A DNA stretch of 64,000 nucleotides, from NCBI RefSeq assembly GCF_002946835.1, contig NZ_CP026652.1, positions 8,432,001 to 8,496,000 on the forward strand, in the 5' to 3' direction. The DNA comes from Streptomyces dengpaensis. GTDB lineage: Bacteria; Actinomycetota; Actinomycetes; Streptomycetales; Streptomycetaceae. The notes under the pieces were generated by a model. It was not told the origin of the DNA, did no database searches, and saw only the letters and a list, made by a program, of their open reading frames with translations. The translations under genes were made by a program, and so were the position numbers. This document shows, one piece after another, positions 1 through 64,000 of the stretch (positions are counted from its first letter, which is position 1; every line of letters begins with the position of its first letter).

Positions 1-36
1 TCCGGTCTGGGCGGCGACGCGGCCGACGGTGAGCAT
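1..36 (-). CDS. MerR-family regulator, N-terminal fragment (runs off window)
   Basis: Reading leftward from the ATG at 36-34 gives MLTVGRVAAQTG, which has the shape of a MerR-family N terminus (first helix of the winged helix). Only 12 codons lie in the window. It is divergent from the CDPS-copA operon, and the MerR-type operator at 75-106 lies between the two. This is the usual place for a copper-sensing MerR (CueR-like) gene. The metal-binding C-terminal loop is outside the window, so the metal specificity cannot be read. Confidence 0.6.
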   Translation of the reverse strand, partial: MLTVGRVAAQTG

Positions 37-74
37 GGTGGGGCTCCGTTCGTGCGAAGGGTTTCAGTGTGCGC

Positions 75-106
75 TTGACCTTGCCCTATGGGCAAGGTTT
101 TAGCGT
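75..106 (+). promoter_or_regulatory. MerR-type promoter/operator upstream of CDPS-copA
   Basis: A -35 element TTGACC (75-80) and a -10 element TAGCGT (101-106) are separated by 20 bp, the overlong spacing typical of MerR-activated promoters. Between them is a perfect 21-bp dyad, ACCTTGCCC (78-86) and GGGCAAGGT (90-98) around a 3-bp centre. The predicted transcription start is about 113, immediately before the ATG at 114, so the mRNA is probably leaderless. The same layout recurs at 6682-6713. Confidence 0.8.
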
Positions 107-113
107 CCGGGGC

Positions 114-830
114 ATGAGCACAGACCAAGGCGACAGCGGCGGCCGTACAGCGGCGATGTCGGTGACTCCGCTGAGCGGCCGGTGCGCCGAGGCGGTCGAG
201 CGGGCCGAGCACGTCTGCTTCGGGATCTCCCCGTTCAACAGCTACTTCTCCACGGCCCGGATCCGCGAGCTGGCGGCGTGGGGGCTCGACCGGTTCGAGC
301 GGGTGGACTTCTTCGTGCCCGACGTGCCGAGTGCGTTCACCTTCGAGGCGCTGGGATACGCCCCGGAGAAGGCGGCGTGGAAGGCTCGCAGGCAGGGCCA
401 GTACACCCGCAACAAGATCGTCACCGCGCTGGGTTCGCTCGGTGTGACGGACACGGAGGCGCGGGTGCTGGGTTGGGCTGAGCTGGAGGCCAATGCGGTG
501 TTCGGCCGTCTCCATGCGGGCGGGCTGCGCCGGTACGGCGAGGACGTAGCCTTTCGGGACGCCTGCCGGGAGGCGACCGGGTGGGTGCTGGCGGGGAAGC
601 TGCCCGCAGGGCAGGCGCCGGACGAGGAGCAGGTGGAGCGGGCGGTGCGTTACTTCCTGGCCGAGCTGCCGCTGTTCATCGACACCCCGGCGATCGTCGG
701 CGCCGAGACGTCCGTGTTCTGCTACCACGAGCCGCCTGCTGTGCTGCGCCGTCTGTACGGGGGCGAGCTGAGCTGGCGTCCCGCCGCCGGGCAGGGCTTC
801 GCCGTTGTGGCACCGGCCGTACGCGACTGA
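114..830 (+). CDS. tRNA-dependent cyclodipeptide synthase (CDPS, NYH subfamily)
   Basis: Predicted to use two aminoacyl-tRNAs to make a cyclodipeptide (2,5-diketopiperazine) in the cytoplasm. The 238-residue product has the CDPS hallmark [10 protein letters not shown] at 37-46. Its residues Ser39, Tyr180, Glu184 and Tyr204 fall exactly two positions after the catalytic set known in Streptomyces AlbC (S37, Y178, E182, Y202), which is of near-identical length. Asn42, Tyr204 and His205 place it in the NYH subfamily. ATG 114 is preferred over an upstream in-frame start at 69 because 69 precedes the promoter. The gene is followed 17 bp later by copA behind a GAGAGAGGAG ribosome site, so the two are probably one transcript. 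No adjacent oxidase or P450 is visible. The dipeptide made cannot be predicted confidently. Confidence 0.93.
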
Positions 831-847
831 GAGAGAGGAGTGCTGCC

Positions 848-3046
848 GTGACGACCACCACTCGGGCCGATGCCGAGCAGTCCATAGAACTGGCCATCAC
901 CGGGATGACCTGCGCCTCGTGCGTGGCGCGGGTCGAGCGGAAGCTGGGCAAGCTGCCCGGAGTGACCGCGACGGTGAACCTGGCGACCGCGACCGCGCAC
1001 GTCACCCGTGAGGACCTGGCAGTCGAGGTGGCACAGCTGATAGCCGCCGTCGAAGCGATCGGTTACGGCGCCGAGGCGCCCCGGAGCGGCGCACCGGGCG
1101 CGGACGATGAGACGGTCGACGCCGAGGGCGCACACCTTTCCGGGCTGCGCCGCCGCCTGATCGCCTCGGCGCTGCTCGGCCTGCCCGTCGTCCTGGTGTC
1201 GATGATCTCCCCGCTGCACTTCCCCGGCTGGGAGTGGATCGCGCTCGCGCTGGCGACCCCTGTCGTGGCGTGGGGCGCGTGGCCGTTCCACCGGGCCGCA
1301 GCCCTGAACCTGCGGCACGGGTCGGCGACGATGGACACTCTCGTGTCGCTGGGCGTGCTGGCCGCCTACCTGTGGAGCGCGGGGACCTTGGCGCTGGGTG
1401 GGCATCACCTGTACCTGGAGGTGGCCGTCGTCCTGACGGCCTTCCTGCTGGCGGGCCGGTTCTTCGAGGCCCGTGCCAAGCGGCGGGCCGGGGACGCGAT
1501 CCGGGCGCTGATGGACCTGGGTGCCAAGGACGTCGCCGTACTGCGCGACGGAACAGAAGTCCGGATCCCGGTCGAGGAGTTGGCGGTCGGCGACCTGTTC
1601 CTGGTGCGGCCCGGCGAGAAGATCGCCACGGACGGTCAGGTCGTCGAGGGCGCATCAGCGGTGGACGAGTCGCTGCTGACCGGTGAGAGCGTGCCGGTGG
1701 AGGTCGAACCCGGCGCACAGGTCACCGGCGCCACCGTCAACAGCCACGGGCGCCTCGTTGTGCGCGCCAGGCGGGTCGGGTCGGACACAAAACTGGCGCA
1801 GATCGCCGCGCTGGTGGAGCGGGCCCAGACCGGCAAGGCGGAGGTGCAGCGCCTGGCCGACCGGATCTCGGCGGCGTTCGTCCCCGTCGTCATTGCCCTG
1901 TCGATCGGCACCTTCGCCGTGTGGATGGCGACCGGAGCCTCGGCCGCTACCGCGCTGACCGCCGCCATCGCTGTGGTGATCATCGCCTGCCCCTGCGCGC
2001 TGGGGCTCGCCACGCCGACCGCGCTAATGGTCGGCACCGGACGCGGCGCCCAGCTCGGGCTGCTGATCCGCGGCCCGGAGGTGCTGGAGTCGACGCGGCG
2101 GATCGACACCGTCGTCCTGGACAAGACCGGCACCGTCACCGAGGGCAGGATGCACCTCGTCGGCGTCGTACCGGCCAACGGCGAGGACGAGCAGCAGGTG
2201 CTGCGGCTGGCCGGCGCCCTGGAGGACGCCAGCGAACACCCGATTGCCGCCGCCATCTCCAACGCCGCCCGGGAGCGCCTGGGTTCGCTGCCAGCCGTGA
2301 CCGGCTTCGCCAACACCCAGGGCCGGGGCGTGACCGGGCAGGTCGAGGGACGCACGGAACGCGCGGGCCGGTCGGCGTGGCTGGAAGACCAGAGTCAGGT
2401 GCTGCCCGACGAGCTCGTCCGCGCCCAGAAGGAGGCCGAGGCCCAGGGCCGTACGGTCGTCTTCGCCGCCTGGGGCGGGCGCGTGCGCGGCGCGCTGGTG
2501 GTCGCCGACACCGTCAAGCCGACCAGCGCCGCGGCGGTGGCTGACCTCAAGCGGCTCGGGCTCACCTCCGTCCTGCTGACCGGCGACAACACGGCGGCGG
2601 CACGCGCGGTCGCGGCCGAGGTCGGCATCGACCAGGTGATCGCCGAAGTGCACCCGGAGGACAAGGTCGCCGAGGTCGAACGCCTCCAGCGGCAGGGGCG
2701 GGTAGTGGCGATGGTCGGCGACGGCGTCAACGACGCGGCCGCCCTCGCCCAGGCCGACTTGGGCCTGGCCATGGGCACCGGCACCGATGCCGCGATCGCC
2801 GCATCCGACCTCACCCTGGTACGGGGAGACCTGCGCGCGGCGGCGGACGCGATCCGGCTGGCCCGCCGCACCCTCCGGACCATCAAGGCCAACCTGTTCT
2901 GGGCCTTCGCCTACAACGTGGCCGCGCTGCCGCTGGCCGCGCTCGGCCTGCTCAACCCCATGATCGCCGGGGCCGCGATGGCGTTCTCCTCGGTCTTCGT
3001 GGTCTCCAACAGCCTGCGGCTGCGCCGCTTCCAGCCACTGCGCTGA
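848..3046 (+). CDS. copA: Copper-exporting P1B-type ATPase
   Basis: Pumps Cu(I) out of the cytoplasm using ATP. The 732-residue protein has an N-terminal heavy-metal-associated domain with GMTCASC (near residue 19). Membrane segments follow, with the actuator motif TGES, the Cys-Pro-Cys transmembrane metal site in [12 protein letters not shown], the phosphorylation motif DKTGT, the SEHP motif of P1B pumps and the hinge GDGVND. Length and domain order are normal. GTG 848 is chosen because a strong purine-rich ribosome site (GAGAGAGGAG) lies just upstream and the HMA domain starts soon after. It follows the CDPS gene at 17 bp, so both are expected to respond to the MerR promoter at 75-106. The CPC motif favours Cu(I) or Ag(I). 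Confidence 0.95.
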
Positions 3047-3128
3047 CACAGGCACTCGCACCGAGGGGCAGCCAGATCGAAGTCCGGGCCGCCCCTTCGG
3101 CGCACCTGCCGCCCACCCGGAGGGTGCT

Positions 3129-3773
3129 TCATCTGTCGGCGGGCCCGGCTGTGGGCTTGCGGGCGGTGAGGCGTTCGACGATGCCGAGCTTGAACCGGCC
3201 GTGCTGCTCGATCTCCAGGCCCGCCGCCTGAACGTGCCGGAGGGGCCGGCGCAGCAGATGCTCCCCGCCCATCGGCACGGTGATGAGTTCGATGATCCGC
3301 TGCAGCGCGCGGACGGGCCAGGTGGTGCTGGGGACGTGGTCCAGCAGGAGGAGCTGGCCGCCGGGCCTGAGCACGCGGCTCATCTCCGCGATCGCGCGCT
3401 GGTCGTCGGGGATCGCGCACAGCGAGAGGGTGCACACCACGGTGTCGAAGGACGCGTCCGGGAACGGCAGGGCCTGGGCGTCACCCTCGCGCAGGTCCGC
3501 GGCCAGATCGAGCCTGCCTGCACGGCGCCGGGCGACGGCCAGCATCTGCGGGCTCCACTCGATGCCAGTCAGCCGCCTACCCGGAGGGTAGAGGGGCAGG
3601 TTCAGACCGGTGCCGATGGCGACCTCCAGAACGTCGCCGCTGGCTTGGGAACACACCCAGACGCGGCTCTCGCCGAACAGGGTGCGGTCGAAGAACCGCA
3701 TCTGCCGGTCGTAGGAGCGGGCATGCTTGTCCCAGTAGCGGCGCAGCCGCTCGTTGCTGCTCGGCTCGGGCAT
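3129..3773 (-). CDS. Class I SAM-dependent methyltransferase
   Basis: A 214-residue methyltransferase of the UbiE/Methyltransf_11 type. The SAM-binding glycine motif is seen as VLEVAIGTGLN, followed by GIEWSPQML, the acidic GDAQALPFPDASFD and the post-motif VLRPGGQLLLLDH. The substrate is not evident. ATG 3773 is chosen because GAGGATG lies upstream and family similarity begins there. The gene converges with copA (82 bp apart). Similar genes are often found near metal-resistance genes, but a role in modifying the CDPS product is also conceivable from position alone; that is inference. Confidence 0.85.
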   Translation of the reverse strand: MPEPSSNERLRRYWDKHARSYDRQMRFFDRTLFGESRVWVCSQASGDVLEVAIGTGLNLPLYPPGRRLTGIEWSPQMLAVARRRAGRLDLAADLREGDAQALPFPDASFDTVVCTLSLCAIPDDQRAIAEMSRVLRPGGQLLLLDHVPSTTWPVRALQRIIELITVPMGGEHLLRRPLRHVQAAGLEIEQHGRFKLGIVERLTARKPTAGPADR

Positions 3774-3885
3774 GGGCTCATCCTCGCCGCCGGGCGACTC
3801 CTGAGCACGTAAGCGTCGCCCCTCCGCAGGACCCGGCCGGAGGGCTTCCCCCGGCCGGGCCACCTTGGGCTTGGGCGTTGTCGTG

Positions 3886-4149
3886 TCAGTCGGCCGGGCG
3901 GGCCGTGTAGTCGCCGGCCTGCTCCACCGCCGCGACGAGTACGGCCGTGGCCACGTCGGCGCCTTCGTCCAGGCGGACGGTGGTGCGCCCGGTCTTCACG
4001 TCGGTGTGGGAGGAGCGGACCCCGGGGATGTCCTCCAGCTCGTCATCGATGAGCAGGCCGCAGCTGGTGCAGTGCATGCCCTCGACGTGGAGCACCAGTT
4101 CCGGACCGGTGTCGGCTTCGGTGTTGTTCTTACGGCTGAACAGCTTCAC
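3886..4149 (-). CDS. copZ: CopZ-like heavy-metal-associated domain protein
   Basis: A small soluble HMA-fold protein of 87 residues with the metal motif GMHCTSC (residues about 24-30), expected to bind Cu(I) and hand it to CopA. Most of the length is the single ferredoxin-like HMA domain. The GTG start at 4149 overlaps the stop codon of the upstream SafE-cupredoxin gene by one base, so the two are translationally coupled. The N-terminal MKLFSRKN segment is basic and not a signal peptide, which supports a cytoplasmic location. The pairing with a membrane cupredoxin protein strengthens the copper assignment. Confidence 0.88.
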   Translation of the reverse strand: MKLFSRKNNTEADTGPELVLHVEGMHCTSCGLLIDDELEDIPGVRSSHTDVKTGRTTVRLDEGADVATAVLVAAVEQAGDYTARPAD

Positions 4150-5303
4150 TACAGGTCCTTCTTGAAGTCGATGGCGCCGGTCTGCATGCCCATGGCGCAG
4201 GAGAAGCGGAGCGTGCCGGGCTTACGGGTGCCGAGGTCGATGTTGGTGTCGCCGTCCCGTTTGACGATCTCCTGGACGCCGAGTTCGGGGATGGTGAACG
4301 CGCGGGCGCAGCCGCCGGAGTCCTTGCCGTGCAGCACGAGCGTGGTCGGCACTCCGGCCTTCGCGGTGAACTGGGTGGGGGCGTAGAAGTCCGTCACGGT
4401 CAGCGTGACGATCTGCTTGCCGGAGGCGTCGATACGCACCAGCTCCGGGACATCGGCTTCCGTCGTCCCTCCGCCACCGGAGCCGCCCTGCTCGCCGCCC
4501 TCGACGGTGAACGGCTCACTCGCCACAGCCTGCTTGTCGGGGGTGGCGAACGAGACCCAGCCACCGGCCTGCAGCGCGGAGCCCACCGTCCAGGCCGCGA
4601 CGCTCAGCACCACCACACCGGTGAGCCCGGCCAGTCGCCCGGACAACGCCTGACTGCTGCGGCGGAAGAGGTAGCCGAGCACGGCGAACAGCGGCGCCGT
4701 ACCGATCACGAAACCGGCCATCACCGCCGCCCCGGCCACCGGAGATCCGGAGGTGATGGCGAGCAGCTCCATCGACAGGGTCACCCCGCACGGCACCAGC
4801 ACGGTGGCGAAACCGACCAGGGCCGGGGTGACGGCCGAGCCGGTCCTGGTACTGCGCCGCATCAACCGGCCGAACGATGCCGGAGGACGCGGCACCAGCC
4901 GCCCCACCCACCTGACGCCGAACAGGTCCAGCGCGAACAGCACCATCAGCACCCCGGCGGCCAGCAGCAGCACCGCCTGCATGCGAGGGCTGGGCTGCAG
5001 CGCATCACCAAAGACACCCAGCAATGCGCCGAGCAGGGTATGCGAGAGCAGCTTCCCGGCAAGGAACACTCCGACCGGCGCCAGCGGCGTGGCAGCTCGT
5101 TCCACCAAAGGCGCGGAGACAGGGCGGGACTGACTCGGCGACTTCTTGGAGGCCGACTTCGCGGGGGAGGGAGCGGGGGCGGGGGCACGGCGGCGGGTCA
5201 CCGCACCGGCCAACAGCCCCCCTTGAACGGCGGCACACGAGGCGCCACCGGCGAGCAGACCGGTACTCGCACCAGTGATCAGCAAAGCGACGGACGACGG
5301 CAT
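4149..5303 (-). CDS. SafE/UreH-type membrane protein fused to a cupredoxin-like domain
   Basis: A 384-residue membrane protein. The N-terminal two thirds contain about six hydrophobic segments of the TauE/SafE (UreH-like) type, including a VLVPCGVTLSMELLA segment with a Pro-Cys-Gly motif. After a Gly/Ser-rich linker, the C-terminal ~100 residues resemble a cupredoxin-like beta-sandwich with a HGKDSGGCARAF segment and FSCAMGMQTG, whose Cys and Met residues are candidate copper ligands. ATG 5303 is preferred because AGGAG lies ten bases upstream. Similar SafE-cupredoxin proteins are associated with copper loci. The gene is coupled to the copZ-like gene downstream. Transport direction is unknown. 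Confidence 0.8.
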   Translation of the reverse strand: MPSSVALLITGASTGLLAGGASCAAVQGGLLAGAVTRRRAPAPAPSPAKSASKKSPSQSRPVSAPLVERAATPLAPVGVFLAGKLLSHTLLGALLGVFGDALQPSPRMQAVLLLAAGVLMVLFALDLFGVRWVGRLVPRPPASFGRLMRRSTRTGSAVTPALVGFATVLVPCGVTLSMELLAITSGSPVAGAAVMAGFVIGTAPLFAVLGYLFRRSSQALSGRLAGLTGVVVLSVAAWTVGSALQAGGWVSFATPDKQAVASEPFTVEGGEQGGSGGGGTTEADVPELVRIDASGKQIVTLTVTDFYAPTQFTAKAGVPTTLVLHGKDSGGCARAFTIPELGVQEIVKRDGDTNIDLGTRKPGTLRFSCAMGMQTGAIDFKKDL

Positions 5304-5432
5304 GCGTCGGAACTCCTGTTCTGCGACGACGGCACGCACACAGGAATGCGGTTACGGGCGTGCCAAGGCGGACGTCAGGAACACGGCGTCCCACGAGGCG
5401 GCCCGAGGGGCAGCCTCACGGGCGGCGAGCCG

Positions 5433-5867
5433 TCACGTCCGCGACACGCACAACCGATGCAGATCAGGAGGAGCCACCGCAGGCGGAGGGGCATTGGGCT
5501 GCGCCACCAGCCGCGCAGGGGAGCACGCGATCGCGCGCGGGGTGACCGCGGGCGCCTGTCCGGACGGGCCGTCCTGGGCGAGCGTGGCCTCCGGCGCCGC
5601 ACACTGCTTCTCGGCCGCCGGGCAGCGCGGGCTGTGATCCACCGCCGACTCCGCCACGGCCGACGCGGCAGCACCTTCGGCATGCTCTACATGGCCGCCG
5701 ACTGCCGACTGCGATGCCGCGTCCATCGGCGCCGACATCCCCATCGGCATGGTCATCGCCATCGCGGGACGCGCCAGCCCCGTCAGACACACGAACAGCG
5801 CGCACACCAACAGCGCCCCGGACCACGCCCGGAGCGGCAGCAGCACGCGTCGCGACATGCGCGCCAT
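5433..5867 (-). CDS. DUF6153-type small exported/membrane protein
   Basis: A 144-residue protein of unknown function, DUF6153-like from its layout. It has a basic N terminus, one hydrophobic segment (ALLVCALFVCLTGLARPAMA) that could be a signal or anchor, a Met/His-rich stretch (MTMPMGM and HVEH nearby), then a low-complexity Ala/Pro tail ending in PPDLHRLCVSRT. His and Met clusters are compatible with extracytoplasmic copper binding, but this is inference. The start at 5867 is one base after the stop of the decayed gene upstream, suggesting former coupling. A start at 5858 is possible. Confidence 0.65.
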   Translation of the reverse strand: MARMSRRVLLPLRAWSGALLVCALFVCLTGLARPAMAMTMPMGMSAPMDAASQSAVGGHVEHAEGAAASAVAESAVDHSPRCPAAEKQCAAPEATLAQDGPSGQAPAVTPRAIACSPARLVAQPNAPPPAVAPPDLHRLCVSRT

Positions 5868-5868
5868 G

Positions 5869-6621
5869 CTAAGCCATGCCCGACGGCCGCCCCGCCGACC
5901 ACGGACGTGCCGAGCTACTCGGCCAGTCGTAGCTGCTGGGCACGTCGGTCTTCTGGCCCACCGGCCCGTACACGAGCGCGATCTCGTCATGCGCCCGGAA
6001 CTCGACCACGGCCGGATCGCCGACGTACTCCTTGCCGTTGACGTAGGCGCGGAACTCGTTGCCGCCACCGGCCTTGAGCCCGTGGAGTCCTGGGTGAGGA
6101 TGTCCCACTCGGTCATGAACTGGCCCAGGGAGAAGGTGGCCTTGACCGGGGACTCGATGTGGACCACGCCATTCGCGGCAGGCGTGTGCTACGAGCTGAT
6201 CTGCCGCGCCTGCTGGTCGATCCCGATGCCCGCGGGCACGGCGTCCGGCTGGCCGTCCACAAGGACGTCCAGATGCGCGTGAATGTGCTCGACGTTGCCC
6301 TCCTTGCCCAGCATCGGCAGTCCGGCCGCGCTGACCCGGGCGGAAGGATCACTCGGCACACCCCAGGGCGGCTCGGTCGTACGGCCTGACGCGGTCTTCA
6401 TGGGAGCCGGGGATGCCCGTCTCGGCGGTAGTCCTGGTTCCGTCGTCCGAGGTCCGGACGACGGCGAGAGAGATCACGGCGACGACCTCGAGTACGGCGA
6501 CACCCACGACGAGGACAATCAGCCGGCGGCGTCGACGCTCAGCACGCCCCGCCCGCTCATGCATCGCGGCGGCTCGGGCCCGGCGGCCTGGCGATGTCTT
6601 CTTGGCGGGCTTGCGGGACAT
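5869..6621 (-). pseudogene. Broken membrane-anchored protein gene (two frameshifts and one nonsense codon)
   Basis: Three reading frames together make one protein. Frame 1 from 6621 gives a basic N terminus and a single membrane helix. A shift around 6365-6400 leads to a frame containing PWGVPSDPSARVSAAGLPML and HIHAHLDVLVDG. An in-frame TAG at 6189-6191 follows ARQISS and is followed directly by HTPAANGVVHIESPVKATF. A second shift near 6085 leads to LKAGGGNEFRAYVNGKEYVGDP and the end at 5869. The whole resembles a conserved Streptomyces membrane protein with His-rich extracellular motifs, but function is unknown. Three separate lesions suggest real decay rather than a single read error. Confidence 0.75.
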
Positions 6622-6681
6622 GCCTGGATTCCTCCGAATCACGCCCGAGAGAAGCACCTCAGATCCAGCCTAAACAGACCC

Positions 6682-6713
6682 TTGACCTTGCCCCAGGGGA
6701 AAGGTTTTAGCGT
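6682..6713 (+). promoter_or_regulatory. Second MerR-type promoter/operator
   Basis: TTGACC (6682-6687) and TAGCGT (6708-6713) are separated by 20 bp, identical to the CDPS promoter. The intervening dyad (6685-6705) keeps ACCTTGCCC and AAGGT but has one mismatch in the right arm (GGGGA instead of GGGCA). It reads into the 48-residue Cys-rich gene at 6750, whose leader carries GGAAGGAGG. The same regulator probably controls both sites. Confidence 0.75.
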
Positions 6714-6749
6714 CGTCGCACCGGCACGAAGCGGGAAGGAGGTCACCTC

Positions 6750-6896
6750 ATGGCATTCGTCGAAGGCGAGGTGTACCGGTGCCCGGACCCCAGCTGCGGC
6801 TGCGAGATCACCGTGACCAAAGGTGCACCCCCAGGCCATGGCGGTGATCAAGCCCCGACCTGCTGCTGCGGCCTTCCCATGGAGAAGGTCCGCTGA
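6750..6896 (+). CDS. Small Cys-rich putative metal-binding protein (48 aa)
   Basis: A 48-residue protein with seven Cys residues: CPDPSCGC near the N terminus and a CCCG cluster near the C terminus. The middle [12 protein letters not shown] is Gly/Pro-rich. This pattern suggests a metallothionein-like or zinc-ribbon-like metal chelator in the cytoplasm. A strong ribosome site (GGAAGGAGG) lies eight bases upstream of the ATG. It is the first gene after the second MerR-type promoter, so it should be among the most strongly metal-induced products. No characterised family is claimed. Confidence 0.75.
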
Positions 6897-6984
6897 GCCG
6901 GCGCCCGGCAGCCGCGCTGTCCCGTCCTGCTGCTACGCCCACCCGATTGTCGACCGACACGCAAGAACACCCGAGGGACCTGTC

Positions 6985-7209
6985 ATGAGCCAGCTGCTTT
7001 ACGTACTCCCCGCCCTCGTCTGCCCCATCGGCATGGGCCTGATGATGTGGTTCATGATGCGCGGCAAGCGCCCCGCCCCCGACCAGTCGCACACTGCCCC
7101 AACCACCGCGCAGGAGCAGGAGCTCGCCCGCCTGCGCAAAGAAGTCGAGGCCCTGCGCGACGAGCAGCGGTCCCCGAAGGCCGACCTCCACAAGGGCTCT
7201 CCGGCATGA
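6985..7209 (+). CDS. Small single-span membrane protein
   Basis: A 74-residue protein with one N-terminal membrane helix ([20 protein letters not shown]) rich in Met and containing a Cys, then a charged, Glu/Arg-rich helical tail that may form a coiled coil (about residues 42-64). It has no known function. Met and Cys in the membrane span fit a role near copper traffic, but that is inference. The next gene starts within its stop codon (ATGA at 7206), so the two are translationally coupled. Confidence 0.7.
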
Positions 7210-7454
7210 CCGGCATTTGGCTTCCCCTGGCCGCGACCGCACTCGCCGCAGCCCTCACATACGTGTGCTGCATCCGTCCGACGCGCCGGCACGGCAACTG
7301 CAGCCCGGCCGGGCCTGAGCGCACGGCGGAAAGCGTTGACGGGGAGATCCGCCGCACCCGCGAGGAACTGCACCACCTGCGCGAGCAGGCCTCGGCGCAG
7401 GAACGGTCCGATCATCTCCGGACACCGGCTCGCAGCAGACGACAGCTCGACTGA
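7206..7454 (+). CDS. Small membrane-anchored protein, coupled to the preceding gene
   Basis: An 82-residue hypothetical protein with an N-terminal hydrophobic segment (about residues 4-22, ending in CC) and a hydrophilic tail with a heptad-like [16 protein letters not shown] stretch. It resembles its upstream neighbour in layout: one membrane span and a short coiled coil, so the pair may associate. The ATG lies in an ATGA overlap with the previous stop. No family was recognised. It probably belongs to the operon started at the second MerR-type promoter. Confidence 0.6.
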
Positions 7455-7534
7455 CGCAGAGACGGGGCTGCCGGTCGGGCCGGGCACGGGAGCAGGACGC
7501 CACCACCGTCGGCACGCAGAAGCGGGCCAAACGG

Positions 7535-7708
7535 CACTGGCGACCTCCGCGGCTCTGCTCGGACAGTGAAGAGGAGCCTCTCGGGAGAGGTGAGCGCAGG
7601 CATGGTGCCGGCTGGGCCTGGATGGCTCTGATACCCCTTTTGTGGATCGCATTGATCGGCCTGGTGGTGTGGGCGGCCGTATGCCTCGCACAGCGTCCCG
7701 CCGGCCAC
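7535..7708 (+). repeat. Direct repeat, copy A (SHOCT gene 5' region)
   Basis: About 174 bp that closely match 8896-9080, from CACTGGCG through the ribosome-site region and the first ~35 codons of a small membrane protein, ending at CGGCCAC. Copy A lacks about 11 bases where copy B has its ATG start, so only copy B keeps an in-frame start. It is evidence of a local duplication. Confidence 0.8.
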
Positions 7709-7900
7709 ACCACCGCCATCGCCGTCACCGCCCTGGTGGTAGTCCTCGCCGTGGGGCAGCCGCCATCCGCCACCGCAAACGGCAGTCGGCCCGCCACTCC
7801 ACTCCCACCAGGACAGCCCCCTCCGCCGCCGCAGCGGACGACTGCTGCGCGCCCCACACCGGCCTCAACCGACCGCGACAGCGACGGCCACTGCTGCTGA
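7592..7900 (+). pseudogene. Degenerate paralogue of the SHOCT membrane protein gene
   Basis: The frame encodes [20 protein letters not shown], nearly identical to the membrane span of the SHOCT protein at 8964. The 11-base deletion relative to that copy puts the GTG and ATG codons at 7590 and 7602 out of frame, and the first in-frame ATG (7622) has no ribosome site. After the shared segment the sequence diverges into a second hydrophobic stretch and a Pro-rich tail ending in HCC, with no SHOCT motif. It could still be translated from 7622, but decay is more likely. Confidence 0.6.
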
Positions 7901-7978
7901 CCCCACCCACGCCCGGACCCGCTGCGGCCGGGAACAGACCAAGCCCCGCTGCGGGCAACTGCCGGAACGGAACCACAC

Positions 7979-8614
7979 ATGACCACGACAGCAGCCCGCG
8001 ACACGGCCTCCCCGGCCGAGCGGAGAAGCCCGCACGCCACGATCGGCGCCGACCGGTTCCTCGCGCTCCTGCTGCTCCTGGGCGGCTCCCTCTGCCTGCT
8101 CGCCTCGGCCGTGCTCACCCACGACAAGATGAAGCTGCTCGCCAACCCGAACTACGTCTCGGCATGCAGCATCAACCCGGTGCTGTCCTGCAACAACATC
8201 ATGAAGAGCTGGCAGGCATCCACCTTCGGCTTCCCCAACCCTTTCATCGGCTGGGTCGCCTTTTCCGTCGTCATCGCCATCGGCGCCGGACTGCTGGCCG
8301 GCGCCCGCTACCGGCGATGGCACTGGTGGGGCCTGCAGGCCGGCACCGTCTTCGGTATCGGCTTCATCACCTGGCTGCAGTACTCCTCGTTGTACGCCAT
8401 CGGCGCGCTGTGCCTGTGGTGCACCCTCGTGTGGGCCGTGACGATCCTCATCTTCTGGTACACCACCGTGCACAACATCCGCCACGGGCTCATCCCCGCG
8501 CCCGGCCGGGCGCGCCGCACCGTGGAGGAGTTCCACTGGGTCGTACCCGTGCTGTGGATCGGCATCATCGCGGTGCTCATCCTCACCAAGTGGGGCAGCG
8601 CCCTGTGGGCCTGA
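7979..8614 (+). CDS. Vitamin K epoxide reductase (VKOR) family protein
   Basis: A 211-residue integral membrane thiol oxidoreductase that reoxidises a DsbA-like partner using quinone, forming disulfides outside the membrane. It has an N-terminal cytoplasmic segment and four to five membrane helices. The loop pair Cys63 and Cys71 (SACSINPVLSC) and the CXXC active site CLWC (145-148) are both present, as required for activity. The start ATG follows AACGGAACC, a weak ribosome site. Its presence in a copper island fits repair of copper-induced thiol damage, an inference from context. Confidence 0.9.
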   Translation: MTTTAARDTASPAERRSPHATIGADRFLALLLLLGGSLCLLASAVLTHDKMKLLANPNYVSACSINPVLSCNNIMKSWQASTFGFPNPFIGWVAFSVVIAIGAGLLAGARYRRWHWWGLQAGTVFGIGFITWLQYSSLYAIGALCLWCTLVWAVTILIFWYTTVHNIRHGLIPAPGRARRTVEEFHWVVPVLWIGIIAVLILTKWGSALWA

Positions 8615-8895
8615 ACCCTCCACCCCAAAACCCCGGTGCCCCAACCCGCGTGAGTGCCGCACCCCCGGGCGGCAGCCAGCCACATCTGCACCCCACTGCC
8701 CAGCCGATGCGCACGGCACCCCGCAACGCCGCCATCCGGATCCGCCGGGTGCTCGGCCACCTGCTGACGGCCGCCCTCGCCGAGTGTGGCCGTTCTTCAC
8801 TAGGGAACGGCCCACAGCGCCTTCCGCGGACACGGTGCTTAGCGGGAGGAGGCGGGCAACCGGGGCCGGATGACCCGCTGGGCGGGGCCTAAGGA
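8615..8895. other. Intergenic, no gene recognised
   Basis: About 280 bp between VKOR and the second repeat copy. The open frames here are shadows rich in Pro, Arg and Ala with no family resemblance. No strong promoter or terminator was seen. Confidence 0.5.
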
Positions 8896-9080
8896 CACTG
8901 GCGGCCTCGGCGGGTCTGCTCGGATGGTGACTGGGAAGCCTCTCGGGAGAGGTGAGCGCAGTGATGTACTGGGATGGTGTCGGCTGGGCCTGGATGGCCC
9001 TGCTGCCCCTGCTGTGGATCGTGTTGATCGGCCTGGTGGTGTGGGCGGCCGTACGCCTCGCACAGCGTCCCGCTGGCCAC
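8896..9080 (+). repeat. Direct repeat, copy B
   Basis: About 185 bp matching copy A at 7535-7708, with an extra 11 bases that contain the ATG of the SHOCT gene. Similarity stops just after codon 36 of the SHOCT protein. Confidence 0.8.
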
Positions 9081-9224
9081 CATGGCGGCGCGGACCGTGG
9101 AAAGACACTCGTCGAAACACCGGAGGACATCCTCGACCGCCGCTTTGCGACCGGCGAGATCGACACGGACACCTACTCCGAGGCACGCAAACGCCTCGCC
9201 GAGCACCGCTCGAGACCTCAGTGA
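8964..9224 (+). CDS. SHOCT-domain small membrane protein
   Basis: An 86-residue protein with an N-terminal Trp-rich membrane helix ([19 protein letters not shown]) and a C-terminal SHOCT motif ([20 protein letters not shown]). SHOCT domains are short helical modules, usually at the C terminus of small bacterial membrane proteins, with no settled function. ATG 8964 is chosen over the in-frame GTG at 8952 because GGGAGAGG is suitably spaced and related proteins begin MYWD. Such genes commonly accompany copper P-type ATPases in actinomycetes. The stop overlaps the start of a truncated transporter gene (GTGA). Confidence 0.75.
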
Positions 9225-9295
9225 GCAGTCTGCGGGGCAGCTGGATGCCGCTGACCGTGCTGGTCGCGGGGGCCATGCTGATCGTCCTCGATGGC
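9221..9295 (+). pseudogene. Truncated N terminus of an MFS drug-type transporter
   Basis: From a GTG overlapping the SHOCT stop codon, the frame reads [18 protein letters not shown], the typical first helix and aspartate of DHA2-type MFS transporters. The expected TIVNVALP continuation is missing and the sequence changes to unrelated DNA. Only about 24 codons remain, so the gene was cut by a rearrangement at about 9295. Confidence 0.55.
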
Positions 9296-9296
9296 G

Positions 9297-9690
9297 CGGG
9301 TTCGGGGCAGATGGAACATCCTCTCCCGGGACGGCGGTGGGTGACGAAGACCGGCCCACGCGTGGCCGCCCTTCAGCAGCCGCGGCAGCAGGCGGGCGGT
9401 GCTGGCGTCCCAGCAGATGGTCTCCAGAACGAAGCCCTCGCGCACCTGGCCCGGCGGCGGGCCTTTGTGCGGGCGCCCTTGGCCTTCACCGGGCAGCGGC
9501 GCCCGGCGAAGTCCTGGGCCTCGATGTTCCCGCCCAGAATCTCGTCGGACCGCCCCGCGGTCTCGTAGAGCATCCAATACAGCGTCTTCCCCCGCAGGTG
9601 CACCTCGCGCCGTACGATCAGCCGGTCGATGGCCATACGCGAGCGGGCGGGCGTCAGAGAGTCCGCGGTGATGGAGCTTGTCGACAACGG
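9297..9690 (-). pseudogene. Tyrosine-recombinase/integrase remnant
   Basis: On the minus strand one frame gives [20 protein letters not shown], then [18 protein letters not shown] and [12 protein letters not shown], resembling the catalytic-domain start of small actinomycete tyrosine integrases (KTLWRMLYETAARASE-type motif). A shift near 9450 is needed to continue into [20 protein letters not shown]. Both ends are missing and the catalytic C terminus is absent. It is flanked by a truncated MFS gene and a DUF4396 remnant, marking a rearrangement scar. Confidence 0.65.
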
Positions 9691-9855
9691 CATCATCGCC
9701 CTGACCCCCGGCGCGATGGACGCCCATCTGTCCTACGCACTGTTCTGGACCGCGCTGCTGGGCGGCTTCGGCGTCGCCTTCTGATCACGACCCCGGTCAA
9801 GAAGTGGATGATCGGCCGCGGCAAGGGTCACGCCGTCGTCCACGCCTACCACTGA
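9671..9855 (+). pseudogene. C-terminal remnant of a DUF4396-type membrane protein
   Basis: The frame [20 protein letters not shown] leads into GGFGVAF and a TGA at 9782. One base over, it continues [24 protein letters not shown], the usual C terminus of DUF4396 proteins. Loss of a single C at about 9781 accounts for the frameshift. The N-terminal two thirds are missing. DUF4396 proteins are often found near copper ATPases, so this is a decayed member of the island. Confidence 0.65.
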
Positions 9856-9999
9856 CCTCGCGCGCCCGAGACGCGCCCGAATGCACCGTGAAGGTGCGCC
9901 CGGGCGCGTTCGCGCTGAGGAGGGTTAGCTGGAGGTGTACCGGGGGCTCGCAAGGCGGCCGCCCCGGTCCGCCGGCCCCGCGGTGAAGGAGGCATCGCG

Positions 10000-10410
10000 A
10001 TGTCCAGCACCGTCAAGGACATGCTCGCCACCTACCCAGCCGACCTCGGCGACATCGACCAGGGCAAGCTCACCCGCTGCATCGAGGAATGCATCACCTG
10101 CGCACAGGCGTGTACCGCGTGCGCGGACGCATGCCTGTCCGAGGGCACGGTTGGCGACCTGACCAAGTGCATCCGCACCGCCATGGACTGCGCCGATATC
10201 TGCACCGCCACCGCTGCTGTGCTCTCGCGCCACACCGGCTACGACGCCAACATCACCCGCGCCATCCTGCAGGCGTGCGTCACCGCGTGTAAGGCGTGCG
10301 GCGACGAATGCGCCTCCCATGCCGACATGCACGAGCACTGCCGCGTCTGCGCCGAAGCCTGCCGCTCATGCGAGCAGGCGTGCAACGAACTGCTCGCCGC
10401 CCTCGGCTAG
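10000..10410 (+). CDS. Four-helix-bundle copper storage protein (Csp/DUF326)
   Basis: A 136-residue protein with 18 Cys residues spaced along predicted helices (CIEECITCAQACTACADAC; CKACGDEC; CRVCAEACRSC). This is the signature of Csp copper storage proteins, where Cys residues line the core of a four-helix bundle and bind many Cu(I) ions. There is no signal peptide, so it is probably the cytosolic Csp3 type. A ribosome site GAAGGAGG lies upstream of the ATG. It stands alone at the right edge of the copper island, followed by a strong hairpin at 10555. It should buffer excess cytoplasmic copper alongside CopA and CopZ. Confidence 0.92.
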   Translation: MSSTVKDMLATYPADLGDIDQGKLTRCIEECITCAQACTACADACLSEGTVGDLTKCIRTAMDCADICTATAAVLSRHTGYDANITRAILQACVTACKACGDECASHADMHEHCRVCAEACRSCEQACNELLAALG

Positions 10411-10554
10411 CAGGAAGCGACGCCTGCAGACTTGGGGCTCAATTCAGCACGGCTCGGTTGCTGGCACGGCGGCCAGGCAGCAGGCTCTGCGGGAGGCAGG
10501 CCAGAGTCTTGAAGCCAGGTCGCGTGGTTCAAATCCCGCCCCCCACCTCCAACT

Positions 10555-10587
10555 CCGGCCCGCTCGACGCACCGTCGAGCGGGCCGG
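10555..10587. terminator. Strong hairpin, probable terminator
   Basis: A 14-bp perfect stem (CCGGCCCGCTCGAC and its complement) around a 5-base loop. There is no T tract, which is usual for streptomycete terminators. It lies 145 bp after the csp stop. Confidence 0.6.
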
Positions 10588-10788
10588 AAGCGTGTGGGCG
10601 CCGGGAGCTACGAGCCGGACATGGCCGCCGCGACCTAGTACTCCAGCAGCGGTTCGCTATTCCTGCTGGTCAGTGGCCTGATTTTGAGTGTAGGGGCCTG
10701 ATGTTCCGTCAGGGGCGGGTTCGGTGGATCTCTCATCCGAAGGGTGGGTTTGCGCTGGTCGGCCGTTCGGGGTGGGCAGGGTCCGAGC

Positions 10789-11005
10789 GTGATCGAGGAT
10801 CTTGGAATGGGCCGGTGGGCGGCGGAACTTGAAGATCTCTTCCTGCGGGTGGGCGGCAGGTTCTCTCGCGTCGAGCCGCGGCGACGGATGCGAGACTACG
10901 TGCGCGGCCTGCTGGGACCGGTGGTCCGCAAGAACGGCTCGCAGCTCGCCGAGTTCGCCGGCCACGCCACGCCGGACGGGCTGCAGCGACTGCTCGCCGG
11001 ATCCG
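10789..11005 (+). pseudogene. IS701-family transposase, N-terminal fragment
   Basis: From GTG 10789 the frame reads MGRWAAELEDLFLRVGGRFS and RMRDYVRGLLGPVVRKNG, then AEFAGHATPDGLQRLLAG, the standard N terminus of actinobacterial IS701 transposases. Similarity ends at about 11005 and the next bases belong to a serine recombinase in another frame. The DDE catalytic region is missing. CTAGTACTCCAGCAGCGG at about 10635 may be the old left end of the element. Confidence 0.75.
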
Positions 11006-11009
11006 GCGT

Positions 11010-11138
11010 CCGGCCTGGTGGACGGGCCCGGCTTCCAGCGGCTGGTTTCCGAGGTCGGCCTCGACCACGTCGGCCTGGTCCTGGGCGTGGAGATGTCCCG
11101 GCTGGCCCGCAGCGGCCGCGAATGGCACCAGCTGCTGG
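11010..11138 (+). pseudogene. Large serine recombinase, 5' piece (exon before the group II intron)
   Basis: The frame reads GPGFQRLVSEVGLDHVGLVL then GVEMSRLARSGREWHQLL, the conserved central part of the resolvase domain of large serine recombinases (the EMSRLARS motif). The N-terminal ~80 residues with the catalytic serine are absent because the IS701 fragment abuts at about 11005. The piece stops at 11138 exactly where the intron begins. The recombinase is therefore dead at its N terminus even if the intron splices. Confidence 0.8.
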
Positions 11139-13312
11139 GTGCGCCACGAAGTACTACGTCATCGTGTGGAGGTGAAACGACTTCACCGCCTGGCCGTCGC
11201 AGCGGCCGGGTTGAAGCTGGAGGCAGCCTGAGCCGGGGATCGCCGGGGAGGGTGGAAGCAGCCTCGACAACGTCGGGACGGGTCGGTACTGCCAGACGGT
11301 CCGGGTCCGGCTAGCGAGGTCAGAAGGCGTAACGCAAGTGAACCAGTGGTTGAAGCTCCGTAACGGTGCCTCCCGGCTCCAATCTGGCGGATATGGGCCG
11401 GGATTGCAGTACGTGACCCGATTCGATTAGGCGGGTCAACTCCGAAGCCGGTTCCAATAGACGGTGGGGAGGCCACGCTGAAAGCCTGCGGCGTAGGCGT
11501 GGCGATGCTGCCGGGGTATAGCTGGACGCCGACCTGGCCGAACGATGCGTAGTGAACGTGGGAACCACCTGCGGTCGCCCTCCCCCCGGACATCCGGTCC
11601 GGTGGTGGGCAGGCTCGTTGCCGGCTGACGGCCGTCGGGTGGGGCGGAGGCCCCGTAGTACTCCGAGCCGGGGAGAACCCGGCACTTGGGGAAGGGGGCC
11701 AGCAAGTCGGCAGGGAGGATGCTGGAATGCCGGGAGGACGTTGGTGAATACCGACGAGCTGGAGTGGGCCTTGATGAAGGCCGAGCGCCGGGTACTGGAG
11801 ATCCAGACCAAGCTGCACCGTTGGGCCGTAGAAGATCCTCATCGACGGTTCGACGACCTGATGAACCTCGTAGCCGACCCCGCGTTCCTGCTCATTGCAT
11901 GGGACCGGGTTCGGAGCAACAAAGGGGCGAAGACCGCAGGGGTGGACGGCCATACGGCCTCGTCCATCGCGCTGCGGCCGGGCGTCGAGGCGTTCCTCGA
12001 CGAGCTGCGGACCTCTTTAAAGGACCGCAGTTTCCGTCCACTGCCGTCGCGGGAGCGGCTGATCCCGAAGCCGGGGACGGCCAAGCGCCGCCGCCTGGGG
12101 GTCAGTTCGATCCGCGACCGGATGGTGCAGGCGTCCTTGAAGCTGGTGCTAGAGCCGATCTTTGAGGCGGATTTCCTTCCGTGTTCCTACGGATTCCGCC
12201 CCAAGCATCGGGTCCATGACGCGGTGTCCGAGGTGCGGCACTTCACGTCCCACTCCTATGAGTGGATCGTTGAGGGCGACATTCGGGCCTGTTTTGACGA
12301 GATTTCGCATCCTGAGTTGCTAGACCGGGTGCGGGGTCGGATCGGCGACAGACGCGTTCTGGCGCTGGTGAAGGCGTTCTTGAAGGCGGGCATCCTCACG
12401 GAGGAGGGCGCGCTGGAAGACACCGATACCGGTACTCCTCAGGGTTCAATTCTTTCGCCGTTGCTCAGCAACGTCGCTCTCGCGGTCCTGGACGAGCACT
12501 TCGCCCAGGCGCCGGGAGGCCCGGCGTCCAAGTCCTGGGAGCGCGCCAAACGCCGCCGCCACGGTCTTCCGAATCACCGGCTTGTCCGGTTCGCGGACGA
12601 CTGGGCGCTGATGGTGGCGGGCACCAGGGGCGACGCCGAGGCCTTGCGCGAGGAGGCCGCTCAGGTGCTCGCCCGGATCGGGCTGCATCTGTCGGAGGAA
12701 AAGACCCTGATCACCCATATCGACGAGGGCATGGACTTCTTGGGCTGGCGCATCCAGCGCCACCGCAAGCGGGGCACAGACCGGAAGTACGTCTATACCT
12801 ATCCGTCCAGAAAGGCGCTCCGCGCCGTCATGGCGAAGGTCAAGACCATCTGCCGACAGGTCGATACGAACCATCCGCTGGACATCCTCCTGCTCCGGAT
12901 CAATCCGGTGCTGCGGGGATGGACCGCGTTCTTCCGCCCTGGGGTGTCGAGCGTGACCTTCCAGTTCCTGGACGCCTATGTCTGGCGCCGGGTGATCGGA
13001 TGGATCCGCCGCAAGCATCGCAGGATCTCCCGGAAGGAGCTCCGCCGCCGCTACTGCGACGGTGGATGGTGGCCTAGAGGCCAGGAGCGGGAGCTGTTCC
13101 ACACCGGGGTGGTACGCACGACTCGGTATCGCTACCGGGGATCGGTGATTCCCTCACCCTGGCCGCTGGCAGCGGCATGAGGATCGAACCACGGCCCTGA
13201 CCGGGGCTTGTGGAGAGCCCGTTGCGGGGACGACTCGCACGGCGGGTTCGGGAGGCGGTCCGGAGAAACGGGCTGGTCGAAAGGCCAGAACCGCGCTCCG
13301 GGCCGACCTTAC
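11139..13312 (+). mobile_element. Group II intron inserted in a serine recombinase gene
   Basis: The intron starts with the GTGCG consensus at 11139. A structured 5' region of about 600 bp (domains I-III) comes before the reverse transcriptase gene. Downstream of that gene is a domain V hairpin (13215-13249) with GAGCCCG and CGGGTTC arms, followed by a domain VI-like hairpin and a 3' end in TTAC at 13312. The flanking DNA on both sides encodes one recombinase. Both exons and the RT are on the plus strand. The RT is intact, so the intron may still be mobile. Confidence 0.85.
11744..13180 (+). CDS. ltrA: Group II intron reverse transcriptase/maturase
   Basis: A 478-residue intron-encoded protein that assists splicing and copies intron RNA into DNA. 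RT motifs are visible: GVDGHTASS, RRLGVSSIRDRMVQ, CSYGFRPKHRVHDAV, DIRACFDEI, GTPQGSILSPLLSN, and the active-site FADDW (where most have YADD), then GMDFLGWRIQRH. The GLRGWTAFFR-like maturase X motif is present as NPVLRGWTAFFR. No HNH endonuclease domain follows; the protein ends soon after domain X. GTG 11744 is chosen because GGGAGG lies six bases upstream. It reads with the intron on the plus strand. Confidence 0.93.
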   Translation: MNTDELEWALMKAERRVLEIQTKLHRWAVEDPHRRFDDLMNLVADPAFLLIAWDRVRSNKGAKTAGVDGHTASSIALRPGVEAFLDELRTSLKDRSFRPLPSRERLIPKPGTAKRRRLGVSSIRDRMVQASLKLVLEPIFEADFLPCSYGFRPKHRVHDAVSEVRHFTSHSYEWIVEGDIRACFDEISHPELLDRVRGRIGDRRVLALVKAFLKAGILTEEGALEDTDTGTPQGSILSPLLSNVALAVLDEHFAQAPGGPASKSWERAKRRRHGLPNHRLVRFADDWALMVAGTRGDAEALREEAAQVLARIGLHLSEEKTLITHIDEGMDFLGWRIQRHRKRGTDRKYVYTYPSRKALRAVMAKVKTICRQVDTNHPLDILLLRINPVLRGWTAFFRPGVSSVTFQFLDAYVWRRVIGWIRRKHRRISRKELRRRYCDGGWWPRGQERELFHTGVVRTTRYRYRGSVIPSPWPLAAA

Positions 13313-15154
13313 AACTGTGTGCGCTCCGGTGCCCTGCTCGCCGACCCGGACGGCGTCTATGACCCGGCCGAGCACAACGACCGCATGCTGCTCGGTCTCA
13401 AGGGCACGATCAGCGAGGCCGAACTTCACCTGATCAAGCAGCGGATGTGGAACGGACGGATCAACAAGGCCCGCCGCGGCGAGCTGGCCGTGCCGTTGCC
13501 GGTCGGCTATCTCAGGCTCGCCGACGGCCAGGTCGTCAAGGACCCCGACGAGCAGGTGCAGGCCGTTGTCCGTCTGGTCTTCGACCTGTTCGACGAACTC
13601 GGCCTGATCAACGGGGTGTTGAGGTTCCTGGTCGACCACGGCATCCAGATGGGCATCCGGACCCGCGAGGGGCCGGAGAAGGGCCGGCTGGTGTGGCGGC
13701 GCCCCAGCCGGATCATGATCCAGAACATGCTCCGGCACGCGGCCTATGCCGGAATCTATGTCTATGGCCGCAGCCGCACCGATCCCCGCCGGCGCATCCC
13801 TGGGCGTCCCTGCACCGGCCGTGTCCGTAAACCGCGCGAGGACTGGCTGGTGTACTTGCCCGGGATGCTGCCCGCGTATGTCGGCACCGAGCAGCATGAA
13901 CGCAACCTGGCCCGGATCGAGACGAACCGGTCCCGGGCGCTGAGTCTGGGTGCCCTGCGGGACGGTCCGGCCCTGCTGGTCGGACTCGTCTACTGCGGCC
14001 GGTGCGGCACCCGGATGACCGTGCACTACCAGCGTGGCGCGGGCGGCAAGCTGTGGCCGAAGTACGAGTGCAGCCGCGTCAAGGCCGACTACGGCGGCGT
14101 CTTGTGTCAGCAGCTGTCCGGAGCCTGCCTCGACCGGTATGTCACCGCTCTGCTGCTGACCGCCCTCGCCCCGGCCGCTCTCGAAGTCTCCCTGGCCGCG
14201 GCCGAGCACGCCCAGCAGCGGCGCCACGAGGTGGACCGGATCTGGCGCCAGCGTCTGGAGCGGGCCGCCTATGCCGTCGACCGGGCCCGCCGCCAATATC
14301 AGCTGGCTGAACCGGAAAACCGCTTGGTCGTGCGCGAGTTGGAGCGCGCCTGGGAAGCCGCGCTGGCCGAGCGGCAGCACCTGGGCGAGGACTACGACCG
14401 CTTCGTCGCTGCCCGGCCGCGAGTCCTCACTGCCATCGAACGCGAGCAGATCCGGGCCCTGGCCAGCGACCTCCCGGCGGTCTGGCAGGCGCCCACCACG
14501 ACGGACACGGACCGCAAACAGCTGATGCGGCATCTGATCGAGAAGATCCGCGTGACCGTCATCGACGACAGTGAACGCGTCACTGTCCAGATCGCCTGGG
14601 CCGGCGGCCACCGCACCGACGGCGAGACCGTCCGCCCCGTCGGCCGCCTGGACCAGCTCAGCTACTTCCCTCAACTCGCCGCCCGCGCATGGGAACTGGC
14701 CGCCGCCGGACAGACCGCCCCCGCCATCGCGAAGATCCTCAACGCCGAGGGCTTCCGACCGCCCAAACGCCGTGACCACTTCGGCACTCAAGGCGTCCGC
14801 CAGCTCCTGCGCGAACTGGGCTGCATCAGCCCGCAGGAACAGAGCCTGCGTCGAAACGCCTCACCCCTCGGTCCCGACGAGTGGTGGCCCAGCGACCTCG
14901 CCCGCGAGATCGGCATGCCCCGCGTCACCCTGTTCGGCTGGATCAAGAACGGCTGGGTCACCGCCCACCAGCAAGATGACCGGCGCCGGTCCTGGGTGAT
15001 TCACGCCGATCGTGCCGAAGTCGAACGGCTCCGCCGCCTGCACGAACTGCCCCGCGGACACGGAGCACGCCAACCCTGGCTGTACCACCAGCGGATGGCG
15101 ATAATCCAGAATGAGACAGGAGCCCACGGCGATGACGACGAACCGCAGCTATGA
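13313..15154 (+). pseudogene. Large serine recombinase, 3' piece (after the intron)
   Basis: About 613 codons of a large serine recombinase without its N terminus: SGALLADPDGVYDPAEHNDR, then LLGLKGTISEAELHLIKQRM (end of resolvase domain), the Recombinase domain, a zinc-ribbon with CGRCGTRM, a coiled-coil region, and a C-terminal HTH-like region. Joining GAA CTG TGT GCG across the intron gives the expected LLELCAL, but then a single base is missing before CCGGTGCC. Either the exon carries a frameshift or the intron ends one base later. The catalytic serine region is missing upstream. It may once have been the integrase or transposase of an integrative element. Confidence 0.8.
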
Positions 15155-15168
15155 CAGCACTGCGGCTT

Positions 15169-15330
15169 GCTCATCTCGACGGCGTTCCGTTCCTTGCAGC
15201 GGTCTTCGTCGAAGCCTGGCGGCCGTCCGCCGCGTGATCCTTTGCGGAGGCGGGCGGCCTGGCTGTCGGGCTTCTCCGGGATGGTGTGCCGGATGCCGCG
15301 GCGGCGCAGGTAGTCACGGCAATTTTCTCC
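15169..15330 (-). pseudogene. IS5-family transposase C-terminal fragment
   Basis: The minus strand reads YLRRRGIRHTIPEKPDSQAA then RGGRPPGFDEDR and ERNAVE, the conserved C-terminal DDE part of streptomycete IS5-type transposases. About 54 codons remain between the recombinase and the IS630 element. Confidence 0.75.
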
Positions 15331-15397
15331 CGCGCCTTGAGCCACGGTAGAGATCCCTTGCTGCCGACCGTCGAACTGTCCGGCACGCTTGGACACG

Positions 15398-16640
15398 CTA
15401 GTGCTGTGACCGCATAGGTTCGCCGGGTTGGTGGTCGTGGCGGTTGGATGTGCGGTGACATCCGATCTGATCGCTGGAGGCGTGGTGGCTGAGCCTGTCC
15501 GTGTGCGCAGACTGACCGACCAGGAGGGGCGGCGTCTGCAGCAGATCGTGCGCCGTGGCAGTACGAGTTCGGTGCGCTATCGGCGGGCGATGATGCTGCT
15601 GGCCTCGGCCGGCGGGAACCGTGTGCCGGTGATCGCCCAGCTGGTGCAGGCCGACGACGACACCGTGCGCGATGTGATCCACCGGTTCAACGAGATCGGC
15701 CTGGCCTGCCTGGACCCTCAATGGGCGGGAGGCCGTCCCCGCCTGCTCAGCCCTGACGACGAGAACTTCGTCATCCAGACGGCCACCACCCGCCCCGCCA
15801 AGCTCGGCCAGCCCTTCACCCGCTGGTCGCTGCGCAAACTCGTCGCCTACCTGCGCAAAGTCCACGGCCGGGTGATCCGAATCGGCCGCGAGACCTTACG
15901 CGGCCTGCTCGCCCGCCGCGGCGTGACCTTCCAGCGGACCAAGACCTGGAAGGAGTCCACCGACCCTGAGCGCGACGCCAAGCTCGACCGGATCGAGTAC
16001 GTCCTGGAGAACTTCCCCGACCGCGTATTCGCTTTTGACGAGTTCGGCCCGCTGGGCATCCGCCCCACCGGGGGAGCCTGCTGGGCCGGGCAGGGCCGCC
16101 CCGACCGAGTCCCGGCGACCTACCACCGCACCCACGGCGTCACCTACTTCCACGGCTGCTACTCGATCGGCGACGACACCTTGTGGGGCGTCAACCGCCG
16201 TCGCAAGGGAGCGGCCAACAGCCTGGCCGCACTCAAGTCCGTCCGGGCCGCCCGCCCGGACGGCGCCCCGATCTACGTGATCCTGGACAACCTCTCCGCG
16301 CACAAGGGCACGAAGATCCGCCGGTGGGCGCAGAAGAACAAGGTCGAGCTGTGCTTCACCCCGACCAACGCCTCCTGGGCCAACCCGATCGAGGCGCACT
16401 TCGGGCCACTGCGGCAGTTCACCCTCGCCAACTCCCACCATCCGAACCACACAGTCCAGACCCGTGAGCTGCACGCATACCTGCGCTGGCGCAACACCAA
16501 CGCCCGCCACCCCGACGTCCTGGCCGCCCAACGCAAAGAACGCGCCCGCATCCGCAGCGAGAAAGGCATCCGCTGGGGCGGACGCGCCCTCGCCGACGCG
16601 GCCTGACCCAACCGGCGAACCTATGCGGTCACAGCACTAG
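15398..16640 (+). mobile_element. IS630-family insertion sequence, intact
   Basis: Inverted repeats of about 32 bp start CTAGTGCTGTGACCGCATAG at 15398 and are mirrored to 16640, with one base-length difference (CGCCGGGTTG against CGCCGGTTG). The central TA of CTAG at each end fits the TA target duplication of this family. One full-length transposase gene lies inside. Confidence 0.9.
15485..16606 (+). CDS. IS630-family transposase
   Basis: A 373-residue DDE transposase. The N terminus has a winged/helix-turn-helix region (VIAQLVQADDDTVRDVIHRF). The catalytic triad is visible as FAFDEFGPLG, YVILDNLSAHKG and NASWANPIEAHFGPL. Length is normal. GTG 15485 is chosen as the start (MAEPVRVRRLTDQEG), with in-frame alternatives at 15482 and a TTG at 15428. 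No frameshift is seen, so the element is probably active. Confidence 0.92.
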   Translation: MAEPVRVRRLTDQEGRRLQQIVRRGSTSSVRYRRAMMLLASAGGNRVPVIAQLVQADDDTVRDVIHRFNEIGLACLDPQWAGGRPRLLSPDDENFVIQTATTRPAKLGQPFTRWSLRKLVAYLRKVHGRVIRIGRETLRGLLARRGVTFQRTKTWKESTDPERDAKLDRIEYVLENFPDRVFAFDEFGPLGIRPTGGACWAGQGRPDRVPATYHRTHGVTYFHGCYSIGDDTLWGVNRRRKGAANSLAALKSVRAARPDGAPIYVILDNLSAHKGTKIRRWAQKNKVELCFTPTNASWANPIEAHFGPLRQFTLANSHHPNHTVQTRELHAYLRWRNTNARHPDVLAAQRKERARIRSEKGIRWGGRALADAA

Positions 16641-16669
16641 GAATTGGCCGTACAGGCGTTGCGTGCTGC

Positions 16670-17200
16670 CTACGCGAGAGGGGGGTGGCCTTCAGCGGCG
16701 CGGCTGAGGCTGTCCTCGATGCGGGTCAGAACGCGGAGCAGGGCGTCCTGTTCGTCGGTGCTCAGGTCGCCGACGGCGATGTCTTCGAGTTCCGCCCACA
16801 TCTCTTCGACTTCGTTGCGCAGGGCGAGGCTGGCGGTAGTGGGCTCGATGATCGTGGCGCGCTTGTCGGTGGTGCTGGGGCGGCGTCGGACGAACCCGGC
16901 ATGCTCCAGCCGCTTGACTGTGCGGGTCATGGTGGCCGTGTCGGAGCCCAGCAGGTGTACGAGGTCGATCGGACGCTGGGGGCCGAGGTCCCAGAGCTGC
17001 ATCATGACGAGCTCCTGGCCGGGGTACAGGCCGACGCGGCGCAGGAGTTGGCCGGCGAGCATGCGGTGCAGGCGGGAAATGCGGAAGATCGCGTGGTTCA
17101 TCGCGCCTGCTTGAATCGACGGTGGCATCTCGGGGCGTACGGCGTCGCTGGACGTACTTTCCGCTGACGCCGTGCCTCGGCCCTTCGGCATGTCGTTCAC
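16670..17200 (-). CDS. MarR-family transcriptional regulator
   Basis: A 176-residue winged-helix repressor of the MarR family. The wHTH is visible as RPIDLVHLLGSDTATMTRTV, then KRLEHAGFVRRRPSTTDKRA, the DxR wing motif region. GTG 17200 is favoured because GGGAGAAG lies just upstream; ATG 17191 is an alternative. It is divergent from the ene-reductase, with a perfect palindrome and a near-palindrome in the gap, so it probably represses both genes and responds to a reactive or phenolic ligand. Confidence 0.88.
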   Translation of the reverse strand: MNDMPKGRGTASAESTSSDAVRPEMPPSIQAGAMNHAIFRISRLHRMLAGQLLRRVGLYPGQELVMMQLWDLGPQRPIDLVHLLGSDTATMTRTVKRLEHAGFVRRRPSTTDKRATIIEPTTASLALRNEVEEMWAELEDIAVGDLSTDEQDALLRVLTRIEDSLSRAAEGHPPLA

Positions 17201-17337
17201 GACTTCTCCCCACCAGAACAGTGCCCGAACAGGCAAATCGTATCCCACCGTCCATGTAACGCCATGGCGCTCACTCACCTGCAGATTCGCCTTGAGGGGG
17301 TGACGTGAGTCACTTCTGATCGAGATGCAAACCCACT

Positions 17338-17379
17338 AACTGTTCGGACAGTTAAATCTGTTTTACTGTTCGGGCAGGT
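17338..17379. promoter_or_regulatory. Paired MarR operator sites
   Basis: Site 1 (17338-17353) is a perfect palindrome AACTGTTCGGACAGTT. Site 2 (17365-17379), ACTGTTCGGGCAGGT, is an imperfect copy centred about 27 bp downstream. Both lie between the divergent marR and ene-reductase starts. The pattern fits cooperative repression of both promoters. Confidence 0.7.
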
Positions 17380-17426
17380 AGTTAGTGCGTCGCGAGTGCG
17401 GCGACCGATCCGAACGGGAATTGATC

Positions 17427-18500
17427 ATGACGACGGCTCTTGCTCCGTACGACCTCGGGCGTCTTCGCCTGGCGAACCGCATCGTGATGGCTCCGATGAC
17501 GCGCAGCCGTGCCTACGGTCCGGGACAGAGCCCGACGGACCTGATGGCGACCTACTACGCCCAGCGGGCGAGCGCCGGGCTGATCGTCACCGAGGGCGCG
17601 CAGCCGACCGTGGTGGGCCAGGGCTACCCCGACACCCCGGGTGTGTACTCCGCGGAGCAGGTCGTGGCCTGGCGCAAGGTCACCGATGCGGTGCACGCCG
17701 AGGGCGGCGTGATCTTCTTGCAGCTCATGCACACCGGCCGGGTCGGCCACCCGAGTCTGATGGGCCGGACCCCCGTCTGCCCGTCCGAGGTCACGGCCAA
17801 GGGTCAGGTTTACACGCATGAGGGGCCGCAGGACTTCGTCACCCCGCACGAGCTGACCGTGGCGGAGATCGAGGAGACCATCGCCGACTTCGCCGCGGCG
17901 GCACGCAACGCGATCGAGGCGGGCTTCGACGGCGTGGAGTTGCACGGCGCCAACGGCTACCTGATCCATCAGTTCCTCGCCCCGAACTCCAACCAGCGCA
18001 CCGACGCCTGGGGCGGTACCCCCGAGCGGCGGATTCGCTTCGCCGTCGAAGTCACCAAGGCGGTCGCCGAAGCCATCGGCGCCGAGCGTGTCGGTCTGCG
18101 CATCTCGCCCGGCAACCCCTTCAACGACATCGACGAAAGCGACTGGGCAGACGTGGAGGCCACCTACACCGCCCTCGTCGACACGCTCGCGCCGCTCGGC
18201 CTGGCCTACCTGCACCAGTTGGAGGCTCCCGAGGCACGCGACCTGGTCGTGCGGCTGCGCAAGGCGTGGCCGGGCACCTTCATCCTCAACCCGTTCACCG
18301 GCACCGAGCCCACCGGCCCGGACGCGCTGAACCTCATCGAGGACGGCACCGCCGACCTGATCGCCTACGGCGCCCTGTTCCTCGCCAACCCCGACCTGCC
18401 CGCCCGCCTCGCCGTCGGCGGCCCCTTCAACACCCCCGATCCCGCCACCTTCTACGGCGGCGACCACCGCGGGTACACCGACTACCCCGCCCTGAGCTGA
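17427..18500 (+). CDS. Old Yellow Enzyme-family alkene reductase
   Basis: A 357-residue FMN-dependent NAD(P)H ene-reductase of the NemA/XenA type, reducing activated C=C bonds or nitro groups. It has a full TIM-barrel length. Hallmarks are RIVMAPMTRSRA near the N terminus, the flavin/substrate-binding HGANGYLIHQF with the His-Asn pair, GGTPERRIRFAVEV, and the C-terminal DLIAYGALFLANPDLP that contacts FMN phosphate. ATG 17427 is preferred over an upstream in-frame start at 17385, which would overlap the operator region. It is regulated by the divergent MarR, as is common for OYE genes responding to electrophiles. Confidence 0.93.
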   Translation: MTTALAPYDLGRLRLANRIVMAPMTRSRAYGPGQSPTDLMATYYAQRASAGLIVTEGAQPTVVGQGYPDTPGVYSAEQVVAWRKVTDAVHAEGGVIFLQLMHTGRVGHPSLMGRTPVCPSEVTAKGQVYTHEGPQDFVTPHELTVAEIEETIADFAAAARNAIEAGFDGVELHGANGYLIHQFLAPNSNQRTDAWGGTPERRIRFAVEVTKAVAEAIGAERVGLRISPGNPFNDIDESDWADVEATYTALVDTLAPLGLAYLHQLEAPEARDLVVRLRKAWPGTFILNPFTGTEPTGPDALNLIEDGTADLIAYGALFLANPDLPARLAVGGPFNTPDPATFYGGDHRGYTDYPALS

Positions 18501-18504
18501 CACG

Positions 18505-18532
18505 GCTACGGGCGGCTGCCCACACCCGTAGC
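18505..18532. terminator. Hairpin after the ene-reductase
   Basis: GCTACGGG (18505-18512) pairs with CCCGTAGC (18525-18532) across a 12-base loop, four bases after the stop codon. No T tract follows. Confidence 0.6.
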
Positions 18533-18641
18533 GCCCATCTGGGTCAGTCGTCGGAAAGGCGCGACGCCAGATTGATGTCTACGTCTTTGCCTGAACCGAG
18601 AACAAAGATGCAACACCAGTAGTGATGAGGAGTAGGTAATT

Positions 18642-20351
18642 ATGGTGCAGCCTGTCACGGGCTTTCCCGGGGTAACCGTGGAAACCGACGTACGGTGCCG
18701 ATTGAGCGACGGTGTCGAACTGCTCGCAGATGTATACCGCCCGGAAGGGGCAGGAGGGCCCTACCCCGTTCTGCTGCAACGCACCCCGTACGGGAAGCAG
18801 GGCGCCCAGTCGGAGACGGCGTTCGCGCACCCGGCCTGGTACGCCCATCAGGGGTTCATCGTCGTCGTCCAGGACGTACGGGGGCGGTACGCATCGGGGG
18901 GCGAGTTCTACCCGTTCCGTGACGAGGGCCGTGACGGCTACGACGCCGTAGAGTGGGCGGCCGGCCTGCCCGGGTCGAACGGCCGGGTCGGAATGTACGG
19001 GTTCTCCTACGCCGGGTTCACCCAGCTCCTGGCCGCGGTCGAGCAGCCGCCCAGTCTGGCCGCGATCAGCCCGGCCATGACGAATTCCCAGGCCTACGAG
19101 GGATGGACCCACAACAAGGGTGCCTTCGCCTACGCGTTCAACGCCTTTTGGTCCTCCTACCTGGGCATCGCCGAAGCGGTCCGGCGCGGAGACCAGGAGC
19201 GTATAGAGGCGCTCAGTGGCGCCCTGATGCACGCGCCGGACAACTTCTGGATGGCTCCGGAGGCCTTTCCCGCCCTCGACCGGGACATCACGCCCTACTA
19301 CTTCGACTGGATCGAGCACCCTACGTACGACGACTACTGGGCGCGCTGGTCCATCGACAGCGACTACAGCCGCATCCAGGTGCCGGCACTGCATGTAGCC
19401 GGTCTCTACGACGTGTTCGTGTCAGGGACCAAGCGCAACTTCGTCGGACTCCGCAGCGGCGCGAGCACCGCCGAGGTCGCCGCCCGGCAGAAGTTCGTGG
19501 TGGCACCCTTCCACCACATGCCCTGGTACCCCGTTGTCGAGGTGGAGGACGCGAACTCCAAGGTCGTCGACGACTGGCAGGTGCGGTTCTTCACGGAGAC
19601 GCTCAAAGAGACGGGCACCGGCACCTTCGAATCTCCGGTCAGTACCTACGTCCTCGGCGCGGGCTGGCGTGACTTCTCGGCCTGGCCGCCGCAAGAGGCC
19701 AAGATGGAGCGGCTCTTCCTGCACTCGGGAGGACGCGCCAACACCCGCTTCGGCGACGGCACCCTGGACACCCAGACGCCGGGTGACGAGTTGCCCGACC
19801 TCTACATCTACGACCCGAACGCGCCGGTCATGAGCGAGGGTGGCCATTCCTGCTGTGTCGAGGAACTGACGCCGATGGGCCCGGCCTGCCAGTGCCAGCG
19901 TGAGAAAGCCAGGGGCCTGCTCGTCTACACGACAGCTCCCCAGGAGCGGGATGTGGACGTGGTCGGCGATGTGACGCTGACCCTCTACGCGGCCTCTTCG
20001 GCCGCCGACACCGACTGGACCGCGCGCCTGTGCCTGGTCGACGAGGACGGCTGCTCGCGCAACCTGCAGGAGGGCATCGTGCGGGCCGCCTTCCGCGAGT
20101 CCCTGACCACGCCGCAGCCCATCACGCCGGGCGAGGTCTATGAGTACGTCATCGATCTGGGTCCGGTGTCGGCTCGCGTCCCGGCCGGGGCGCGGCTGCG
20201 CATCGACGTCACGAGCTCGGACTTCCCGCAGTGGGCGCGGAACTCCAACTCCGGCTACCCCGGCGACGGAGTGCCTCAGGTGGCCACCCAGACCGTCCTG
20301 CACACGGCGGAGTATCCCTCCCACCTCACGCTGCCGATGGTTCCCGCGTAG
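18642..20351 (+). CDS. CocE/NonD-family hydrolase (X-Pro dipeptidyl-peptidase fold)
   Basis: A 569-residue serine hydrolase with an alpha/beta-hydrolase domain followed by a C-terminal jelly-roll domain (PF02129 then PF08530 layout). The nucleophile elbow is GMYGFSYAGF. The oxyanion side includes VVVQDVRGRYASGGEFYPF, and the catalytic His is likely in VVAPFHHMPW. Known relatives are cocaine esterases, alpha-amino-acid ester hydrolases and acylases, so the substrate is open. It starts after TGAGGAGTAGG. There is no signal peptide, so it is probably cytoplasmic. A SCC...CQC region at about 408-425 is an odd Cys cluster. Confidence 0.9.
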   Translation: MVQPVTGFPGVTVETDVRCRLSDGVELLADVYRPEGAGGPYPVLLQRTPYGKQGAQSETAFAHPAWYAHQGFIVVVQDVRGRYASGGEFYPFRDEGRDGYDAVEWAAGLPGSNGRVGMYGFSYAGFTQLLAAVEQPPSLAAISPAMTNSQAYEGWTHNKGAFAYAFNAFWSSYLGIAEAVRRGDQERIEALSGALMHAPDNFWMAPEAFPALDRDITPYYFDWIEHPTYDDYWARWSIDSDYSRIQVPALHVAGLYDVFVSGTKRNFVGLRSGASTAEVAARQKFVVAPFHHMPWYPVVEVEDANSKVVDDWQVRFFTETLKETGTGTFESPVSTYVLGAGWRDFSAWPPQEAKMERLFLHSGGRANTRFGDGTLDTQTPGDELPDLYIYDPNAPVMSEGGHSCCVEELTPMGPACQCQREKARGLLVYTTAPQERDVDVVGDVTLTLYAASSAADTDWTARLCLVDEDGCSRNLQEGIVRAAFRESLTTPQPITPGEVYEYVIDLGPVSARVPAGARLRIDVTSSDFPQWARNSNSGYPGDGVPQVATQTVLHTAEYPSHLTLPMVPA

Positions 20352-20465
20352 AAGCACCATCTCAATTGATCACGGAACATGCGGACTGTATGGCCGGGTG
20401 ACCTTCGGGCCCTACGCGCATGACGGCAGGGCCTTTCGGTAGCTCGGGATGGGATTCCGAGCCCA

Positions 20466-20903
20466 GTGATACCGGGAGGCCCTGTTTCGCCCGCCCTCCG
20501 CACCCAGGGCGGCGCGAAGCTGACCGACAGGAACGACGGCAAGAGCACCTCGAGCCCGGGCTACTACGGCGACTTGGCCGTCCTCTCCGACGACTTCTTC
20601 ACCGCGCCGGAGCAGGACGTCCCGCACATCGAGTCCCTGCCGAACCCTCGTAGGAGGCCGCATCGTCCACGCCGCAGGCGCATCTGGGACGCTGAGCCGC
20701 CCGCGATCAGCCCGCAATGGAGCCCGGTCCTCCACTTCGGCGGCTACCAGGTCACCGTCAAGCCCAGCAATTCCGGCGACGGCCTGGCCGAGCTCCTCGG
20801 CCAGGCCGTCGCCGAATCCGAGCAGCACCGCCAGTGGCGCGCCCAGCGCGGATTCACCCCCGAAGAACCCACCGAGATCTTCGACACCTGCTTCGTCCTC
20901 TGA
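20466..20903 (+). CDS. Hypothetical hydrophilic protein
   Basis: A 145-residue protein of unknown function. The N-terminal half is Gly/Ser/Arg-rich and probably disordered; the C-terminal half has FGGYQVTVKPSN and a helix-rich GDGLAELLGQAVAESEQHRQW. No family was recognised. The GTG start is uncertain and translation could begin further in. It ends 37 bp before the aquaporin gene, so the two may be cotranscribed. Confidence 0.45.
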   Translation: MIPGGPVSPALRTQGGAKLTDRNDGKSTSSPGYYGDLAVLSDDFFTAPEQDVPHIESLPNPRRRPHRPRRRRIWDAEPPAISPQWSPVLHFGGYQVTVKPSNSGDGLAELLGQAVAESEQHRQWRAQRGFTPEEPTEIFDTCFVL

Positions 20904-20940
20904 CCCCGGGAATCCGCGCACAGCACATCAGGAGCCCCTC

Positions 20941-21723
20941 ATGAACGACCCCACCGCACCTTTTCCGGCCTTCCGGCACAGCGCCCAGGAGTTCCTACTG
21001 ACCTCCGTCCTGCTGTTCGGCGTGACGACCATCGTGCGCTGGGTCATCGGCCCCTCCGCCGTCTCCGACGCGATCCCCGGAATCCACCTGAAGCTGCTCG
21101 TCGTCGGTGTGACCGTCGGCCTCTTTGTCACGGGGCTCATCCTCAGCCCTCCCGGCAAGCAGTCCGGCGGCCACATGAACCCGGCCATCTCCTTCGCCAT
21201 GTGGCGTTTCGGGATCTTCCCCGGCGCGGCGGTGGCGCCCTACATGGTGGCCCAGCTCGCCGGATCCCTGCTCGGCGTGCTCGCGGCGCGGGGCGTGTGG
21301 GGCAGCGCCGTCAATGCTCCTCCGGTGGCCTACGCCGCCCTGCAGCCCGCCCCCCGCTGGTCGGCCATGGACCTCTTCCTGGCGGAGACGGCGTCCACGG
21401 GTGTCAGCGTGGTCCTCTTGGGGCTGTTCCTGTCGGTGCACCGGCTGACGCGCTTCATCCCCTATCTGGTGGGCCTCCTCGTCTGCCTCTGCATCGCCGT
21501 GCTGGGTACGAGTACCGGCGGCAGCCTCAATCCCGCCCGCCAGTTCGGCCCGGCGCTGGCCGCCGGAGAGTTCGGCCTCCTGTGGGTCTATCTCCTGGCC
21601 CCTATGGCCGGTGCCGGCCTGGTACCGGCCGTATGGGATCTGCTTCTTGGGCGCCGCCGGGTGCTCGCCCACCAGCTGCACGACGCCGACGGGCCGCCGC
21701 TGCGCAACCCCGCGACCTGGTGA
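20941..21723 (+). CDS. Aquaporin/MIP-family channel
   Basis: A 260-residue six-helix channel with both half-helix motifs: GGHMNPAIS and GGSLNPARQFGP. It conducts water or small neutral solutes such as glycerol. The Arg after the second NPA is present, as expected for the selectivity filter. The N terminus is short and cytoplasmic. CAGGAGCC upstream is a good ribosome site. No glycerol kinase neighbours are present, so the solute is not implied by context. Confidence 0.92.
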   Translation: MNDPTAPFPAFRHSAQEFLLTSVLLFGVTTIVRWVIGPSAVSDAIPGIHLKLLVVGVTVGLFVTGLILSPPGKQSGGHMNPAISFAMWRFGIFPGAAVAPYMVAQLAGSLLGVLAARGVWGSAVNAPPVAYAALQPAPRWSAMDLFLAETASTGVSVVLLGLFLSVHRLTRFIPYLVGLLVCLCIAVLGTSTGGSLNPARQFGPALAAGEFGLLWVYLLAPMAGAGLVPAVWDLLLGRRRVLAHQLHDADGPPLRNPATW

Positions 21724-22115
21724 ACCGCGCCTGCCGGACACGGGTCGGCCCACCGGGGCACCCGCGGCTGCCCGTACGTGAGGGGATCGGTCCCGTCGGA
21801 GTGCTTGGTGCGTCGCCCCTCCGCCTGCAACTCCCTCCACTTGCTTTCGAACCGCACGTTCCCGCTCTTCCAGCCGCCCCAGCGCAACGCCATCACGCTC
21901 CTCCAGCACGCCACCACCACGGACGCGCCGGACCCGCCTCACCCAGCCCCTGAACCACGTCTGACCAGCACAAACGAAGCCCCATACTCGGTTCGGGAAG
22001 ACCTCTGACCGTAGCCTGAACGCAGGCCCCGACCTCGAGACCATCGTGCCCTGACGTGCCGGCAGGCACCTCCCGGCCCAACAATGTGACAGCATCCCAT
22101 AGCATCAAGAACAAA
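21724..22115. other. Intergenic, no gene recognised
   Basis: About 390 bp between the aquaporin and the pirin promoter region. Open frames here are low-complexity shadows. The last 60 bp turn AT-rich, consistent with the pirin promoter. Confidence 0.5.
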
Positions 22116-22138
22116 AGTTGAGTTCCAACTACATGTTG
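22116..22138. promoter_or_regulatory. Overlapping inverted repeats upstream of pirin
   Basis: AGTTG and CAACT (22116-22130) form one inverted repeat with a 5-base spacer, and CAAC and GTTG (22126-22138) form a second, overlapping one. This is a probable operator and the only clearly AT-rich stretch nearby. Confidence 0.45.
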
Positions 22139-22152
22139 TGAGAAGTGCGACG

Positions 22153-23070
22153 ATGAACGAGACCCAGGCCGAGGCCACCGTGGAGATCCTGCCCCCTCGC
22201 GACGTGCCCCTGGGCGGGCCCCGGGCGATGAACGTGCGGCGCACCCTGCCGCAGCGATCCCGATCGCTGATCGGTGCATGGTGCTTCGCCGACTACTACG
22301 GTCCGGACGAGATAGCGGTCACCGGCGGCATGGATGTCGCACCGCATCCCCACATCGGGCTCCAGACCGTCTCCTGGCTCTTCAAGGGTGAGATCGAACA
22401 CCGCGACAGCCTGGGGACGCTCTCGATGATCCGCCCCGGCGAGCTCAACCTCATGACCGGCGGACACGGCATCTGCCACTCGGAGGTCTCCACCGCGAAC
22501 ACCGACGTCCTGCATGGCGTGCAGCTGTGGGTGGCGCTCCCGGACCAGTGCCGAGACACCGGCCCCGACTTCCACCACTACGTCCCGCAGACCACCACCC
22601 TTGACGGAGGCGACGTCAAGGTGTTTTTGGGCTCCCTCGCCGGTGACACCTCACCGGTAACCACTTTCACCCCCCTTCTTGGCGCCGAACTCCGTCTGGA
22701 CCCTGGTGCGACCGTCACCCTCGCGGTCGACCCCGCCTTCGAGCACGGCCTCCTCGTCATCAGCGGGGACGTCTCCCTGGCCGGCACTCGGCTAAGCCCG
22801 TCCCATCTCGGCTACCTCCCCATCGGCAGGGACACCTTGACCGTGACCAACCACTCGGACGCACCCGCGGTGGCCATGTTGCTCGGCGGGCCCCCCTCCG
22901 GCGAGGAGATCCTCATGTGGTGGAATTTCGTCGGCCGTACCCAAGAGGACATCGAGAAAGCCCGTGAGGACTGGATGAACGGCACCCGCTTCGGCGAGGT
23001 GATCGGGTACCCGGGGGATCCCCTTCCCGCGCCCGAACTCCCGCGGGTACCGATGAAGCCGCGATCCTGA
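22153..23070 (+). CDS. Pirin-family bicupin protein
   Basis: A 305-residue bicupin. The N-terminal cupin has the conserved metal-binding pattern: DVAPHPHIGLQTVSWLFKGE with the His pair, EIEHRDS, and MTGGHGICHSE. Pirins are iron proteins, some with quercetin dioxygenase activity, others redox-sensing coregulators. The C-terminal cupin (ending MWWNFVGRTQEDIEKAREDW) is typical. ATG 22153 is chosen over GTG 22138. The palindromes just upstream suggest regulation by a local or distant repressor. It stands alone. Confidence 0.9.
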   Translation: MNETQAEATVEILPPRDVPLGGPRAMNVRRTLPQRSRSLIGAWCFADYYGPDEIAVTGGMDVAPHPHIGLQTVSWLFKGEIEHRDSLGTLSMIRPGELNLMTGGHGICHSEVSTANTDVLHGVQLWVALPDQCRDTGPDFHHYVPQTTTLDGGDVKVFLGSLAGDTSPVTTFTPLLGAELRLDPGATVTLAVDPAFEHGLLVISGDVSLAGTRLSPSHLGYLPIGRDTLTVTNHSDAPAVAMLLGGPPSGEEILMWWNFVGRTQEDIEKAREDWMNGTRFGEVIGYPGDPLPAPELPRVPMKPRS

Positions 23071-23385
23071 CACGCCCGTTCCGGCAAGCCGCGGTGGAGG
23101 AACTCCTCAGCAAGGCGGGCAGAGCGCCGCTCATGGCCGTCGTATGCTCTCGCCCGCTGCGACACTTCCCGTCCCCGTGGCCTTGACACTCCGCTTGAAC
23201 TGCTCGCGGGCGGGGACGACAGATGGAGCACGGGACGCAGCCAGACGGTTGTTGCTGCCGGAGACTACGCGATTGATGTTCCCCCCGGCAGCGACCGCTC
23301 CTGGGCCAGCTTCTACTAGGACTCCGTTAGGTCTTCCTATTAGTCCTGATCACGAGCATGTTGGATGTGTGGACGCACATGAAGT
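23071..23385. other. Intergenic, no gene recognised
   Basis: About 315 bp. The AT content rises around 23320-23380. No family resemblance or obvious promoter pair was found. Confidence 0.45.
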
Positions 23386-23545
23386 GAACCGTGTCCGGGC
23401 GACGTTAGCGTTATACGTGGCAGATGTGTTCGCCTCGGTGCCGCGCAAGGACCAGCGGGCCAAGGGCACTGCTATCTGCGAGGGCTGATGCTGGACGGCC
23501 GCCGCAAGTCGATTCAGGCAATGGGGCCCCCTGCCAGGGCGCATC
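23386..23545 (+). pseudogene. IS701-type transposase N-terminal fragment
   Basis: The frame YVADVFASVPRKDQRAKG is followed, one frame over, by CYLRGLMLDGRRKSIQAMG. Together these match the N terminus of IS701 transposases (VF-S--R-DQR-KGE-YLRGLMLDGRRKS). One frameshift at about 23468 and loss of everything downstream show decay. From 23546 to 24051 no gene was recognised. Confidence 0.65.
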
Positions 23546-24051
23546 CAGCCTGGTCACGGTCCAACCGGTGGGCCGGCGGCCCCATCTGCCGCCGCTGATC
23601 GCGCGGAAGAACGGCTCCATGGGCGTTCCGTCCTCCGCCGCCCATGCCACGTCGCGGGCCTGCGCAGCCAGCGCAAGGGCCGCCTCCCGTTCTCAACGCT
23701 CCCCATGCCGTCCACCGTGCTCAGACAGTCGACGATCCCAACACCCGTGCGTCGACGGGAGCCCAGCTGCGCCGTCCCCCGTCGGCCTCGCCTCCGACTC
23801 TTGCCATCTCCCTGGCCTTCGGCACTCCGCTGTTCACCGGATCTAGGCGATCAGTGAAGACCTCATTTCCGCTGGCCGCAGCGAGTAGCGAGGAATCTGG
23901 CGAGAACACTGGCGTGTGGAAGGCCCGCTTTCTGCGCGAAGCGATGTGAGCGGGCCGCTGGGTCCCAAAGTTGGGCCAGATGCGGGCGCTGAAGAGACAA
24001 CAGGTGTCTGAACATCCTGCCCGCGCCCCTTGCGCAGTTTGAGGAGTGGGG

Positions 24052-27000
24052 CTACTGGGGGTTTTGCTGCCTGAGGAACGCCACCCTGCGGTATAGCTCG
24101 ACGGCCTCCTGGCCGCGTCCCAGCTGCTCCAGGCAGTGCGCCTCGTCGTTGCGGCTGGCGAGGGTGTCGGGGTGGTCGGGGCCGAGGACGCGTTCGCGGG
24201 TGTCGGCGACGGCTCGGTACTCGGTGAGGGCTTCCTCCCAGTGGCCGAGCCAGCCGAGGCCGACGGCGACCTCCCTGTGGCTGACGAGGGTGTCCGGGTG
24301 GTCATGGCCCAGTATCTGCTGGCGGATGGCGCACACGTCGCGGGACTCGGCGAGGGCCTCTTCCCAGCGGCCCATGCGGCCGAGGTTCACCCCCAGGCCG
24401 TGGCGGGCGCGCAGGGTGTCGGGGTGCGTCGGGCCCTGTACGCGGGTGCGGTCGTTGATCAGGTCCCGGTAGAGCGTCAGGGCCTCCGAGCTGCGCCCGA
24501 GCCTGCCGAGGCTGATGCCCACCTCGTAGCGGGCGGCCAGGGTGTCGGGGTGGTCGGGCCCCAGCGCCTGGGCGCGCGCGTCGGCCACTTCCTGGTGGGC
24601 GTGGAGCGCTTCGGGCCAGCGGTCGAGCTGGCCGAGGGCGTAGGCGACCTCGTAGCGGGTGACAAGGGTGTCGGGGTGGGTGGGGCCGAGGACGCGGGCC
24701 CGGGCGGCGGCGACCTCGCTCGCCATCTGGTACGAGTCCTCCAGCCGTCCGAGCCTGCTCAGGTTGAAGGCGAGGTTGTGGCGGCAGCGCAGCGTGTCGG
24801 GGTGGTCGGCGCCCATGGCGCGCTCGCGGGCGGCGAGCACTGACGTGTAGGTCTGGTGCGCTTCGAAGTGGCGGCCCAACTGGCCGAGTACGTACGCCAT
24901 TTCCTGTCGAGTGGCGAGGGTGTGGGGATGGTCGGGGCCGAGGACGCGCTCCCTGGCCTCCGCGACGTGCGTGTACTCGCGCAGCGCGTCGGCGGGGTGC
25001 CCGGTGCGGCTGAGCGTGAAGCCGACCTCGTAGCGGCTGGCGAGCGTGTCGGGGTGGTCGGGTCCGAGGGCGTGCTCGCGTTCGGCGGCGACGGCGCGGT
25101 GCACCTCGCCCGCCTCGGTCCACCGGCCGAGTCGCCCGAGGCTCAGCCCGGCGTTGTGCCGCCCCGTCAGTGTGGTGATCAACTCCGGTGACGGGGTGGG
25201 CGGCGCATGTCGTACTCTCGATGTGCCTGGCGTATCGGCCTGTGGCGCCGGGGGCCCGCTATCCGTCGTCTGGATGGCACTGTTCCGGTCCGTGTCCGGC
25301 GTGTTGTTTGGCCCTGACCTGGCGGTCGCACGTGCCGCTGCGGAGCGGGGGGTCAGTTGCCCGGCTCTGAGGCGCTGCGTCAACACGGCCGCACTCTGCG
25401 GCCGGTCTTCCGGCCGTTTGGCCAACAGGTCCATGATGATCTCCGCAAGGAACGCGGGCAGCTCGGCGCGGTGATTGCGGGGCGGGTCGGGGGGTGTGTC
25501 GCGGTGGGCGACGAGGACTGACCACGCGTCGTCGAGGTCGAACGGCGGTGCGCCGGTGGCGATCTCGTAGAGTACGCAGCCGAGCGAGTACAGGTCGCTG
25601 CGCGGGTCGAGGTGGGCGCCGCTGATCTGTTCCGGCGACATGTAGTGCGGAGTGCCCATCTCGAAGCCGGTGACGGTGTTGGTCAGCTCGGCGGTGAAGC
25701 CGATGTCGTGGCCGAGACGGGCGATGCCGAAGTCGCAGATCTTCACGGTGCCGCCGACCAGCCGCATGATGTTCGCGGGTTTCAGGTCCCGGTGCACGAG
25801 GCCCTGTTGATGGGCGTAGGAGAGTGCGGAGGCCACCTGCTCGGCGATCTCAACGACATCGTGGACGCGCAGCGGGCGGTGATTGTTGTCCGCCAGGAGC
25901 TGGCTGAGGTTACGGCCCTCCAGCAGCTCCGTCACCACGTACAGCATCCCCTCGGACTCGCCGAAGTCGTGGACCACGGTCACACCACGGTGCTGGAGGG
26001 TGGCGGCCACGCGTGCCTCGCGCCGGAACCTCTCGCGCAAGGCACGCGTGAAGGACTGGTCGTCGACTGGTCCCAGCGGCTTGAGGCACTTGACGGCGAC
26101 GTGCCGGCCCAGCGGCTCGTCGCGGGCACGCCACACCTCGCCCATGCCGCCGCGCCCGATCAGATTGAGCAGCCGGTACCGGCCCTGGACCAGACTGCCA
26201 ACTTTGGCCATGGGGGTGGCGGCATGCTCGCGGCGGGTGGAGCGGCCAGCCAGGGCCTGCGTGACCTCTCCTTGCTGCGCGTGCTCTGCTGCGGACGCAA
26301 GCCTAGGGTCATCCAGATCCCTGAGCGCGAGCAGATCCTCGTGGTTGAACCGTTCCGGGATCAGAATTGCGCGCTCCCTGAGTAGTGCGGAGGCGCGTTC
26401 GTGCCGGAACGAGGTATCGGAGGTCTGGTCGGCTGTCAGCGTTCCCCACTGATCAGGCCAGAGCGTGCCCAGCACAAGCAGCGGTGCGCGGGCGGAGTCG
26501 TGAAGAAGCTCTTCCAGTGTGGCCGCGAACTCCTCGCCTGCCTGATCGCCGGTGAGCAGATACCGGTGGAGCTCGTCGAGCCAGACAACGGTGTGCGGAC
26601 CAAGGCTGTCGAAGCCGTGTGGAACAGCATCGGGCCGGACTGGCACACTCGGGCGCCACAGCCGCCACGGGTGGGGCAGTTCGCGTACGGCCTCCCAGCA
26701 GGCGCGCGTCTTGCCGGTCACGGCACTGCCGATCAGCACGGCCAGCTGGCTTTGTCCTTGGGCGGCTTGATGGACCACGGCGCGCAGAGCATGGTCGTGT
26801 TCGCGGATCAGGTAGGGAGTGAGCGCCGGCAGAGTGCGGCCTTCATCTACCTCGACGGCTCGGTGCACTCCCAGAGCCAGCGGATCGAGGTCCGTGATCG
26901 GTTGGCCGAGCAAGGCAGAGGATCCGTCGGTGTGTCGGGCCGGCATATCGAGATCGGCGTCCTCCTGCGTGAGGAGACCGCTTGTGTCAGCAGTCGGCCG

Positions 27001-29403
27001 GCCGGCGGGATTCAGCAGGAGATCGGGCTTGCTCAGCATGCTGGTCGTCGCCCAGCTGACCTGATGCTCCTCGGCCATGCCGGAAATCGCGTTCATGCGG
27101 TCGACGATGCTGCCGACCCAGGACGCGGTGCCCGCCGGGCCGGCTGTGATTGCTTGGTCCAGCAGACTGGCAAAAGAGCTGTCCACGGGTGCTTGACCCC
27201 CCGTGACGGAGACCATGACTGCCAGCGCGGAGCCGTTGACCGATACCCACCGCCCACCGATGTCCGTCAGATCGACCGCTCTCAACCGTGCTCCGCGCTC
27301 TCCCACGTGAGCCGTGTCCAGCATCAACAGCACCCGCCTGCGCCCACTGCCTTGGAGTAGCGCTCTGATCAGGTCTTCAACGCGCAGTCCCGTGGTCGCC
27401 AGACGGGCGGGGTCCGTGTCAGCGGTGAATAGTAAATGTGCACCGTTCGCGCTGACGGCACTGTGCCCGGTGACGTATACGGCCAACAGGGATTCGGGGG
27501 ATGAGCTGATTTCTGTGCCCAAGGCCGCAAGATGCGCGAGAAGCCGCATGCTGGTGAGATCGCGTGGGGACACGGACGCATGCTCGTAGCCGAGCCGAGT
27601 GGTGAACGTATGGGCGAGACGCCGGTGCGCTTCTTCGTCGGCCACTCGAGCCGGTGTGGTACCCCGCGGAGGGGGCAGAGCGACGGACAGCAGCAGGCCA
27701 CGCGGCTCGAGTGGCCGCGGCGCAGAGCTGGCCTGCGAGGCCGACTCCGACCGAGCTCTGGCCGGTGCGGGGCGGCTCCTGTCGGCGTGGCGCCCGGCGC
27801 CTCGGATGCCGGGCGGGGCAGGGGCGCCGGAGGGGGGAGTCAGCCGGTCGGCGAGGTCCTTGTAGCGTCCGCCGAGTTTGGCGAGCACGGTTGCGGCGAC
27901 ATAGGCCATGGGTGGTGCGTCGGCACTGCCGAGGGCTGGCAACGGCGTTCCCTCGGGGTCCGCGAGCAGGGCGGGGAAGTCGAAGGGCTGCCCGAAGCGC
28001 TCGCTGACGAAGCGGCTGGTTTCCCTCAGGACCGTCAGCAGGTCGTCCCGCAGAAGGTAGCCGTTCAACTCGTCCCGGACGCCTGGCACGAAGTCGTACG
28101 GCGTGGCCTCGGGGTCTGCTGCTTCTTCGGCAGAGGCCGCTGCCGTGAGCAGCCCGCCGAGGAAAACCTCGGCGAGGTGGGAGGTGTCGGATGCGGGCAG
28201 CATGGTGCGCTGCACCATGCGCATCACCGGGAGGTTGAGCCACGCCGCCGAGAGGTAGCAGGCGAGTTGGAAGGCAGTGGGCGAAGCCGCGTCGCGGAAG
28301 CGGCGCACAATGGCCCCCGCTGAGGTGTCCGGTGGATGTGTTTCGCGAGCAGTGCCGGAGACAGGTGGTGTAGCGAGCAGGGCAGCAGCGTGCCAGCCCG
28401 GTGCGCCGGCCACCAGCTGCGCCCAGCCGCCGAGCCATCGGGCGGAGAGCTCCATGACAGGGACCGGGACCACGTCCCCACCTGCAGGAATGCGGCTTGT
28501 CATGGCCTGGTTGGCGGCGCCCGGCCGCGGGGTACGGATACGAGCGGGAACGGCGAGCAGACCGCTGCCGGCCCACATGCGCTGGGGGAGCACGGTGACC
28601 ACCGCGGTGGGGGTCACGCCTCCCCACCGCCGGAGTACCTCCACCACGCGACCGTCGCGCCAGGCCGCACCGACGCCGTCGGTCACCACGACGACCGCTG
28701 TACGGCCCGCCGGGTCGATCACTGTGGCCGGGCTGATCGCTGCTCCGACACCCGTGCCGGAACTCCGTTCTGGGCCCAGCATCACAGGCGCTGCCGGGGG
28801 GACGGACGCATCGAAGCTGAGGGTCCGTACGGTGCGGAATGCGCCGAGCTGTTCGAACAGGGCGCGCAGCTCTGTCACTGTCCGCCGCCACACGACCATG
28901 GATGGGGAGGCGTCGACGGCCAGTACCAGGTCTAGCCAACGGTCCGGGGCCGGGCGCAGGACCGGCAGCCAGATACCTTCCTCGGCCGCCTGGGCAACAG
29001 TGGCGTCTTCATCGACCGTGAAGACGGTCTTCGAAGGCACACGCCGCTTGAGCGGGCGCAATGCACGAGCGAGGCGCAGCCGGTGACGCAGGGCTGGCAC
29101 AGCTGGACTGCGCGCATGCATTGCCGGCAGCCCGGCCGCGCCCTGGGCGCGGCCATTACCGCTCTCCCCGGAGGCATGCAACGGGGCTTGTGCCTCGTCC
29201 TCGCCCGCTTCGGCGGCTTCCTCCTCCTCCGCAGCGTCGGCAGCTTCCGGCTCGGGCGCCTCCGGAGGCGGGTCGTTGGCTGTGGCCGTAGTTGCCAGCG
29301 CATCGACATTGAGGTGACCGGCCAGCCACAGGCCATCCCTCAATTCTCGGGGATCCGCCTCCACCCCGGCCTCGGCGAGGACCGCCAGCAGTCGGTCGAT
29401 CAT
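24052..29403 (-). CDS. SAV_2336/vWA-like, caspase-like, P-loop, Ser/Thr kinase, TPR fusion (1783 aa)
   Basis: A five-part signalling protein. (1) Residues ~1-520: SAV_2336-type region with a vWA-like MIDAS motif DASPS at 164-168. (2) ~570-800: caspase-like fold with His647 in VTGHSAV, but LDTAHVG has Ala698 where the catalytic Cys should be. (3) ~860-1050: P-loop NTPase with GSAVTGKT (Lys898) and a Walker B VVWLDELH near 942. (4) ~1065-1340: complete Hanks kinase with GRGGMGEVW, HRDLKPAN (1204-1211) and DFG. (5) ~1390-1780: eight TPR_12-like repeats. ATG 29403 overlaps the stop of the MoxR gene (ATGA). It is the last gene of a four-gene operon. Role inferred: integration of a stress or phage signal to control a caspase effector. 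Confidence 0.85.
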   Translation of the reverse strand: MIDRLLAVLAEAGVEADPRELRDGLWLAGHLNVDALATTATANDPPPEAPEPEAADAAEEEEAAEAGEDEAQAPLHASGESGNGRAQGAAGLPAMHARSPAVPALRHRLRLARALRPLKRRVPSKTVFTVDEDATVAQAAEEGIWLPVLRPAPDRWLDLVLAVDASPSMVVWRRTVTELRALFEQLGAFRTVRTLSFDASVPPAAPVMLGPERSSGTGVGAAISPATVIDPAGRTAVVVVTDGVGAAWRDGRVVEVLRRWGGVTPTAVVTVLPQRMWAGSGLLAVPARIRTPRPGAANQAMTSRIPAGGDVVPVPVMELSARWLGGWAQLVAGAPGWHAAALLATPPVSGTARETHPPDTSAGAIVRRFRDAASPTAFQLACYLSAAWLNLPVMRMVQRTMLPASDTSHLAEVFLGGLLTAAASAEEAADPEATPYDFVPGVRDELNGYLLRDDLLTVLRETSRFVSERFGQPFDFPALLADPEGTPLPALGSADAPPMAYVAATVLAKLGGRYKDLADRLTPPSGAPAPPGIRGAGRHADRSRPAPARARSESASQASSAPRPLEPRGLLLSVALPPPRGTTPARVADEEAHRRLAHTFTTRLGYEHASVSPRDLTSMRLLAHLAALGTEISSSPESLLAVYVTGHSAVSANGAHLLFTADTDPARLATTGLRVEDLIRALLQGSGRRRVLLMLDTAHVGERGARLRAVDLTDIGGRWVSVNGSALAVMVSVTGGQAPVDSSFASLLDQAITAGPAGTASWVGSIVDRMNAISGMAEEHQVSWATTSMLSKPDLLLNPAGRPTADTSGLLTQEDADLDMPARHTDGSSALLGQPITDLDPLALGVHRAVEVDEGRTLPALTPYLIREHDHALRAVVHQAAQGQSQLAVLIGSAVTGKTRACWEAVRELPHPWRLWRPSVPVRPDAVPHGFDSLGPHTVVWLDELHRYLLTGDQAGEEFAATLEELLHDSARAPLLVLGTLWPDQWGTLTADQTSDTSFRHERASALLRERAILIPERFNHEDLLALRDLDDPRLASAAEHAQQGEVTQALAGRSTRREHAATPMAKVGSLVQGRYRLLNLIGRGGMGEVWRARDEPLGRHVAVKCLKPLGPVDDQSFTRALRERFRREARVAATLQHRGVTVVHDFGESEGMLYVVTELLEGRNLSQLLADNNHRPLRVHDVVEIAEQVASALSYAHQQGLVHRDLKPANIMRLVGGTVKICDFGIARLGHDIGFTAELTNTVTGFEMGTPHYMSPEQISGAHLDPRSDLYSLGCVLYEIATGAPPFDLDDAWSVLVAHRDTPPDPPRNHRAELPAFLAEIIMDLLAKRPEDRPQSAAVLTQRLRAGQLTPRSAAARATARSGPNNTPDTDRNSAIQTTDSGPPAPQADTPGTSRVRHAPPTPSPELITTLTGRHNAGLSLGRLGRWTEAGEVHRAVAAEREHALGPDHPDTLASRYEVGFTLSRTGHPADALREYTHVAEARERVLGPDHPHTLATRQEMAYVLGQLGRHFEAHQTYTSVLAARERAMGADHPDTLRCRHNLAFNLSRLGRLEDSYQMASEVAAARARVLGPTHPDTLVTRYEVAYALGQLDRWPEALHAHQEVADARAQALGPDHPDTLAARYEVGISLGRLGRSSEALTLYRDLINDRTRVQGPTHPDTLRARHGLGVNLGRMGRWEEALAESRDVCAIRQQILGHDHPDTLVSHREVAVGLGWLGHWEEALTEYRAVADTRERVLGPDHPDTLASRNDEAHCLEQLGRGQEAVELYRRVAFLRQQNPQ
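24070..25165 (-). repeat. Eight tandem 126-bp units encoding TPRs
   Basis: The 3' end of the fusion gene repeats every 42 codons, each unit carrying a version of GPDHPDTLASR and a LGRLGRWEEAL-like helix. Eight HPDTL-type cores can be counted (one is HPHTL). High DNA similarity between units would allow unit gain or loss by recombination. Confidence 0.85.
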
Positions 29404-30491
29404 TCCGGTCCGGAAAGGGGGCGCAAGACGGCGTGGGCCACCTCGTTCAGCGAAGCGACTTCCTCGGGAGAGCGGCCCTCGTGTCGGCTGCCGGCAGTGG
29501 CGAGGTACACGGCGTTCAGCAACTGGTCGGTGGTGACCTCGGAGATTTCCCGCTTGGCCAGGAAGGAGTTGACCAGGTGTCCGGCCGTGGCGGTGGCCTC
29601 CGGGCCGAGGTGGGCAGTGATGATCTCCTCGACCTGCGTACGACCCGGAGCATCCAGGTCGAGGCGCAGACAGCGTCGCAGGAAAGCCGGCGGGAACTCC
29701 CGTTCCCCGTTACTGGTCAGCAGAACGAACGGGAACGCACGGCAGCGCACATGGCCGCTGCTGATGTTCGCATGACCGCCGGGGTCGGCGATCATCACGG
29801 GTACCGGGCCGGTCTCCTCCGGGAGCCGCTGCAGCTCCTCGATGCTGTACTCGCCCTCCTCGAAGACGTTGAGCAGGTCGTTGGGCAGATCCATGTCGCT
29901 CTTATCGATCTCATCGATGAGCAGCATGCGGGGAGTGGTGTAGGGCAGCAGGGCCGTGCCGAGCGGTCCCAACCGCAGGTGTCGGCCGATATCGGTGCCG
30001 GCGGGGTCTGCCGATGAGGAAGTCGGCTCATCGCCGGGCGGGGTCGGCTCCCCGGCGGGAGCTGCCGGCCGTTCGCGGAGACGGCGCAGGTTCTCTTCGC
30101 GCAGGCGGCCGATCGCGTCGTACCGGTAAAGGCCTTCGAGCAGGGTTGTGCGGCTGGTGATGGGCCAGCGCAGTACGGGGCCGAGCCCGAGCTCCTCGGC
30201 GATCAGATAGGCCAGCGTGGACTTGCCGGTGCCGGGCTTGCCGGTCACGAGCAGAGGGCGGCGCAGAAAGAGAGCCGCGTTGACCATCTGCACCTCCTTG
30301 TCGCTGGGAGTGCGGACCGAGGAATCCGGAGCGTCGAGCGTGCCGAGGCGGCGCGCGCTGGTAGGCACCAGCCGCTGAGGAGGTGACAAAGGCGGACCGC
30401 CGTCGAAGGCCCGCCAGTTCGGCGCTTCGGGAAGCAGGCGGATGCGGTCATGGGGCCGGCGGGTACCGGTGTAGATGGGCCACACGGTCAC
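29400..30491 (-). CDS. MoxR-type AAA+ ATPase
   Basis: A 363-residue ATPase expected to form hexamers and remodel partner proteins. Walker A is GKPGTGKS (84-91), Walker B is MLLIDEIDKSD, sensor 1 is VLLTSNGEREFPPAFLRRC with the arginine finger region. GTG 30491 is chosen because it overlaps the upstream stop (GTGA) and GGAAGGAG lies eight bases before it. An extended Pro/Glu-rich insert (about 125-150) separates strands of the core. Coupled on both sides to the VMAP and fusion genes, it would be the ATPase of a MoxR-vWA-VMAP-type ternary system. Confidence 0.92.
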   Translation of the reverse strand: MTVWPIYTGTRRPHDRIRLLPEAPNWRAFDGGPPLSPPQRLVPTSARRLGTLDAPDSSVRTPSDKEVQMVNAALFLRRPLLVTGKPGTGKSTLAYLIAEELGLGPVLRWPITSRTTLLEGLYRYDAIGRLREENLRRLRERPAAPAGEPTPPGDEPTSSSADPAGTDIGRHLRLGPLGTALLPYTTPRMLLIDEIDKSDMDLPNDLLNVFEEGEYSIEELQRLPEETGPVPVMIADPGGHANISSGHVRCRAFPFVLLTSNGEREFPPAFLRRCLRLDLDAPGRTQVEEIITAHLGPEATATAGHLVNSFLAKREISEVTTDQLLNAVYLATAGSRHEGRSPEEVASLNEVAHAVLRPLSGPE

Positions 30492-32461
30492 AGGGCCGCT
30501 CCTTCCAGAGTCGGTGGGTGCCATTGCAGTTCCGCGGGCAGACGATCCGGATCGTCCCACAGCAACACCAGGTCGCGGCCGGGGTGATCGGCATTCGCGC
30601 TGGGATGGTGTGCGGCGATCCGCTGGCCCAGGACGACATCTGGCAGGTCGCGTAGCTGACGGTTGCGCAGCACCCGCTCCAGAGCTTCCCGGCGATTTGC
30701 GTCACCACGGGTCGGCCGGTGCCACAGGGCCACGGGCATGCCTGCCGCCAGCGCCTCTTGCAGACCGGGATCCTCGTGGGGACCGTGGCTGCGGCGATAG
30801 GCCAAAGCGGCACACACCCGTGTCTGCCAGGTCTCCGCGTTGGCCGGGGTGCCCGGCAGAATGCATTCCACCCAGTGGATGGCACTGGCGTCGTAAGCGT
30901 CGCCGCGTTTGGTCAGCTCCCGCCACCGCGCTTGCAGAACCTGGACACGGTCGGGGTCGGTGAGTCGTTCCAGCGGCCGCATGACAACCGGGCAGGCGGT
31001 ACCGATGGCTTGGCGTCGACCGGCGATCGGCACCGAGAGCAGTTCCAATTGGTCATCCAGCATGGGCATGTGGACGAGGAACTCGATGACGGGCGGGACG
31101 GCATCAAGCTCGGGATCGAATCCCTCGAGCAGGCGGCCCACTTCGCTGGCCAGCCGACCCGCGGCCCAGGGTTCGTCCGCACACACGACTTGCCGACTGT
31201 CGCAGCCTTCGTAACTCCAGCCGGTCACCAGCAGGCCCTCACCGAGCAAGTCGGGCTGCAGCCGTAGCACCATGTAGGTGCGGCACAACTCCGCGTCCAG
31301 CGCCCGCAGCTCCTCCAGGTCCACCTCCCACCGGGGTGCGGTCTCGTTGATCCACTCCCAGAGCCGGTGCTGAGTCACCGTGTCGGAGCTCGCCGCGAAT
31401 CTGACCAGGAAACGGAACAGCGGCGCCGGCCGCACGAGATTGCGCAGCGCCACTACGGTCGAGGTGAGGTCGTCCGGCTGGTGCAGCAGAGCACTCGCGC
31501 TGACCACGTCGCGGGTCGCCTCACGATAGAGGTCGCGCAGCCGAGCTGGTGCCGACGCACCGTCGATGATCTTTTTGAGCCGCTGGAACTCGCCATGAGT
31601 GAGCAGCAAGGCGCCCACAGCCCGCGCTGAGGTACGGGCCGCGGGTGATCCAGCAGCGAAGATCAGCTCGTCCTGAGTGCTGCGCGAGCGGTACCAAAGA
31701 CGGCTGGGCACCTGCGCGGTACGTCCCTGCTCCCGCAGGAGCTCGAATTGTCCACTGACTTCGCTCTGCAGGTGTCCGGCATCTGGCGGCCAGGTGCCGT
31801 CGCTGAGGCTGCCGAGCACCTCGAGCACTGTGCGAGAGAACAAGCCTGTCTTCGCGGCGTCGTCATTGACAGCCCGCTCTCCTGGACTCGCGGCCAGCAA
31901 GGCGTACTGATCGCGCCGAGGATCGGTGCGTCCCTCCGCGAAGTCTTGACGGGGCATCACTCCTGCCCAGCCGAGGTCCTCCACCAGGTTGGAGCAGGCA
32001 TCTACGAGAACCAGCTGCCGGGGATGCCGGGCGTAGGTGCTCGTCCGCAGGGACCTGAGCAGCTGGGTCAGATTGAGGTTGCACTTGTCCTGTGTGGTGG
32101 CATCGGCGTAGATCAGGCGCTGCTCGTCGTGTTCGATGACGCCGTGTCCACCCCAATGGATGATCAGCAGATCACTGGTCGTGGCGGGCAGAGTCCTGGC
32201 AAACACTTCGCGGACCGTTACCTGATCAGCCGTCCCGCTCCGATAGCCATGCCTTTGTATGTGTTCGCGGACGAGGTCGGCGTTCGATGCAAGAGGTGAT
32301 ACGAGCAGGGTGATGTTCTCGGCCGGTACACCACAGCTGGTGAGCCAGCCTGCGAAACGGCAGGCGTCCGCGGCCGGTCCGTCCAGCCCCCACCGGCTGC
32401 CGATGTCATAGCGTTCCACACCCACGACAACGGCTCTCGTGCCACTGGGCAGCAAGGTCAC
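30488..32461 (-). CDS. Caspase-like protease with VMAP region
   Basis: A 657-residue protein. The N-terminal ~250 residues form a caspase (peptidase C14-like) domain with the catalytic dyad His106 (HWGGHG) and Cys156 (VLVDACSN), both intact. A short effector-associated-like helical module follows (LTHGEFQRLKKIIDGASAPA to about residue 350). The C-terminal ~300 residues resemble the vWA-MoxR-associated protein (VMAP) region, with IEFLVHMPMLDDQLEL and LLWDDPDRLP near the end. GTG 32461 overlaps the previous stop by 4 bp. In known families VMAP proteins link an EAD-recruited effector to the MoxR-vWA pair; here the caspase is the likely executioner. Confidence 0.88.
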   Translation of the reverse strand: MTLLPSGTRAVVVGVERYDIGSRWGLDGPAADACRFAGWLTSCGVPAENITLLVSPLASNADLVREHIQRHGYRSGTADQVTVREVFARTLPATTSDLLIIHWGGHGVIEHDEQRLIYADATTQDKCNLNLTQLLRSLRTSTYARHPRQLVLVDACSNLVEDLGWAGVMPRQDFAEGRTDPRRDQYALLAASPGERAVNDDAAKTGLFSRTVLEVLGSLSDGTWPPDAGHLQSEVSGQFELLREQGRTAQVPSRLWYRSRSTQDELIFAAGSPAARTSARAVGALLLTHGEFQRLKKIIDGASAPARLRDLYREATRDVVSASALLHQPDDLTSTVVALRNLVRPAPLFRFLVRFAASSDTVTQHRLWEWINETAPRWEVDLEELRALDAELCRTYMVLRLQPDLLGEGLLVTGWSYEGCDSRQVVCADEPWAAGRLASEVGRLLEGFDPELDAVPPVIEFLVHMPMLDDQLELLSVPIAGRRQAIGTACPVVMRPLERLTDPDRVQVLQARWRELTKRGDAYDASAIHWVECILPGTPANAETWQTRVCAALAYRRSHGPHEDPGLQEALAAGMPVALWHRPTRGDANRREALERVLRNRQLRDLPDVVLGQRIAAHHPSANADHPGRDLVLLWDDPDRLPAELQWHPPTLEGAAL

Positions 32462-33663
32462 GGCAACACCTCGCCAAGCAACGTGTAGAACCGTCGGTTG
32501 GCGAAGTAGGCACTGTGTGAACGGGGGAAGGGAGACTTGCTGTCGATACGGCGGTCCTCGACCCGCCGAGCAAATACTCCCTCGCCGACATAGGCGAGCA
32601 AGTCACGCTGGTCATACACATTCACCCACCGTGGCACGCTGCTGGGCAGCGTGGCGCCGAAGGGCAGGGTCGGCAGAGCATTGAGCTCGTAGAGCAGCGG
32701 AGCCTGCGAACCAACCGTGACCAGGAGTTCGACCGCCGCAAGCTGCTGGCCGGCAAGGGCCTCCAGTGAGGCAACTCCGCCCAAGCTGTGTGCGACGATC
32801 GCCACGGGGCCATCAAGGGCGCTGATGGTTTTGATGATGAAGTCACGCAGGGCCTGGCCGCGCGACAGGTACAGCAGGACATCACCGCCGGCCGGGGCGG
32901 CCATCCTGGTGATCGCCGCCCGCCGCCGCTCCACCGGCTTGGTTGCGCCCAGACTCAGGGCCAGACGCAGCCCCGAACGCAGCACCATGCCGCCCAGCCC
33001 GCGATCCGATCCTCCGAGCGCGGCAGCGATCGCGTCGACCAGGGCATCCCGGTGCGCCCCGTCCAAGGCGACCACGTCACACGCGGCGTCGTCCGCGGCC
33101 CGCAACGCCTCCGCGGTGACAGCCCGGGCCAGCGCGCCCCGTAACTCACCCCCCATGCCGTCCGCCATACGCATCACATCGGACACCGTCGGATCGGACA
33201 CGACTGTCTCTACCGCATCGCCCAGTACCTCGCCCACACCGGCTTCCTCGGCCACGGCAACGATGCTCGCGTCCAGGGGCAGTCGCCGTGCCGCCTGTTC
33301 CAACTGCTGACCCATCGGAATGGCGTGAGGAGGCAGTTCCTCCGCGGTGTCCTGACCAGGCGACAACAGCCGCAACTCGAAAAGGGGGTCACGCTCGAGT
33401 AGACCCCACAGGGCGACTTCCTCATCCTCATCCGCGTCCCCGGACGCACTCGCACCCGGGTCGGTCAGTGCCCGCGCCGAATGCCCTGCGGGCACGGACA
33501 CACCCTGCGCCCCGAGCGTCGAACCTGCGGTCCCGCCCCAGTAGCACTCGGCCACCTTGTAATCGGGCCGGACAAGGGCCAATTGATTCCTGAACCTCGC
33601 CAGTGCGTGACCGTATGCCGGCTGGCGAACACCAGTACCGTGCACGAATAAGACCGTCGCCAC
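32458..33663 (-). CDS. Alpha/beta hydrolase (lipase/esterase-like), first gene of the operon
   Basis: A 401-residue hydrolase. The N terminus has the VLFVHGTGVR oxyanion region; the nucleophile is Ser293 in IVAHSLGG; the catalytic His is probably in PRSHSAYF near the C terminus, with an acidic residue in NVYDQRDLLAYVG. A long insert (about 55-250) separates the first strands from the nucleophile elbow, unusual for small esterases. No signal peptide, so it is cytoplasmic. The ATG lacks a strong ribosome site, but it is the promoter-proximal gene. It could be a membrane-lipid-cleaving effector or a signal-processing enzyme. Confidence 0.85.
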   Translation of the reverse strand: MATVLFVHGTGVRQPAYGHALARFRNQLALVRPDYKVAECYWGGTAGSTLGAQGVSVPAGHSARALTDPGASASGDADEDEEVALWGLLERDPLFELRLLSPGQDTAEELPPHAIPMGQQLEQAARRLPLDASIVAVAEEAGVGEVLGDAVETVVSDPTVSDVMRMADGMGGELRGALARAVTAEALRAADDAACDVVALDGAHRDALVDAIAAALGGSDRGLGGMVLRSGLRLALSLGATKPVERRRAAITRMAAPAGGDVLLYLSRGQALRDFIIKTISALDGPVAIVAHSLGGVASLEALAGQQLAAVELLVTVGSQAPLLYELNALPTLPFGATLPSSVPRWVNVYDQRDLLAYVGEGVFARRVEDRRIDSKSPFPRSHSAYFANRRFYTLLGEVLP

Positions 33664-34009
33664 CGCAATCGCCCCCGTTCAACTCGCTCCCTGACCGGCG
33701 GGATACCCTTCGCGGACCGCCTCGTCATGCAACGGAATGCCGTGGCAAGTACCGTAGCCCTCTCTGCGGTAGAAAACACTCGGATCCTGGCTTGTCGCAT
33801 GACCCCCGACCGAGGAGCTGGTAGGGGCACCTGCCTCGTGTTATCGGTCTCCGCTGTACGAGCCGCTCTCGGTGAAGGGAGCTTCGGGATCAGCTCAGGC
33901 CTTACCAGCCCGGGGCACATCCGTAGCCGTGTGTCCGGTTACAGGGGCGTGGTTGTGACAACGTCCGACGCCGGGAATCAAAAGTGGTCGCCGGACGCTT
34001 CGAGCGTAC
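33664..34009. other. Divergent intergenic region
   Basis: About 345 bp between the conflict operon and the LLM oxidoreductase. It should hold both promoters, but no clear -35/-10 pair or palindrome was found. No gene was recognised. Confidence 0.5.
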
Positions 34010-35032
34010 GTGAAGAAGATAGGCTTCCTCTCGTTCGGCCACTGGTCGCCGAGTGAGCATTCCCAGACCCGGTCCGCCGCCGACTTCCTGCACCAGTCCA
34101 TCGACCTGGCGGTCGCAGCCGAGGAACTCGGCGTGGACGGTGCGTACTTTCGCGTACACCACTTCGCGCGGCAGGCGGCCAGCCCGTTCCCGCTGCTCTC
34201 GGCCATCGGTGCACGGACCTCGAAGATCGAGATCGGCACCGGCGTGATCGACATGCGCTATGAGAATCCGCTGTACATGGCCGAGGACGCCGGTGCTGCC
34301 GACCTCATCTCCGGCGGTCGGCTGCAACTCGGCGTCAGCCGTGGATCACGGGAACAGGTGATCGACGGCTGGCGTTATTTCGGTTACACCCCCGCCGAGG
34401 GCGAGACCGACACAGACATGGCCCACCGGCACACCGAGGCTTTCCTCAAGGCGCTCGAGGGCAGGGGCTTCGCGCAACCGAACCTGCGGCCGATGTTCCC
34501 CAACCCGCCGGGGCTGCTGCGCATCGAGCCGCACTCCGAGGGACTGCGCGAGCGGATCTGGTGGGGCTCCAGCTCGAACGCGACCGCCGTCTGGGCCGCA
34601 AAGCTGGGGACGAACCTGCAGAGTTCCACACTGAAGCACGACGAGACGGGCGAACCGTTGCACGTCCAGCAGCGCAAGCAGATCGAGGCATACCGCGAGG
34701 CGTACAAGGAGGCAGGCCACACGCGAGAGCCGCGGGTGTCGGTCAGCCGCAGCATTTTTGCCCTGACCAACGACCTGGACCGGGCATACTTCGGCCGCGA
34801 CCGCAACTCGCGGGACCAGCTCGGAATGATCGACGACACGACCAGGGCGATCTTCGGGCGCTCGTACGCCGCCGAGCCGGACGTGCTGGTGAAACAGCTC
34901 CAGGAAGACGAGGCGATCCAGGCCGCGGACACCCTGCTGCTGACTATTCCGAACCAGCTCGGGGTCGACTACAACGCTCATGTGCTGGAGAGCATCCTCA
35001 CCCACGTGGCACCGGAGCTCGGCTGGCGCTGA
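34010..35032 (+). CDS. LLM-class flavin-dependent oxidoreductase
   Basis: A 340-residue luciferase-like monooxygenase with the TIM-barrel fold. Recognisable segments are KKIGFLSFGHW at the N terminus, AEELGVDGAYFRVHHFARQ, the flavin-site KIEIGTGVIDMRYENPLYMAE and LISGGRLQLGVSRGS, and the C-terminal LLLTIPNQLGVDYN. Uses reduced FMN or F420; the substrate is not evident. Length and domain are complete. The start GTG has no strong ribosome site. It stands alone, divergent from the conflict operon. Confidence 0.9.
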   Translation: MKKIGFLSFGHWSPSEHSQTRSAADFLHQSIDLAVAAEELGVDGAYFRVHHFARQAASPFPLLSAIGARTSKIEIGTGVIDMRYENPLYMAEDAGAADLISGGRLQLGVSRGSREQVIDGWRYFGYTPAEGETDTDMAHRHTEAFLKALEGRGFAQPNLRPMFPNPPGLLRIEPHSEGLRERIWWGSSSNATAVWAAKLGTNLQSSTLKHDETGEPLHVQQRKQIEAYREAYKEAGHTREPRVSVSRSIFALTNDLDRAYFGRDRNSRDQLGMIDDTTRAIFGRSYAAEPDVLVKQLQEDEAIQAADTLLLTIPNQLGVDYNAHVLESILTHVAPELGWR

Positions 35033-35291
35033 GTGTTCCGCCGACCTGCGTGCGGTGCGGGCCGACTCGTCACTGTGGTCGTCAGGCCCCAGCGCGGCTT
35101 GGTCCGGTGATCAGTGCCGAGCCGCGACCGGCGACCGGAGGGGCTCCGATCCCTCGGCGCCACCGCCTGTGCCTGGGGCCAGGTCGCGTCCCAGCTCGGC
35201 ATCACCGTCCGGGCCTGGGTCGCGTGCTAATTCACCATCCTCGGCATCACGGCCCGCCCCCGACCCTGGCTCTGGGGCGGGCGCCACCTCG

Positions 35292-35705
35292 GTGTGGAAA
35301 TCGCAGACCGTTGTGTCGGCGTTGATCGCAGCTGCGGCTGCCGTCATGAGTGCCGTCATCGCTGCCGTGGTGACCTTTGCCGGGGCTGATTCCGGCTCAG
35401 CAGACTCGGCGAGTCGAGAGGGGCGCAAGGTCAGCATCTCGTGGACCGAGTCTGCCGCAACGTCGTCGACCAAGACGTACGTTTTTTCCGGTACGGCAAC
35501 CGGCCTGGATGATCTTGACGTTATCCATGTCATCGTCGAACTACCTGGAGGGTCGTCCCCTGCGAGCACTGGTGCTGAGCCGGGGGAGAAGTGGCTCGTT
35601 TCGCCTCCGGCGGAGATCCTCACGGGCGACCGGTGGAAGGTTGCTTGGACTATCAAGAAGCCCCCGCCGAGCGGACGTTGGGTCGCTGTGGTCATGGGCC
35701 CGTGG
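35292..35705 (+). pseudogene. Truncated membrane-anchored hypothetical protein
   Basis: The frame reads a single membrane helix (TVVSALIAAAAAVMSAVIAA, continuing VVTF) and an extracellular domain (KVSISWTESAATSSTKTYVF, VIHVIVELPGGSSPA, KVAWTIKKPPPSGRWVAVVM). At about 35705 it runs into a transposase fragment, so its C terminus is lost. The start is unclear: GTG 35292 is possible, but an open Pro/Ser-rich stretch precedes it to about 35105. Function unknown. Confidence 0.5.
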
Positions 35706-35912
35706 CCTGCACAACGACGCAACCGCCGTCACAGCGGCCCAACTACGAGACGTAACGAGGTTGATGCAGGCTGGCCAGTGGCAGGCCGGTGATCCGGAGA
35801 TCCTGATCGTCATGGACTCCGGCTACGACGTGGCCTACCTCTCACACGCCCTCACGGACCTGCCCGTCGTGCTGGTCGGGCGCCTGCGCTCGGACCGCGT
35901 CATGTGTGCCGG
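35706..35912 (+). pseudogene. Transposase fragment (DDE type)
   Basis: The frame reads LHNDATAVTAAQLRDVTRLM, then DPEILIVMDSGYDVAYLSHA and LPVVLVGRLRSDRVM, matching the catalytic-core region (LIV-DSGYD) of a streptomycete DDE transposase group. It is cut at about 35912 by an intron RT fragment on the other strand. Confidence 0.65.
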
Positions 35913-36045
35913 GTTTCGGAATGAACACCCGGCGCGCGGGCAACGGCCGCCAGCGGCCTTCCTTGAGTTCCGCGGCCAGTTCGTCAAGGAGCCGGTCGAT
36001 GCCGTACTCCTCGATCTGCGTGAGAGTGATGGCGTCAAATGCCTG
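35905..36045 (-). pseudogene. Group II intron reverse transcriptase fragment
   Basis: The minus strand reads AFDAITLTQIEEYGIDRLLD, then ELKEGRWRPLPARRVFIPKPG, the RT-0/RT-1 region of bacterial group II intron proteins, different in sequence from the RT at 11744. Only about 46 codons remain. Confidence 0.7.
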
Positions 36046-36325
36046 GAGCGCCGTTGTTCCGACGCACCATCGGTCCACCGGTCCAGTCTCTTTGTTGTGC
36101 CGCGCCAATGTGCCGCGAAAGCGGCCGTACTGTGCCCGGCTGCCGGAACGACGAAGTCCGGCGACCGCTGACACGCCCCCGGGCGCGGCTAACGCTGCTG
36201 AGGAGCGTCGACATGACGAACGCAACAGCTCTACTTGCGCAAGGATTACCGGGCGTGAGGATGACCATCGAGGTCCATTCGGTCACCCGGGACGGCATCG
36301 CGACACCCCCGCGCGTCACCGTGAG

Positions 36326-36577
36326 CGTGCCGTACGGCTGCGCCGGTGCCCAGTGTTCAACGCTGACCGTAACGCCTTGCCCGCTCTGTCCGGACGCGGA
36401 CAGTAGCGGCAGGTCGACGTGGAGCCGCGCGGATGTGGCAGGTGCCTCCGAGGTGCCGAGCCCTGCGGAGACCACATGGGCGCAGGTGAGGGCCAGTTCG
36501 GTGGTCACGAGGAACCCCAGGCCCACAGGCTCGCCCACCTCCTCGCCGGCGTACGAGCGCGTTCTGATGTTCCTCGC
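36326..36577 (-). pseudogene. Trypsin-like serine protease N-terminal fragment
   Basis: The minus strand reads GEPVGLGFLVTTELALTCAH then VVSAGLG, VDLPLL and VSVEHWAP. GxGFLV followed by LTCAHVV is the start of the trypsin-like domains used as effector or sensor modules in actinobacterial NTPase conflict proteins. It ends at about 36326 in unrelated DNA. The plus-strand piece 36213-36330 (MTNATALLAQGLPGVRMTIE) has a good ribosome site (GAGGAGCG) but is cut off at the same junction. Confidence 0.6.
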
Positions 36578-37019
36578 CATCGCGCTCATGGAGTCCTTCG
36601 GCATCCGCACCTGGGTGACCAACGACGGCGGCTTTGCCCACACCGACGGCTTCGCGCTGTCCCATGGGCGCCGGGCCGTCATCGCCTCGTGGGTACGGAC
36701 CGAGGGGGCCTCCCACCTCGCGGTCACCGCGCGGCCGGGAGCCCTGCGGACGTTCGCCGACGTGACCGGCCACGTCAGCGACCACTCTGCCACGGCGGCC
36801 GAGCAGGCCGGACAGCGCCTCGTGGCAACCGCGGAGTACCTCGGCCTCGATGCCTCCTGGCTCGGTCGCCGGTGCGCACAGTTGTCGGCCGTCGGCACGG
36901 AGCGGCTCGCCCGGCCGCGCAGCCGGTTACTCGGCCTCGAAGGGCTGGAGGCCGCCTGCCGGTTCGTCGCCGAGCAGCTGGTGATCATTCCGCGTACCCG
37001 GACGATGCCGACCCGATAG
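36567..37019 (+). CDS. Conserved actinobacterial hypothetical protein, N-terminally truncated
   Basis: The frame reads VLMFLAIALMESFGIRTWVT then NDGGFAHTDGFALS, RRAVIASWVRTEG, and C-terminal LGLEGLEAACRFVAEQL. This looks like the C-terminal ligand-side region of a family of streptomycete regulators, but no DNA-binding domain is visible upstream, where a protease fragment abuts. The ATG at 36567 is simply the first in the conserved part. Probably a remnant. The asparaginase gene follows 59 bp later with its own ribosome site. Confidence 0.5.
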   Translation: MFLAIALMESFGIRTWVTNDGGFAHTDGFALSHGRRAVIASWVRTEGASHLAVTARPGALRTFADVTGHVSDHSATAAEQAGQRLVATAEYLGLDASWLGRRCAQLSAVGTERLARPRSRLLGLEGLEAACRFVAEQLVIIPRTRTMPTR

Positions 37020-37078
37020 CCTGCCAGAACCACTGGTGAGGCCGCGCTCGGCGGCGTCCGGATAGGGGAGCAGGGGAT

Positions 37079-38080
37079 ATGACGGAGTCGGGCAGGCACG
37101 TGGCGGTCTTCTCCCTCGGCGGCACGATCGCCATGACCACCGATCCCACCACCGGAGGCGTTGTACCCGCGCTCTCGGCCCACGAGCTCCTCGCAGCGGT
37201 ACCCGCCCTGGCCACGAGCGGCATCGGCCTCAAGGTGCAGGACTTCCGGCGTCTGCCCGGCGCCTCCCTGACCTTCGAGGACCTCACCGCACTGTCGGCC
37301 GCGATCACAGCGGAGCTGGAGGCCGGAGACATCGACGGCGTCGTCATCACCCAGGGCACCGACACCATCGAGGAGACCGCCTTCCTCCTCGACCTCTACC
37401 ACAGCCACGAGCAGCCGGTCGTCGTCACCGGCGCGATGCGCAACCCCACCCTTCCTGGCGCCGACGGCCCGGCCAACCTCCACGCCGCCGTCCTGGCCGC
37501 CGCCGATCCCGACCTCAGGGGCGCCGGCTGCCTCGTCGTACTCGGCGACGAGATCCACTCGGCCCGGACCGTCCGCAAGTCCCACACCACCAGCCCCGCC
37601 GCCTTCACCTCACCGTCGTGCGGCCCGATCGCACGGATCGCGGAGAACCGGGTGCGGATGGTGGGCGGCCTGCCGAGCCGCGGACCGCTGGTCAGCGCCC
37701 CCGACCGCGAGGTGCGCGTCGGGCTCTACACCGTCACCCTCGGCGACGACGGCGCCCTGCTCGACCTGTGGGACGGAAACTGCGACGGACTCGTGGTCGC
37801 GGCCTTCGGCGTCGGCCACGTCCCGGAGCGTCTCGTCGAAGGGCTCACCAAGCTCGCCTCCCGCATTCCCGTAGTCCTCGCCTCCCGCATCGGCAACGGT
37901 CCCGTCCTGTCCGACACGTACGGCTTCCCCGGCTCCGAGAAGGACCTCCTCGGCCGAGGGCTCATCGGCGCCGGAGACCTCAGCCCGTACCAGGCGAGGC
38001 TTCTCCTCCACGCCCTGCTCGCCCACGGCGCCGACGGGGCGACGGTCCGCGAGACTTTCACCACCGCCTTCGCCTACTGA
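37079..38080 (+). CDS. L-asparaginase
   Basis: A 333-residue type I/II asparaginase family enzyme, hydrolysing Asn to Asp and ammonia. The first nucleophile Thr is in FSLGGTIAMT, the second in TQGTDTIEET, and the catalytic Lys is in VRKSHTTSPAAF. No signal peptide, so it is cytoplasmic. GGGGAGCAGGGGAT lies upstream of the ATG. The next gene, 27 bp downstream, encodes a PPC/DUF296 protein and is probably cotranscribed. Confidence 0.92.
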   Translation: MTESGRHVAVFSLGGTIAMTTDPTTGGVVPALSAHELLAAVPALATSGIGLKVQDFRRLPGASLTFEDLTALSAAITAELEAGDIDGVVITQGTDTIEETAFLLDLYHSHEQPVVVTGAMRNPTLPGADGPANLHAAVLAAADPDLRGAGCLVVLGDEIHSARTVRKSHTTSPAAFTSPSCGPIARIAENRVRMVGGLPSRGPLVSAPDREVRVGLYTVTLGDDGALLDLWDGNCDGLVVAAFGVGHVPERLVEGLTKLASRIPVVLASRIGNGPVLSDTYGFPGSEKDLLGRGLIGAGDLSPYQARLLLHALLAHGADGATVRETFTTAFAY

Positions 38081-38107
38081 CCCCACCTCTTCTGGAGGCA
38101 CCCGCAC

Positions 38108-38566
38108 ATGCGTGCTCACGAGCTGACCGTAGGCCGCACCTTCGGCGTCACCTTCGACCACGGGGAGGATTTCTTCGAGGCGCTGTCCACCTTCTGCCGG
38201 GACAACGGTGTGCGGCAGGGCTACATCCCCTCGTTCATCGGAGCCTTCGCGGAGGCCGAGATCGTGGGCGCCTGCGAGACGCTCGAGGACCCGGACGCAC
38301 CGGTCTGGTCGAAGACCTATGTCACCAACGTCGAGGCATTCGGCGCGGGCACTCTCGCCCACGACCCGGCCACCGGCGGGATACTCCCGCACATCCACGT
38401 CTCCGCCGGCCTGAAGGCTCATTCGGCCGACGGCAGGACGAGCCACCTCCTCAGCGCCAAGGTCCAGTTCCTCAGCGAACTGCTGATCGTGGAGGTCACG
38501 TCTCCCACGATGACCCGACCTCGGAACCCCGATCTCTACGACGTTCCGCTGCTCACGTTCGGCTGA
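38108..38566 (+). CDS. PPC/DUF296 domain protein
   Basis: A 152-residue single-domain protein of the PPC (plants and prokaryotes conserved, PCC/DUF296) family. The core is GVTFDHGEDFFEALSTFCRD, YIPSFIGAFAEAEI and ILPHIHVSAGLKA, with the PHIHV motif typical of the family. In plants this fold is in AT-hook proteins; in bacteria it is a trimeric protein of unclear function. TCTGGAGG precedes the ATG. It is coupled by position to the asparaginase gene. The 3' end overlaps the convergent nucleotidyltransferase gene by 14 bp. Confidence 0.85.
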   Translation: MRAHELTVGRTFGVTFDHGEDFFEALSTFCRDNGVRQGYIPSFIGAFAEAEIVGACETLEDPDAPVWSKTYVTNVEAFGAGTLAHDPATGGILPHIHVSAGLKAHSADGRTSHLLSAKVQFLSELLIVEVTSPTMTRPRNPDLYDVPLLTFG

Positions 38567-39176
38567 TCGGAAGGAGTCGGCGGAGCCAGGGGTGGTCCGG
38601 TGCGATCACCTTGATCGCGTCCGCCAGCCAGACGCGCTGCGACAACCCCAGGAGCGGCAGCACCGCCTCGAAGTCGATCTCGTCCTTCTCCCGGGTCGCC
38701 TTCGCCTTGTAGAAGAGCTGCACCTCCGGCGCGAGATACGGGACACCCGTCTCGCTCGTCCGCCCGAGCCGGTCGATCGGGAGCCGGACCTCCGGGTCGC
38801 GCCGCGAGACCCACTGAGTGCCCTCGGCCTCGTCCACCATGATCTGGATGGACCAGGGTGCCTCCGGCGTGCGGCGGCACCAGATGTCGTGGAGCGGCGG
38901 CCGAAGGACCTCTCCAGGACGCCACGGTCGCAGCTCCCCCTGGCCGGGCGGGTCCGCCACGTACAGGTCCCAGCCGGCCAGGAGATCACGTACGAGGGCC
39001 TGGTCGCGGCGTAGGACGAGGATGTCGAGATCACCGTGCGGGCGCAGGTGACGGCCGACTGCGAGCTCGATTGCGTATCCGCCGGCGATCCACCACGGGA
39101 AGTCCGGCTTGGCGAACACCGCGGCCACATCCTCGGGACGATCCGGCACCCAGTGCCCCAACACATCAGCACTCAC
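38553..39176 (-). CDS. Nucleotidyltransferase-fold protein (aminoglycoside adenylyltransferase-like)
   Basis: A 207-residue protein with an NTase-fold signature: FPWWIAGGYAIELAVGRHLR then HGDLDILVLRRDQ, where the DLDI acids would bind Mg2+. Later segments such as DIWCRRTPEAPWSIQIMVDE and YLAPEVQLFYKAKATREKDE are typical of AadB/AAC-like nucleotidyltransferase relatives found widely in Streptomyces. Antibiotic modification is possible but not shown. The GTG start is inferred from the fold boundary. Confidence 0.8.
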   Translation of the reverse strand: MSADVLGHWVPDRPEDVAAVFAKPDFPWWIAGGYAIELAVGRHLRPHGDLDILVLRRDQALVRDLLAGWDLYVADPPGQGELRPWRPGEVLRPPLHDIWCRRTPEAPWSIQIMVDEAEGTQWVSRRDPEVRLPIDRLGRTSETGVPYLAPEVQLFYKAKATREKDEIDFEAVLPLLGLSQRVWLADAIKVIAPDHPWLRRLLPISRT

Positions 39177-39497
39177 CCGCCCATGCTCCCAGTGACCAGG
39201 CGAGCGAAGGCGAAGGGCGGCGGCGAGTCGGCAGCCTGGACTGGCCGCCCGCTCGCTCGCACGCTCATAAACGCCCATGAGCATCAGGGCCACCGGCGGC
39301 CATCGTTGAGTGCGTGACTCGCGACCGGCCTTGCGGCTCGGGGCTTGAGCCACGATCCTCCCGGATCCACAGGCGCCCGAAGTCAGGGTGCTTCCTGCGG
39401 CAGCACGCCTCTCGGTGGCGTACTGCCCTACTTCCGTGACCACATCGCAGCCCCGGGAGAAGGTCATCGACGTCACCCACAGGAGGTCCGCCGCCCG
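39177..39497. other. Divergent intergenic region
   Basis: About 320 bp between the nucleotidyltransferase and HATPase genes. No gene recognised. AGGAGG at 39480-39486 is the ribosome site of the next gene. Confidence 0.5.
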
Positions 39498-40028
39498 ATG
39501 ATCAGCGCGCCGTCCGCCACTCTCGGCCTCGTGTACCGCTGGACCGACCACACCCTCAACCCGACCGGGGAAGTCCGCGCGGTTCAGCGAGGCGTCCTCA
39601 AGGATTTGGGCCTGTCCGGAAACGTCATCAGTGACGGCGTCCTGGGAGTCTCGGAGCTCGTGGCGAACGCGCACGAGTACGCGTGTGGCCCGTACGAGGT
39701 GCGCCTCCGCTCGGCCGCCGGGAGATACATCTGCGAGATCCATGACGGGGATCCTCTGGTCCCCACGGGCCGCTACCGCGGTGCCACGCTCTCGCCGGAC
39801 GCCGAACCGGCTGAGGGGGCGAGTGGGTTGCTAGCTGAGCGGGGACGGGGCCCGCGCATCGTGAATGAGTTGGCCCAGGGGCAGTGGGGGTTCCACGCCA
39901 CGGATTGTGGCGCCAAGGCCGCCTGGATCGTGCTGGCCACGGCTTCGGTGGCGCTGTCCGAGGGGAAGGATGCTGACGGTGCTCGGGCATCCTGTGCCGA
40001 GAGCGAACCAAGACACCAGAAAGCTTGA
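39498..40028 (+). CDS. HATPase_c anti-sigma-like ATP-binding protein
   Basis: A 176-residue GHKL ATPase-domain protein of the RsbW/SpoIIAB-like type abundant in Streptomyces, usually acting as an anti-sigma kinase. The N-box is GVLGVSELVANAHEYACGPY, then RSAAGRYICEIHDGDPLVPT (DGD in place of the usual D-G-G/G1 box) and GRGPRIVNELAQGQWGFH (G2-like). A strong AGGAGG ribosome site defines the start. No sigma or anti-anti-sigma partner is adjacent. The C-terminal tail after AWIVL is charged and probably disordered. Confidence 0.85.
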   Translation: MISAPSATLGLVYRWTDHTLNPTGEVRAVQRGVLKDLGLSGNVISDGVLGVSELVANAHEYACGPYEVRLRSAAGRYICEIHDGDPLVPTGRYRGATLSPDAEPAEGASGLLAERGRGPRIVNELAQGQWGFHATDCGAKAAWIVLATASVALSEGKDADGARASCAESEPRHQKA

Positions 40029-40333
40029 CGGTGCATCGGATCCAGTCCGAAGAACCCCGCCAGGACGCGTCCGGCCAGGCAAGCGGGGGTGCAGAAGGCG
40101 CCGAGACGCGATCCAACGGCGAGCTGCCGACCGCACCGTGCCGGTCCGTTTGCGCCCCCAGCCGTGCCCAGGTGATCCGGACGACGGCGCCAAGCGACGC
40201 TGTCCAACCGCTGACTGACCAGGCGGATACCTCTCGGTCCGCTGGTGCGGTGAACCTGTGCGGACCGGTCAGCGCAGCCCCGCGAACACCACAGCTGCCG
40301 CCGTGCCGCCCACGATGGCGCGAGGAATCCAGC
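40029..40333. other. Intergenic, no gene recognised
   Basis: About 305 bp up to the IS701 left end. No family resemblance in any frame. Confidence 0.45.
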
Positions 40334-41859
40334 ACTAGCGGTGGTTTGTTGACGACGGGTTCGTCCGGGAGTAGGCCGTGTGGTGAAGGCGTCAACTACG
40401 GTCTGGGGAGCCCGAGATGACGAAGAGGCTGTCGTGTCCGCCCGCGCCGGGGCCGTTGGAAGCGTACGCCGTCCGGTTCGATGACCTCTTCTCCACGCTG
40501 GCTCAGCGGCGTGGGTTTCGTGAGAGTACCTGGCCGGGCTGCTGCTGCCGCGGGACCGGAACAAGACACTGACCTGCCTGGCAGGTACGGAACCCGTGGT
40601 CGGCGCCCAGCATGCGGCAGCCCAGCGGCTGCAGTTCTTCCTTTCCGAGTCGACCTGGGACCAGGAAGCCATCAACGCCCGCCGGATGGAGCTGCTGCTG
40701 GCCGACCCGGCCACCGCCCCGCACCCGGGCGGGGTGCTGGTGGTCGACGACTCCGGGGACCGCAAGGACGGCAGTGCGACCGCGCACGTGGGCAAGCAGT
40801 ACCTCGGCTCGGTCGGGAAGATCGACCGCGGTGTGGTCACGGTGACCACCTGCTGGGCGGATGAGCGGGTCTACTACCCGCTGCACGCCGTCCCCTACAC
40901 CCCCGCCCACCACTTCCCACACGGGAAGAGTGATCCCGAGTTCCGTACGAAGCTGCAGATCGGGGCCGTCTTGGCCCGTCAGGCCGCAGAGGCAGGGGTG
41001 TCCTTCCGAGCGGTGGCAGCCGACTGTGCCTACGGCGACCACGACAGCTTCCGCAGGGAACTGTCCGCCGCCCACCTGCCGTTCGTGATGGCCCTCAAAC
41101 GAGGCCACGGCACATGGCAGTACAAAGACGCCTTCCGGCCGGTGGATGCCGCCCGCGAACTGGCCTGGCGGGGTCCCGAGCAGCCCGGCGACTGGCAGCC
41201 GGTCACCCGTGCTTTCCGTGACGGCCGCACCACCACCTGGTGGGCCGCCGACGCCCAGCTGGGCTGGTGGGGACCCAACGGCGCGATCCGGCTGGTCGTG
41301 GCCACCACCGACCCGGCCACCCTGCCCAAGAACGCCACCTGGTACCTGGCCACCAACCTGCCCCGCCCCGGCTCACCCCGCGAGCAGTGCAGCCGGCACC
41401 CGGCGGCCGACCTGACCGAAGTCGTGCGGATCTACGGGCTGCGGCACTGGGTTGAGCAGAGCTACAAACAAGTCAAGGACGAGCTCGGCTGGGCCGACTT
41501 CCAGGTCCGCTCCAACACCGCCATCCGCCGCCACCAGACCCTGGTCACCTGCGCGTTCAGCTTCTGCTGGAACACCTGGTTCGCCCCGCCCCCGCCCGTC
41601 CGGCCACAGGCCGAACACGACGACCCGCCACCGGCGGGAAAGAGGGAGCGAGACGGAACACCATCCACCTCAACCGCCCTGCTGGCCCCGGGCGATCCGG
41701 GCCGTCCGTGGCTGGCTGGTGCCCTGGAACACGCTGCGACGCTACTGGCGGGCCTGGACACCCCAGCCCCCACCCACCGAACTCCAGGCCATGATCGACG
41801 CCGTCGCCACCGGCAGACCTCTTGATCTCTACCGCCCGGTCTAACAAACCACCGCTAGT
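40334..41859 (+). mobile_element. IS701-family insertion sequence with decayed transposase
   Basis: Perfect 17-bp terminal repeats: ACTAGCGGTGGTTTGTT at 40334 and its complement ending at 41859. CTAG at both ends (40335-40338 and 41855-41858) fits the 4-bp CTAG-type target duplication of IS701 elements. The right-hand CTAG regenerates the TAG stop of the M24 gene, so that gene is left intact. Confidence 0.85.
40417..41844 (+). pseudogene. IS701-family transposase with two frameshifts
   Basis: From ATG 40417 the frame reads LEAYAVRFDDLFSTLAQRRG to about 40526. A shift there is needed to continue into YLAGLLLPRDRNKTLTCLAG and the DDE core (VLVVDDSGDRKDG; FRAVAADCAYGDHDSF; HWVEQSYKQVKDELGW). 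A second shift near 41660 is needed to reach the natural C terminus (GWLVPWNTLRRYWRAW to LDLYRPV). The transposase is therefore inactive in this copy unless expressed by frameshifting. Confidence 0.85.
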
Positions 41860-43189
41860 ACGGATTGGCGACGAAGAGTTCCTGGGCCGGGAAGAGGGTG
41901 AGGACCCGGACGCCGTCGGCGGTGACCACGACCTCCTCCTCGATTCGCGCCGCGGAGTAGCCGTCGGCGGCGGGGCAATAGGTCTCGAGCGCGAAGACCA
42001 TGCCCTCGTGGATCTCGGCGGGGTGCTCGAGGGAGTTCAGCCGACTGATGATCGGCCGCTCGTGCAGACCGAGACCGAGACCGTGGGCGAACTGCAGCCC
42101 GAAAGCGTCCATTTCGGTGGCGAAGCCGAACTCGGTGGCCTTGGGCCAGGCCTTGGCGATGACGTCGGTGGTCTGTCCGGGGCGCACCAGCTCGATCGCG
42201 GCGTCGATCCACTCCCGCGCCCTGGTGTAGGCGTCGCGCTGCGCGGGCGTCGAGGAGCCGACGTTGAGGGTGCGGTAGTAGCAGGTGCGGTACCCCTGGT
42301 AGGACTGAATGATGTCGAAGAAGCAGGTGTCACCGGGACGGATGAGCCGGTCGGTGAAGTTGTGCGGATGCGGGTTGCACCGCTCCCCCGACACCGCGTT
42401 GATCGCCTCGACGTCGTCCGAACCCTGCTCGTAGAGGTACTTGTTGGCGAGAGCGACGATGTCGTTCTCGCGCACACCCGGCTTGAGGGCCTCGGAGATC
42501 TGCTGGTAGGCGCCGTCGACCATCGCCGCCGCCTGCGAGAGCAGCATGAGCTCGTCGGCGTTCTTGATCGCGCGGGCGTCCAGCATGACCTGCTGGGCGT
42601 CCACGGTGGTCAGTCCGGCACGCTGCATCTCGAAGAGGAACGGGGGCTCGACGATGTCGACGCCGATCGGGGCGTCGGCGACCCCGTGGTCGACGAGAAT
42701 GCCCTTCAGTTCGGCGACCGCACGCTCCATCAGGCCGACTTCGGGACCGATGGCGCCGCGCAGGCCGAGCATGCCGGCCCGGCAGTTCTCCGGCCCCAGC
42801 CACGGCGCATGAAGCTGGTGGTGGCGTGCGGCGGACCCGAAGTCCCAGACGACGGGCTCGTGATCGCGGGTCAGCAGCGCATAGCGGGTCATCTTGTCCC
42901 GCGACCACTCACCGATCACCGTGCCGGTGACATAGCGGATGTTGTTGATGTCGAACAGCAGGACCGCACCCAGGTCCGTGCTCTCAAGGGCCGCCCTGGC
43001 GCGGGCCATGCGGTAGGCACGCAGCCGGTCGAAGTCGATCCGGGTCTCGAAGTCGACGTCGGTGTGTCCGGGCGCGGGCACCAGCGGGCTCCTGAACAGG
43101 GCTGCCCGCTCCTGCGCCACCTCGGACGAATTGAAAAGGACGCCGGTGGTGTCGGTGGTCGTGTCGGTCACGCTGGTCTCCTGGTTCAC
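41855..43189 (-). CDS. M24-fold metalloenzyme, DddP-like
   Basis: A 444-residue pita-bread-fold protein of the M24 (methionine aminopeptidase/prolidase) superfamily. Its C-terminal half closely follows the pattern of DMSP lyase DddP: RPGDTCFFDIIQSYQGYRTC, FAHGLGLGLHERPIISRLN, GMVFALETYCPAADGYSAAR and EEEVVV, supplying Asp, His and Glu ligands. DddP cleaves dimethylsulfoniopropionate to acrylate and dimethylsulfide; other relatives are peptidases, so the substrate is not settled. It lies 35 bp after a beta-hydroxyacid dehydrogenase in one operon under a LacI-type operator, next to a LIV-type importer. An IS701 sits exactly at its stop codon. Confidence 0.82.
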   Translation of the reverse strand: MNQETSVTDTTTDTTGVLFNSSEVAQERAALFRSPLVPAPGHTDVDFETRIDFDRLRAYRMARARAALESTDLGAVLLFDINNIRYVTGTVIGEWSRDKMTRYALLTRDHEPVVWDFGSAARHHQLHAPWLGPENCRAGMLGLRGAIGPEVGLMERAVAELKGILVDHGVADAPIGVDIVEPPFLFEMQRAGLTTVDAQQVMLDARAIKNADELMLLSQAAAMVDGAYQQISEALKPGVRENDIVALANKYLYEQGSDDVEAINAVSGERCNPHPHNFTDRLIRPGDTCFFDIIQSYQGYRTCYYRTLNVGSSTPAQRDAYTRAREWIDAAIELVRPGQTTDVIAKAWPKATEFGFATEMDAFGLQFAHGLGLGLHERPIISRLNSLEHPAEIHEGMVFALETYCPAADGYSAARIEEEVVVTADGVRVLTLFPAQELFVANPY

Positions 43190-43224
43190 ATTGCTGTCAT
43201 AGGCGTGGGTAACATGAGGCAGCG

Positions 43225-44169
43225 TCAGGAGGCGTCGCTCAGACCGTCCGTGACTTTGGTGTCCTCCGGCTCGAGGGTCAGACCGGCGGCGAGGGCCGCC
43301 TCGGTCAGCAGGACCGCAAAGTCGATGTCACGGTGCCCGCGGCCGATGGAGTGTTGCACCAGCTGGTGGGTCAGCGACGCGACCGGCATGGGGACCTCCA
43401 GTTCCCGGGCGACGGCCAGGCCCAGGTCGAAGTCCTTGCGCAGCAGCTCGGGCGTGAACGTCGGGCTGAGGTCGAGGTTCACGAAGGCGGGGGTCTTGTA
43501 CTGGGTGAAGACCGACCCCATGACCGAGCCGTTGAGGAACTCCAGGAAAGCGGCTCGGCTCACGCCGCCCTTCTCCGCCAGCACGGTGATCTCGGCCAGC
43601 GACTGGGTGACGACACCGAGGAAGATGTTGTGCGCCAACTTGACCAGCCGAGCCACCTCGTCGCCACCGGCATAGGTCACCGCGCGCGGCGCGATGGCAG
43701 ACAGCAGTGGCGCGACCTCGTCGAACACCTCGCGGGGCCCGGAGGCGACCATGGAGAGCTTGCCCGCCTTGACGACCTTGCCGTTGCCCGAGACGGGTGC
43801 GGCCAGCAGGGCGGTGCCGATCTGCTCGGCCTCCTGGCGAACCTGAGCGGAGACATCTGCGGACACGGTGGAGCAGTCCACCAGGATGCGCGGCTTCGCC
43901 GACTGCCGCAGGATGCCATGCTCCCCTAGGGTGACCTCGGCGAAGTCCTTGCTGGCGCTGACCATCGTGAAGACGATGTCGCGGTCGGCGAGTTCGGCGG
44001 CGGTGTCGACGACGGTGGCTCCGAGTTCAGTCAGCGGCTCGCACTTGCTGCGGGTCCGGTTGTAGACGGTGACGTCGTGGCCGGCCTTCAACAGGCGCGA
44101 GACCATGGCGTATCCCATCCGCCCGGTGCCGGCCCAGCCGATGGTGGTACGCGGTGTGTTGTCGCTCAT
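43225..44169 (-). CDS. NAD(P)-dependent beta-hydroxyacid dehydrogenase
   Basis: A 314-residue enzyme of the 3-hydroxyisobutyrate/tartronate semialdehyde reductase family. The Rossmann motif is GWAGTGRMGYAM with YNRTRSK following (Arg suggests NADP use). The substrate-binding DCSTVSADVS, LAAPVSGNGKVVKAGKLSMV and the catalytic Lys in ARLVKLAHNIFLGV are all present. It is the first gene after the operator at 44229, followed by the DddP-like gene. Its expected role is oxidation or reduction of a C3-C4 hydroxyacid from the imported substrate. Confidence 0.92.
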   Translation of the reverse strand: MSDNTPRTTIGWAGTGRMGYAMVSRLLKAGHDVTVYNRTRSKCEPLTELGATVVDTAAELADRDIVFTMVSASKDFAEVTLGEHGILRQSAKPRILVDCSTVSADVSAQVRQEAEQIGTALLAAPVSGNGKVVKAGKLSMVASGPREVFDEVAPLLSAIAPRAVTYAGGDEVARLVKLAHNIFLGVVTQSLAEITVLAEKGGVSRAAFLEFLNGSVMGSVFTQYKTPAFVNLDLSPTFTPELLRKDFDLGLAVARELEVPMPVASLTHQLVQHSIGRGHRDIDFAVLLTEAALAAGLTLEPEDTKVTDGLSDAS

Positions 44170-44228
44170 GAGTCAGTCCTCAGGTCGAAGGGCCGCGCGA
44201 GCACGGCCTGGCATGGCATTGACGTGGA

Positions 44229-44238
44229 CAATCGATTG
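44229..44238. promoter_or_regulatory. LacI-type operator before the dehydrogenase operon
   Basis: The palindrome CAATCGATTG sits in the same context (GACAATCGATTGC) as the site at the start of the ABC importer operon. It matches the general LacI-family pattern with a central CG. The local LacI regulator probably binds both. Confidence 0.7.
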
Positions 44239-44306
44239 CATCACCTTTCCCGGGCGGCGGAGGTGTGCCGCCACGGGATTGGCTGGGGAGGAGTGAGTGC
44301 GAGTGG

Positions 44307-45095
44307 TCAGTCGCCGGAGACGGCGGACGCGGCCGGTACCGCGTCCTGGACGGCCGTACCGGCACCGAGGTAGAGACGACCGACCTCGGGATCGGTGAGC
44401 AGGTCGGCACCGGTTCCGGTCAGAGCGACCCGGCCGCCCTCCAGAACCACACCAGTGTCCGACACGGCCAGGCCGGAGCGTGCGTTCTGCTCGACCAGCA
44501 GTACCGTGCGCCCGGAACGGGCGAGCCCGGCGACATTGCGGAACACCGCGGTACGCGACTTGGGGTCCAGGCCGATGGAGGGTTCGTCCAGGAGGATGAG
44601 GGCCGGGTCGAGCATCAGGGTGCGGGCGATCTCGACGGTCTTCTGCTCCCCTCCGGAGAGCGAGCCGGCATGGGCGTCGGCCCGCTCCGCCACCAGCCGG
44701 AAGGTGGCGGCGATCTCTTCCCACCGCTGCGCGACCAGCCGCCGGTCACGCAGCACGAAGCCGCCCATCTCGATGTTCTCCCGCACGGTCATCGCCGGGA
44801 ACAGGCTGCGGTCTTGCGGCACATGGACGATGCCGCGCAGCAGCCGCTCCCGTGCGCTGAGCCGGGAAATGTCCTCGCCGCGGAAGGTGACGGTGCCGTC
44901 CTGCGGCCTGAGCAGCCCGGAGATGGTCTTCAGCGTTGTGGACTTGCCGGAGCCGTTGGGCCCGATGAGACAGGTGACCTGCCCGGCGGGCAGCGAGAGG
45001 TCGACACCGCGCAGGATGAGGCCGGCGCCGTATCCGGCTGTGATACCGCTGAGCCGGAGCAGCTCCCCGGGCTGCGGAAGTTGATAGCTCGTCAC
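44307..45095 (-). CDS. LIV-type ABC transporter ATPase (LivF-like)
   Basis: A 262-residue ATPase of the branched-chain amino acid/hydrophobic amino acid uptake (HAAT) family, LivF subtype. Walker A GPNGSGKST, signature LSGGEQKTVEIARTLM, Walker B ALILLDEPSIGLDPK, and the LivF-specific VPQDRSLFPAMTVRENIEMG. GTG 45095 overlaps the last base of the upstream stop (TAGTG). It energises import with LivG. It is the last gene of the operon. Confidence 0.93.
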   Translation of the reverse strand: MTSYQLPQPGELLRLSGITAGYGAGLILRGVDLSLPAGQVTCLIGPNGSGKSTTLKTISGLLRPQDGTVTFRGEDISRLSARERLLRGIVHVPQDRSLFPAMTVRENIEMGGFVLRDRRLVAQRWEEIAATFRLVAERADAHAGSLSGGEQKTVEIARTLMLDPALILLDEPSIGLDPKSRTAVFRNVAGLARSGRTVLLVEQNARSGLAVSDTGVVLEGGRVALTGTGADLLTDPEVGRLYLGAGTAVQDAVPAASAVSGD

Positions 45096-45826
45096 TAGTC
45101 CCCCAGATAGGCGTCGAGGACCCGGGCATCGGTCTGGATCTCAGCCGGTGTTCCGGTCGCGATGGTCCGTCCCCGGTCCAGCACGATGACCGGGTCGCAC
45201 AGCCGCATCACCAGCGGCATGTCGTGCTCCACCACCAGGAAGGTCACTCCCTGTGCGTTTCTGGCCCGCACATGGCGCTCCATCGTCTCGATCATCACGG
45301 GGTTCACCCCTGCGGTTGGCTCGTCGAGCAGCACCAGACGCGGATTCGCCATCAGCACGGCGGCGAACTCGCACAGCTTGCGCTGGCCGTAGGAGAGGTC
45401 GGCGGCCTTGACGTCGGCCTTGGCGGCCAGACCGAAGTCCTCCAGGAGCTCGTCGGCGCGGGCCCGGTCGGCGCGGGCAGCCCGCGGGCCGAGCAGCCCG
45501 GTCCAGCGGTGCCCCGCGGCCGCGACCAGGTTCTCCCGCACGCTGAGCGAGCCGAAGATGCGTGCCTGCTGGAAGGTGCGGGTCAGTCCGCGGCGATAGA
45601 GCAGCGCCGGGTCCGGCTTGCGGTACTCCGTACCTGCGAACCGCACCGATCCGGCGTCGGCCCCCAGATAGCCGGTGATCATGTTGAACACGGTGGTCTT
45701 GCCGGATCCGTTGGGGCCGATCAGTGCTGTCACCGACCCTTCCTCGACCGCGAACGAGCAGCCCTGGACCGCTCGCACCCCGCCGAAACCCTTGCTGAAT
45801 GAACGGACCTCGAGCAGCACTGTCAT
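45095..45826 (-). CDS. LIV-type ABC transporter ATPase (LivG-like)
   Basis: A 243-residue ATPase. Walker A GPNGSGKTT, signature LSYGQRKLCEFAAVLM, Walker B LVLLDEPTAGVNPVM, and the C-terminal DARVLDAYLGD typical of LivG. ATG 45826 overlaps the stop of the permease gene by 4 bp. It pairs with LivF on the two permeases. Confidence 0.93.
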   Translation of the reverse strand: MTVLLEVRSFSKGFGGVRAVQGCSFAVEEGSVTALIGPNGSGKTTVFNMITGYLGADAGSVRFAGTEYRKPDPALLYRRGLTRTFQQARIFGSLSVRENLVAAAGHRWTGLLGPRAARADRARADELLEDFGLAAKADVKAADLSYGQRKLCEFAAVLMANPRLVLLDEPTAGVNPVMIETMERHVRARNAQGVTFLVVEHDMPLVMRLCDPVIVLDRGRTIATGTPAEIQTDARVLDAYLGD

Positions 45827-46881
45827 CGCTTGTTCACCCGCCCTCCGAGGCGCAGCCGGTCCGCCACCGACGGCAGGATGCCGCGCGGCAGGACCAGCAT
45901 GACGGTCAGGAACAGTGCGGCGTACCCGACCAGGTGGAGCGAGTTGGCCCCGAGCCGGTACGCCAGGTACTGCTGGAATGGCACCACCAGGAACGCGCCC
46001 AGCACCGGGCCCCACAGGGTGCCCCGTCCGCCCAGGAACACCATCAGCACCATGCCGATGGTGACCAGCGGGTCCACCGCGAACGCCGGGTAGACGAAGG
46101 AAACGTAGTACGCCCAGACGGCGCCGACCGCGCCGGTGATGCCGACCGAGAGTGAGAAGGCGGCCAGTTTCGCCACGGTCGTCGGCGCGCCGACGCCCCG
46201 GGCCTTGTCCTCGTCATCGCGAACGGTGAGCAGGACCAGTCCCAGCCGGGAGCGGCGGACGTACCAGGTCACAGCGACGGCGAAGGCCAGCACGGCGACC
46301 AGCACGTAGTAGAACGGGAACGCGTAGTACGCGGCGCTAAACGGGGCGGGCGCGATGCCTACGCCCTGGGCGCCGCCGGTGAGCCCCTTGGCGTTGTATG
46401 CGATGGTCTGGGCAAGGAACAGCAGGGTGATGGTGACGATGGCGAAGGTCGTCGTCCTGGTACGCATCGCCACCCAGGCCACCGGAAGCCCGAGGGCGGC
46501 GGTGACGACTGCCACCAGCGGCAGCGCGAGGAAGGGCTCCCAGCCGGAGACCGGCGGATGCTGGTTGAACCAGATCGCCTGAGTGTAGGCGCCGACGCCG
46601 AAGAACGCGGCGTGACCCAGGGAGGGATAACCGGCGAAGCCTCCGACCAGGTTCCAGGCACTGGCCATGGCCGCGTACATCATGGTGAAGATCAGCAGGT
46701 TGACGATCCAGGGCGCGCCGACGGTCCAGGGAGCGGCCAGCAGGGCTCCGAAGAACACCACCGGTACCGCGCCGCGCGGCAGCCGTCCGAGCCAGGTAGC
46801 AGCACTACGGCCGACGGCGGCGGCCTTCGGTTCGGCGGCCGACGCGGACGTCACCGAGGGAGCGGTGGGAGTGGAGGTCAC
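45823..46881 (-). CDS. LIV-type ABC transporter permease (LivM-like)
   Basis: A 352-residue inner-membrane permease with about nine hydrophobic segments. The LivM hallmark NLVGGFAGYPSLGHAAFFGVGAY and the EAA-like region ARGVGAPTTVAKLAAFSLSVG are present. GTG 46881 overlaps the upstream stop (GTGA). An Ala/Thr-rich hydrophilic N terminus (about 35 residues) precedes the first span. Confidence 0.92.
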   Translation of the reverse strand: MTSTPTAPSVTSASAAEPKAAAVGRSAATWLGRLPRGAVPVVFFGALLAAPWTVGAPWIVNLLIFTMMYAAMASAWNLVGGFAGYPSLGHAAFFGVGAYTQAIWFNQHPPVSGWEPFLALPLVAVVTAALGLPVAWVAMRTRTTTFAIVTITLLFLAQTIAYNAKGLTGGAQGVGIAPAPFSAAYYAFPFYYVLVAVLAFAVAVTWYVRRSRLGLVLLTVRDDEDKARGVGAPTTVAKLAAFSLSVGITGAVGAVWAYYVSFVYPAFAVDPLVTIGMVLMVFLGGRGTLWGPVLGAFLVVPFQQYLAYRLGANSLHLVGYAALFLTVMLVLPRGILPSVADRLRLGGRVNKR

Positions 46882-47753
46882 AGCGCACCCCTCAGCTGAG
46901 CACCGAACAGCCCGCGGGGCCGTACGAGCAGGACAAGGAGCAGGGCGACGAAGAAGGTCGCGGAGGCCCATGCCGGGGACCAGGTCGCGGCGACCACCGA
47001 CTCGGCCACACCCATCAGGATGCTGGCCGCCACGGCGCCGCCGAGGCTGCCCAGACCGCCGAGGACGACGATGGCCAGCAGCCGCGCGATCAGGTCGTAG
47101 TGGCTGGCCGAGTTGAAGGGGTACACCAGGCCGAACACGGCGCCGGCGGCCCCTGCGGTCGCCGCTCCCAGGCCGAAGCCGAGTGCGGAGACCCGGTCGG
47201 GGTCCACTCCCAGCAGTCGGGCCGCGGTCGGGTTCTGCACCGTGGCCCGGATGGAGGCGCCGAATCGGGTGCGGTGCAGGAGCACCCACAGTCCGCCGAG
47301 GACGGCCAGTGAGAGACCGAAGGCAGCCAGCCTAGTCACCGACAGGTGGTAGCCGGCCAGCTCCAACGACTCGTCCCGGTAAGTGGCGTTGATGGACCTG
47401 TAGGTCGTCTTGTAGGTGGCGGCCAGAACACCCTCGACGGCCAGCGCGACCGCGAACATCACCATCAGGCTCAGCTCGCCGTCACCGGCCTTCAACGGGC
47501 GCAGGAAGACCCGGTGCACCACCACGCCGAGGAGGAACATCAGCGGGGCGAGGAGCAGGATGGTGAGGAAGGGATCGATTCCCGCCGTCGTGAACAGGGT
47601 GCAGGACAGATAGGCGCTGAGAACCACCATGGCGCCCTGCGCCAGGTTGATGACGCGCATGATGCCGAAGATCAGCGTCTGGCCGCTCGCCATCAGCGCG
47701 TACACGCCGCCGGTGAGGACACCGAGGATGACCGCTTGGACAAGGGTGTGCAT
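46878..47753 (-). CDS. LIV-type ABC transporter permease (LivH-like)
   Basis: A 291-residue inner-membrane permease. It begins LVQAVILGVLTGGVYALMASG, typical of LivH, followed by IFGIMRVINLAQGAMVVLSA, and contains a DPDRVSALGFGLGAATAGAAG segment typical of the cytoplasmic loop. ATG 47753 starts five bases after the upstream stop. It forms the membrane channel with the LivM-like protein. Confidence 0.92.
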   Translation of the reverse strand: MHTLVQAVILGVLTGGVYALMASGQTLIFGIMRVINLAQGAMVVLSAYLSCTLFTTAGIDPFLTILLLAPLMFLLGVVVHRVFLRPLKAGDGELSLMVMFAVALAVEGVLAATYKTTYRSINATYRDESLELAGYHLSVTRLAAFGLSLAVLGGLWVLLHRTRFGASIRATVQNPTAARLLGVDPDRVSALGFGLGAATAGAAGAVFGLVYPFNSASHYDLIARLLAIVVLGGLGSLGGAVAASILMGVAESVVAATWSPAWASATFFVALLLVLLVRPRGLFGAQLRGAL

Positions 47754-47758
47754 GCCGC

Positions 47759-49048
47759 TCACTTCCCCCAGGCCGGCTTCGACGTCAGCGGCTGGACGGC
47801 GGCGACTTCGGCTGGGAAGACCGGGGTCAGCCGCCGGTTCTGCCACTGGACCAGGGTGTAGTTGCTCTGCGGCTCGCCGTAGGCATCCCAGGACAAGTCG
47901 CCGATCGGCGTGGTCCAGGTGCCCGAGTGCAGGGTCTTGACGATGGTGGCGTTGTCGGCCTTACCGGTCTTCTTCGCGACCTGCTCGACCAGTACGCCGA
48001 CGGAGTACGCCTCGGCGCTGGTGGTGTCGATACCGGTCTCTTCCCCGCCGTACTTGGCCAGGTACGCCTTGACGAACTCGGCGGCGCCCGGCTGCTTGGA
48101 ACCGGCGAACCAGTCTCCGGTGGTGAAGATTCCGTTGACGTTGTTCGAACCGACCTTGTCGGGGAACTCCACCGGGTTGTTGGCGCCGTTGGACATGAAC
48201 AGCCACTTGGGACTGAACTTGAGCTGCTTCATGGCCTTGACCTGTGCGTAGGCGTCCTCGGACTGGGTGCCGGATACCACCAGGTCGGGCTTGCCGGCCG
48301 CCACCTTGGCGATCACCGGGGTGAGGTCGGTGAGGCTGTCCGGGTAGGTCTCGGAGTACACCGTCCTGATCCCGGCGGCCTCCAGGCGCTTGCGGAGGTT
48401 CTCGGCGAGCGGCGCGGCGAACGGGTCGTCGAGCGCGGCGTACGCGGCGGTCTTCGGCCGCTGGTCGGCAGGGAGCTTCAGCAGGTAGTCGGCAAAGATG
48501 TCGCCCTGCCTGACGATGGAGGCGGGCTGAACGAAGAACAGGTTGTCCAGGCGCTGTTCGAAGACCTTCGGCCCGCCGCCGGCGGGCTCCAGAAAGGCGT
48601 ACCCGTACCGCTTGGCGACCTGCGACGCGGGAATGCTCAGCAGGCTGGAGAACGGGCCGAAGACGAGGTCGACCTTGTCCTTGGTAATGAGGTTGGTGTA
48701 GTTGGTCGTCACCTGGTTGGGGTTGGAGGTGTCATCGACGATCTTGAGGACGACCTTGCGGCCCAGCACGCCACCGCGTTCGTTGACGTCGGAGGCCCAT
48801 AGGTCGTATCCGCGCTTGGCGGCCTTGCCCGGGTCGGCGAAGTCGCCGGTCAGCGAGAGCGACACACCGACCGTCAGTGTGTCCTTGGCCGCGGCATCGC
48901 CGCCCGCGTCCGGGCCCGCGGTTGCGGGGCCGCATGCCGCGAGGGACATGCTGACCGCGACCGCGGCCAGTGCCGCCAGCAGCCGCCTGCGGCGGCGCTC
49001 CCGAAACAGCAGTTGAACGGCCTCGCCTGACAATCGATTGCCATCCAT
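47759..49048 (-). CDS. LIV-type substrate-binding lipoprotein
   Basis: A 429-residue solute-binding protein (Peripla_BP_6 type). An Arg-rich N terminus, a hydrophobic segment and the lipobox SLAAC give a lipoprotein anchored outside the membrane. The first lobe begins LTVGVSLSLTGDFADPGKAA and the hinge regions such as VDLVFGPFSSLLSIPASQVA are typical. It should determine the specificity of the importer, but the ligand cannot be read from sequence. Its start codon sits inside the operator at 49030-49053, so repression may block both transcription and translation start. Confidence 0.92.
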   Translation of the reverse strand: MDGNRLSGEAVQLLFRERRRRRLLAALAAVAVSMSLAACGPATAGPDAGGDAAAKDTLTVGVSLSLTGDFADPGKAAKRGYDLWASDVNERGGVLGRKVVLKIVDDTSNPNQVTTNYTNLITKDKVDLVFGPFSSLLSIPASQVAKRYGYAFLEPAGGGPKVFEQRLDNLFFVQPASIVRQGDIFADYLLKLPADQRPKTAAYAALDDPFAAPLAENLRKRLEAAGIRTVYSETYPDSLTDLTPVIAKVAAGKPDLVVSGTQSEDAYAQVKAMKQLKFSPKWLFMSNGANNPVEFPDKVGSNNVNGIFTTGDWFAGSKQPGAAEFVKAYLAKYGGEETGIDTTSAEAYSVGVLVEQVAKKTGKADNATIVKTLHSGTWTTPIGDLSWDAYGEPQSNYTLVQWQNRRLTPVFPAEVAAVQPLTSKPAWGK

Positions 49049-49053
49049 GGCAA
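49030..49053. promoter_or_regulatory. LacI-type operator pair at the importer start
   Basis: CAATCGATTG (49030-49039) is directly followed by TTGCCAT-CC-ATGGCAA (49038-49053). The second palindrome covers the ATG of the binding-protein gene. The first is identical to the operator at 44229. Confidence 0.65.
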
Positions 49054-49191
49054 GCGGCTCCCTGACTCAATGAGAGTGGAATACACGGCGTCTCGCGGTC
49101 CGGCCCGCGGATCTCGGTGAAGGGCAGTGCAATGGGTTGCCGCGAAGCTACGGCCGCCTCTAGGGGGTGTCAAGGGTTGCTGCAGAGGTAT

Positions 49192-49227
49192 GCAATCCAT
49201 TGCCATGGCAATGGATTGCCCTGGCAA
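49192..49227. promoter_or_regulatory. Long LacI-type palindromes before the lacI gene
   Basis: A perfect 28-bp palindrome spans 49192-49219, centred on CATG, with arms beginning GCAATCCATTGCC. A second, near-perfect one (ATTGCC, two bases, GGCAAT) overlaps at 49214-49227. They lie just upstream of the lacI-family start at 49253 and suggest autoregulation. Confidence 0.75.
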
Positions 49228-49252
49228 TGAGCAGGGCCTAAGGTATGGAGGT

Positions 49253-50266
49253 GTGACGAGCTTGAGTGACGTGGCGCAAGCGGCCGGAGTCCATCCGGGC
49301 ACCGCGTCCCGAGCGCTGAATCCTCAGACCCGCCACCGTGTGTCGGCGGAGACCGCGCAGCGTGTCCAGGAGGCGGCCGACCGGCTCGGCTACCAGCCGA
49401 ACTCGGTTGCGCGGGCGCTGCGCACCCGGCGCTCGCACATGGTCGCGATTCTCATCCCGGATCTGACGAACCCTCTGTTCCCGCCCATCGTCAGAGGTGT
49501 CGAGGAGGTGCTGGCGCCCGCGGGCTACTCGGCAATCCTGGTCAACACGGACAATGACGAAGCCAAGGAAGGGCATCTCTTCGCCGAGCTGCGCGGTCGC
49601 CAGTGCGACGGCTTCATCGTGGCGACAGCGCGGCGCGAGCACCCGCTGCTCGAGCAGGCCGCAGCGGAGGGGGTAGCGATGGTCCTGGTCAACCGCGTGA
49701 CGGACAGGCGACCTGCGTCGTCGGTGACGGCCGACGAAGCCGGCGGTGTACACGCCGCGATCGCCCACTTGTCCTCCCTGGGGCACCGGCGGATCGCGCA
49801 TCTGGCGGGCCCTCAGAATCTGTCGACCGGTCTGATCCGATACCGGGCGTTCGTCGATGCCTGTGACCGGGCGGGGCTGGGCCCGGACGACCGCCCGGTC
49901 GTTGTCTGCGACTCCTTCAGCGAGACCGCCGGCGAGGCGGCGATGCACCGGCTGCTGCGGGAATCCGTACGGCCCACGGCGGTGTTCGCGTCCAACGATC
50001 TGCTGGCCCTGGGTGCTCTGGACGCTACGAGGGCCGCCGGACTGCGCTGCCCACAGGACCTGTCCGTGGTCGGCTTCAACGACATGCCCTTCCTGTCCCG
50101 GATGAGTCCAGCGCTGACGACCGTGCACGTTCCGCAGCGGACGATCGGCGCCGAAGCCGCCCGCATGCTGTTGCAGTCCCTCGAGGACCCGGGCCCACCG
50201 CGCTCGTTGCTCCTGGGGTGCGAACTCGTCGTACGGGCCTCGACCGGCCCTGCCCCGAGGAACTGA
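49253..50266 (+). CDS. LacI-family transcriptional regulator
   Basis: A 337-residue repressor. The N-terminal HTH is SLSDVAQAAGVHPGTASRAL with the hinge helix region YQPNSVARALRTRR. The sugar-binding-like core (VAILIPDLTNPLFPPIVRGV to NDMPFLSRMSPALTTVHVPQ) is complete. GTG 49253 has ATGGAGGT upstream. It is divergent from the importer operon; shared palindromes at 44229, 49030 and 49192 define a local regulon. The inducer is probably the imported compound or a product of it. Confidence 0.93.
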   Translation: MTSLSDVAQAAGVHPGTASRALNPQTRHRVSAETAQRVQEAADRLGYQPNSVARALRTRRSHMVAILIPDLTNPLFPPIVRGVEEVLAPAGYSAILVNTDNDEAKEGHLFAELRGRQCDGFIVATARREHPLLEQAAAEGVAMVLVNRVTDRRPASSVTADEAGGVHAAIAHLSSLGHRRIAHLAGPQNLSTGLIRYRAFVDACDRAGLGPDDRPVVVCDSFSETAGEAAMHRLLRESVRPTAVFASNDLLALGALDATRAAGLRCPQDLSVVGFNDMPFLSRMSPALTTVHVPQRTIGAEAARMLLQSLEDPGPPRSLLLGCELVVRASTGPAPRN

Positions 50267-50335
50267 CCGACCGACAGGCAGGCCCGGTAGGGATTTGCGG
50301 GTACTTCACGAGTTGCCGGACGGACCTTGACTGCT

Positions 50336-50500
50336 CCCCTCCCTGAAGGGAGGGGATTTTCTCCTTCAGAGTTGAGTGGGGATTCCAGGCTCAGGCCGCC
50401 TCCTGGCCCAGCGGGCCAGGATGTCTTACGCCCTCGATACCTGCCGGGCTCAGACCCGCCCGGACCAGCATCACGTGCGCGGAGTTCTTGTCCCTGGGGC
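50336..50500 (-). ncRNA. Predicted omega RNA region of tnpB
   Basis: TnpB guide (omega) RNAs overlap the 3' end of tnpB and the right end of the element. Here the 3' end of tnpB plus the downstream hairpin at 50336-50355 is the expected location. The guide would be the DNA just beyond the end (about 50315-50335). This is placement by family rule, not by direct signal. Confidence 0.4.
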
Positions 50501-51611
50501 AGACGGCTCCGCACGCGGTGCAGGCATACGTTCTCTCGGAAAGAGGCAGTGCGTGCTTGGTTCTCGCTCCGCACTGCGCACAGTCCATCGTGGTGTGCGC
50601 GGGGTGCACCAGGTGCACGATGCGCCCGTGCTTGCGCGCCATCTCCAGCAGTGCCCTCTTCGTGCTGCTGATGGCCGCGTCCGCTGCCTTGCGCGCCATG
50701 GTGGTCCTGGCGAGGAACTTGGGCCGGAAGTCCTCTGCCGCTATGGCGTCGTGGTCGCGCACGACCTTCTTGGCCCACTTGCGGCCGGTGTCTTCCCGCT
50801 GCCGGGCGACCTTCTTGTGCAGCTGCGCACGGAGCCGCTGTGCCTCCCGGTAGCCCTTCGACCCCGCTTGCCCCTTCTTCGGCTTGCGGCGCGCCATCAT
50901 CCGGTCGTACCGGGTCAGCTTCGCCTGAGCCTTCTTCCCATGCCCGGCATGCGGAAGGTCGTGGTCGTCGCTGGTGGTGGTTGCGGTCTCCTTCACGCCC
51001 CAGTCCACGCCGAGCACCCGGCCCGTCGCCGGGAGCGGCTGGATCTCGGCGGCAACGACGAAGGAGCAGTACCAGTGCCCCACACTGTCTTGGTGGACGC
51101 GGACGCTGGACGGGTCGGCCGGAAGGTCGCGGGACCACACCACCGTCAGACTGATGCCGCCGGCCAGATGCAACCGGCCGTCGTTGAGGCGGAAGCCGCG
51201 CTTGGTGTAGTTCAAGGTCGGGCCCGCCTCGCGCTTCTTCTTCCAGCGCGGCATCCCTGCCCGCTGCCGCATGGGCAACCGGTCCCTGCTGTCCTTGTGG
51301 GCCTTGGCTCGGGATTTCCCGAAGTCGCGGATGATCTGCTGCTGAGGAACCGAGGATCCGCGGGCCAGCCACGGGGTGGTGCGCCGGGCTTGGGTCAGCA
51401 TCGTGTCGAGCTGGGCCGGGCCGCATGTCTGCTTCTCGCCGGTCGCCTTGTTGCGCCGGTGCGCGGCCTTGGACTTGGCCACGCACTCGTTCCACACCCA
51501 CCGGCAGCGGTCCCACTCGCCGAGAAGGGCCTTCTCGGCGCCGGCCGAGACGCGAAGACGATAGGTGTACCGGGCGTGCCCCGCACCCTCCGTCATCGCT
51601 CCCGCAGCCAT
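50391..51611 (-). CDS. tnpB: RNA-guided endonuclease TnpB
   Basis: A 406-residue RuvC-fold nuclease guided by an omega RNA. RuvC motifs: GVDWGVKETATT with the first Asp, AIAAEDFRPKFL with the Glu, and RDKNSAHVM for the last Asp. A four-Cys zinc-binding loop is CAQCGART and CTACGAVC. Length is normal, and no frameshift is seen. ATG 51611 is chosen because AGGTTGAG lies upstream; ATG 51596 is possible. The gene probably promotes retention of its element after excision. Confidence 0.92.
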   Translation of the reverse strand: MAAGAMTEGAGHARYTYRLRVSAGAEKALLGEWDRCRWVWNECVAKSKAAHRRNKATGEKQTCGPAQLDTMLTQARRTTPWLARGSSVPQQQIIRDFGKSRAKAHKDSRDRLPMRQRAGMPRWKKKREAGPTLNYTKRGFRLNDGRLHLAGGISLTVVWSRDLPADPSSVRVHQDSVGHWYCSFVVAAEIQPLPATGRVLGVDWGVKETATTTSDDHDLPHAGHGKKAQAKLTRYDRMMARRKPKKGQAGSKGYREAQRLRAQLHKKVARQREDTGRKWAKKVVRDHDAIAAEDFRPKFLARTTMARKAADAAISSTKRALLEMARKHGRIVHLVHPAHTTMDCAQCGARTKHALPLSERTYACTACGAVCPRDKNSAHVMLVRAGLSPAGIEGVRHPGPLGQEAA

Positions 51612-51752
51612 GAATCTCAACCTACCCGGGAGGTACGACAGTTGACCCCCATTTGATCTTTGTGGTGCCTCACCTGCGCGAAGGGCGGACGCCCAATCGC
51701 CCTGGCGGCGATTCGGCTTCTCCTGCCCTGCTCCGCAGGAGTCCGAATCCTC

Positions 51753-51770
51753 CCCGGCCTGAAGGCCGGG
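51753..51770. repeat. Second element-end-like hairpin
   Basis: CCCGGCCT, GA, AGGCCGGG: an 8-bp perfect stem with the same apex as the tnpB 3' hairpin. In minus-strand reading it is followed by GGAGGATTC, as at 3' ends of related elements. It may be the left end of this element or the 3' end of a lost second one. Confidence 0.55.
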
Positions 51771-51975
51771 CCATCCTCGGAGGAACCGGTGACATGCGGA
51801 GCTCCGGGTGAGACGTCAGAACGGGGCCGGCGGCTCATCCGATCGGAGCTACGACCCGCGGAGCCGGGAACCCCCAGTGGATCAACGACGCGCAGCGGGA
51901 TATGGAGGCGGCGCTGAAGAAACTCGATGCGCTCGCCACCGTCACCCGGACCCGCGTTCCGCGTAATTCGGGGGT

Positions 51976-53164
51976 TCTAAGCGGCTTTGGTGAAGTTCGC
52001 TGCTGATCCTTGAATGCGGGCTCGTTGGCGGGTCAGCGCCTGGTCCACGGCGGCGCTGATGGCGTCGAGTTCGGTGTGGGCGCGCTGGGGGTAGTCCTCG
52101 TACTTGGCCGAGCGCCAGATGAGTTCGATGTCGTTGAGCTCGGGGCTGCGGGGTGGCAGGTAGAACAGCTCCACCCCGATCTTCGCCAGCTGCTCGCGAC
52201 GGCCCTTGAACGCCCTGGCCACGTGCGCGGAGGCATTGTCCAGCACCACGGTGCACGGTCGGCGCCGTCGCCAGACCGGTATGGGGGTGCCGTCCGCCGC
52301 GAGGTCCAAGGCGGCGGCCCCGCCGGGCAGTCGGGCCAGCCGACGGCAGACGAACTCCAGCAGCACGGCCGCGTCGATCGAGCTGGTGATGCGCTCTGAC
52401 AGCAGATCGGGCTCGGTGCCCACGACCAGGGCGCCGAGGACGTTGACCCGCCGGTTACGGGTGTCCTCGCGGGGCACCACCGCGCGCTGGCCGATGCGTG
52501 ACCAGGTGTAGCCGGTGGGCATGGTGGGCGCGAAGCCGGACTCGTCGAGGAAAGATCAGGTCGTGCGTGCCCGCGTCGGCCTCCATCCGTAAGTCCGCAA
52601 GTCCTCCAGCTGGTCCCGGGCGACCTGTTGGAGGACGGGGTCGGCCTTGTGCCGAAGGCTGTCGCGGGTGCGTTTCCACCGGAAACCCTCCCGGTGCAGC
52701 AGCTCGGTCAGCCACGCCGCCGACACGTGCACGCCCCGGTCCTTCTCCAGCCAGTCGCACAGCTCGGGCGCGGTCCAGGTCACCCCCTCCTCAGCGGAGG
52801 CGTCCAGTAACGCGCCCAGTGCCTTCAGGTGTTCGTCAGTGAATGAGGAGGGCCGTCCCGGACGCGGGGCATCGGCCAGGGCGTCACATCCGCCGTCGGC
52901 GAAACGGTGCACCGCCTCGCGCACCGTGACCGGGTTGCATTCCAGCAGGTCGGCGACCTGCGGCACAGTCAGGCCCCGGCTCAGCAACCGGATGCACTCC
53001 AACCGCCGCCGCTCGTTACGCGACAGGTCACGTCTGGCCAGCCGCCGACGCACCTCGGCCTGCTGCTCGGGCGTCAACTCCACCGTCAGGATCTTTGGCA
53101 TCAGCACCACTTCCCGTCAAAGCTCCTACCCCAACGAGGAGTTGACTTCACCGAGACCGCCTAG
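51976..53164 (-). mobile_element. IS630-family insertion sequence, decayed
   Basis: Imperfect terminal repeats of about 29 bp: TCTAAGCGGCTTTGGTGAAG at 51976 and the mirrored TCTAGGCGGTCTCGGTGAAG ending at 53164. TA lies at both ends. The transposase inside is in three frames. Confidence 0.75.
51977..53110 (-). pseudogene. IS630-family transposase split over three frames
   Basis: The N-terminal part (53110 down to about 52575) has the HTH (LTVPQVADLLECNPVTVREA) and the WTAPELCDWLEKDRGVHVS linker. A shift leads to MEADAGTHDLIF and another to LDESGFAPTMPTGYTWSRIG. The rest has VVLDNASAHVA and LPPRSPELNDIELIWR. All DDE residues survive, but two shifts within about 50 bases separate the halves. 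Some IS630 elements use programmed frameshifting; two shifts of this sort favour decay. Confidence 0.8.
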
Positions 53165-53249
53165 ACGAGCCTCACCACCAGGCCCCGACTGCAACCCGCA
53201 GCCGGGGCTTCGGCGTTGACGGCCGACGACCTGTAACAGGGCTCACCCA

Positions 53250-53330
53250 GCCCCAGGCTGAGGCGCGCGCTCGCCGAGGTCGGCCTCATCACTCTGACAG
53301 GCGGCGGCAGCTATATCGTGCCCGAACCTT
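53250..53330 (+). pseudogene. Possible GntR DNA-binding-domain tail
   Basis: The frame reads LRRALAEVGLITLTGGGSYI followed by VPEP, like the wing at the end of a GntR winged helix (RRAL-EL-A-GLI---G-G-YV). Nothing upstream or downstream extends it. Treat as a weak remnant. Confidence 0.3.
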
Positions 53331-53896
53331 CACAGCACTGCTGGACGGGGTCCGGAGACCGGTGTGGGTCAGCGCGTTTGTGCTGCGCACGGCCCGTGTT
53401 TTCCCTGGACCACCGGGCTTGGTCCAGGGGAAACGCACCGCACCGAACGCACCCGGTGCACCACATCGGTGCGGAGGATGCACACCAGGTGCGCCGCGGA
53501 ATGGGAGGCCGCGGGCCTGCCGGACTCTGACGCAGTCTCCGCCGAGCAGCTGCAGAAGGCACGCACCGGGCTGCAGGTCTGATGCCCGGCGCACCCCAGC
53601 TCTACTTGGCGGTGAGCAGGAACAGCGCGCTGAGAACCATGAAGGCCACGCTGACTGCCGCGCTTATGTCCCCGGCGTTCTGCTGCTGGGTGTGTTTCCA
53701 GGTGACGTTCCCGGGTACTGCTGGGCCCAGTAACTGCCGTGTGGTCAGCTTGCCTCGCGGAAGCGGGCGAGGGCGGCGGCGAGGGCCTGGACGCGGGCTG
53801 CCGGAGCGGAACTCGCGTGGACAAGCCTCCGGGTGTGTGACCCGCTCGATCGCGCCGTGCGGTCGATGCGCTTTCCCGGCCGGTCGGACGGGCGGA
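53331..53896. other. Intergenic, no gene recognised
   Basis: About 565 bp. A minus-strand frame ends in a hydrophobic segment (AAVSVAFMVLSALFLLTAK, stop at 53602) that could be the tail of a membrane protein, but no upstream part supports it. A hairpin with arms CCTGGACCA and TGGTCCAGG lies at about 53406-53429. Confidence 0.4.
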
Positions 53897-54730
53897 TCAG
53901 CGCAGTCCGGCGAAGAGATCGTTCTCGGGTATGGCCGCGCCGGTGGCGTCCTGGACACGTACGAAGGTCTCCATGCCCATCAACTCGCCGAACCTCTCCT
54001 TGCCCATCTTGAGGAAGAAGATGTTCTCGCCCTGACTGGCGTGCGCGGCCAACGCGTCGAACTTCTGACCGCTGAACGCGGTGGTGTCCACCCACGTGGT
54101 GATCTCATCGTCGGGGAGGCCGATCTCGGCCATCGCGGCGGCCTCGGCAGGATCCGGCTCCGGCATGTCCTCATGAAACTCGCGCATGATCTCGCCGAAC
54201 CGCTGCATCATCGAGCGGGGCATCGTGGTCCAGTACACCTTCGGTGCCAGCGCGGTCATCTCCAGCGCCGCCATCGTGATGCGGTGGGCCTGGATGTGGT
54301 CGGGGTGGCCGTAGAAGCCGTTCTCGTCGTAGGTGACGACCACGTCAGGTCGGTAGTGGCGCATGAGTTCCGCGAGTCGGGCCGCGCCTTCCTGCACGGG
54401 GGTCTGCCAGAAGGATCCGGGGGCGTCGTTGCTCGGCCAGCCCGTCATCCCGGAGTCGGCATAGTCCAGCATCTCCAGATCGCTGACCTTCAGGACGTCA
54501 CAGCTCGCCTCAAGTTCTTGACGGCGCATCAAGGCGACCGCCGCCGGATCGTGCCCGGGATCGCCCGGCTTGACACCCCCCGGTCCGTCACCGCAACCGC
54601 CGTCGGTACACGTCACGAGAACCGTGCGGATGCCTTCCGCCGCGTACCGCGCGAGGACCCCACCGGTTCCGGTGGCCTCGTCGTCGGGGTGGGCGTGTAC
54701 TGCCATGAGCGTCAAGGGCCGGTCAGTCAT
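53897..54730 (-). CDS. PIG-L family deacetylase
   Basis: A 277-residue zinc-dependent LmbE-like N-deacetylase. The zinc site is AVHAHPDDEATGTGGVLARY (HPDDE) with the later HPDHIQAHR. Relatives are MshB and Mca of mycothiol metabolism and GlcNAc deacetylases in natural-product pathways. GGVKPGDPGHDPA and TYDENGFYGHPDH match Mca/MshB-like spacing. ATG 54730 is chosen because GGAGGACTG lies upstream and similarity starts there. With no pathway neighbours, the substrate is open; mycothiol S-conjugate amidase or a paralogue is likely. Confidence 0.9.
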   Translation of the reverse strand: MTDRPLTLMAVHAHPDDEATGTGGVLARYAAEGIRTVLVTCTDGGCGDGPGGVKPGDPGHDPAAVALMRRQELEASCDVLKVSDLEMLDYADSGMTGWPSNDAPGSFWQTPVQEGAARLAELMRHYRPDVVVTYDENGFYGHPDHIQAHRITMAALEMTALAPKVYWTTMPRSMMQRFGEIMREFHEDMPEPDPAEAAAMAEIGLPDDEITTWVDTTAFSGQKFDALAAHASQGENIFFLKMGKERFGELMGMETFVRVQDATGAAIPENDLFAGLR

Positions 54731-55135
54731 GAAACAGTCCTCCTGCAGAAATACGTCTTGGTCCGAGTGCGCGGCGGGCGTACCGCGATCCTGGGGCCCG
54801 GATCCTGGTGGGGCGGACGACCTTGTGGTCTCCGTGTTCCCCGCCCGTGCGGCGCCGGTCCCTCGGTCGATGCAACCGTGCCGGCCGGACCGGCTGTTCC
54901 CGGCGCGGCCGCTTGGCCTTCCAGGCGTCGGCGTTTCAACGCGAACGAGGTACAGGCGCGACCTGCCTGTCTCAGCGCCACGTCGGATCCGACTTCCATC
55001 CGGCACCAGCCGTGAGATTCCGACACGAAACTTCTCTGAACCAAGCGCCCGGTGGGCTCGTGCGGAGCGGGCTCCGCAGGGTGGGCTGGGCGGTCGGCGG
55101 GCTGACCTGACCAGCGGCTTGGCGTCTGTGGGTGG
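54731..55135. other. Intergenic, no gene recognised
   Basis: About 405 bp between the deacetylase start and the CDF fragment. No gene or clear regulatory site was recognised. Confidence 0.45.
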
Positions 55136-55435
55136 TCAGTCGCAGCCGGGACGGCAGCCGCACGCTTCGTCTGAGTCGGCCGCGGCCGGGACCGCTGCGG
55201 CGGTGGGGGTCGCGCAGCAGCCTTTGCCTTTCCAGGCGTCGCGGCCTTCTTTGGCGGCGACGGCCGCGATGACCAAGGCGGCGATCGGGTCGGCCCAGGA
55301 CCAGCCGAGGGCGGCGTTGAGGATCAGGCCGACCAGGAGCACGGCCGAGAGGCAGGTACACAGCAGGGTCTGTTTGGAGTCGGCGACCGCGCTGGCGGAG
55401 CCGAGTTCGGCCTTGGGACTGGTGAGCTCGCATGT
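55136..55435 (-). pseudogene. Cation diffusion facilitator, C-terminal fragment
   Basis: The minus strand reads SPKAELGSASAVADSKQTLL then CTCLSAVLLVGLILNAALGW and WADPIAALVIAAVAAKEGRD, the last two helices of a CDF/cation transporter. It ends in a Cys-rich tail (GKGCCATP and CGCRPGCD). The N-terminal helices are missing upstream of about 55435. The Cys tail hints at metal binding. Confidence 0.7.
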
Positions 55436-55594
55436 TCAGGTGTCGCCTCTTCGCGGCCGACTCCAAATGGGGCTCGCGCTGAGTGATCAGCGCGAGCTCG
55501 GCGGACGTCGATCGCCAGGGGCTACCGCTGCCTGGCGCGGACAACGTGCGAAGGCGCCCGACCATGCCAGAAGGCACCAAGGCAGCCCTTGCTG

Positions 55595-56305
55595 TCAGGG
55601 GAAGTCCGGGCACTCCTCGGCAAAGCCCTGCGAGACGGGCTGCCATACGCCGTGGTCCTCACGCACGCTCAGCCGATCCGCTTCCTCCGCAGTCTCGATC
55701 AGCTGAGCGGTGGTCAAGGGGACGGCCGCCGCGAAGACCCTCCCGAGGTGGTGGCAGTGCAGCATCGGGCGGAGTTCCTCCGAGTACGGCTCATCGGCGA
55801 CCGCGAAGAGATCGGGCAGGGTCCAGCCCAGCGGACCGGCTACGGCAGATAGCTGCTGGCGCCGGTGCGGACTCGGCTCCCAGCGCCACACCATCCCGTA
55901 CAGCGTGCTGAGGGACAGTCCCATGAACGGCAGGTCGCGGATGCCGAAGCCGCGATTGCGGATCAACCCGCCGAGTACGGCGGCGAACCTGGTCTCGGCG
56001 GGGCGGGGGTACGGCCAGGCCGGCTGCACGAACGGTCCCGGGGCGGCGACGCGGGGCAGCGAGCGGACGAAAGCCTCCAGCGCGGCGAGCTGCGAGTGGT
56101 CGCAGTAACTGACGCGGTATGCGAACTGCCTCATGACCCTGGCGTCGCGCTCCGGGGGAAGGAGTTCCGCCGGCACCGGGTGGCCTGCGACAACGAGAAG
56201 GTCGGCGGCCGGTATGTCGAGTTCGGCGGCAAGTTCGGTGAGTCGCTGCGGGGCGGTGTCAGTTCCGCTCGCGGCGAGGCTGCTCAGGATGGTGGCCCGT
56301 TCCAT
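55595..56305 (-). CDS. XRE-like HTH conserved actinobacterial protein
   Basis: A 236-residue protein. A helical N terminus (ERATILSSLAASGTDTAPQR to DLLVVAGHPVPAELLPP) is followed by a second HTH-like region (LGGLIRNRGFGIRDLPFMGL then SLSTLYGMVWRWEPS) and a repeat of LGWTLPDLFAVADEP similar to ELDIPAADLLVVAGHP. The two repeats suggest tandem XRE-like modules. Such genes recur in Streptomyces beside small integrase-like genes; an integrase fragment lies 62 bp upstream here. Probably a DNA-binding regulator; no target is evident. Confidence 0.6.
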   Translation of the reverse strand: MERATILSSLAASGTDTAPQRLTELAAELDIPAADLLVVAGHPVPAELLPPERDARVMRQFAYRVSYCDHSQLAALEAFVRSLPRVAAPGPFVQPAWPYPRPAETRFAAVLGGLIRNRGFGIRDLPFMGLSLSTLYGMVWRWEPSPHRRQQLSAVAGPLGWTLPDLFAVADEPYSEELRPMLHCHHLGRVFAAAVPLTTAQLIETAEEADRLSVREDHGVWQPVSQGFAEECPDFP

Positions 56306-56367
56306 GTGGTGAAGGTAGCGGGTGGGCTGCCAGGACAGCCGGGGCCGCAGGAGTTCGCGGTTGGGGC

Positions 56368-56646
56368 TCACCTTCGGTGATCGCCCGGGGCGTATCGGCT
56401 CCAGGTTCCACCGGCTTCGACGACCAGGTGGGTGGTGGTCTTGTCGTGGTAGCCGAGGGCCCGAGCGACGACGGGAGCGGGGGCTTGGAGGACCAGTTGG
56501 CGGATCGCTGAGGTCCGGCCGCGCTGGGCGGGAACTCCGGCGGCTCGGAGTTGGTCGAGCAGGCTGGTCGGATCCATCGGATGCCCGGGCTGTCGGCTTG
56601 CCTGCCGCTGAGAACCCGAACTGCGGCCTCGCTCGTCCTGCTCCAC
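56368..56646 (-). pseudogene. Tyrosine-integrase-like C-terminal fragment
   Basis: The minus strand reads DPTSLLDQLRAAGVPAQRGR then TSAIRQLVLQAPAPVVARAL and GYHDKTTTHLVVEAGGTWSR, the C-terminal catalytic region of a Streptomyces integrase-like family (ALGYH-KTTTRL). Upstream residues are absent. It pairs with the XRE-like gene downstream, as in related loci. Confidence 0.6.
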
Positions 56647-56985
56647 CCCATGTGATCAAGCAGGACCAGGCCCAGGGAAACGAAACTGCTAATGGCTGCA
56701 AATCCCTCTGTTGCAGGGGCGATTGGCGTCGCCGTCCGCGCACCCGGGCATGGCTTCATCATCCCAGGACCGGCCCGTCACGCGCAGACTCAGCCCGGGA
56801 CCCCATGTCCAATAAGTTGCTTTTGCGGCATCGTTGGTTCGGGAGTGTCCAGGGGGCCAACTCCGCCCGCCCGCAGGCCCAAGAGCCGCCACCCGGCCCC
56901 ATCAGGGCTCATGGCTCACGGCCAGGGCGTCAAGCCCCCTCGTTGGTGCAGCCGCGTCCACACTCCGCTTGCCGCCCGCCCTCTG
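56647..56985. other. Intergenic, no gene recognised
   Basis: About 340 bp up to the IS1182 left end. No gene recognised. Confidence 0.45.
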
Positions 56986-58698
56986 TCTAGAAGGCTGCTG
57001 AAAATCTTGTTGTTGGGGCTGTCCGGCCGTGGGCCGGGCGGCCCTTGTCGCTATGCGGTGGCCGGGGTGAGGTGCCAGGTGGTGCCGGTTCGGGTGAGTC
57101 CGAGGTTGATCAGTCGGCGGAGGTTGAGGGCGGCGGCGCGGTGGTGGAGCCAGATGTTGTTGGCGATGATGCCGCGGTGCGGGACGCGGCGGTTGCCCTT
57201 GGCGACCAGCCAGGCGATGGCGCGTTCGACCGGGGGCCGCCATCTGCGGTATTCGGCCTGCCAGGCTGGGTCGGCCGCCTCTCGCCGGGCGGCGGTCAGC
57301 AGTTGGTGCTGGGGATGGACGTTGAGGGTGCGTCCGGTCTTGGAGGTGGTGCAGCGCCCGCGCAGGGGGCAGTCGGCGCAGAGGTGTTTGAACTGGGCGG
57401 TGCGGGCGCCGTCCGCTTTGACCTGGCCGAGGTTGGCGGTGCGTCCGGCCGGGCAGGTCGCGGTGCCGGCGGCTGGGTCGATGCGGAAGTCGTCGATGGT
57501 GAAGCCGCCGGGGATCACCTGTCGCAGCGGCGGTGGCTTGATGACCAGGGTGTGGCCTGCGGCCTGCAACTGTTCGCGCAGGTCGCCGGTCCCGTAGGCG
57601 GAGTCGCCGAGCACGGTTAATGCGCCGTCCTCCCCGTCCAGCAGTTCACCGGCAACGGCCGCTTCGTGGCTGCCGGGACCATAGCCGCCGGTGAGGGCGA
57701 CGGCGGTGAACAGCCCGCTCTCCGGCTCGAAGGAGACGTGTCCTTTGAAGCCGTCCTGGTGGCGGGTGCGGTTTTTGTGGATGTGCCGGGCGTCGGGATC
57801 GACGGTGGACACCGTCCGGTCGGGCACGGTGCGCTGGGCGATGCGCCAGCGCCCGTCGCGTCCGTCGGAGTCGGGGGCCGGCTCGACGTCCTGCCCGGCG
57901 ACCAGGGCCAGCAGGCCCACCGCGTTCGCGGCCTTCTCGCCCAGCTCCCGCTCGGGCAGGTGCCCGAGCAGGTTGAGGGCGTCGGTGACCAGCGCATCGA
58001 CCAGCGCGGCGCGCGCCTGCTCGTCGTTCCAGGCGATCTTCGGTTTGCCCGGGTCGGTGTAGTCGTGCGCGTGGCAGTGCTCTGCGGCCACCTCCTGGGC
58101 TCCGGGGACCTCGCGGATCACCCGGCGGATGGCGGAGATGATCTGGGTAACGGTGTCCTGGGTGGCCACCGCGTCATCGAGGACGGTGGAGTCCAGCGCC
58201 CGCCGCTGCCTGCCCTTGAGTACGCCGGTCGCGGCCACGACTTCCTTGACCTTGGTGAAGATCCGCATCGGATCGGCCGAGTGGCGCAGACGGCGCCTAA
58301 AGTACGTCAGCAGCGACGGATCGAATGCCATGTCGTACAAGCCCAGCCCGCAGGCCGCTTTCCACCGCAGATCACACCGCAGTTCCTGGACCGTCTCGAA
58401 GTCCGACAACCCCTGCAGGCTCTGCAGCACCACGGTCGCGGCCAGGACCTGCGGCGGCAGACTCGGACGGCCGTTGGACGAGGGATACATGTCGGCGAAC
58501 ATCGACGGCGGGAACAGTGCCTCCCGGTGCTCGGCCAGGAACGCAAACACGCTCCCGGCCGGGATCAACTCCCGGCAGGTCTCCCACACATCCGGCCCGG
58601 CCATCTCCCCGGCCCATTCCCCCTGCATGCCTACAAGACTGGCCCCGGCCCGGCCGGGCCGGGGCCAGAACCCGCAACATTTTCAGTGATCTTCTAGA
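56986..58698 (-). mobile_element. IS1182-family insertion sequence, intact
   Basis: Terminal repeats TCTAGAAGGCTGCTGAAAAT at 56986 and the mirrored TCTAGAAGATCACTGAAAAT ending at 58698. They share TCTAGAAG and CTGAAAAT. One full-length transposase lies inside on the minus strand. Confidence 0.88.
57051..58628 (-). CDS. IS1182-family transposase
   Basis: A 525-residue DDE transposase. The N-terminal domain has SVFAFLAEHREALFPPSMFA and the conserved YPSSNGRPSLPPQVLAATVV. The catalytic core is seen as ALDSTVLDDAVATQDT, VLGDSAYGTGDLREQL and a C-terminal ERAIAWLVAKGNRRVPHRGI. A four-Cys region (CPAG, CADCPLRGRC) is typical. No frameshift; probably active. Confidence 0.93.
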   Translation of the reverse strand: MQGEWAGEMAGPDVWETCRELIPAGSVFAFLAEHREALFPPSMFADMYPSSNGRPSLPPQVLAATVVLQSLQGLSDFETVQELRCDLRWKAACGLGLYDMAFDPSLLTYFRRRLRHSADPMRIFTKVKEVVAATGVLKGRQRRALDSTVLDDAVATQDTVTQIISAIRRVIREVPGAQEVAAEHCHAHDYTDPGKPKIAWNDEQARAALVDALVTDALNLLGHLPERELGEKAANAVGLLALVAGQDVEPAPDSDGRDGRWRIAQRTVPDRTVSTVDPDARHIHKNRTRHQDGFKGHVSFEPESGLFTAVALTGGYGPGSHEAAVAGELLDGEDGALTVLGDSAYGTGDLREQLQAAGHTLVIKPPPLRQVIPGGFTIDDFRIDPAAGTATCPAGRTANLGQVKADGARTAQFKHLCADCPLRGRCTTSKTGRTLNVHPQHQLLTAARREAADPAWQAEYRRWRPPVERAIAWLVAKGNRRVPHRGIIANNIWLHHRAAALNLRRLINLGLTRTGTTWHLTPATA

Positions 58699-59095
58699 TG
58701 ATGCTGAGCAGCAGATAACAGCGAGGCCGGTTCACCCGGCCCGCGGATGTCCTTGAACTGCTACTGGCTGCAACGTATCGACAGGGACACACACGGCAGG
58801 GGCACGTTGGCGCGTACCCCGCCCGCACCAAGCCGGTACCCCTGCGGGTACGGGCTTCGTCGTTGCCACCACGCGATTGCCGCCCGGTACGGTGCCGGGA
58901 TCCCCCTGGTCGAGCCCGGGCCCGCCATGCCCTCATCTATTGCAAGAGCGGATGCTGTTCGCCTCGCGCAACGCTGCCTCTCTCCGGGCGGGATCGCCAG
59001 TCTTCGACGCCCCCCTAGGGCTGGGGGAGTGGGTCGCGCGTAAGGGAGTCCGAGTGCGGCGATGGGGAGATGCGGGAGTTGATCTCGGCGACGCC
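58699..59095. other. Intergenic between two ISs, no gene recognised
   Basis: About 400 bp. It contains the C-rich/G-rich hairpin CCCCCCTAGGGCTGGGGGAG at about 59010, of a type common in Streptomyces intergenic DNA. No coding signal. Confidence 0.5.
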
Positions 59096-59186
59096 TGAAT
59101 TCTGACCCTCTGACGGCGGATCAAAAGTGACCCTCTCGGTGGTCTTCGCCTGAACCTGATCTTGATCGGAAGGTCAGGAGGGAAGG

Positions 59187-60428
59187 GTGATCCGCGTGGA
59201 GGACTGGGCAGAGATCCGCAGGCTGCACCGGGCCGAGCAGATGCCGATCCGGGCGATCGCCCGGCATCTGGGCATCTCGAAGAACACGGTGAAGCGTGCA
59301 CTGGCGAGTGACCGGCCGCCGAAGTACGAGCGGCCGGCCAAGGGCTCGGTGGTCGACGCGGTCGAGGTGCAGATCCGTGAGCTGCTCAGGGAGACCCCGA
59401 CGATGCCTGCCACGGTGATCGCCGAGCGGATCGGATGGGAGCGCGGGATGACGGTCCTCAAGGAGCGGGTGCGGGAACTGCGGCCCGCCTACGTTCCCGT
59501 CGATCCGGTCTCCCGCACGACCTATCAGCCGGGCGAGCTGGCCCAGTGCGACCTGTGGTTTCCCGACGCGGACATCCCGCTCGGCTACGGGCAGACGGGG
59601 CGTCCGCCGGTGCTGGTGATGGTGTCCGGCTACTCGCGGGTGATCGCCGCGCGGATGCTGCCCTCCCGCACGACCGGCGACCTGATCGACGGGCACTGGC
59701 GGCTGCTGAACGGGTGGGGCGCCGTGCCCAAAACGCTGGTCTGGGACAACGAGGCCGGGGTCGGCCGCGGCAGGCTCACCGCAGAGTTCGCCGCGTTCGC
59801 CGGCCTGCTCGCCACCAAGATCTACCTCTGCAGGCCCCGTGACCCCGAGGCGAAAGGGCTGGTCGAACGCGCGAACGGTTATCTCGAGACCTCGTTCCTG
59901 CCCGGCCGCACGTTCAGCGGCCCCGGCGACTTCAACACCCAGCTGACCACCTGGCTGGCGGTTGCCAACCGGCGCCTGCACCGCACCCTTAAGGCCCGTC
60001 CCGCCGACCGCTGGGAGACCGACCGGGCCGGGATGCTCACCCTGCCGCCCGTCGACCCGCCCGCCTGGTGGCGGATGCAGACCCGCATCGGGCGTGACCA
60101 CTACGTCCGCGTCGATACCAACGACTACTCCGTGCACCCCGAGGCGATCGGACGCACCGTCACCGTGCTCACCGACAACGACGAGGTCATCGCGCTGGCG
60201 CCCGGCGGCGTGATCGTCGCCCGCCACCCCCGCTGCTGGGCCCGCCACCAGACCCTCACCGATCCCGATCACGCCGCTGCGGGCCAGACGATGCGCGGGC
60301 AGGCCCGCCATCAGCAGGCCGCCCAGGCCGAGGCCGGCCCGCTCGTCGAGGTCGAGCAACGCGAACTCGGCGCCTATGACCGGCTGTTCACCGTCATCGA
60401 AGGCGGCGGCGACAGGGAGGCCGGCTGA
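59187..60428 (+). CDS. istA: IS21-family transposase IstA
   Basis: A 413-residue DDE transposase. N-terminal HTH: RAEQMPIRAIARHLGISKNT. Catalytic core: QCDLWFPDADIPL, LVWDNEAGVGRG and DPEAKGLVERANGYLE. A C-terminal beta region (YSVHPEAIGRTVTVLTDNDE) is typical of IstA. Start GTG 59187. Its stop overlaps the istB start (TGATG). No lesion seen. Confidence 0.93.
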   Translation: MIRVEDWAEIRRLHRAEQMPIRAIARHLGISKNTVKRALASDRPPKYERPAKGSVVDAVEVQIRELLRETPTMPATVIAERIGWERGMTVLKERVRELRPAYVPVDPVSRTTYQPGELAQCDLWFPDADIPLGYGQTGRPPVLVMVSGYSRVIAARMLPSRTTGDLIDGHWRLLNGWGAVPKTLVWDNEAGVGRGRLTAEFAAFAGLLATKIYLCRPRDPEAKGLVERANGYLETSFLPGRTFSGPGDFNTQLTTWLAVANRRLHRTLKARPADRWETDRAGMLTLPPVDPPAWWRMQTRIGRDHYVRVDTNDYSVHPEAIGRTVTVLTDNDEVIALAPGGVIVARHPRCWARHQTLTDPDHAAAGQTMRGQARHQQAAQAEAGPLVEVEQRELGAYDRLFTVIEGGGDREAG

Positions 60429-61252
60429 TGCCTCGCACCACCAGTGCCCCGGCCCAAAGCACCGGAGCGGGCCGCAGGACCGGCTCCCAGACCATCGCCG
60501 ACCTCGCTTTCCTCGCCCGCGCGATGAAGGCCCCGGCCCTGCTGGACGCCGCCGACCGGCTCGCCGAACGCGCCCGCAAGGAGTCCTGGACCCACGCCGA
60601 ATACCTCGTCGCCTGCCTCCAACGCGAAGTGTCCGCCCGCGAATCACACGGCGGCGAGGCGAGAGTACGTGCCGCCCGCTTCCCCGCGATCAAGACGATC
60701 GAGGAGCTCGACGTCACCCATCTGCGCGGCATGACGCGACAACAGCTCGCGCATCTGGGCACGTTGGACTTCATCGCCGGCAAGGAGAACGCCGTCTTTC
60801 TGGGCCCGCCGGGCACGGGCAAGACACACCTGGCGATCGGCCTCGCGGTCCGCGCCTGCCAGGCCGGACACCGCGTCGCCTTCGCCACCGCCGCCGAGTG
60901 GGTCGACCGCCTGGCCGCTGCCCACCACTCCGGACGGCTCCAGGCCGAGCTCACCAAGCTGAGCCGCTACCCGCTGATCGTGGTGGACGAGGTCGGCTAC
61001 ATCCCCTTCGAAGCCGAGGCCGCGAACCTGTTCTTCCAGCTCATCTCGAACCGATACGAACGCGCGTCCGTGATCGTCACCAGCAACAAACCCTTCGGAC
61101 GCTGGGGAGAGGTCTTCGGCGACGAGACCGTCGCCGCCGCCATGATCGACCGCCTCGTCCACCACGCCGAGGTCCACTCCCTCAAAGGCGACTCATTCCG
61201 CATGCGAGGACGCGAACTCGGACGCGTCCCCGCCACTACCGACAACGACTGA
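60428..61252 (+). CDS. istB: IS21-family helper ATPase IstB
   Basis: A 274-residue AAA+ ATPase that assembles with IstA for target selection. Walker A GPPGTGKTH, Walker B LIVVDEVGYIPF, sensor SVIVTSNKPFGRWGEVFGDE. Length is normal. Coupled to istA by a one-base overlap. Confidence 0.93.
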   Translation: MPRTTSAPAQSTGAGRRTGSQTIADLAFLARAMKAPALLDAADRLAERARKESWTHAEYLVACLQREVSARESHGGEARVRAARFPAIKTIEELDVTHLRGMTRQQLAHLGTLDFIAGKENAVFLGPPGTGKTHLAIGLAVRACQAGHRVAFATAAEWVDRLAAAHHSGRLQAELTKLSRYPLIVVDEVGYIPFEAEAANLFFQLISNRYERASVIVTSNKPFGRWGEVFGDETVAAAMIDRLVHHAEVHSLKGDSFRMRGRELGRVPATTDND

Positions 61253-61312
61253 AACGACCGAACCGAAGACACCCGGGTCAGATTTCACCTGTCCAGACTG
61301 GGTCCGAGTTCA

Positions 61313-62027
61313 GCCGCCGCCGACAGTTGATGGCGGCCGCGAAGTACCGTCAGCCCAGGCAGGGGACGGGCTTGGCTGGTGTGGGGGCGCCGGCGGAGGA
61401 AGTGATGGTCAGGGAAGGGATACCCAAGATCCGGTGTGGGGAACGGGAAGGGCCGGCCGTCGCCGCGGTCGGGTCAGCGGCCGTGACGCCCGAACAGGTG
61501 CTGCCAGAACGTGGAGCGTCTCCCGTGCCAGCGTGCCCAGATGAGTTCTTCGCTGGATGGGCCGGTGAACTGCTGGCGCGGCGACATCTGGACGTACGCC
61601 GAGCGCCGCGAGCGTGGAGGCGGCCGCCCGGCCGGAACGACGGATCGCCGCTGCCCCTACGACGGCGATCCCCGTCTGGACCAGGCCCGCACCGCGGTCA
61701 AGGCAAACCCCGGAACTCCTGCAGCCCAACTCGCCGGCCAGCTGGCCCACGAGCACGGCGGCACCGCCATCGTCCGCAGCGCGCGACAGCACCCCGAGGA
61801 CTGACCCGCGGCGATGAGCAGAGGGGTGCTTACGCCTTTAGTCGCCCTGGGGACCATCCCCGCGGGCGCGGGGACGGTTACATGATCGGCCGGACAAGTC
61901 CTGACTGAAGCTCCGGCCAGGATGCATCCACCGGCCGGGGCTCGAGAGGTCCCGCCCCCCGGGAGCTCACGTGGTTCGGGAACCCCAAGATGGTGCTGTG
62001 ACGCCACTGCGTAACGGCTACTAACCG
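61313..62027. other. Intergenic, no gene recognised
   Basis: About 715 bp after IS21. One plus-strand frame ends in QARTAVKANPGTPAAQLAGQ and stops at 61804; it looks protein-like for about 55 codons but has no family match and no start with a ribosome site. It may be a remnant cut by IS21. Confidence 0.4.
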
Positions 62028-62309
62028 TTACAGGGCGCGGGCGGTCTTCGGTGGCTCTTCGAAGAAGAACGGGGTCGGTGCGACGCCAAGCCCAATCCAC
62101 GAGGGCCCCAGGCCCTGGCCTTTGCGCTTTGCCCGCTGAGCCAGCAAGGCGATGATGCCGGCAGACGCCGCCACAACTTTGCTGGCGGTGGAGTCTGGGA
62201 TCGCGGCAGCCACGATAGCTACGGCAGATGCCGAGTCTGCAAGGTCCTCGGTCTGTTCCTTGGTGAAGTAGATCGTCAGGCCGAACCGCTTGCGCTCGTA
62301 ATGCACCAT
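62028..62309 (-). CDS. Small hypothetical protein with a hydrophobic helical core
   Basis: A 93-residue protein. A basic N terminus (MVHYERKRFGLTIYFTKEQT) leads to a long Ala/Val/Ile-rich helical segment (SAVAIVAAAIPDSTASKVVA, then ASAGIIALLAQRAKRKGQG), then PSWIGLGVAPTPFFFEEPP. The Pro in the middle suggests a helical hairpin. The layout resembles small membrane-active peptides such as toxins or bacteriocin precursors, but no family is assigned. GGGGATGCC before the ATG is an acceptable ribosome site. It stands alone upstream of the frameshifted methyltransferase. Confidence 0.6.
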   Translation of the reverse strand: MVHYERKRFGLTIYFTKEQTEDLADSASAVAIVAAAIPDSTASKVVAASAGIIALLAQRAKRKGQGLGPSWIGLGVAPTPFFFEEPPKTARAL

Positions 62310-62414
62310 GGCATCCCCCAGATTTCTGCAGTGGTATGCCCGTTGCCTCTCGCCCTTAAATGCCCGGACATGGAGCGGCCCCGGCCGGGATTCCGGTCCG
62401 GCCGGGGCCGCGGT

Positions 62415-63067
62415 TCAGGCGCGGGCGGCGACGATCAGGGTCCCGATGTGGCCGGGCTTTGGAGCCTCGAGGACTTCCGCCTTGGCGGTGGCGAAACCGG
62501 CCCGGATCAAGAACCGCTCCCACACCTGGGGACGGTAGCTGTACCGGTAGGCGTACATCGCCTTCCCCGCGAAGCCGCCCTTGTACATGCCCTGCGGGCC
62601 GTAGGCGCCGGGGATGGCCGTCGGGTGGGAGAAGACGAACATCCCATCGGGTTGAAGCCGGGCGTGGACGAGAGGGAAGAGCCGGCTCGGGTCGGTGAAC
62701 CAGGCCGCGCCGAAGATGCTGTACACGGCTCGTAGGTCTCGCCGCCGGCCGCCAGGTACTCGAGGACCTCGCCCTGATGGAAGACGGCTCCCGTCGTCGC
62801 CCACTTCTCGGTGGACTTCTTCACCATGACCGGCGACAGATCCACGCCATGCGCGGTGACGCCCCGCTCGGCCAGGTATGCAAGGGCGCGGCCGGTGCCG
62901 CAGCCGAGCTCCAGCACCTCGCGAGAGTCGCCGAGGAGCTCAGGGCCGGGGCCATGGCCGGTGTACTGGGTCCAGCAGAAGGACGGCTCGGCGTCGTCCT
63001 TGAAAGCGGACTCGGCGTAGGTGTCCCACAGTTCGGTCTCGGCGGCGATGTCGTGCGGTACGGGCAC
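62415..63067 (-). pseudogene. SAM methyltransferase with one frameshift
   Basis: From ATG 63067 the frame reads EPSFCWTQYTGHGPGPELLG, VLELGCGTGRALAYLAERG and GVDLSPVMVKKS (SAM motif I and after). At about 62727 GAGACCTACGAG should be followed by DAVYSIFGAAWF, but one base is missing. The other frame carries AVYSIFGAAWFTDPSRLFPL to the natural end IGTLIVAARA at 62415. A single deletion accounts for it; sequencing error is possible. The substrate is unknown. Confidence 0.75.
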
Positions 63068-63144
63068 AGCGCGTTCCTTCGGGTCGTCAGGATGCCGAGC
63101 CCCCGCCCTCGGGAGCCGTCAGGGCGGGGGCGACTGTAGCGAGG

Positions 63145-63345
63145 TCAGTGGCTGTCGGGGACCTTGTCATCGCACGGCGAGCAGTCCGCGCCGTCGATGG
63201 CCCACAACTCCTCGTCGATTGCCCAGCCCTGGCTCTTCAGGAAGTCGCCGGTGCGCAGGCACAGGCCGTCGCGGCGGCGCTCGATGAACGGGGCGTGGTG
63301 CTTGAACCGGCCGCCCTTGTACAGGTGGCAGATACCCCACCATGG
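63145..63345 (-). pseudogene. C-terminal fragment of a hypothetical protein
   Basis: The minus strand reads WWGICHLYKGGRFKHHAPFI, ERRRDGLCLRTGDFLKSQGW then IDGADCSPCDDKVPDSH and TGA. This is protein-like, with paired Cys/His, but a TAG lies just before it and there is no start, so only the 3' end remains. The methyltransferase gene starts about 80 bp downstream. Confidence 0.45.
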
Positions 63346-63533
63346 CTACGTTGATCTCTAGGAACAGCGTTTCTTGATGGGTTCCGGAGTCAGTTGGTGA
63401 TCATCCGGTGCGGGAATGTCGAGCAGAAATGACGGCGTTGCCGTGGGGCGGCGAGAAAAAGGGAAGGCGGAAGCCAACTGGCCGTTGGCAGGATGTCCCC
63501 GCTCAACATCCGATGGGAAAGGACCCGACAACC

Positions 63534-63944
63534 GTGGCTCGTGCCATCACTTTGATCCGCTCCGCCTCCCTGTCCGAAGTCGCCGAGTACGCCTACGCGG
63601 CCACTGCGCCCGCCGAGTCACGCCTGATCTTCCTCGCTGGGGCGTGTCCGCTGAACGATGACGGCTCCACAGCAGCGATCGGGGATTACGCGGGCCAGGC
63701 AGCGAAAGCCATGGAGAACATGCAGGCCGCTCTCTCTGCCTCAGGTGCGTCACTGCAGGACGTCATCAGTACCCGGGTCCTCGTCGCATCGGCCCGGCGG
63801 GAGGACCTGGTGGCTGCCTGGCGGGTAGTCCGCGACTTGTTCGCTGACCATGACGTCCCCAGCACCTTGATGGGCGTCACCGTGCTCGGCTACAAGGACC
63901 AACTCGTCGAGATCGAGGCCGTCGCCGCCGTGCTCGATTCTTGA
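63534..63944 (+). CDS. RidA/YjgF-family protein
   Basis: A 136-residue Rid-family protein; RidA members deaminate reactive enamine/imine intermediates. Segments are SRLIFLAGACPLNDDGSTAA, AGQAAKAMENMQAALSASGA and LVEIEAVAAV at the C terminus. The canonical Arg of active RidA (in -STR- or RV-V region) is matched by ISTRVLVAS. GTG 63534 is chosen because GGAAAGGA lies ten bases upstream; ATG 63513 lacks one. Confidence 0.85.
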   Translation: MARAITLIRSASLSEVAEYAYAATAPAESRLIFLAGACPLNDDGSTAAIGDYAGQAAKAMENMQAALSASGASLQDVISTRVLVASARREDLVAAWRVVRDLFADHDVPSTLMGVTVLGYKDQLVEIEAVAAVLDS

Positions 63945-64000
63945 GACCTTCTCCAAAGGACACCGCGAACGTGGGACGGCCAGCCGTCGAGGAACGTAGG
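63945..64000. other. Right edge, no feature
   Basis: Fifty-six bases after the RidA stop. AAAGGACACC could be the ribosome-site region of a next gene beyond the window. Confidence 0.3.

Follow-up and report, generated by a model that had tools for sequence, protein, structure and literature searches.

A cyclodipeptide synthase gene in a putatively metal-responsive copA operon of Streptomyces dengpaensis and its linkage to metal-resistance genes in related loci

Introduction

Cyclodipeptide synthases (CDPSs) are entry enzymes of secondary-metabolite pathways. In the window considered here (the whole analysed stretch of 64,000 nucleotides, positions 8,432,001 to 8,496,000 of contig NZ_CP026652.1 from Streptomyces dengpaensis) a CDPS gene stands in another setting, between a MerR-type promoter and copA, which raises the question of what such an enzyme does in an apparent copper-efflux operon. 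The 2010 survey of CDPS gene neighbourhoods names UbiE-type methyltransferases and PLP enzymes, and copper and mercury are absent from the portion of its text available to us (PMC2922099). A study of acid mine drainage reports CDPSs in 23 Diplorickettsiaceae MAGs, with copper given as a mine type, and the passages shown from it describe no linkage between CDPS and copper genes (PMC9734747). Among the matches listed in our literature search, no open-access title or beginning of an abstract links CDPSs with copper, metal resistance, mercury or P-type ATPases.

Results

The CDPS gene and copA

The product of the first gene (Table 1) is a complete CDPS, as the initial annotation had it. The protein has the CDPS fold, matching PF16715 with E 7.7e-71 (238.8 bits, cut-off 27, residues 16–234) and TIGR04539 with 269 bits versus the cut-off of 45, and in a gapless alignment the catalytic residues S37, Y178, E182 and Y202 of AlbC correspond to S39, Y180, E184 and Y204 at a constant offset of +2. 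The NYH signature (AlbC N40, Y202, H203) is present as N42, Y204 and H205. The ATG at position 114 was taken as the start (the longest ORF opens at GTG 69, which lies within the promoter region), and the stop codon ends at 830. No second CDPS was found in the window's genome in a search at E 0.001. NYH-type enzymes such as AlbC, Rv2275 and YvmC belong to secondary-metabolite clusters, whereas this one is a member of a metal-resistance operon, and it differs from them by the pocket motif CGFPWLFF and by tryptophan at AlbC position 155. As to the lack of tailoring oxidases noted previously, neither a cyclodipeptide oxidase nor a P450 was found among the neighbours scanned, which make up a part of the window's genes.

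The following gene, at the previously reported distance of 17 bp, encodes a protein scoring 558.1 bits with TIGR01511 (cut-off 397) and carrying CPC, GMTCASC and N-x6-YN-x4-P, of which CPC and N-x6-YN-x4-P are motifs of CopA Cu(I) P1B-1 ATPases. A terminator breaking the cotranscription of the two genes was rejected, as the scan revealed no terminator-like site between them; no promoter was found there either, in a scan that does not cover MerR-type promoters.

Table 1. Features of the copA locus and of the second operon in the window.
Feature	Coordinates	Strand	Basis
MerR-type regulator gene, 5' end (about 134 aa, divergent, extends beyond the window)	1..36	-	CueR model match; orthologues
MerR-type operator/promoter: -35 TTGACC, 20-bp spacer with dyad CCTTGCCCTATGGGCAAGG, -10 TAGCGT	75..106	+	pattern search, conserved in relatives
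CDPS, 238 aa, NYH subfamily, probably leaderless	114..830	+	profile matches, catalytic alignment, promoter spacing
Gap of 17 bp with GAGAGAGGAG, ribosome-binding-like stretch	831..847	+	between CDPS and copA
copA, Cu(I) P1B-1-type ATPase, one HMA domain	848..3046	+	TIGR01511, motifs
UbiE-like class I methyltransferase, convergent, optional neighbour	3129..3863	-	profile matches
HMA-domain protein (CopZ-like)	3886..4149	-	domain match
DsbD-like membrane protein with cupredoxin-like domain	4149..5339	-	domain match
Second copy of MerR-type operator/promoter	6682..6713	+	pattern searches
Cys-rich peptide of 48 aa, metallothionein-like by composition; second operon of putative regulon	6750..6896	+	downstream of second operator

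The operator, the regulator and the second operon

The CDPS gene is indeed the first one behind a MerR-type promoter, with the operator at 75–106 (TTGACCTTGCCCTATGGGCAAGGTTTTAGCGT) followed by the ATG at 114. In MerR-family metal promoters a dyad lies within the promoter spacer of 19–20 bp, according to the part of the paper available to us (PMC1526738), and the same is observed here, the dyad CCTTGCCC/GGGCAAGG being located in the 20-bp spacer between TTGACC and TAGCGT. The degenerate operator pattern matches twice in the window versus zero expected (100 shuffles). Scanning the 8.7-Mb genome with a 24-nt pattern and allowing for up to three mismatches yields 12 places, compared to one for the reversed control; two of the 12 have zero mismatches, and both are in the window (the 75–106 operator and 6681–6704). 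Chance or artefact was rejected as an explanation, as no operators are expected in the shuffles and the arrangement repeats in relatives.

The regulator scores 96.9 bits with the CueR model TIGR02044, under the equivalog cut-off of 147.4, and 94.6 bits with the CadR/PbrR model, and hence the sequence does not tell which metal it senses. Cysteines are conserved in GEQPC/GQQPC and, once more, in the C-terminal VC/IC-x-IIE; the other of the two C-terminal cysteines of CueR is absent, which makes the metal uncertain. Orthologues with 86–93% identity are encoded in four other genomes of the genus sample that contain a close-clade CDPS. The locus shares with CueR-copA operons the divergent regulator, the dyad in a long promoter spacer and the CopA P1B-1 ATPase, but differs from them in having a CDPS as the first gene, and from CueR itself in the score under the cut-off and the missing C-terminal cysteine. 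That the operon is metal-responsive is a sound inference from these signals, and the metal sensed is probably Cu(I), judging by CopA.

Downstream of the second operator lies the gene of the Cys-rich peptide, which has no match in Pfam. A similar peptide behind a similar operator is present in all ten further loci displayed, including two (L175, L176) where the CDPS is absent; in L043/L044, the peptide operon has a separate regulator of its own. The natural reading would be a small regulon comprised of CDPS-copA and the Cys-rich peptide.

Conservation in the close clade

Twenty-one distinct loci represent the close clade (clade A): the window, three Streptomyces megaplasmids bearing the operon, one of them carried by a strain that came from a former mining site, 15 loci from named Streptomyces assemblies and two genomes of the genus sample; two further fetched loci were duplicates and were left out. 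In 15 of these 21, chromosomal as well as megaplasmid-borne, the MerR gene, the operator, the CDPS and copA follow in the direct order, with a possible copA start 10–48 nt past the CDPS stop in each. One locus (G269) retains the direct layout with copA reduced to a frameshifted deletion remnant. In the other five (L041, L043, L044, L045, L049), a copA homologue, 61–71% identical to the plasmid CopA, is located approximately 0.8–1 kb downstream with another MerR-type gene in between, and the palindrome upstream of the CDPS is degenerate; the L049 homologue is cut by the contig end. The neighbourhood search suggested in the initial annotation thus shows the CDPS and copA to be linked in 20 of the 21 loci (15 direct and five at about 0.8–1 kb), and hence the objection that the pairing is unique to this strain falls. 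The convergent methyltransferase was rejected as a fixed tailoring enzyme, since not all of the clade loci have a close homologue.

All 15 direct loci have a spacer of 20 bp, and the CDPS ATG is positioned, as computed, 6–7 nt past the –10 hexamer; the same spacer and start spacing were read by eye in G269. Because of this proximity of the ATG to the –10 hexamer, the CDPS mRNA is probably leaderless.

Purifying selection acts on the CDPS, with mean dN/dS of 0.225 (45 pairs, ten sequences), while the value for copA is 0.163 (21 pairs, seven sequences). The six checked catalytic and NYH positions are intact in every aligned clade-A row.

Gain and loss of the CDPS beside copA

Orthologues of the MerR-type regulator (E 1e-35) were identified at 11 places in ten of 392 genomes, and at five of these places the CDPS is intact. 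In G278 the promoter is fused to a scar of the CDPS tail and copA is open; in G153 an internal in-frame deletion has left 58 codons of the CDPS, copA again being open; in G006, G097 and at the second place in G085, copA follows the operator and the CDPS is absent. One more place (G090) is distant, and G269 is the reverse case, with the CDPS retained and copA decaying. Therefore, copA stands without the CDPS, and the CDPS gene probably entered later, between copA and an operator that was there before it. As copA occurs behind a like operator without it, the CDPS is an add-on and not an obligate component of copper export, and it is dispensable to the operon, since two relatives have lost it and kept copA.

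Specificity of the metal link across the family

Some CDPS is encoded in 143 of 392 genomes of the genus, and only five of them have a CDPS of the close clade, which is set apart by a gap in scores (at least 438 bits vs. at most 294). Sixty of the CDPS loci of the genus sample were fetched and searched with 30 reference proteins drawn from three metal loci. In clade A, the MerR gene is present in four out of four loci, and copA is direct in three and a remnant in one. In clade B1, CopY/BlaI and M56 genes directly follow the CDPS in three out of three. Copper reference matches are absent from all ten loci of clade B2, and none of the 43 other loci has clear copper genes, giving together 53 CDPS loci without them, with the neighbourhood limited to less than 5 kb on one side in six of the 60 loci (L088, L094, L120, L123, L124, L127). 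The matches among the 43 are a partial P-type ATPase (32%) in L139, a CcdA-like protein in L130 and a methyltransferase (34%) in L127 and L129.

CopY/BlaI also follows the CDPS in the named B1 loci L036, L052 and L054, joined by M56 in L036 and L052, and L036 has in addition a gene annotated as CopC. CopY/BlaI-M56 alone is no proof of copper, and the copper sign here is by company only. Three more CDPS genes, in two genomes from another family of the same class, stand beside BlaI and an M56/M48-like peptidase; one of these genomes has SCO1/SenC within approximately 5 kb at both its CDPS places, and one of the three CDPS genes carries an in-frame stop. With three carriers (including the window's own genome) among 394 genomes of the class, and three among 220 of the family, this second-family group is rare. 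CDPSs without such neighbours in the stretch read occur in G864 from the same second family and in G468 from another family. One Bdellovibrionota MAG has a CDPS gene whose stop shares 4 nt with the start of merA; the merA product scores above the cut-off of TIGR02053, and the G+C content of the CDPS fits its contig.

In the 113-row tree, these CDPSs and clade B2 form one clade with support 100/99; good support is likewise obtained for clade A, for B1 and for the second actinomycete group. In a tree of rows with known context, which included four outgroup rows, one branch with support of only 52/69 separates all 30 metal-linked rows from 13 non-metal ones, and a single origin of the metal link is possible, though weakly supported. 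All 228 homologues listed from two homologue searches have tryptophan at AlbC position 155, a possible marker of the group.

The substrate pocket

The specificity motifs of CDPS pockets were defined in PMC5816076, and for several controls (e.g., L118, L120, L134, L136) our position set yields P1 and P2 strings identical to the published ones, although the part of the text available to us puts position 119 fourth in P1, and our set fifth. The window CDPS has P1 CGFPWLFF, with tryptophan at AlbC position 119, and P2 AWVGEPA. Its P1 ranks nearest to prolyl- and leucyl-type motifs, and is less like VGYPSIFF, the sole cysteine-type motif readable in Table 2 of PMC5816076; AWVGQPD, the P2 common in clade A, comes closest to a prolyl-type motif, a class whose prediction is uncertain according to its own authors in the part cited (PMC5816076). 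In the second family, the P1 motifs of the CDPSs are of the CGYPS type and resemble the listed cysteine-type motif. No protein named as the characterised cysteine-type CDPS 102 (Algicola) was retrieved in the protein search. As the pocket motif is nearest to prolyl- and leucyl-type enzymes, a thiol chelator as the product is not favoured for the window enzyme, but is conceivable for the wider group.

Cyclo(Tyr-Tyr), suggested by some database names, was rejected, since the cYY group has asparagine at P1 position 8 (AlbC 200; PMC5816076, in part) and F202 occupies this position in the window CDPS; these names look generic.

Chelation of copper by the product, proposed in the initial annotation by analogy with pulcherriminic acid, is the weakest part of that interpretation. 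In the YvmC pathway, as supposedly here, the product of a CDPS is tied to a metal, iron in that case (PMC7731078, in the part available), but that pathway has a P450 and a leucyl-type product, and its regulator and metal are different; both the P1 motif and the absence of a P450 among the scanned neighbours weaken the case for a chelator of this kind.

Discussion

Taken as a whole, the data are best explained, in our view with somewhat better than even confidence, by a CDPS that acts in metal stress. The MerR-type regulator, with Cu(I) as the probable metal, would activate the 75–106 promoter, and the mRNA, probably beginning at or beside the CDPS ATG, would carry both the CDPS and copA. The CDPS is predicted to join two aminoacyl-tRNAs into a cyclodipeptide, the residue bound in pocket P1 being, as the motif faintly suggests, most likely prolyl or small hydrophobic. 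CopA would export copper, and the Cys-rich peptide elsewhere in the island is probably under the control of this regulator too, while the cyclodipeptide, unmodified or lightly modified, may act in the metal response, being exported or diffusing out.

An explanation that we regard as unlikely is that the CDPS gene, on entering the operon in front of copA and behind the MerR operator, merely captured the promoter, metal induction being a convenient switch for a product with an unrelated purpose, e.g., antagonism. It agrees with the existence of the MerR-operator-copA arrangement without the CDPS in relatives, with the CDPS being dispensable to copA in G278 and G153 and kept in G269 despite the copA remnant, and with the B2 members L091, L095 and L097, which have LysR-like genes by eye, L095 also having a cytosine/purine-type permease gene directly after the CDPS. 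Data on plasmid pI of S. mirabilis P16B-1, which carries this operon and was studied for metal resistance, point the same way, in the parts of the paper available to us (PMC9195940): in cured S. mirabilis, copper tolerance was "almost not affected", where other genes of this strain may compensate for the loss. Transfer of pI to S. lividans gives higher copper tolerance according to the abstract, and transconjugants on copper medium that "showed some weak changes" according to the text. The copper genes tested there were copY and copZ (SMIR_41155/41160), with locus numbers unlike those of the CDPS-copA operon (SMIR_RS42375-85), and the word "cyclodipeptide" is absent from the text available. 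What speaks against mere capture is that the linkage to metal genes recurs in two phyla and in no fewer than four layouts.

More specific proposals concern the product. A cysteine-containing cyclodipeptide, a dithiol binding Cu(I) or Hg(II), would suit the thiophilic metals concerned, and the three second-family CDPSs in likely copper loci have P1 CGYPS(L/F/M)FF, similar to the cysteine-type VGYPSIFF; moreover, a CDPS 63% identical to that of the window closes a PLP enzyme - MFS - CDPS operon on the S. mirabilis plasmid. We nevertheless consider it quite improbable, given that CGFPWLFF of the window enzyme is nearest to the Pro and Leu types and that the CGYPS motif occurs also in the L172 CDPS without metal neighbours. 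The PLP enzyme, annotated as a member of the cysteine-synthase family, is SbnA-like under the cut-off, and the pair of PLP enzyme and MFS was rejected as a cysteine supply for the CDPS, since homologues are found in 41 of 60 genomes and hence are not specific; at the same threshold, the window's own genome has no homologue of the PLP enzyme. We give very little credence to the idea that the CDPS mainly drains aminoacyl-tRNAs and so slows translation under metal stress: its chemistry does consume them (PMC5816076, in part), but no specific sign of such a role was found. Equally far-fetched would be a decaying, non-functional passenger, in spite of the loss of the CDPS in two relatives and the in-frame stop in the matched part of two CDPSs outside clade A (G816, G387), as the six catalytic and NYH positions are kept in the aligned clade-A rows and dN/dS of the CDPS is about 0.23.

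Returning to the metal-stress explanation, we take these enzymes to be a conserved CDPS branch serving in metal stress, one that seems to have gone unreported. In its broadest form, which we put forward tentatively and at less than even confidence, the CGFPxxFF/W155 branch would be a recurring metal-resistance module of Actinomycetota and Bdellovibrionota, switched on together with copper or mercury defence genes and making a cyclodipeptide against thiophilic metals. Linkage to CopA, CopY/BlaI-M56, SCO1/SenC and MerA points to a role of CDPSs in metal stress, and since this setting suggests which inducer to expect, forms a defined operon and comes with natural knockouts, both the product and the role are directly testable. 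If the reading is true, the cyclodipeptide would help the cell, or its neighbours, to withstand thiophilic metals.

Related CDPSs in other genetic settings

A second cyclodipeptide synthase (CDPS) on plasmid pI of S. mirabilis, 63% identical to the one in the window, is the last gene of an operon that also encodes a PLP enzyme and an MFS transporter (order PLP enzyme, MFS transporter, CDPS), with overlaps of 4 nt. The clade B2 CDPS of locus L095 is directly followed by a permease gene and has a LysR-like gene nearby, providing one more setting with no obvious tailoring enzyme; by eye, the arrangement in loci L091 and L177 is similar. The CDPS on a Legionella lytica plasmid carries the W155 marker and the P1 motif LGFPMLFF, and a gene annotated as a response regulator lies directly 3' of it.

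The metal island and its surroundings

The island also encodes a VKOR-family protein. A Cys-rich DUF326 protein of the window resembles four-helix-bundle copper-storage proteins. Two direct repeats are spaced by approximately 1.37 kb. Outside the window, the genome contains a near-match to the MerR operator that matches on both strands. Because genes for a group II intron reverse transcriptase, for a protein with a Recombinase domain and for a DDE transposase come after the copper genes, the island appears to be mobile.

Coordinates of the described features
Location	Position	Feature	Details
Window	7524–7708 / 8885–9080	Direct repeats	46 and 110 nt; identity 83% and 90%
Window	7979–8614	VKOR-family protein	PF07884
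Window	10000–10410	DUF326 protein	PF03860
Window	11552–16606	Reverse transcriptase, recombinase, transposase	
G000:C1 (own genome)	4960435–4960463	Operator near-match	Both strands
L179 (pI)	5588–8804	Operon ending in the second CDPS	
L095	9733–11875	CDPS, cytosine/purine-type permease	PF02133 (permease)
L180 (L. lytica plasmid)	4992–5729	CDPS
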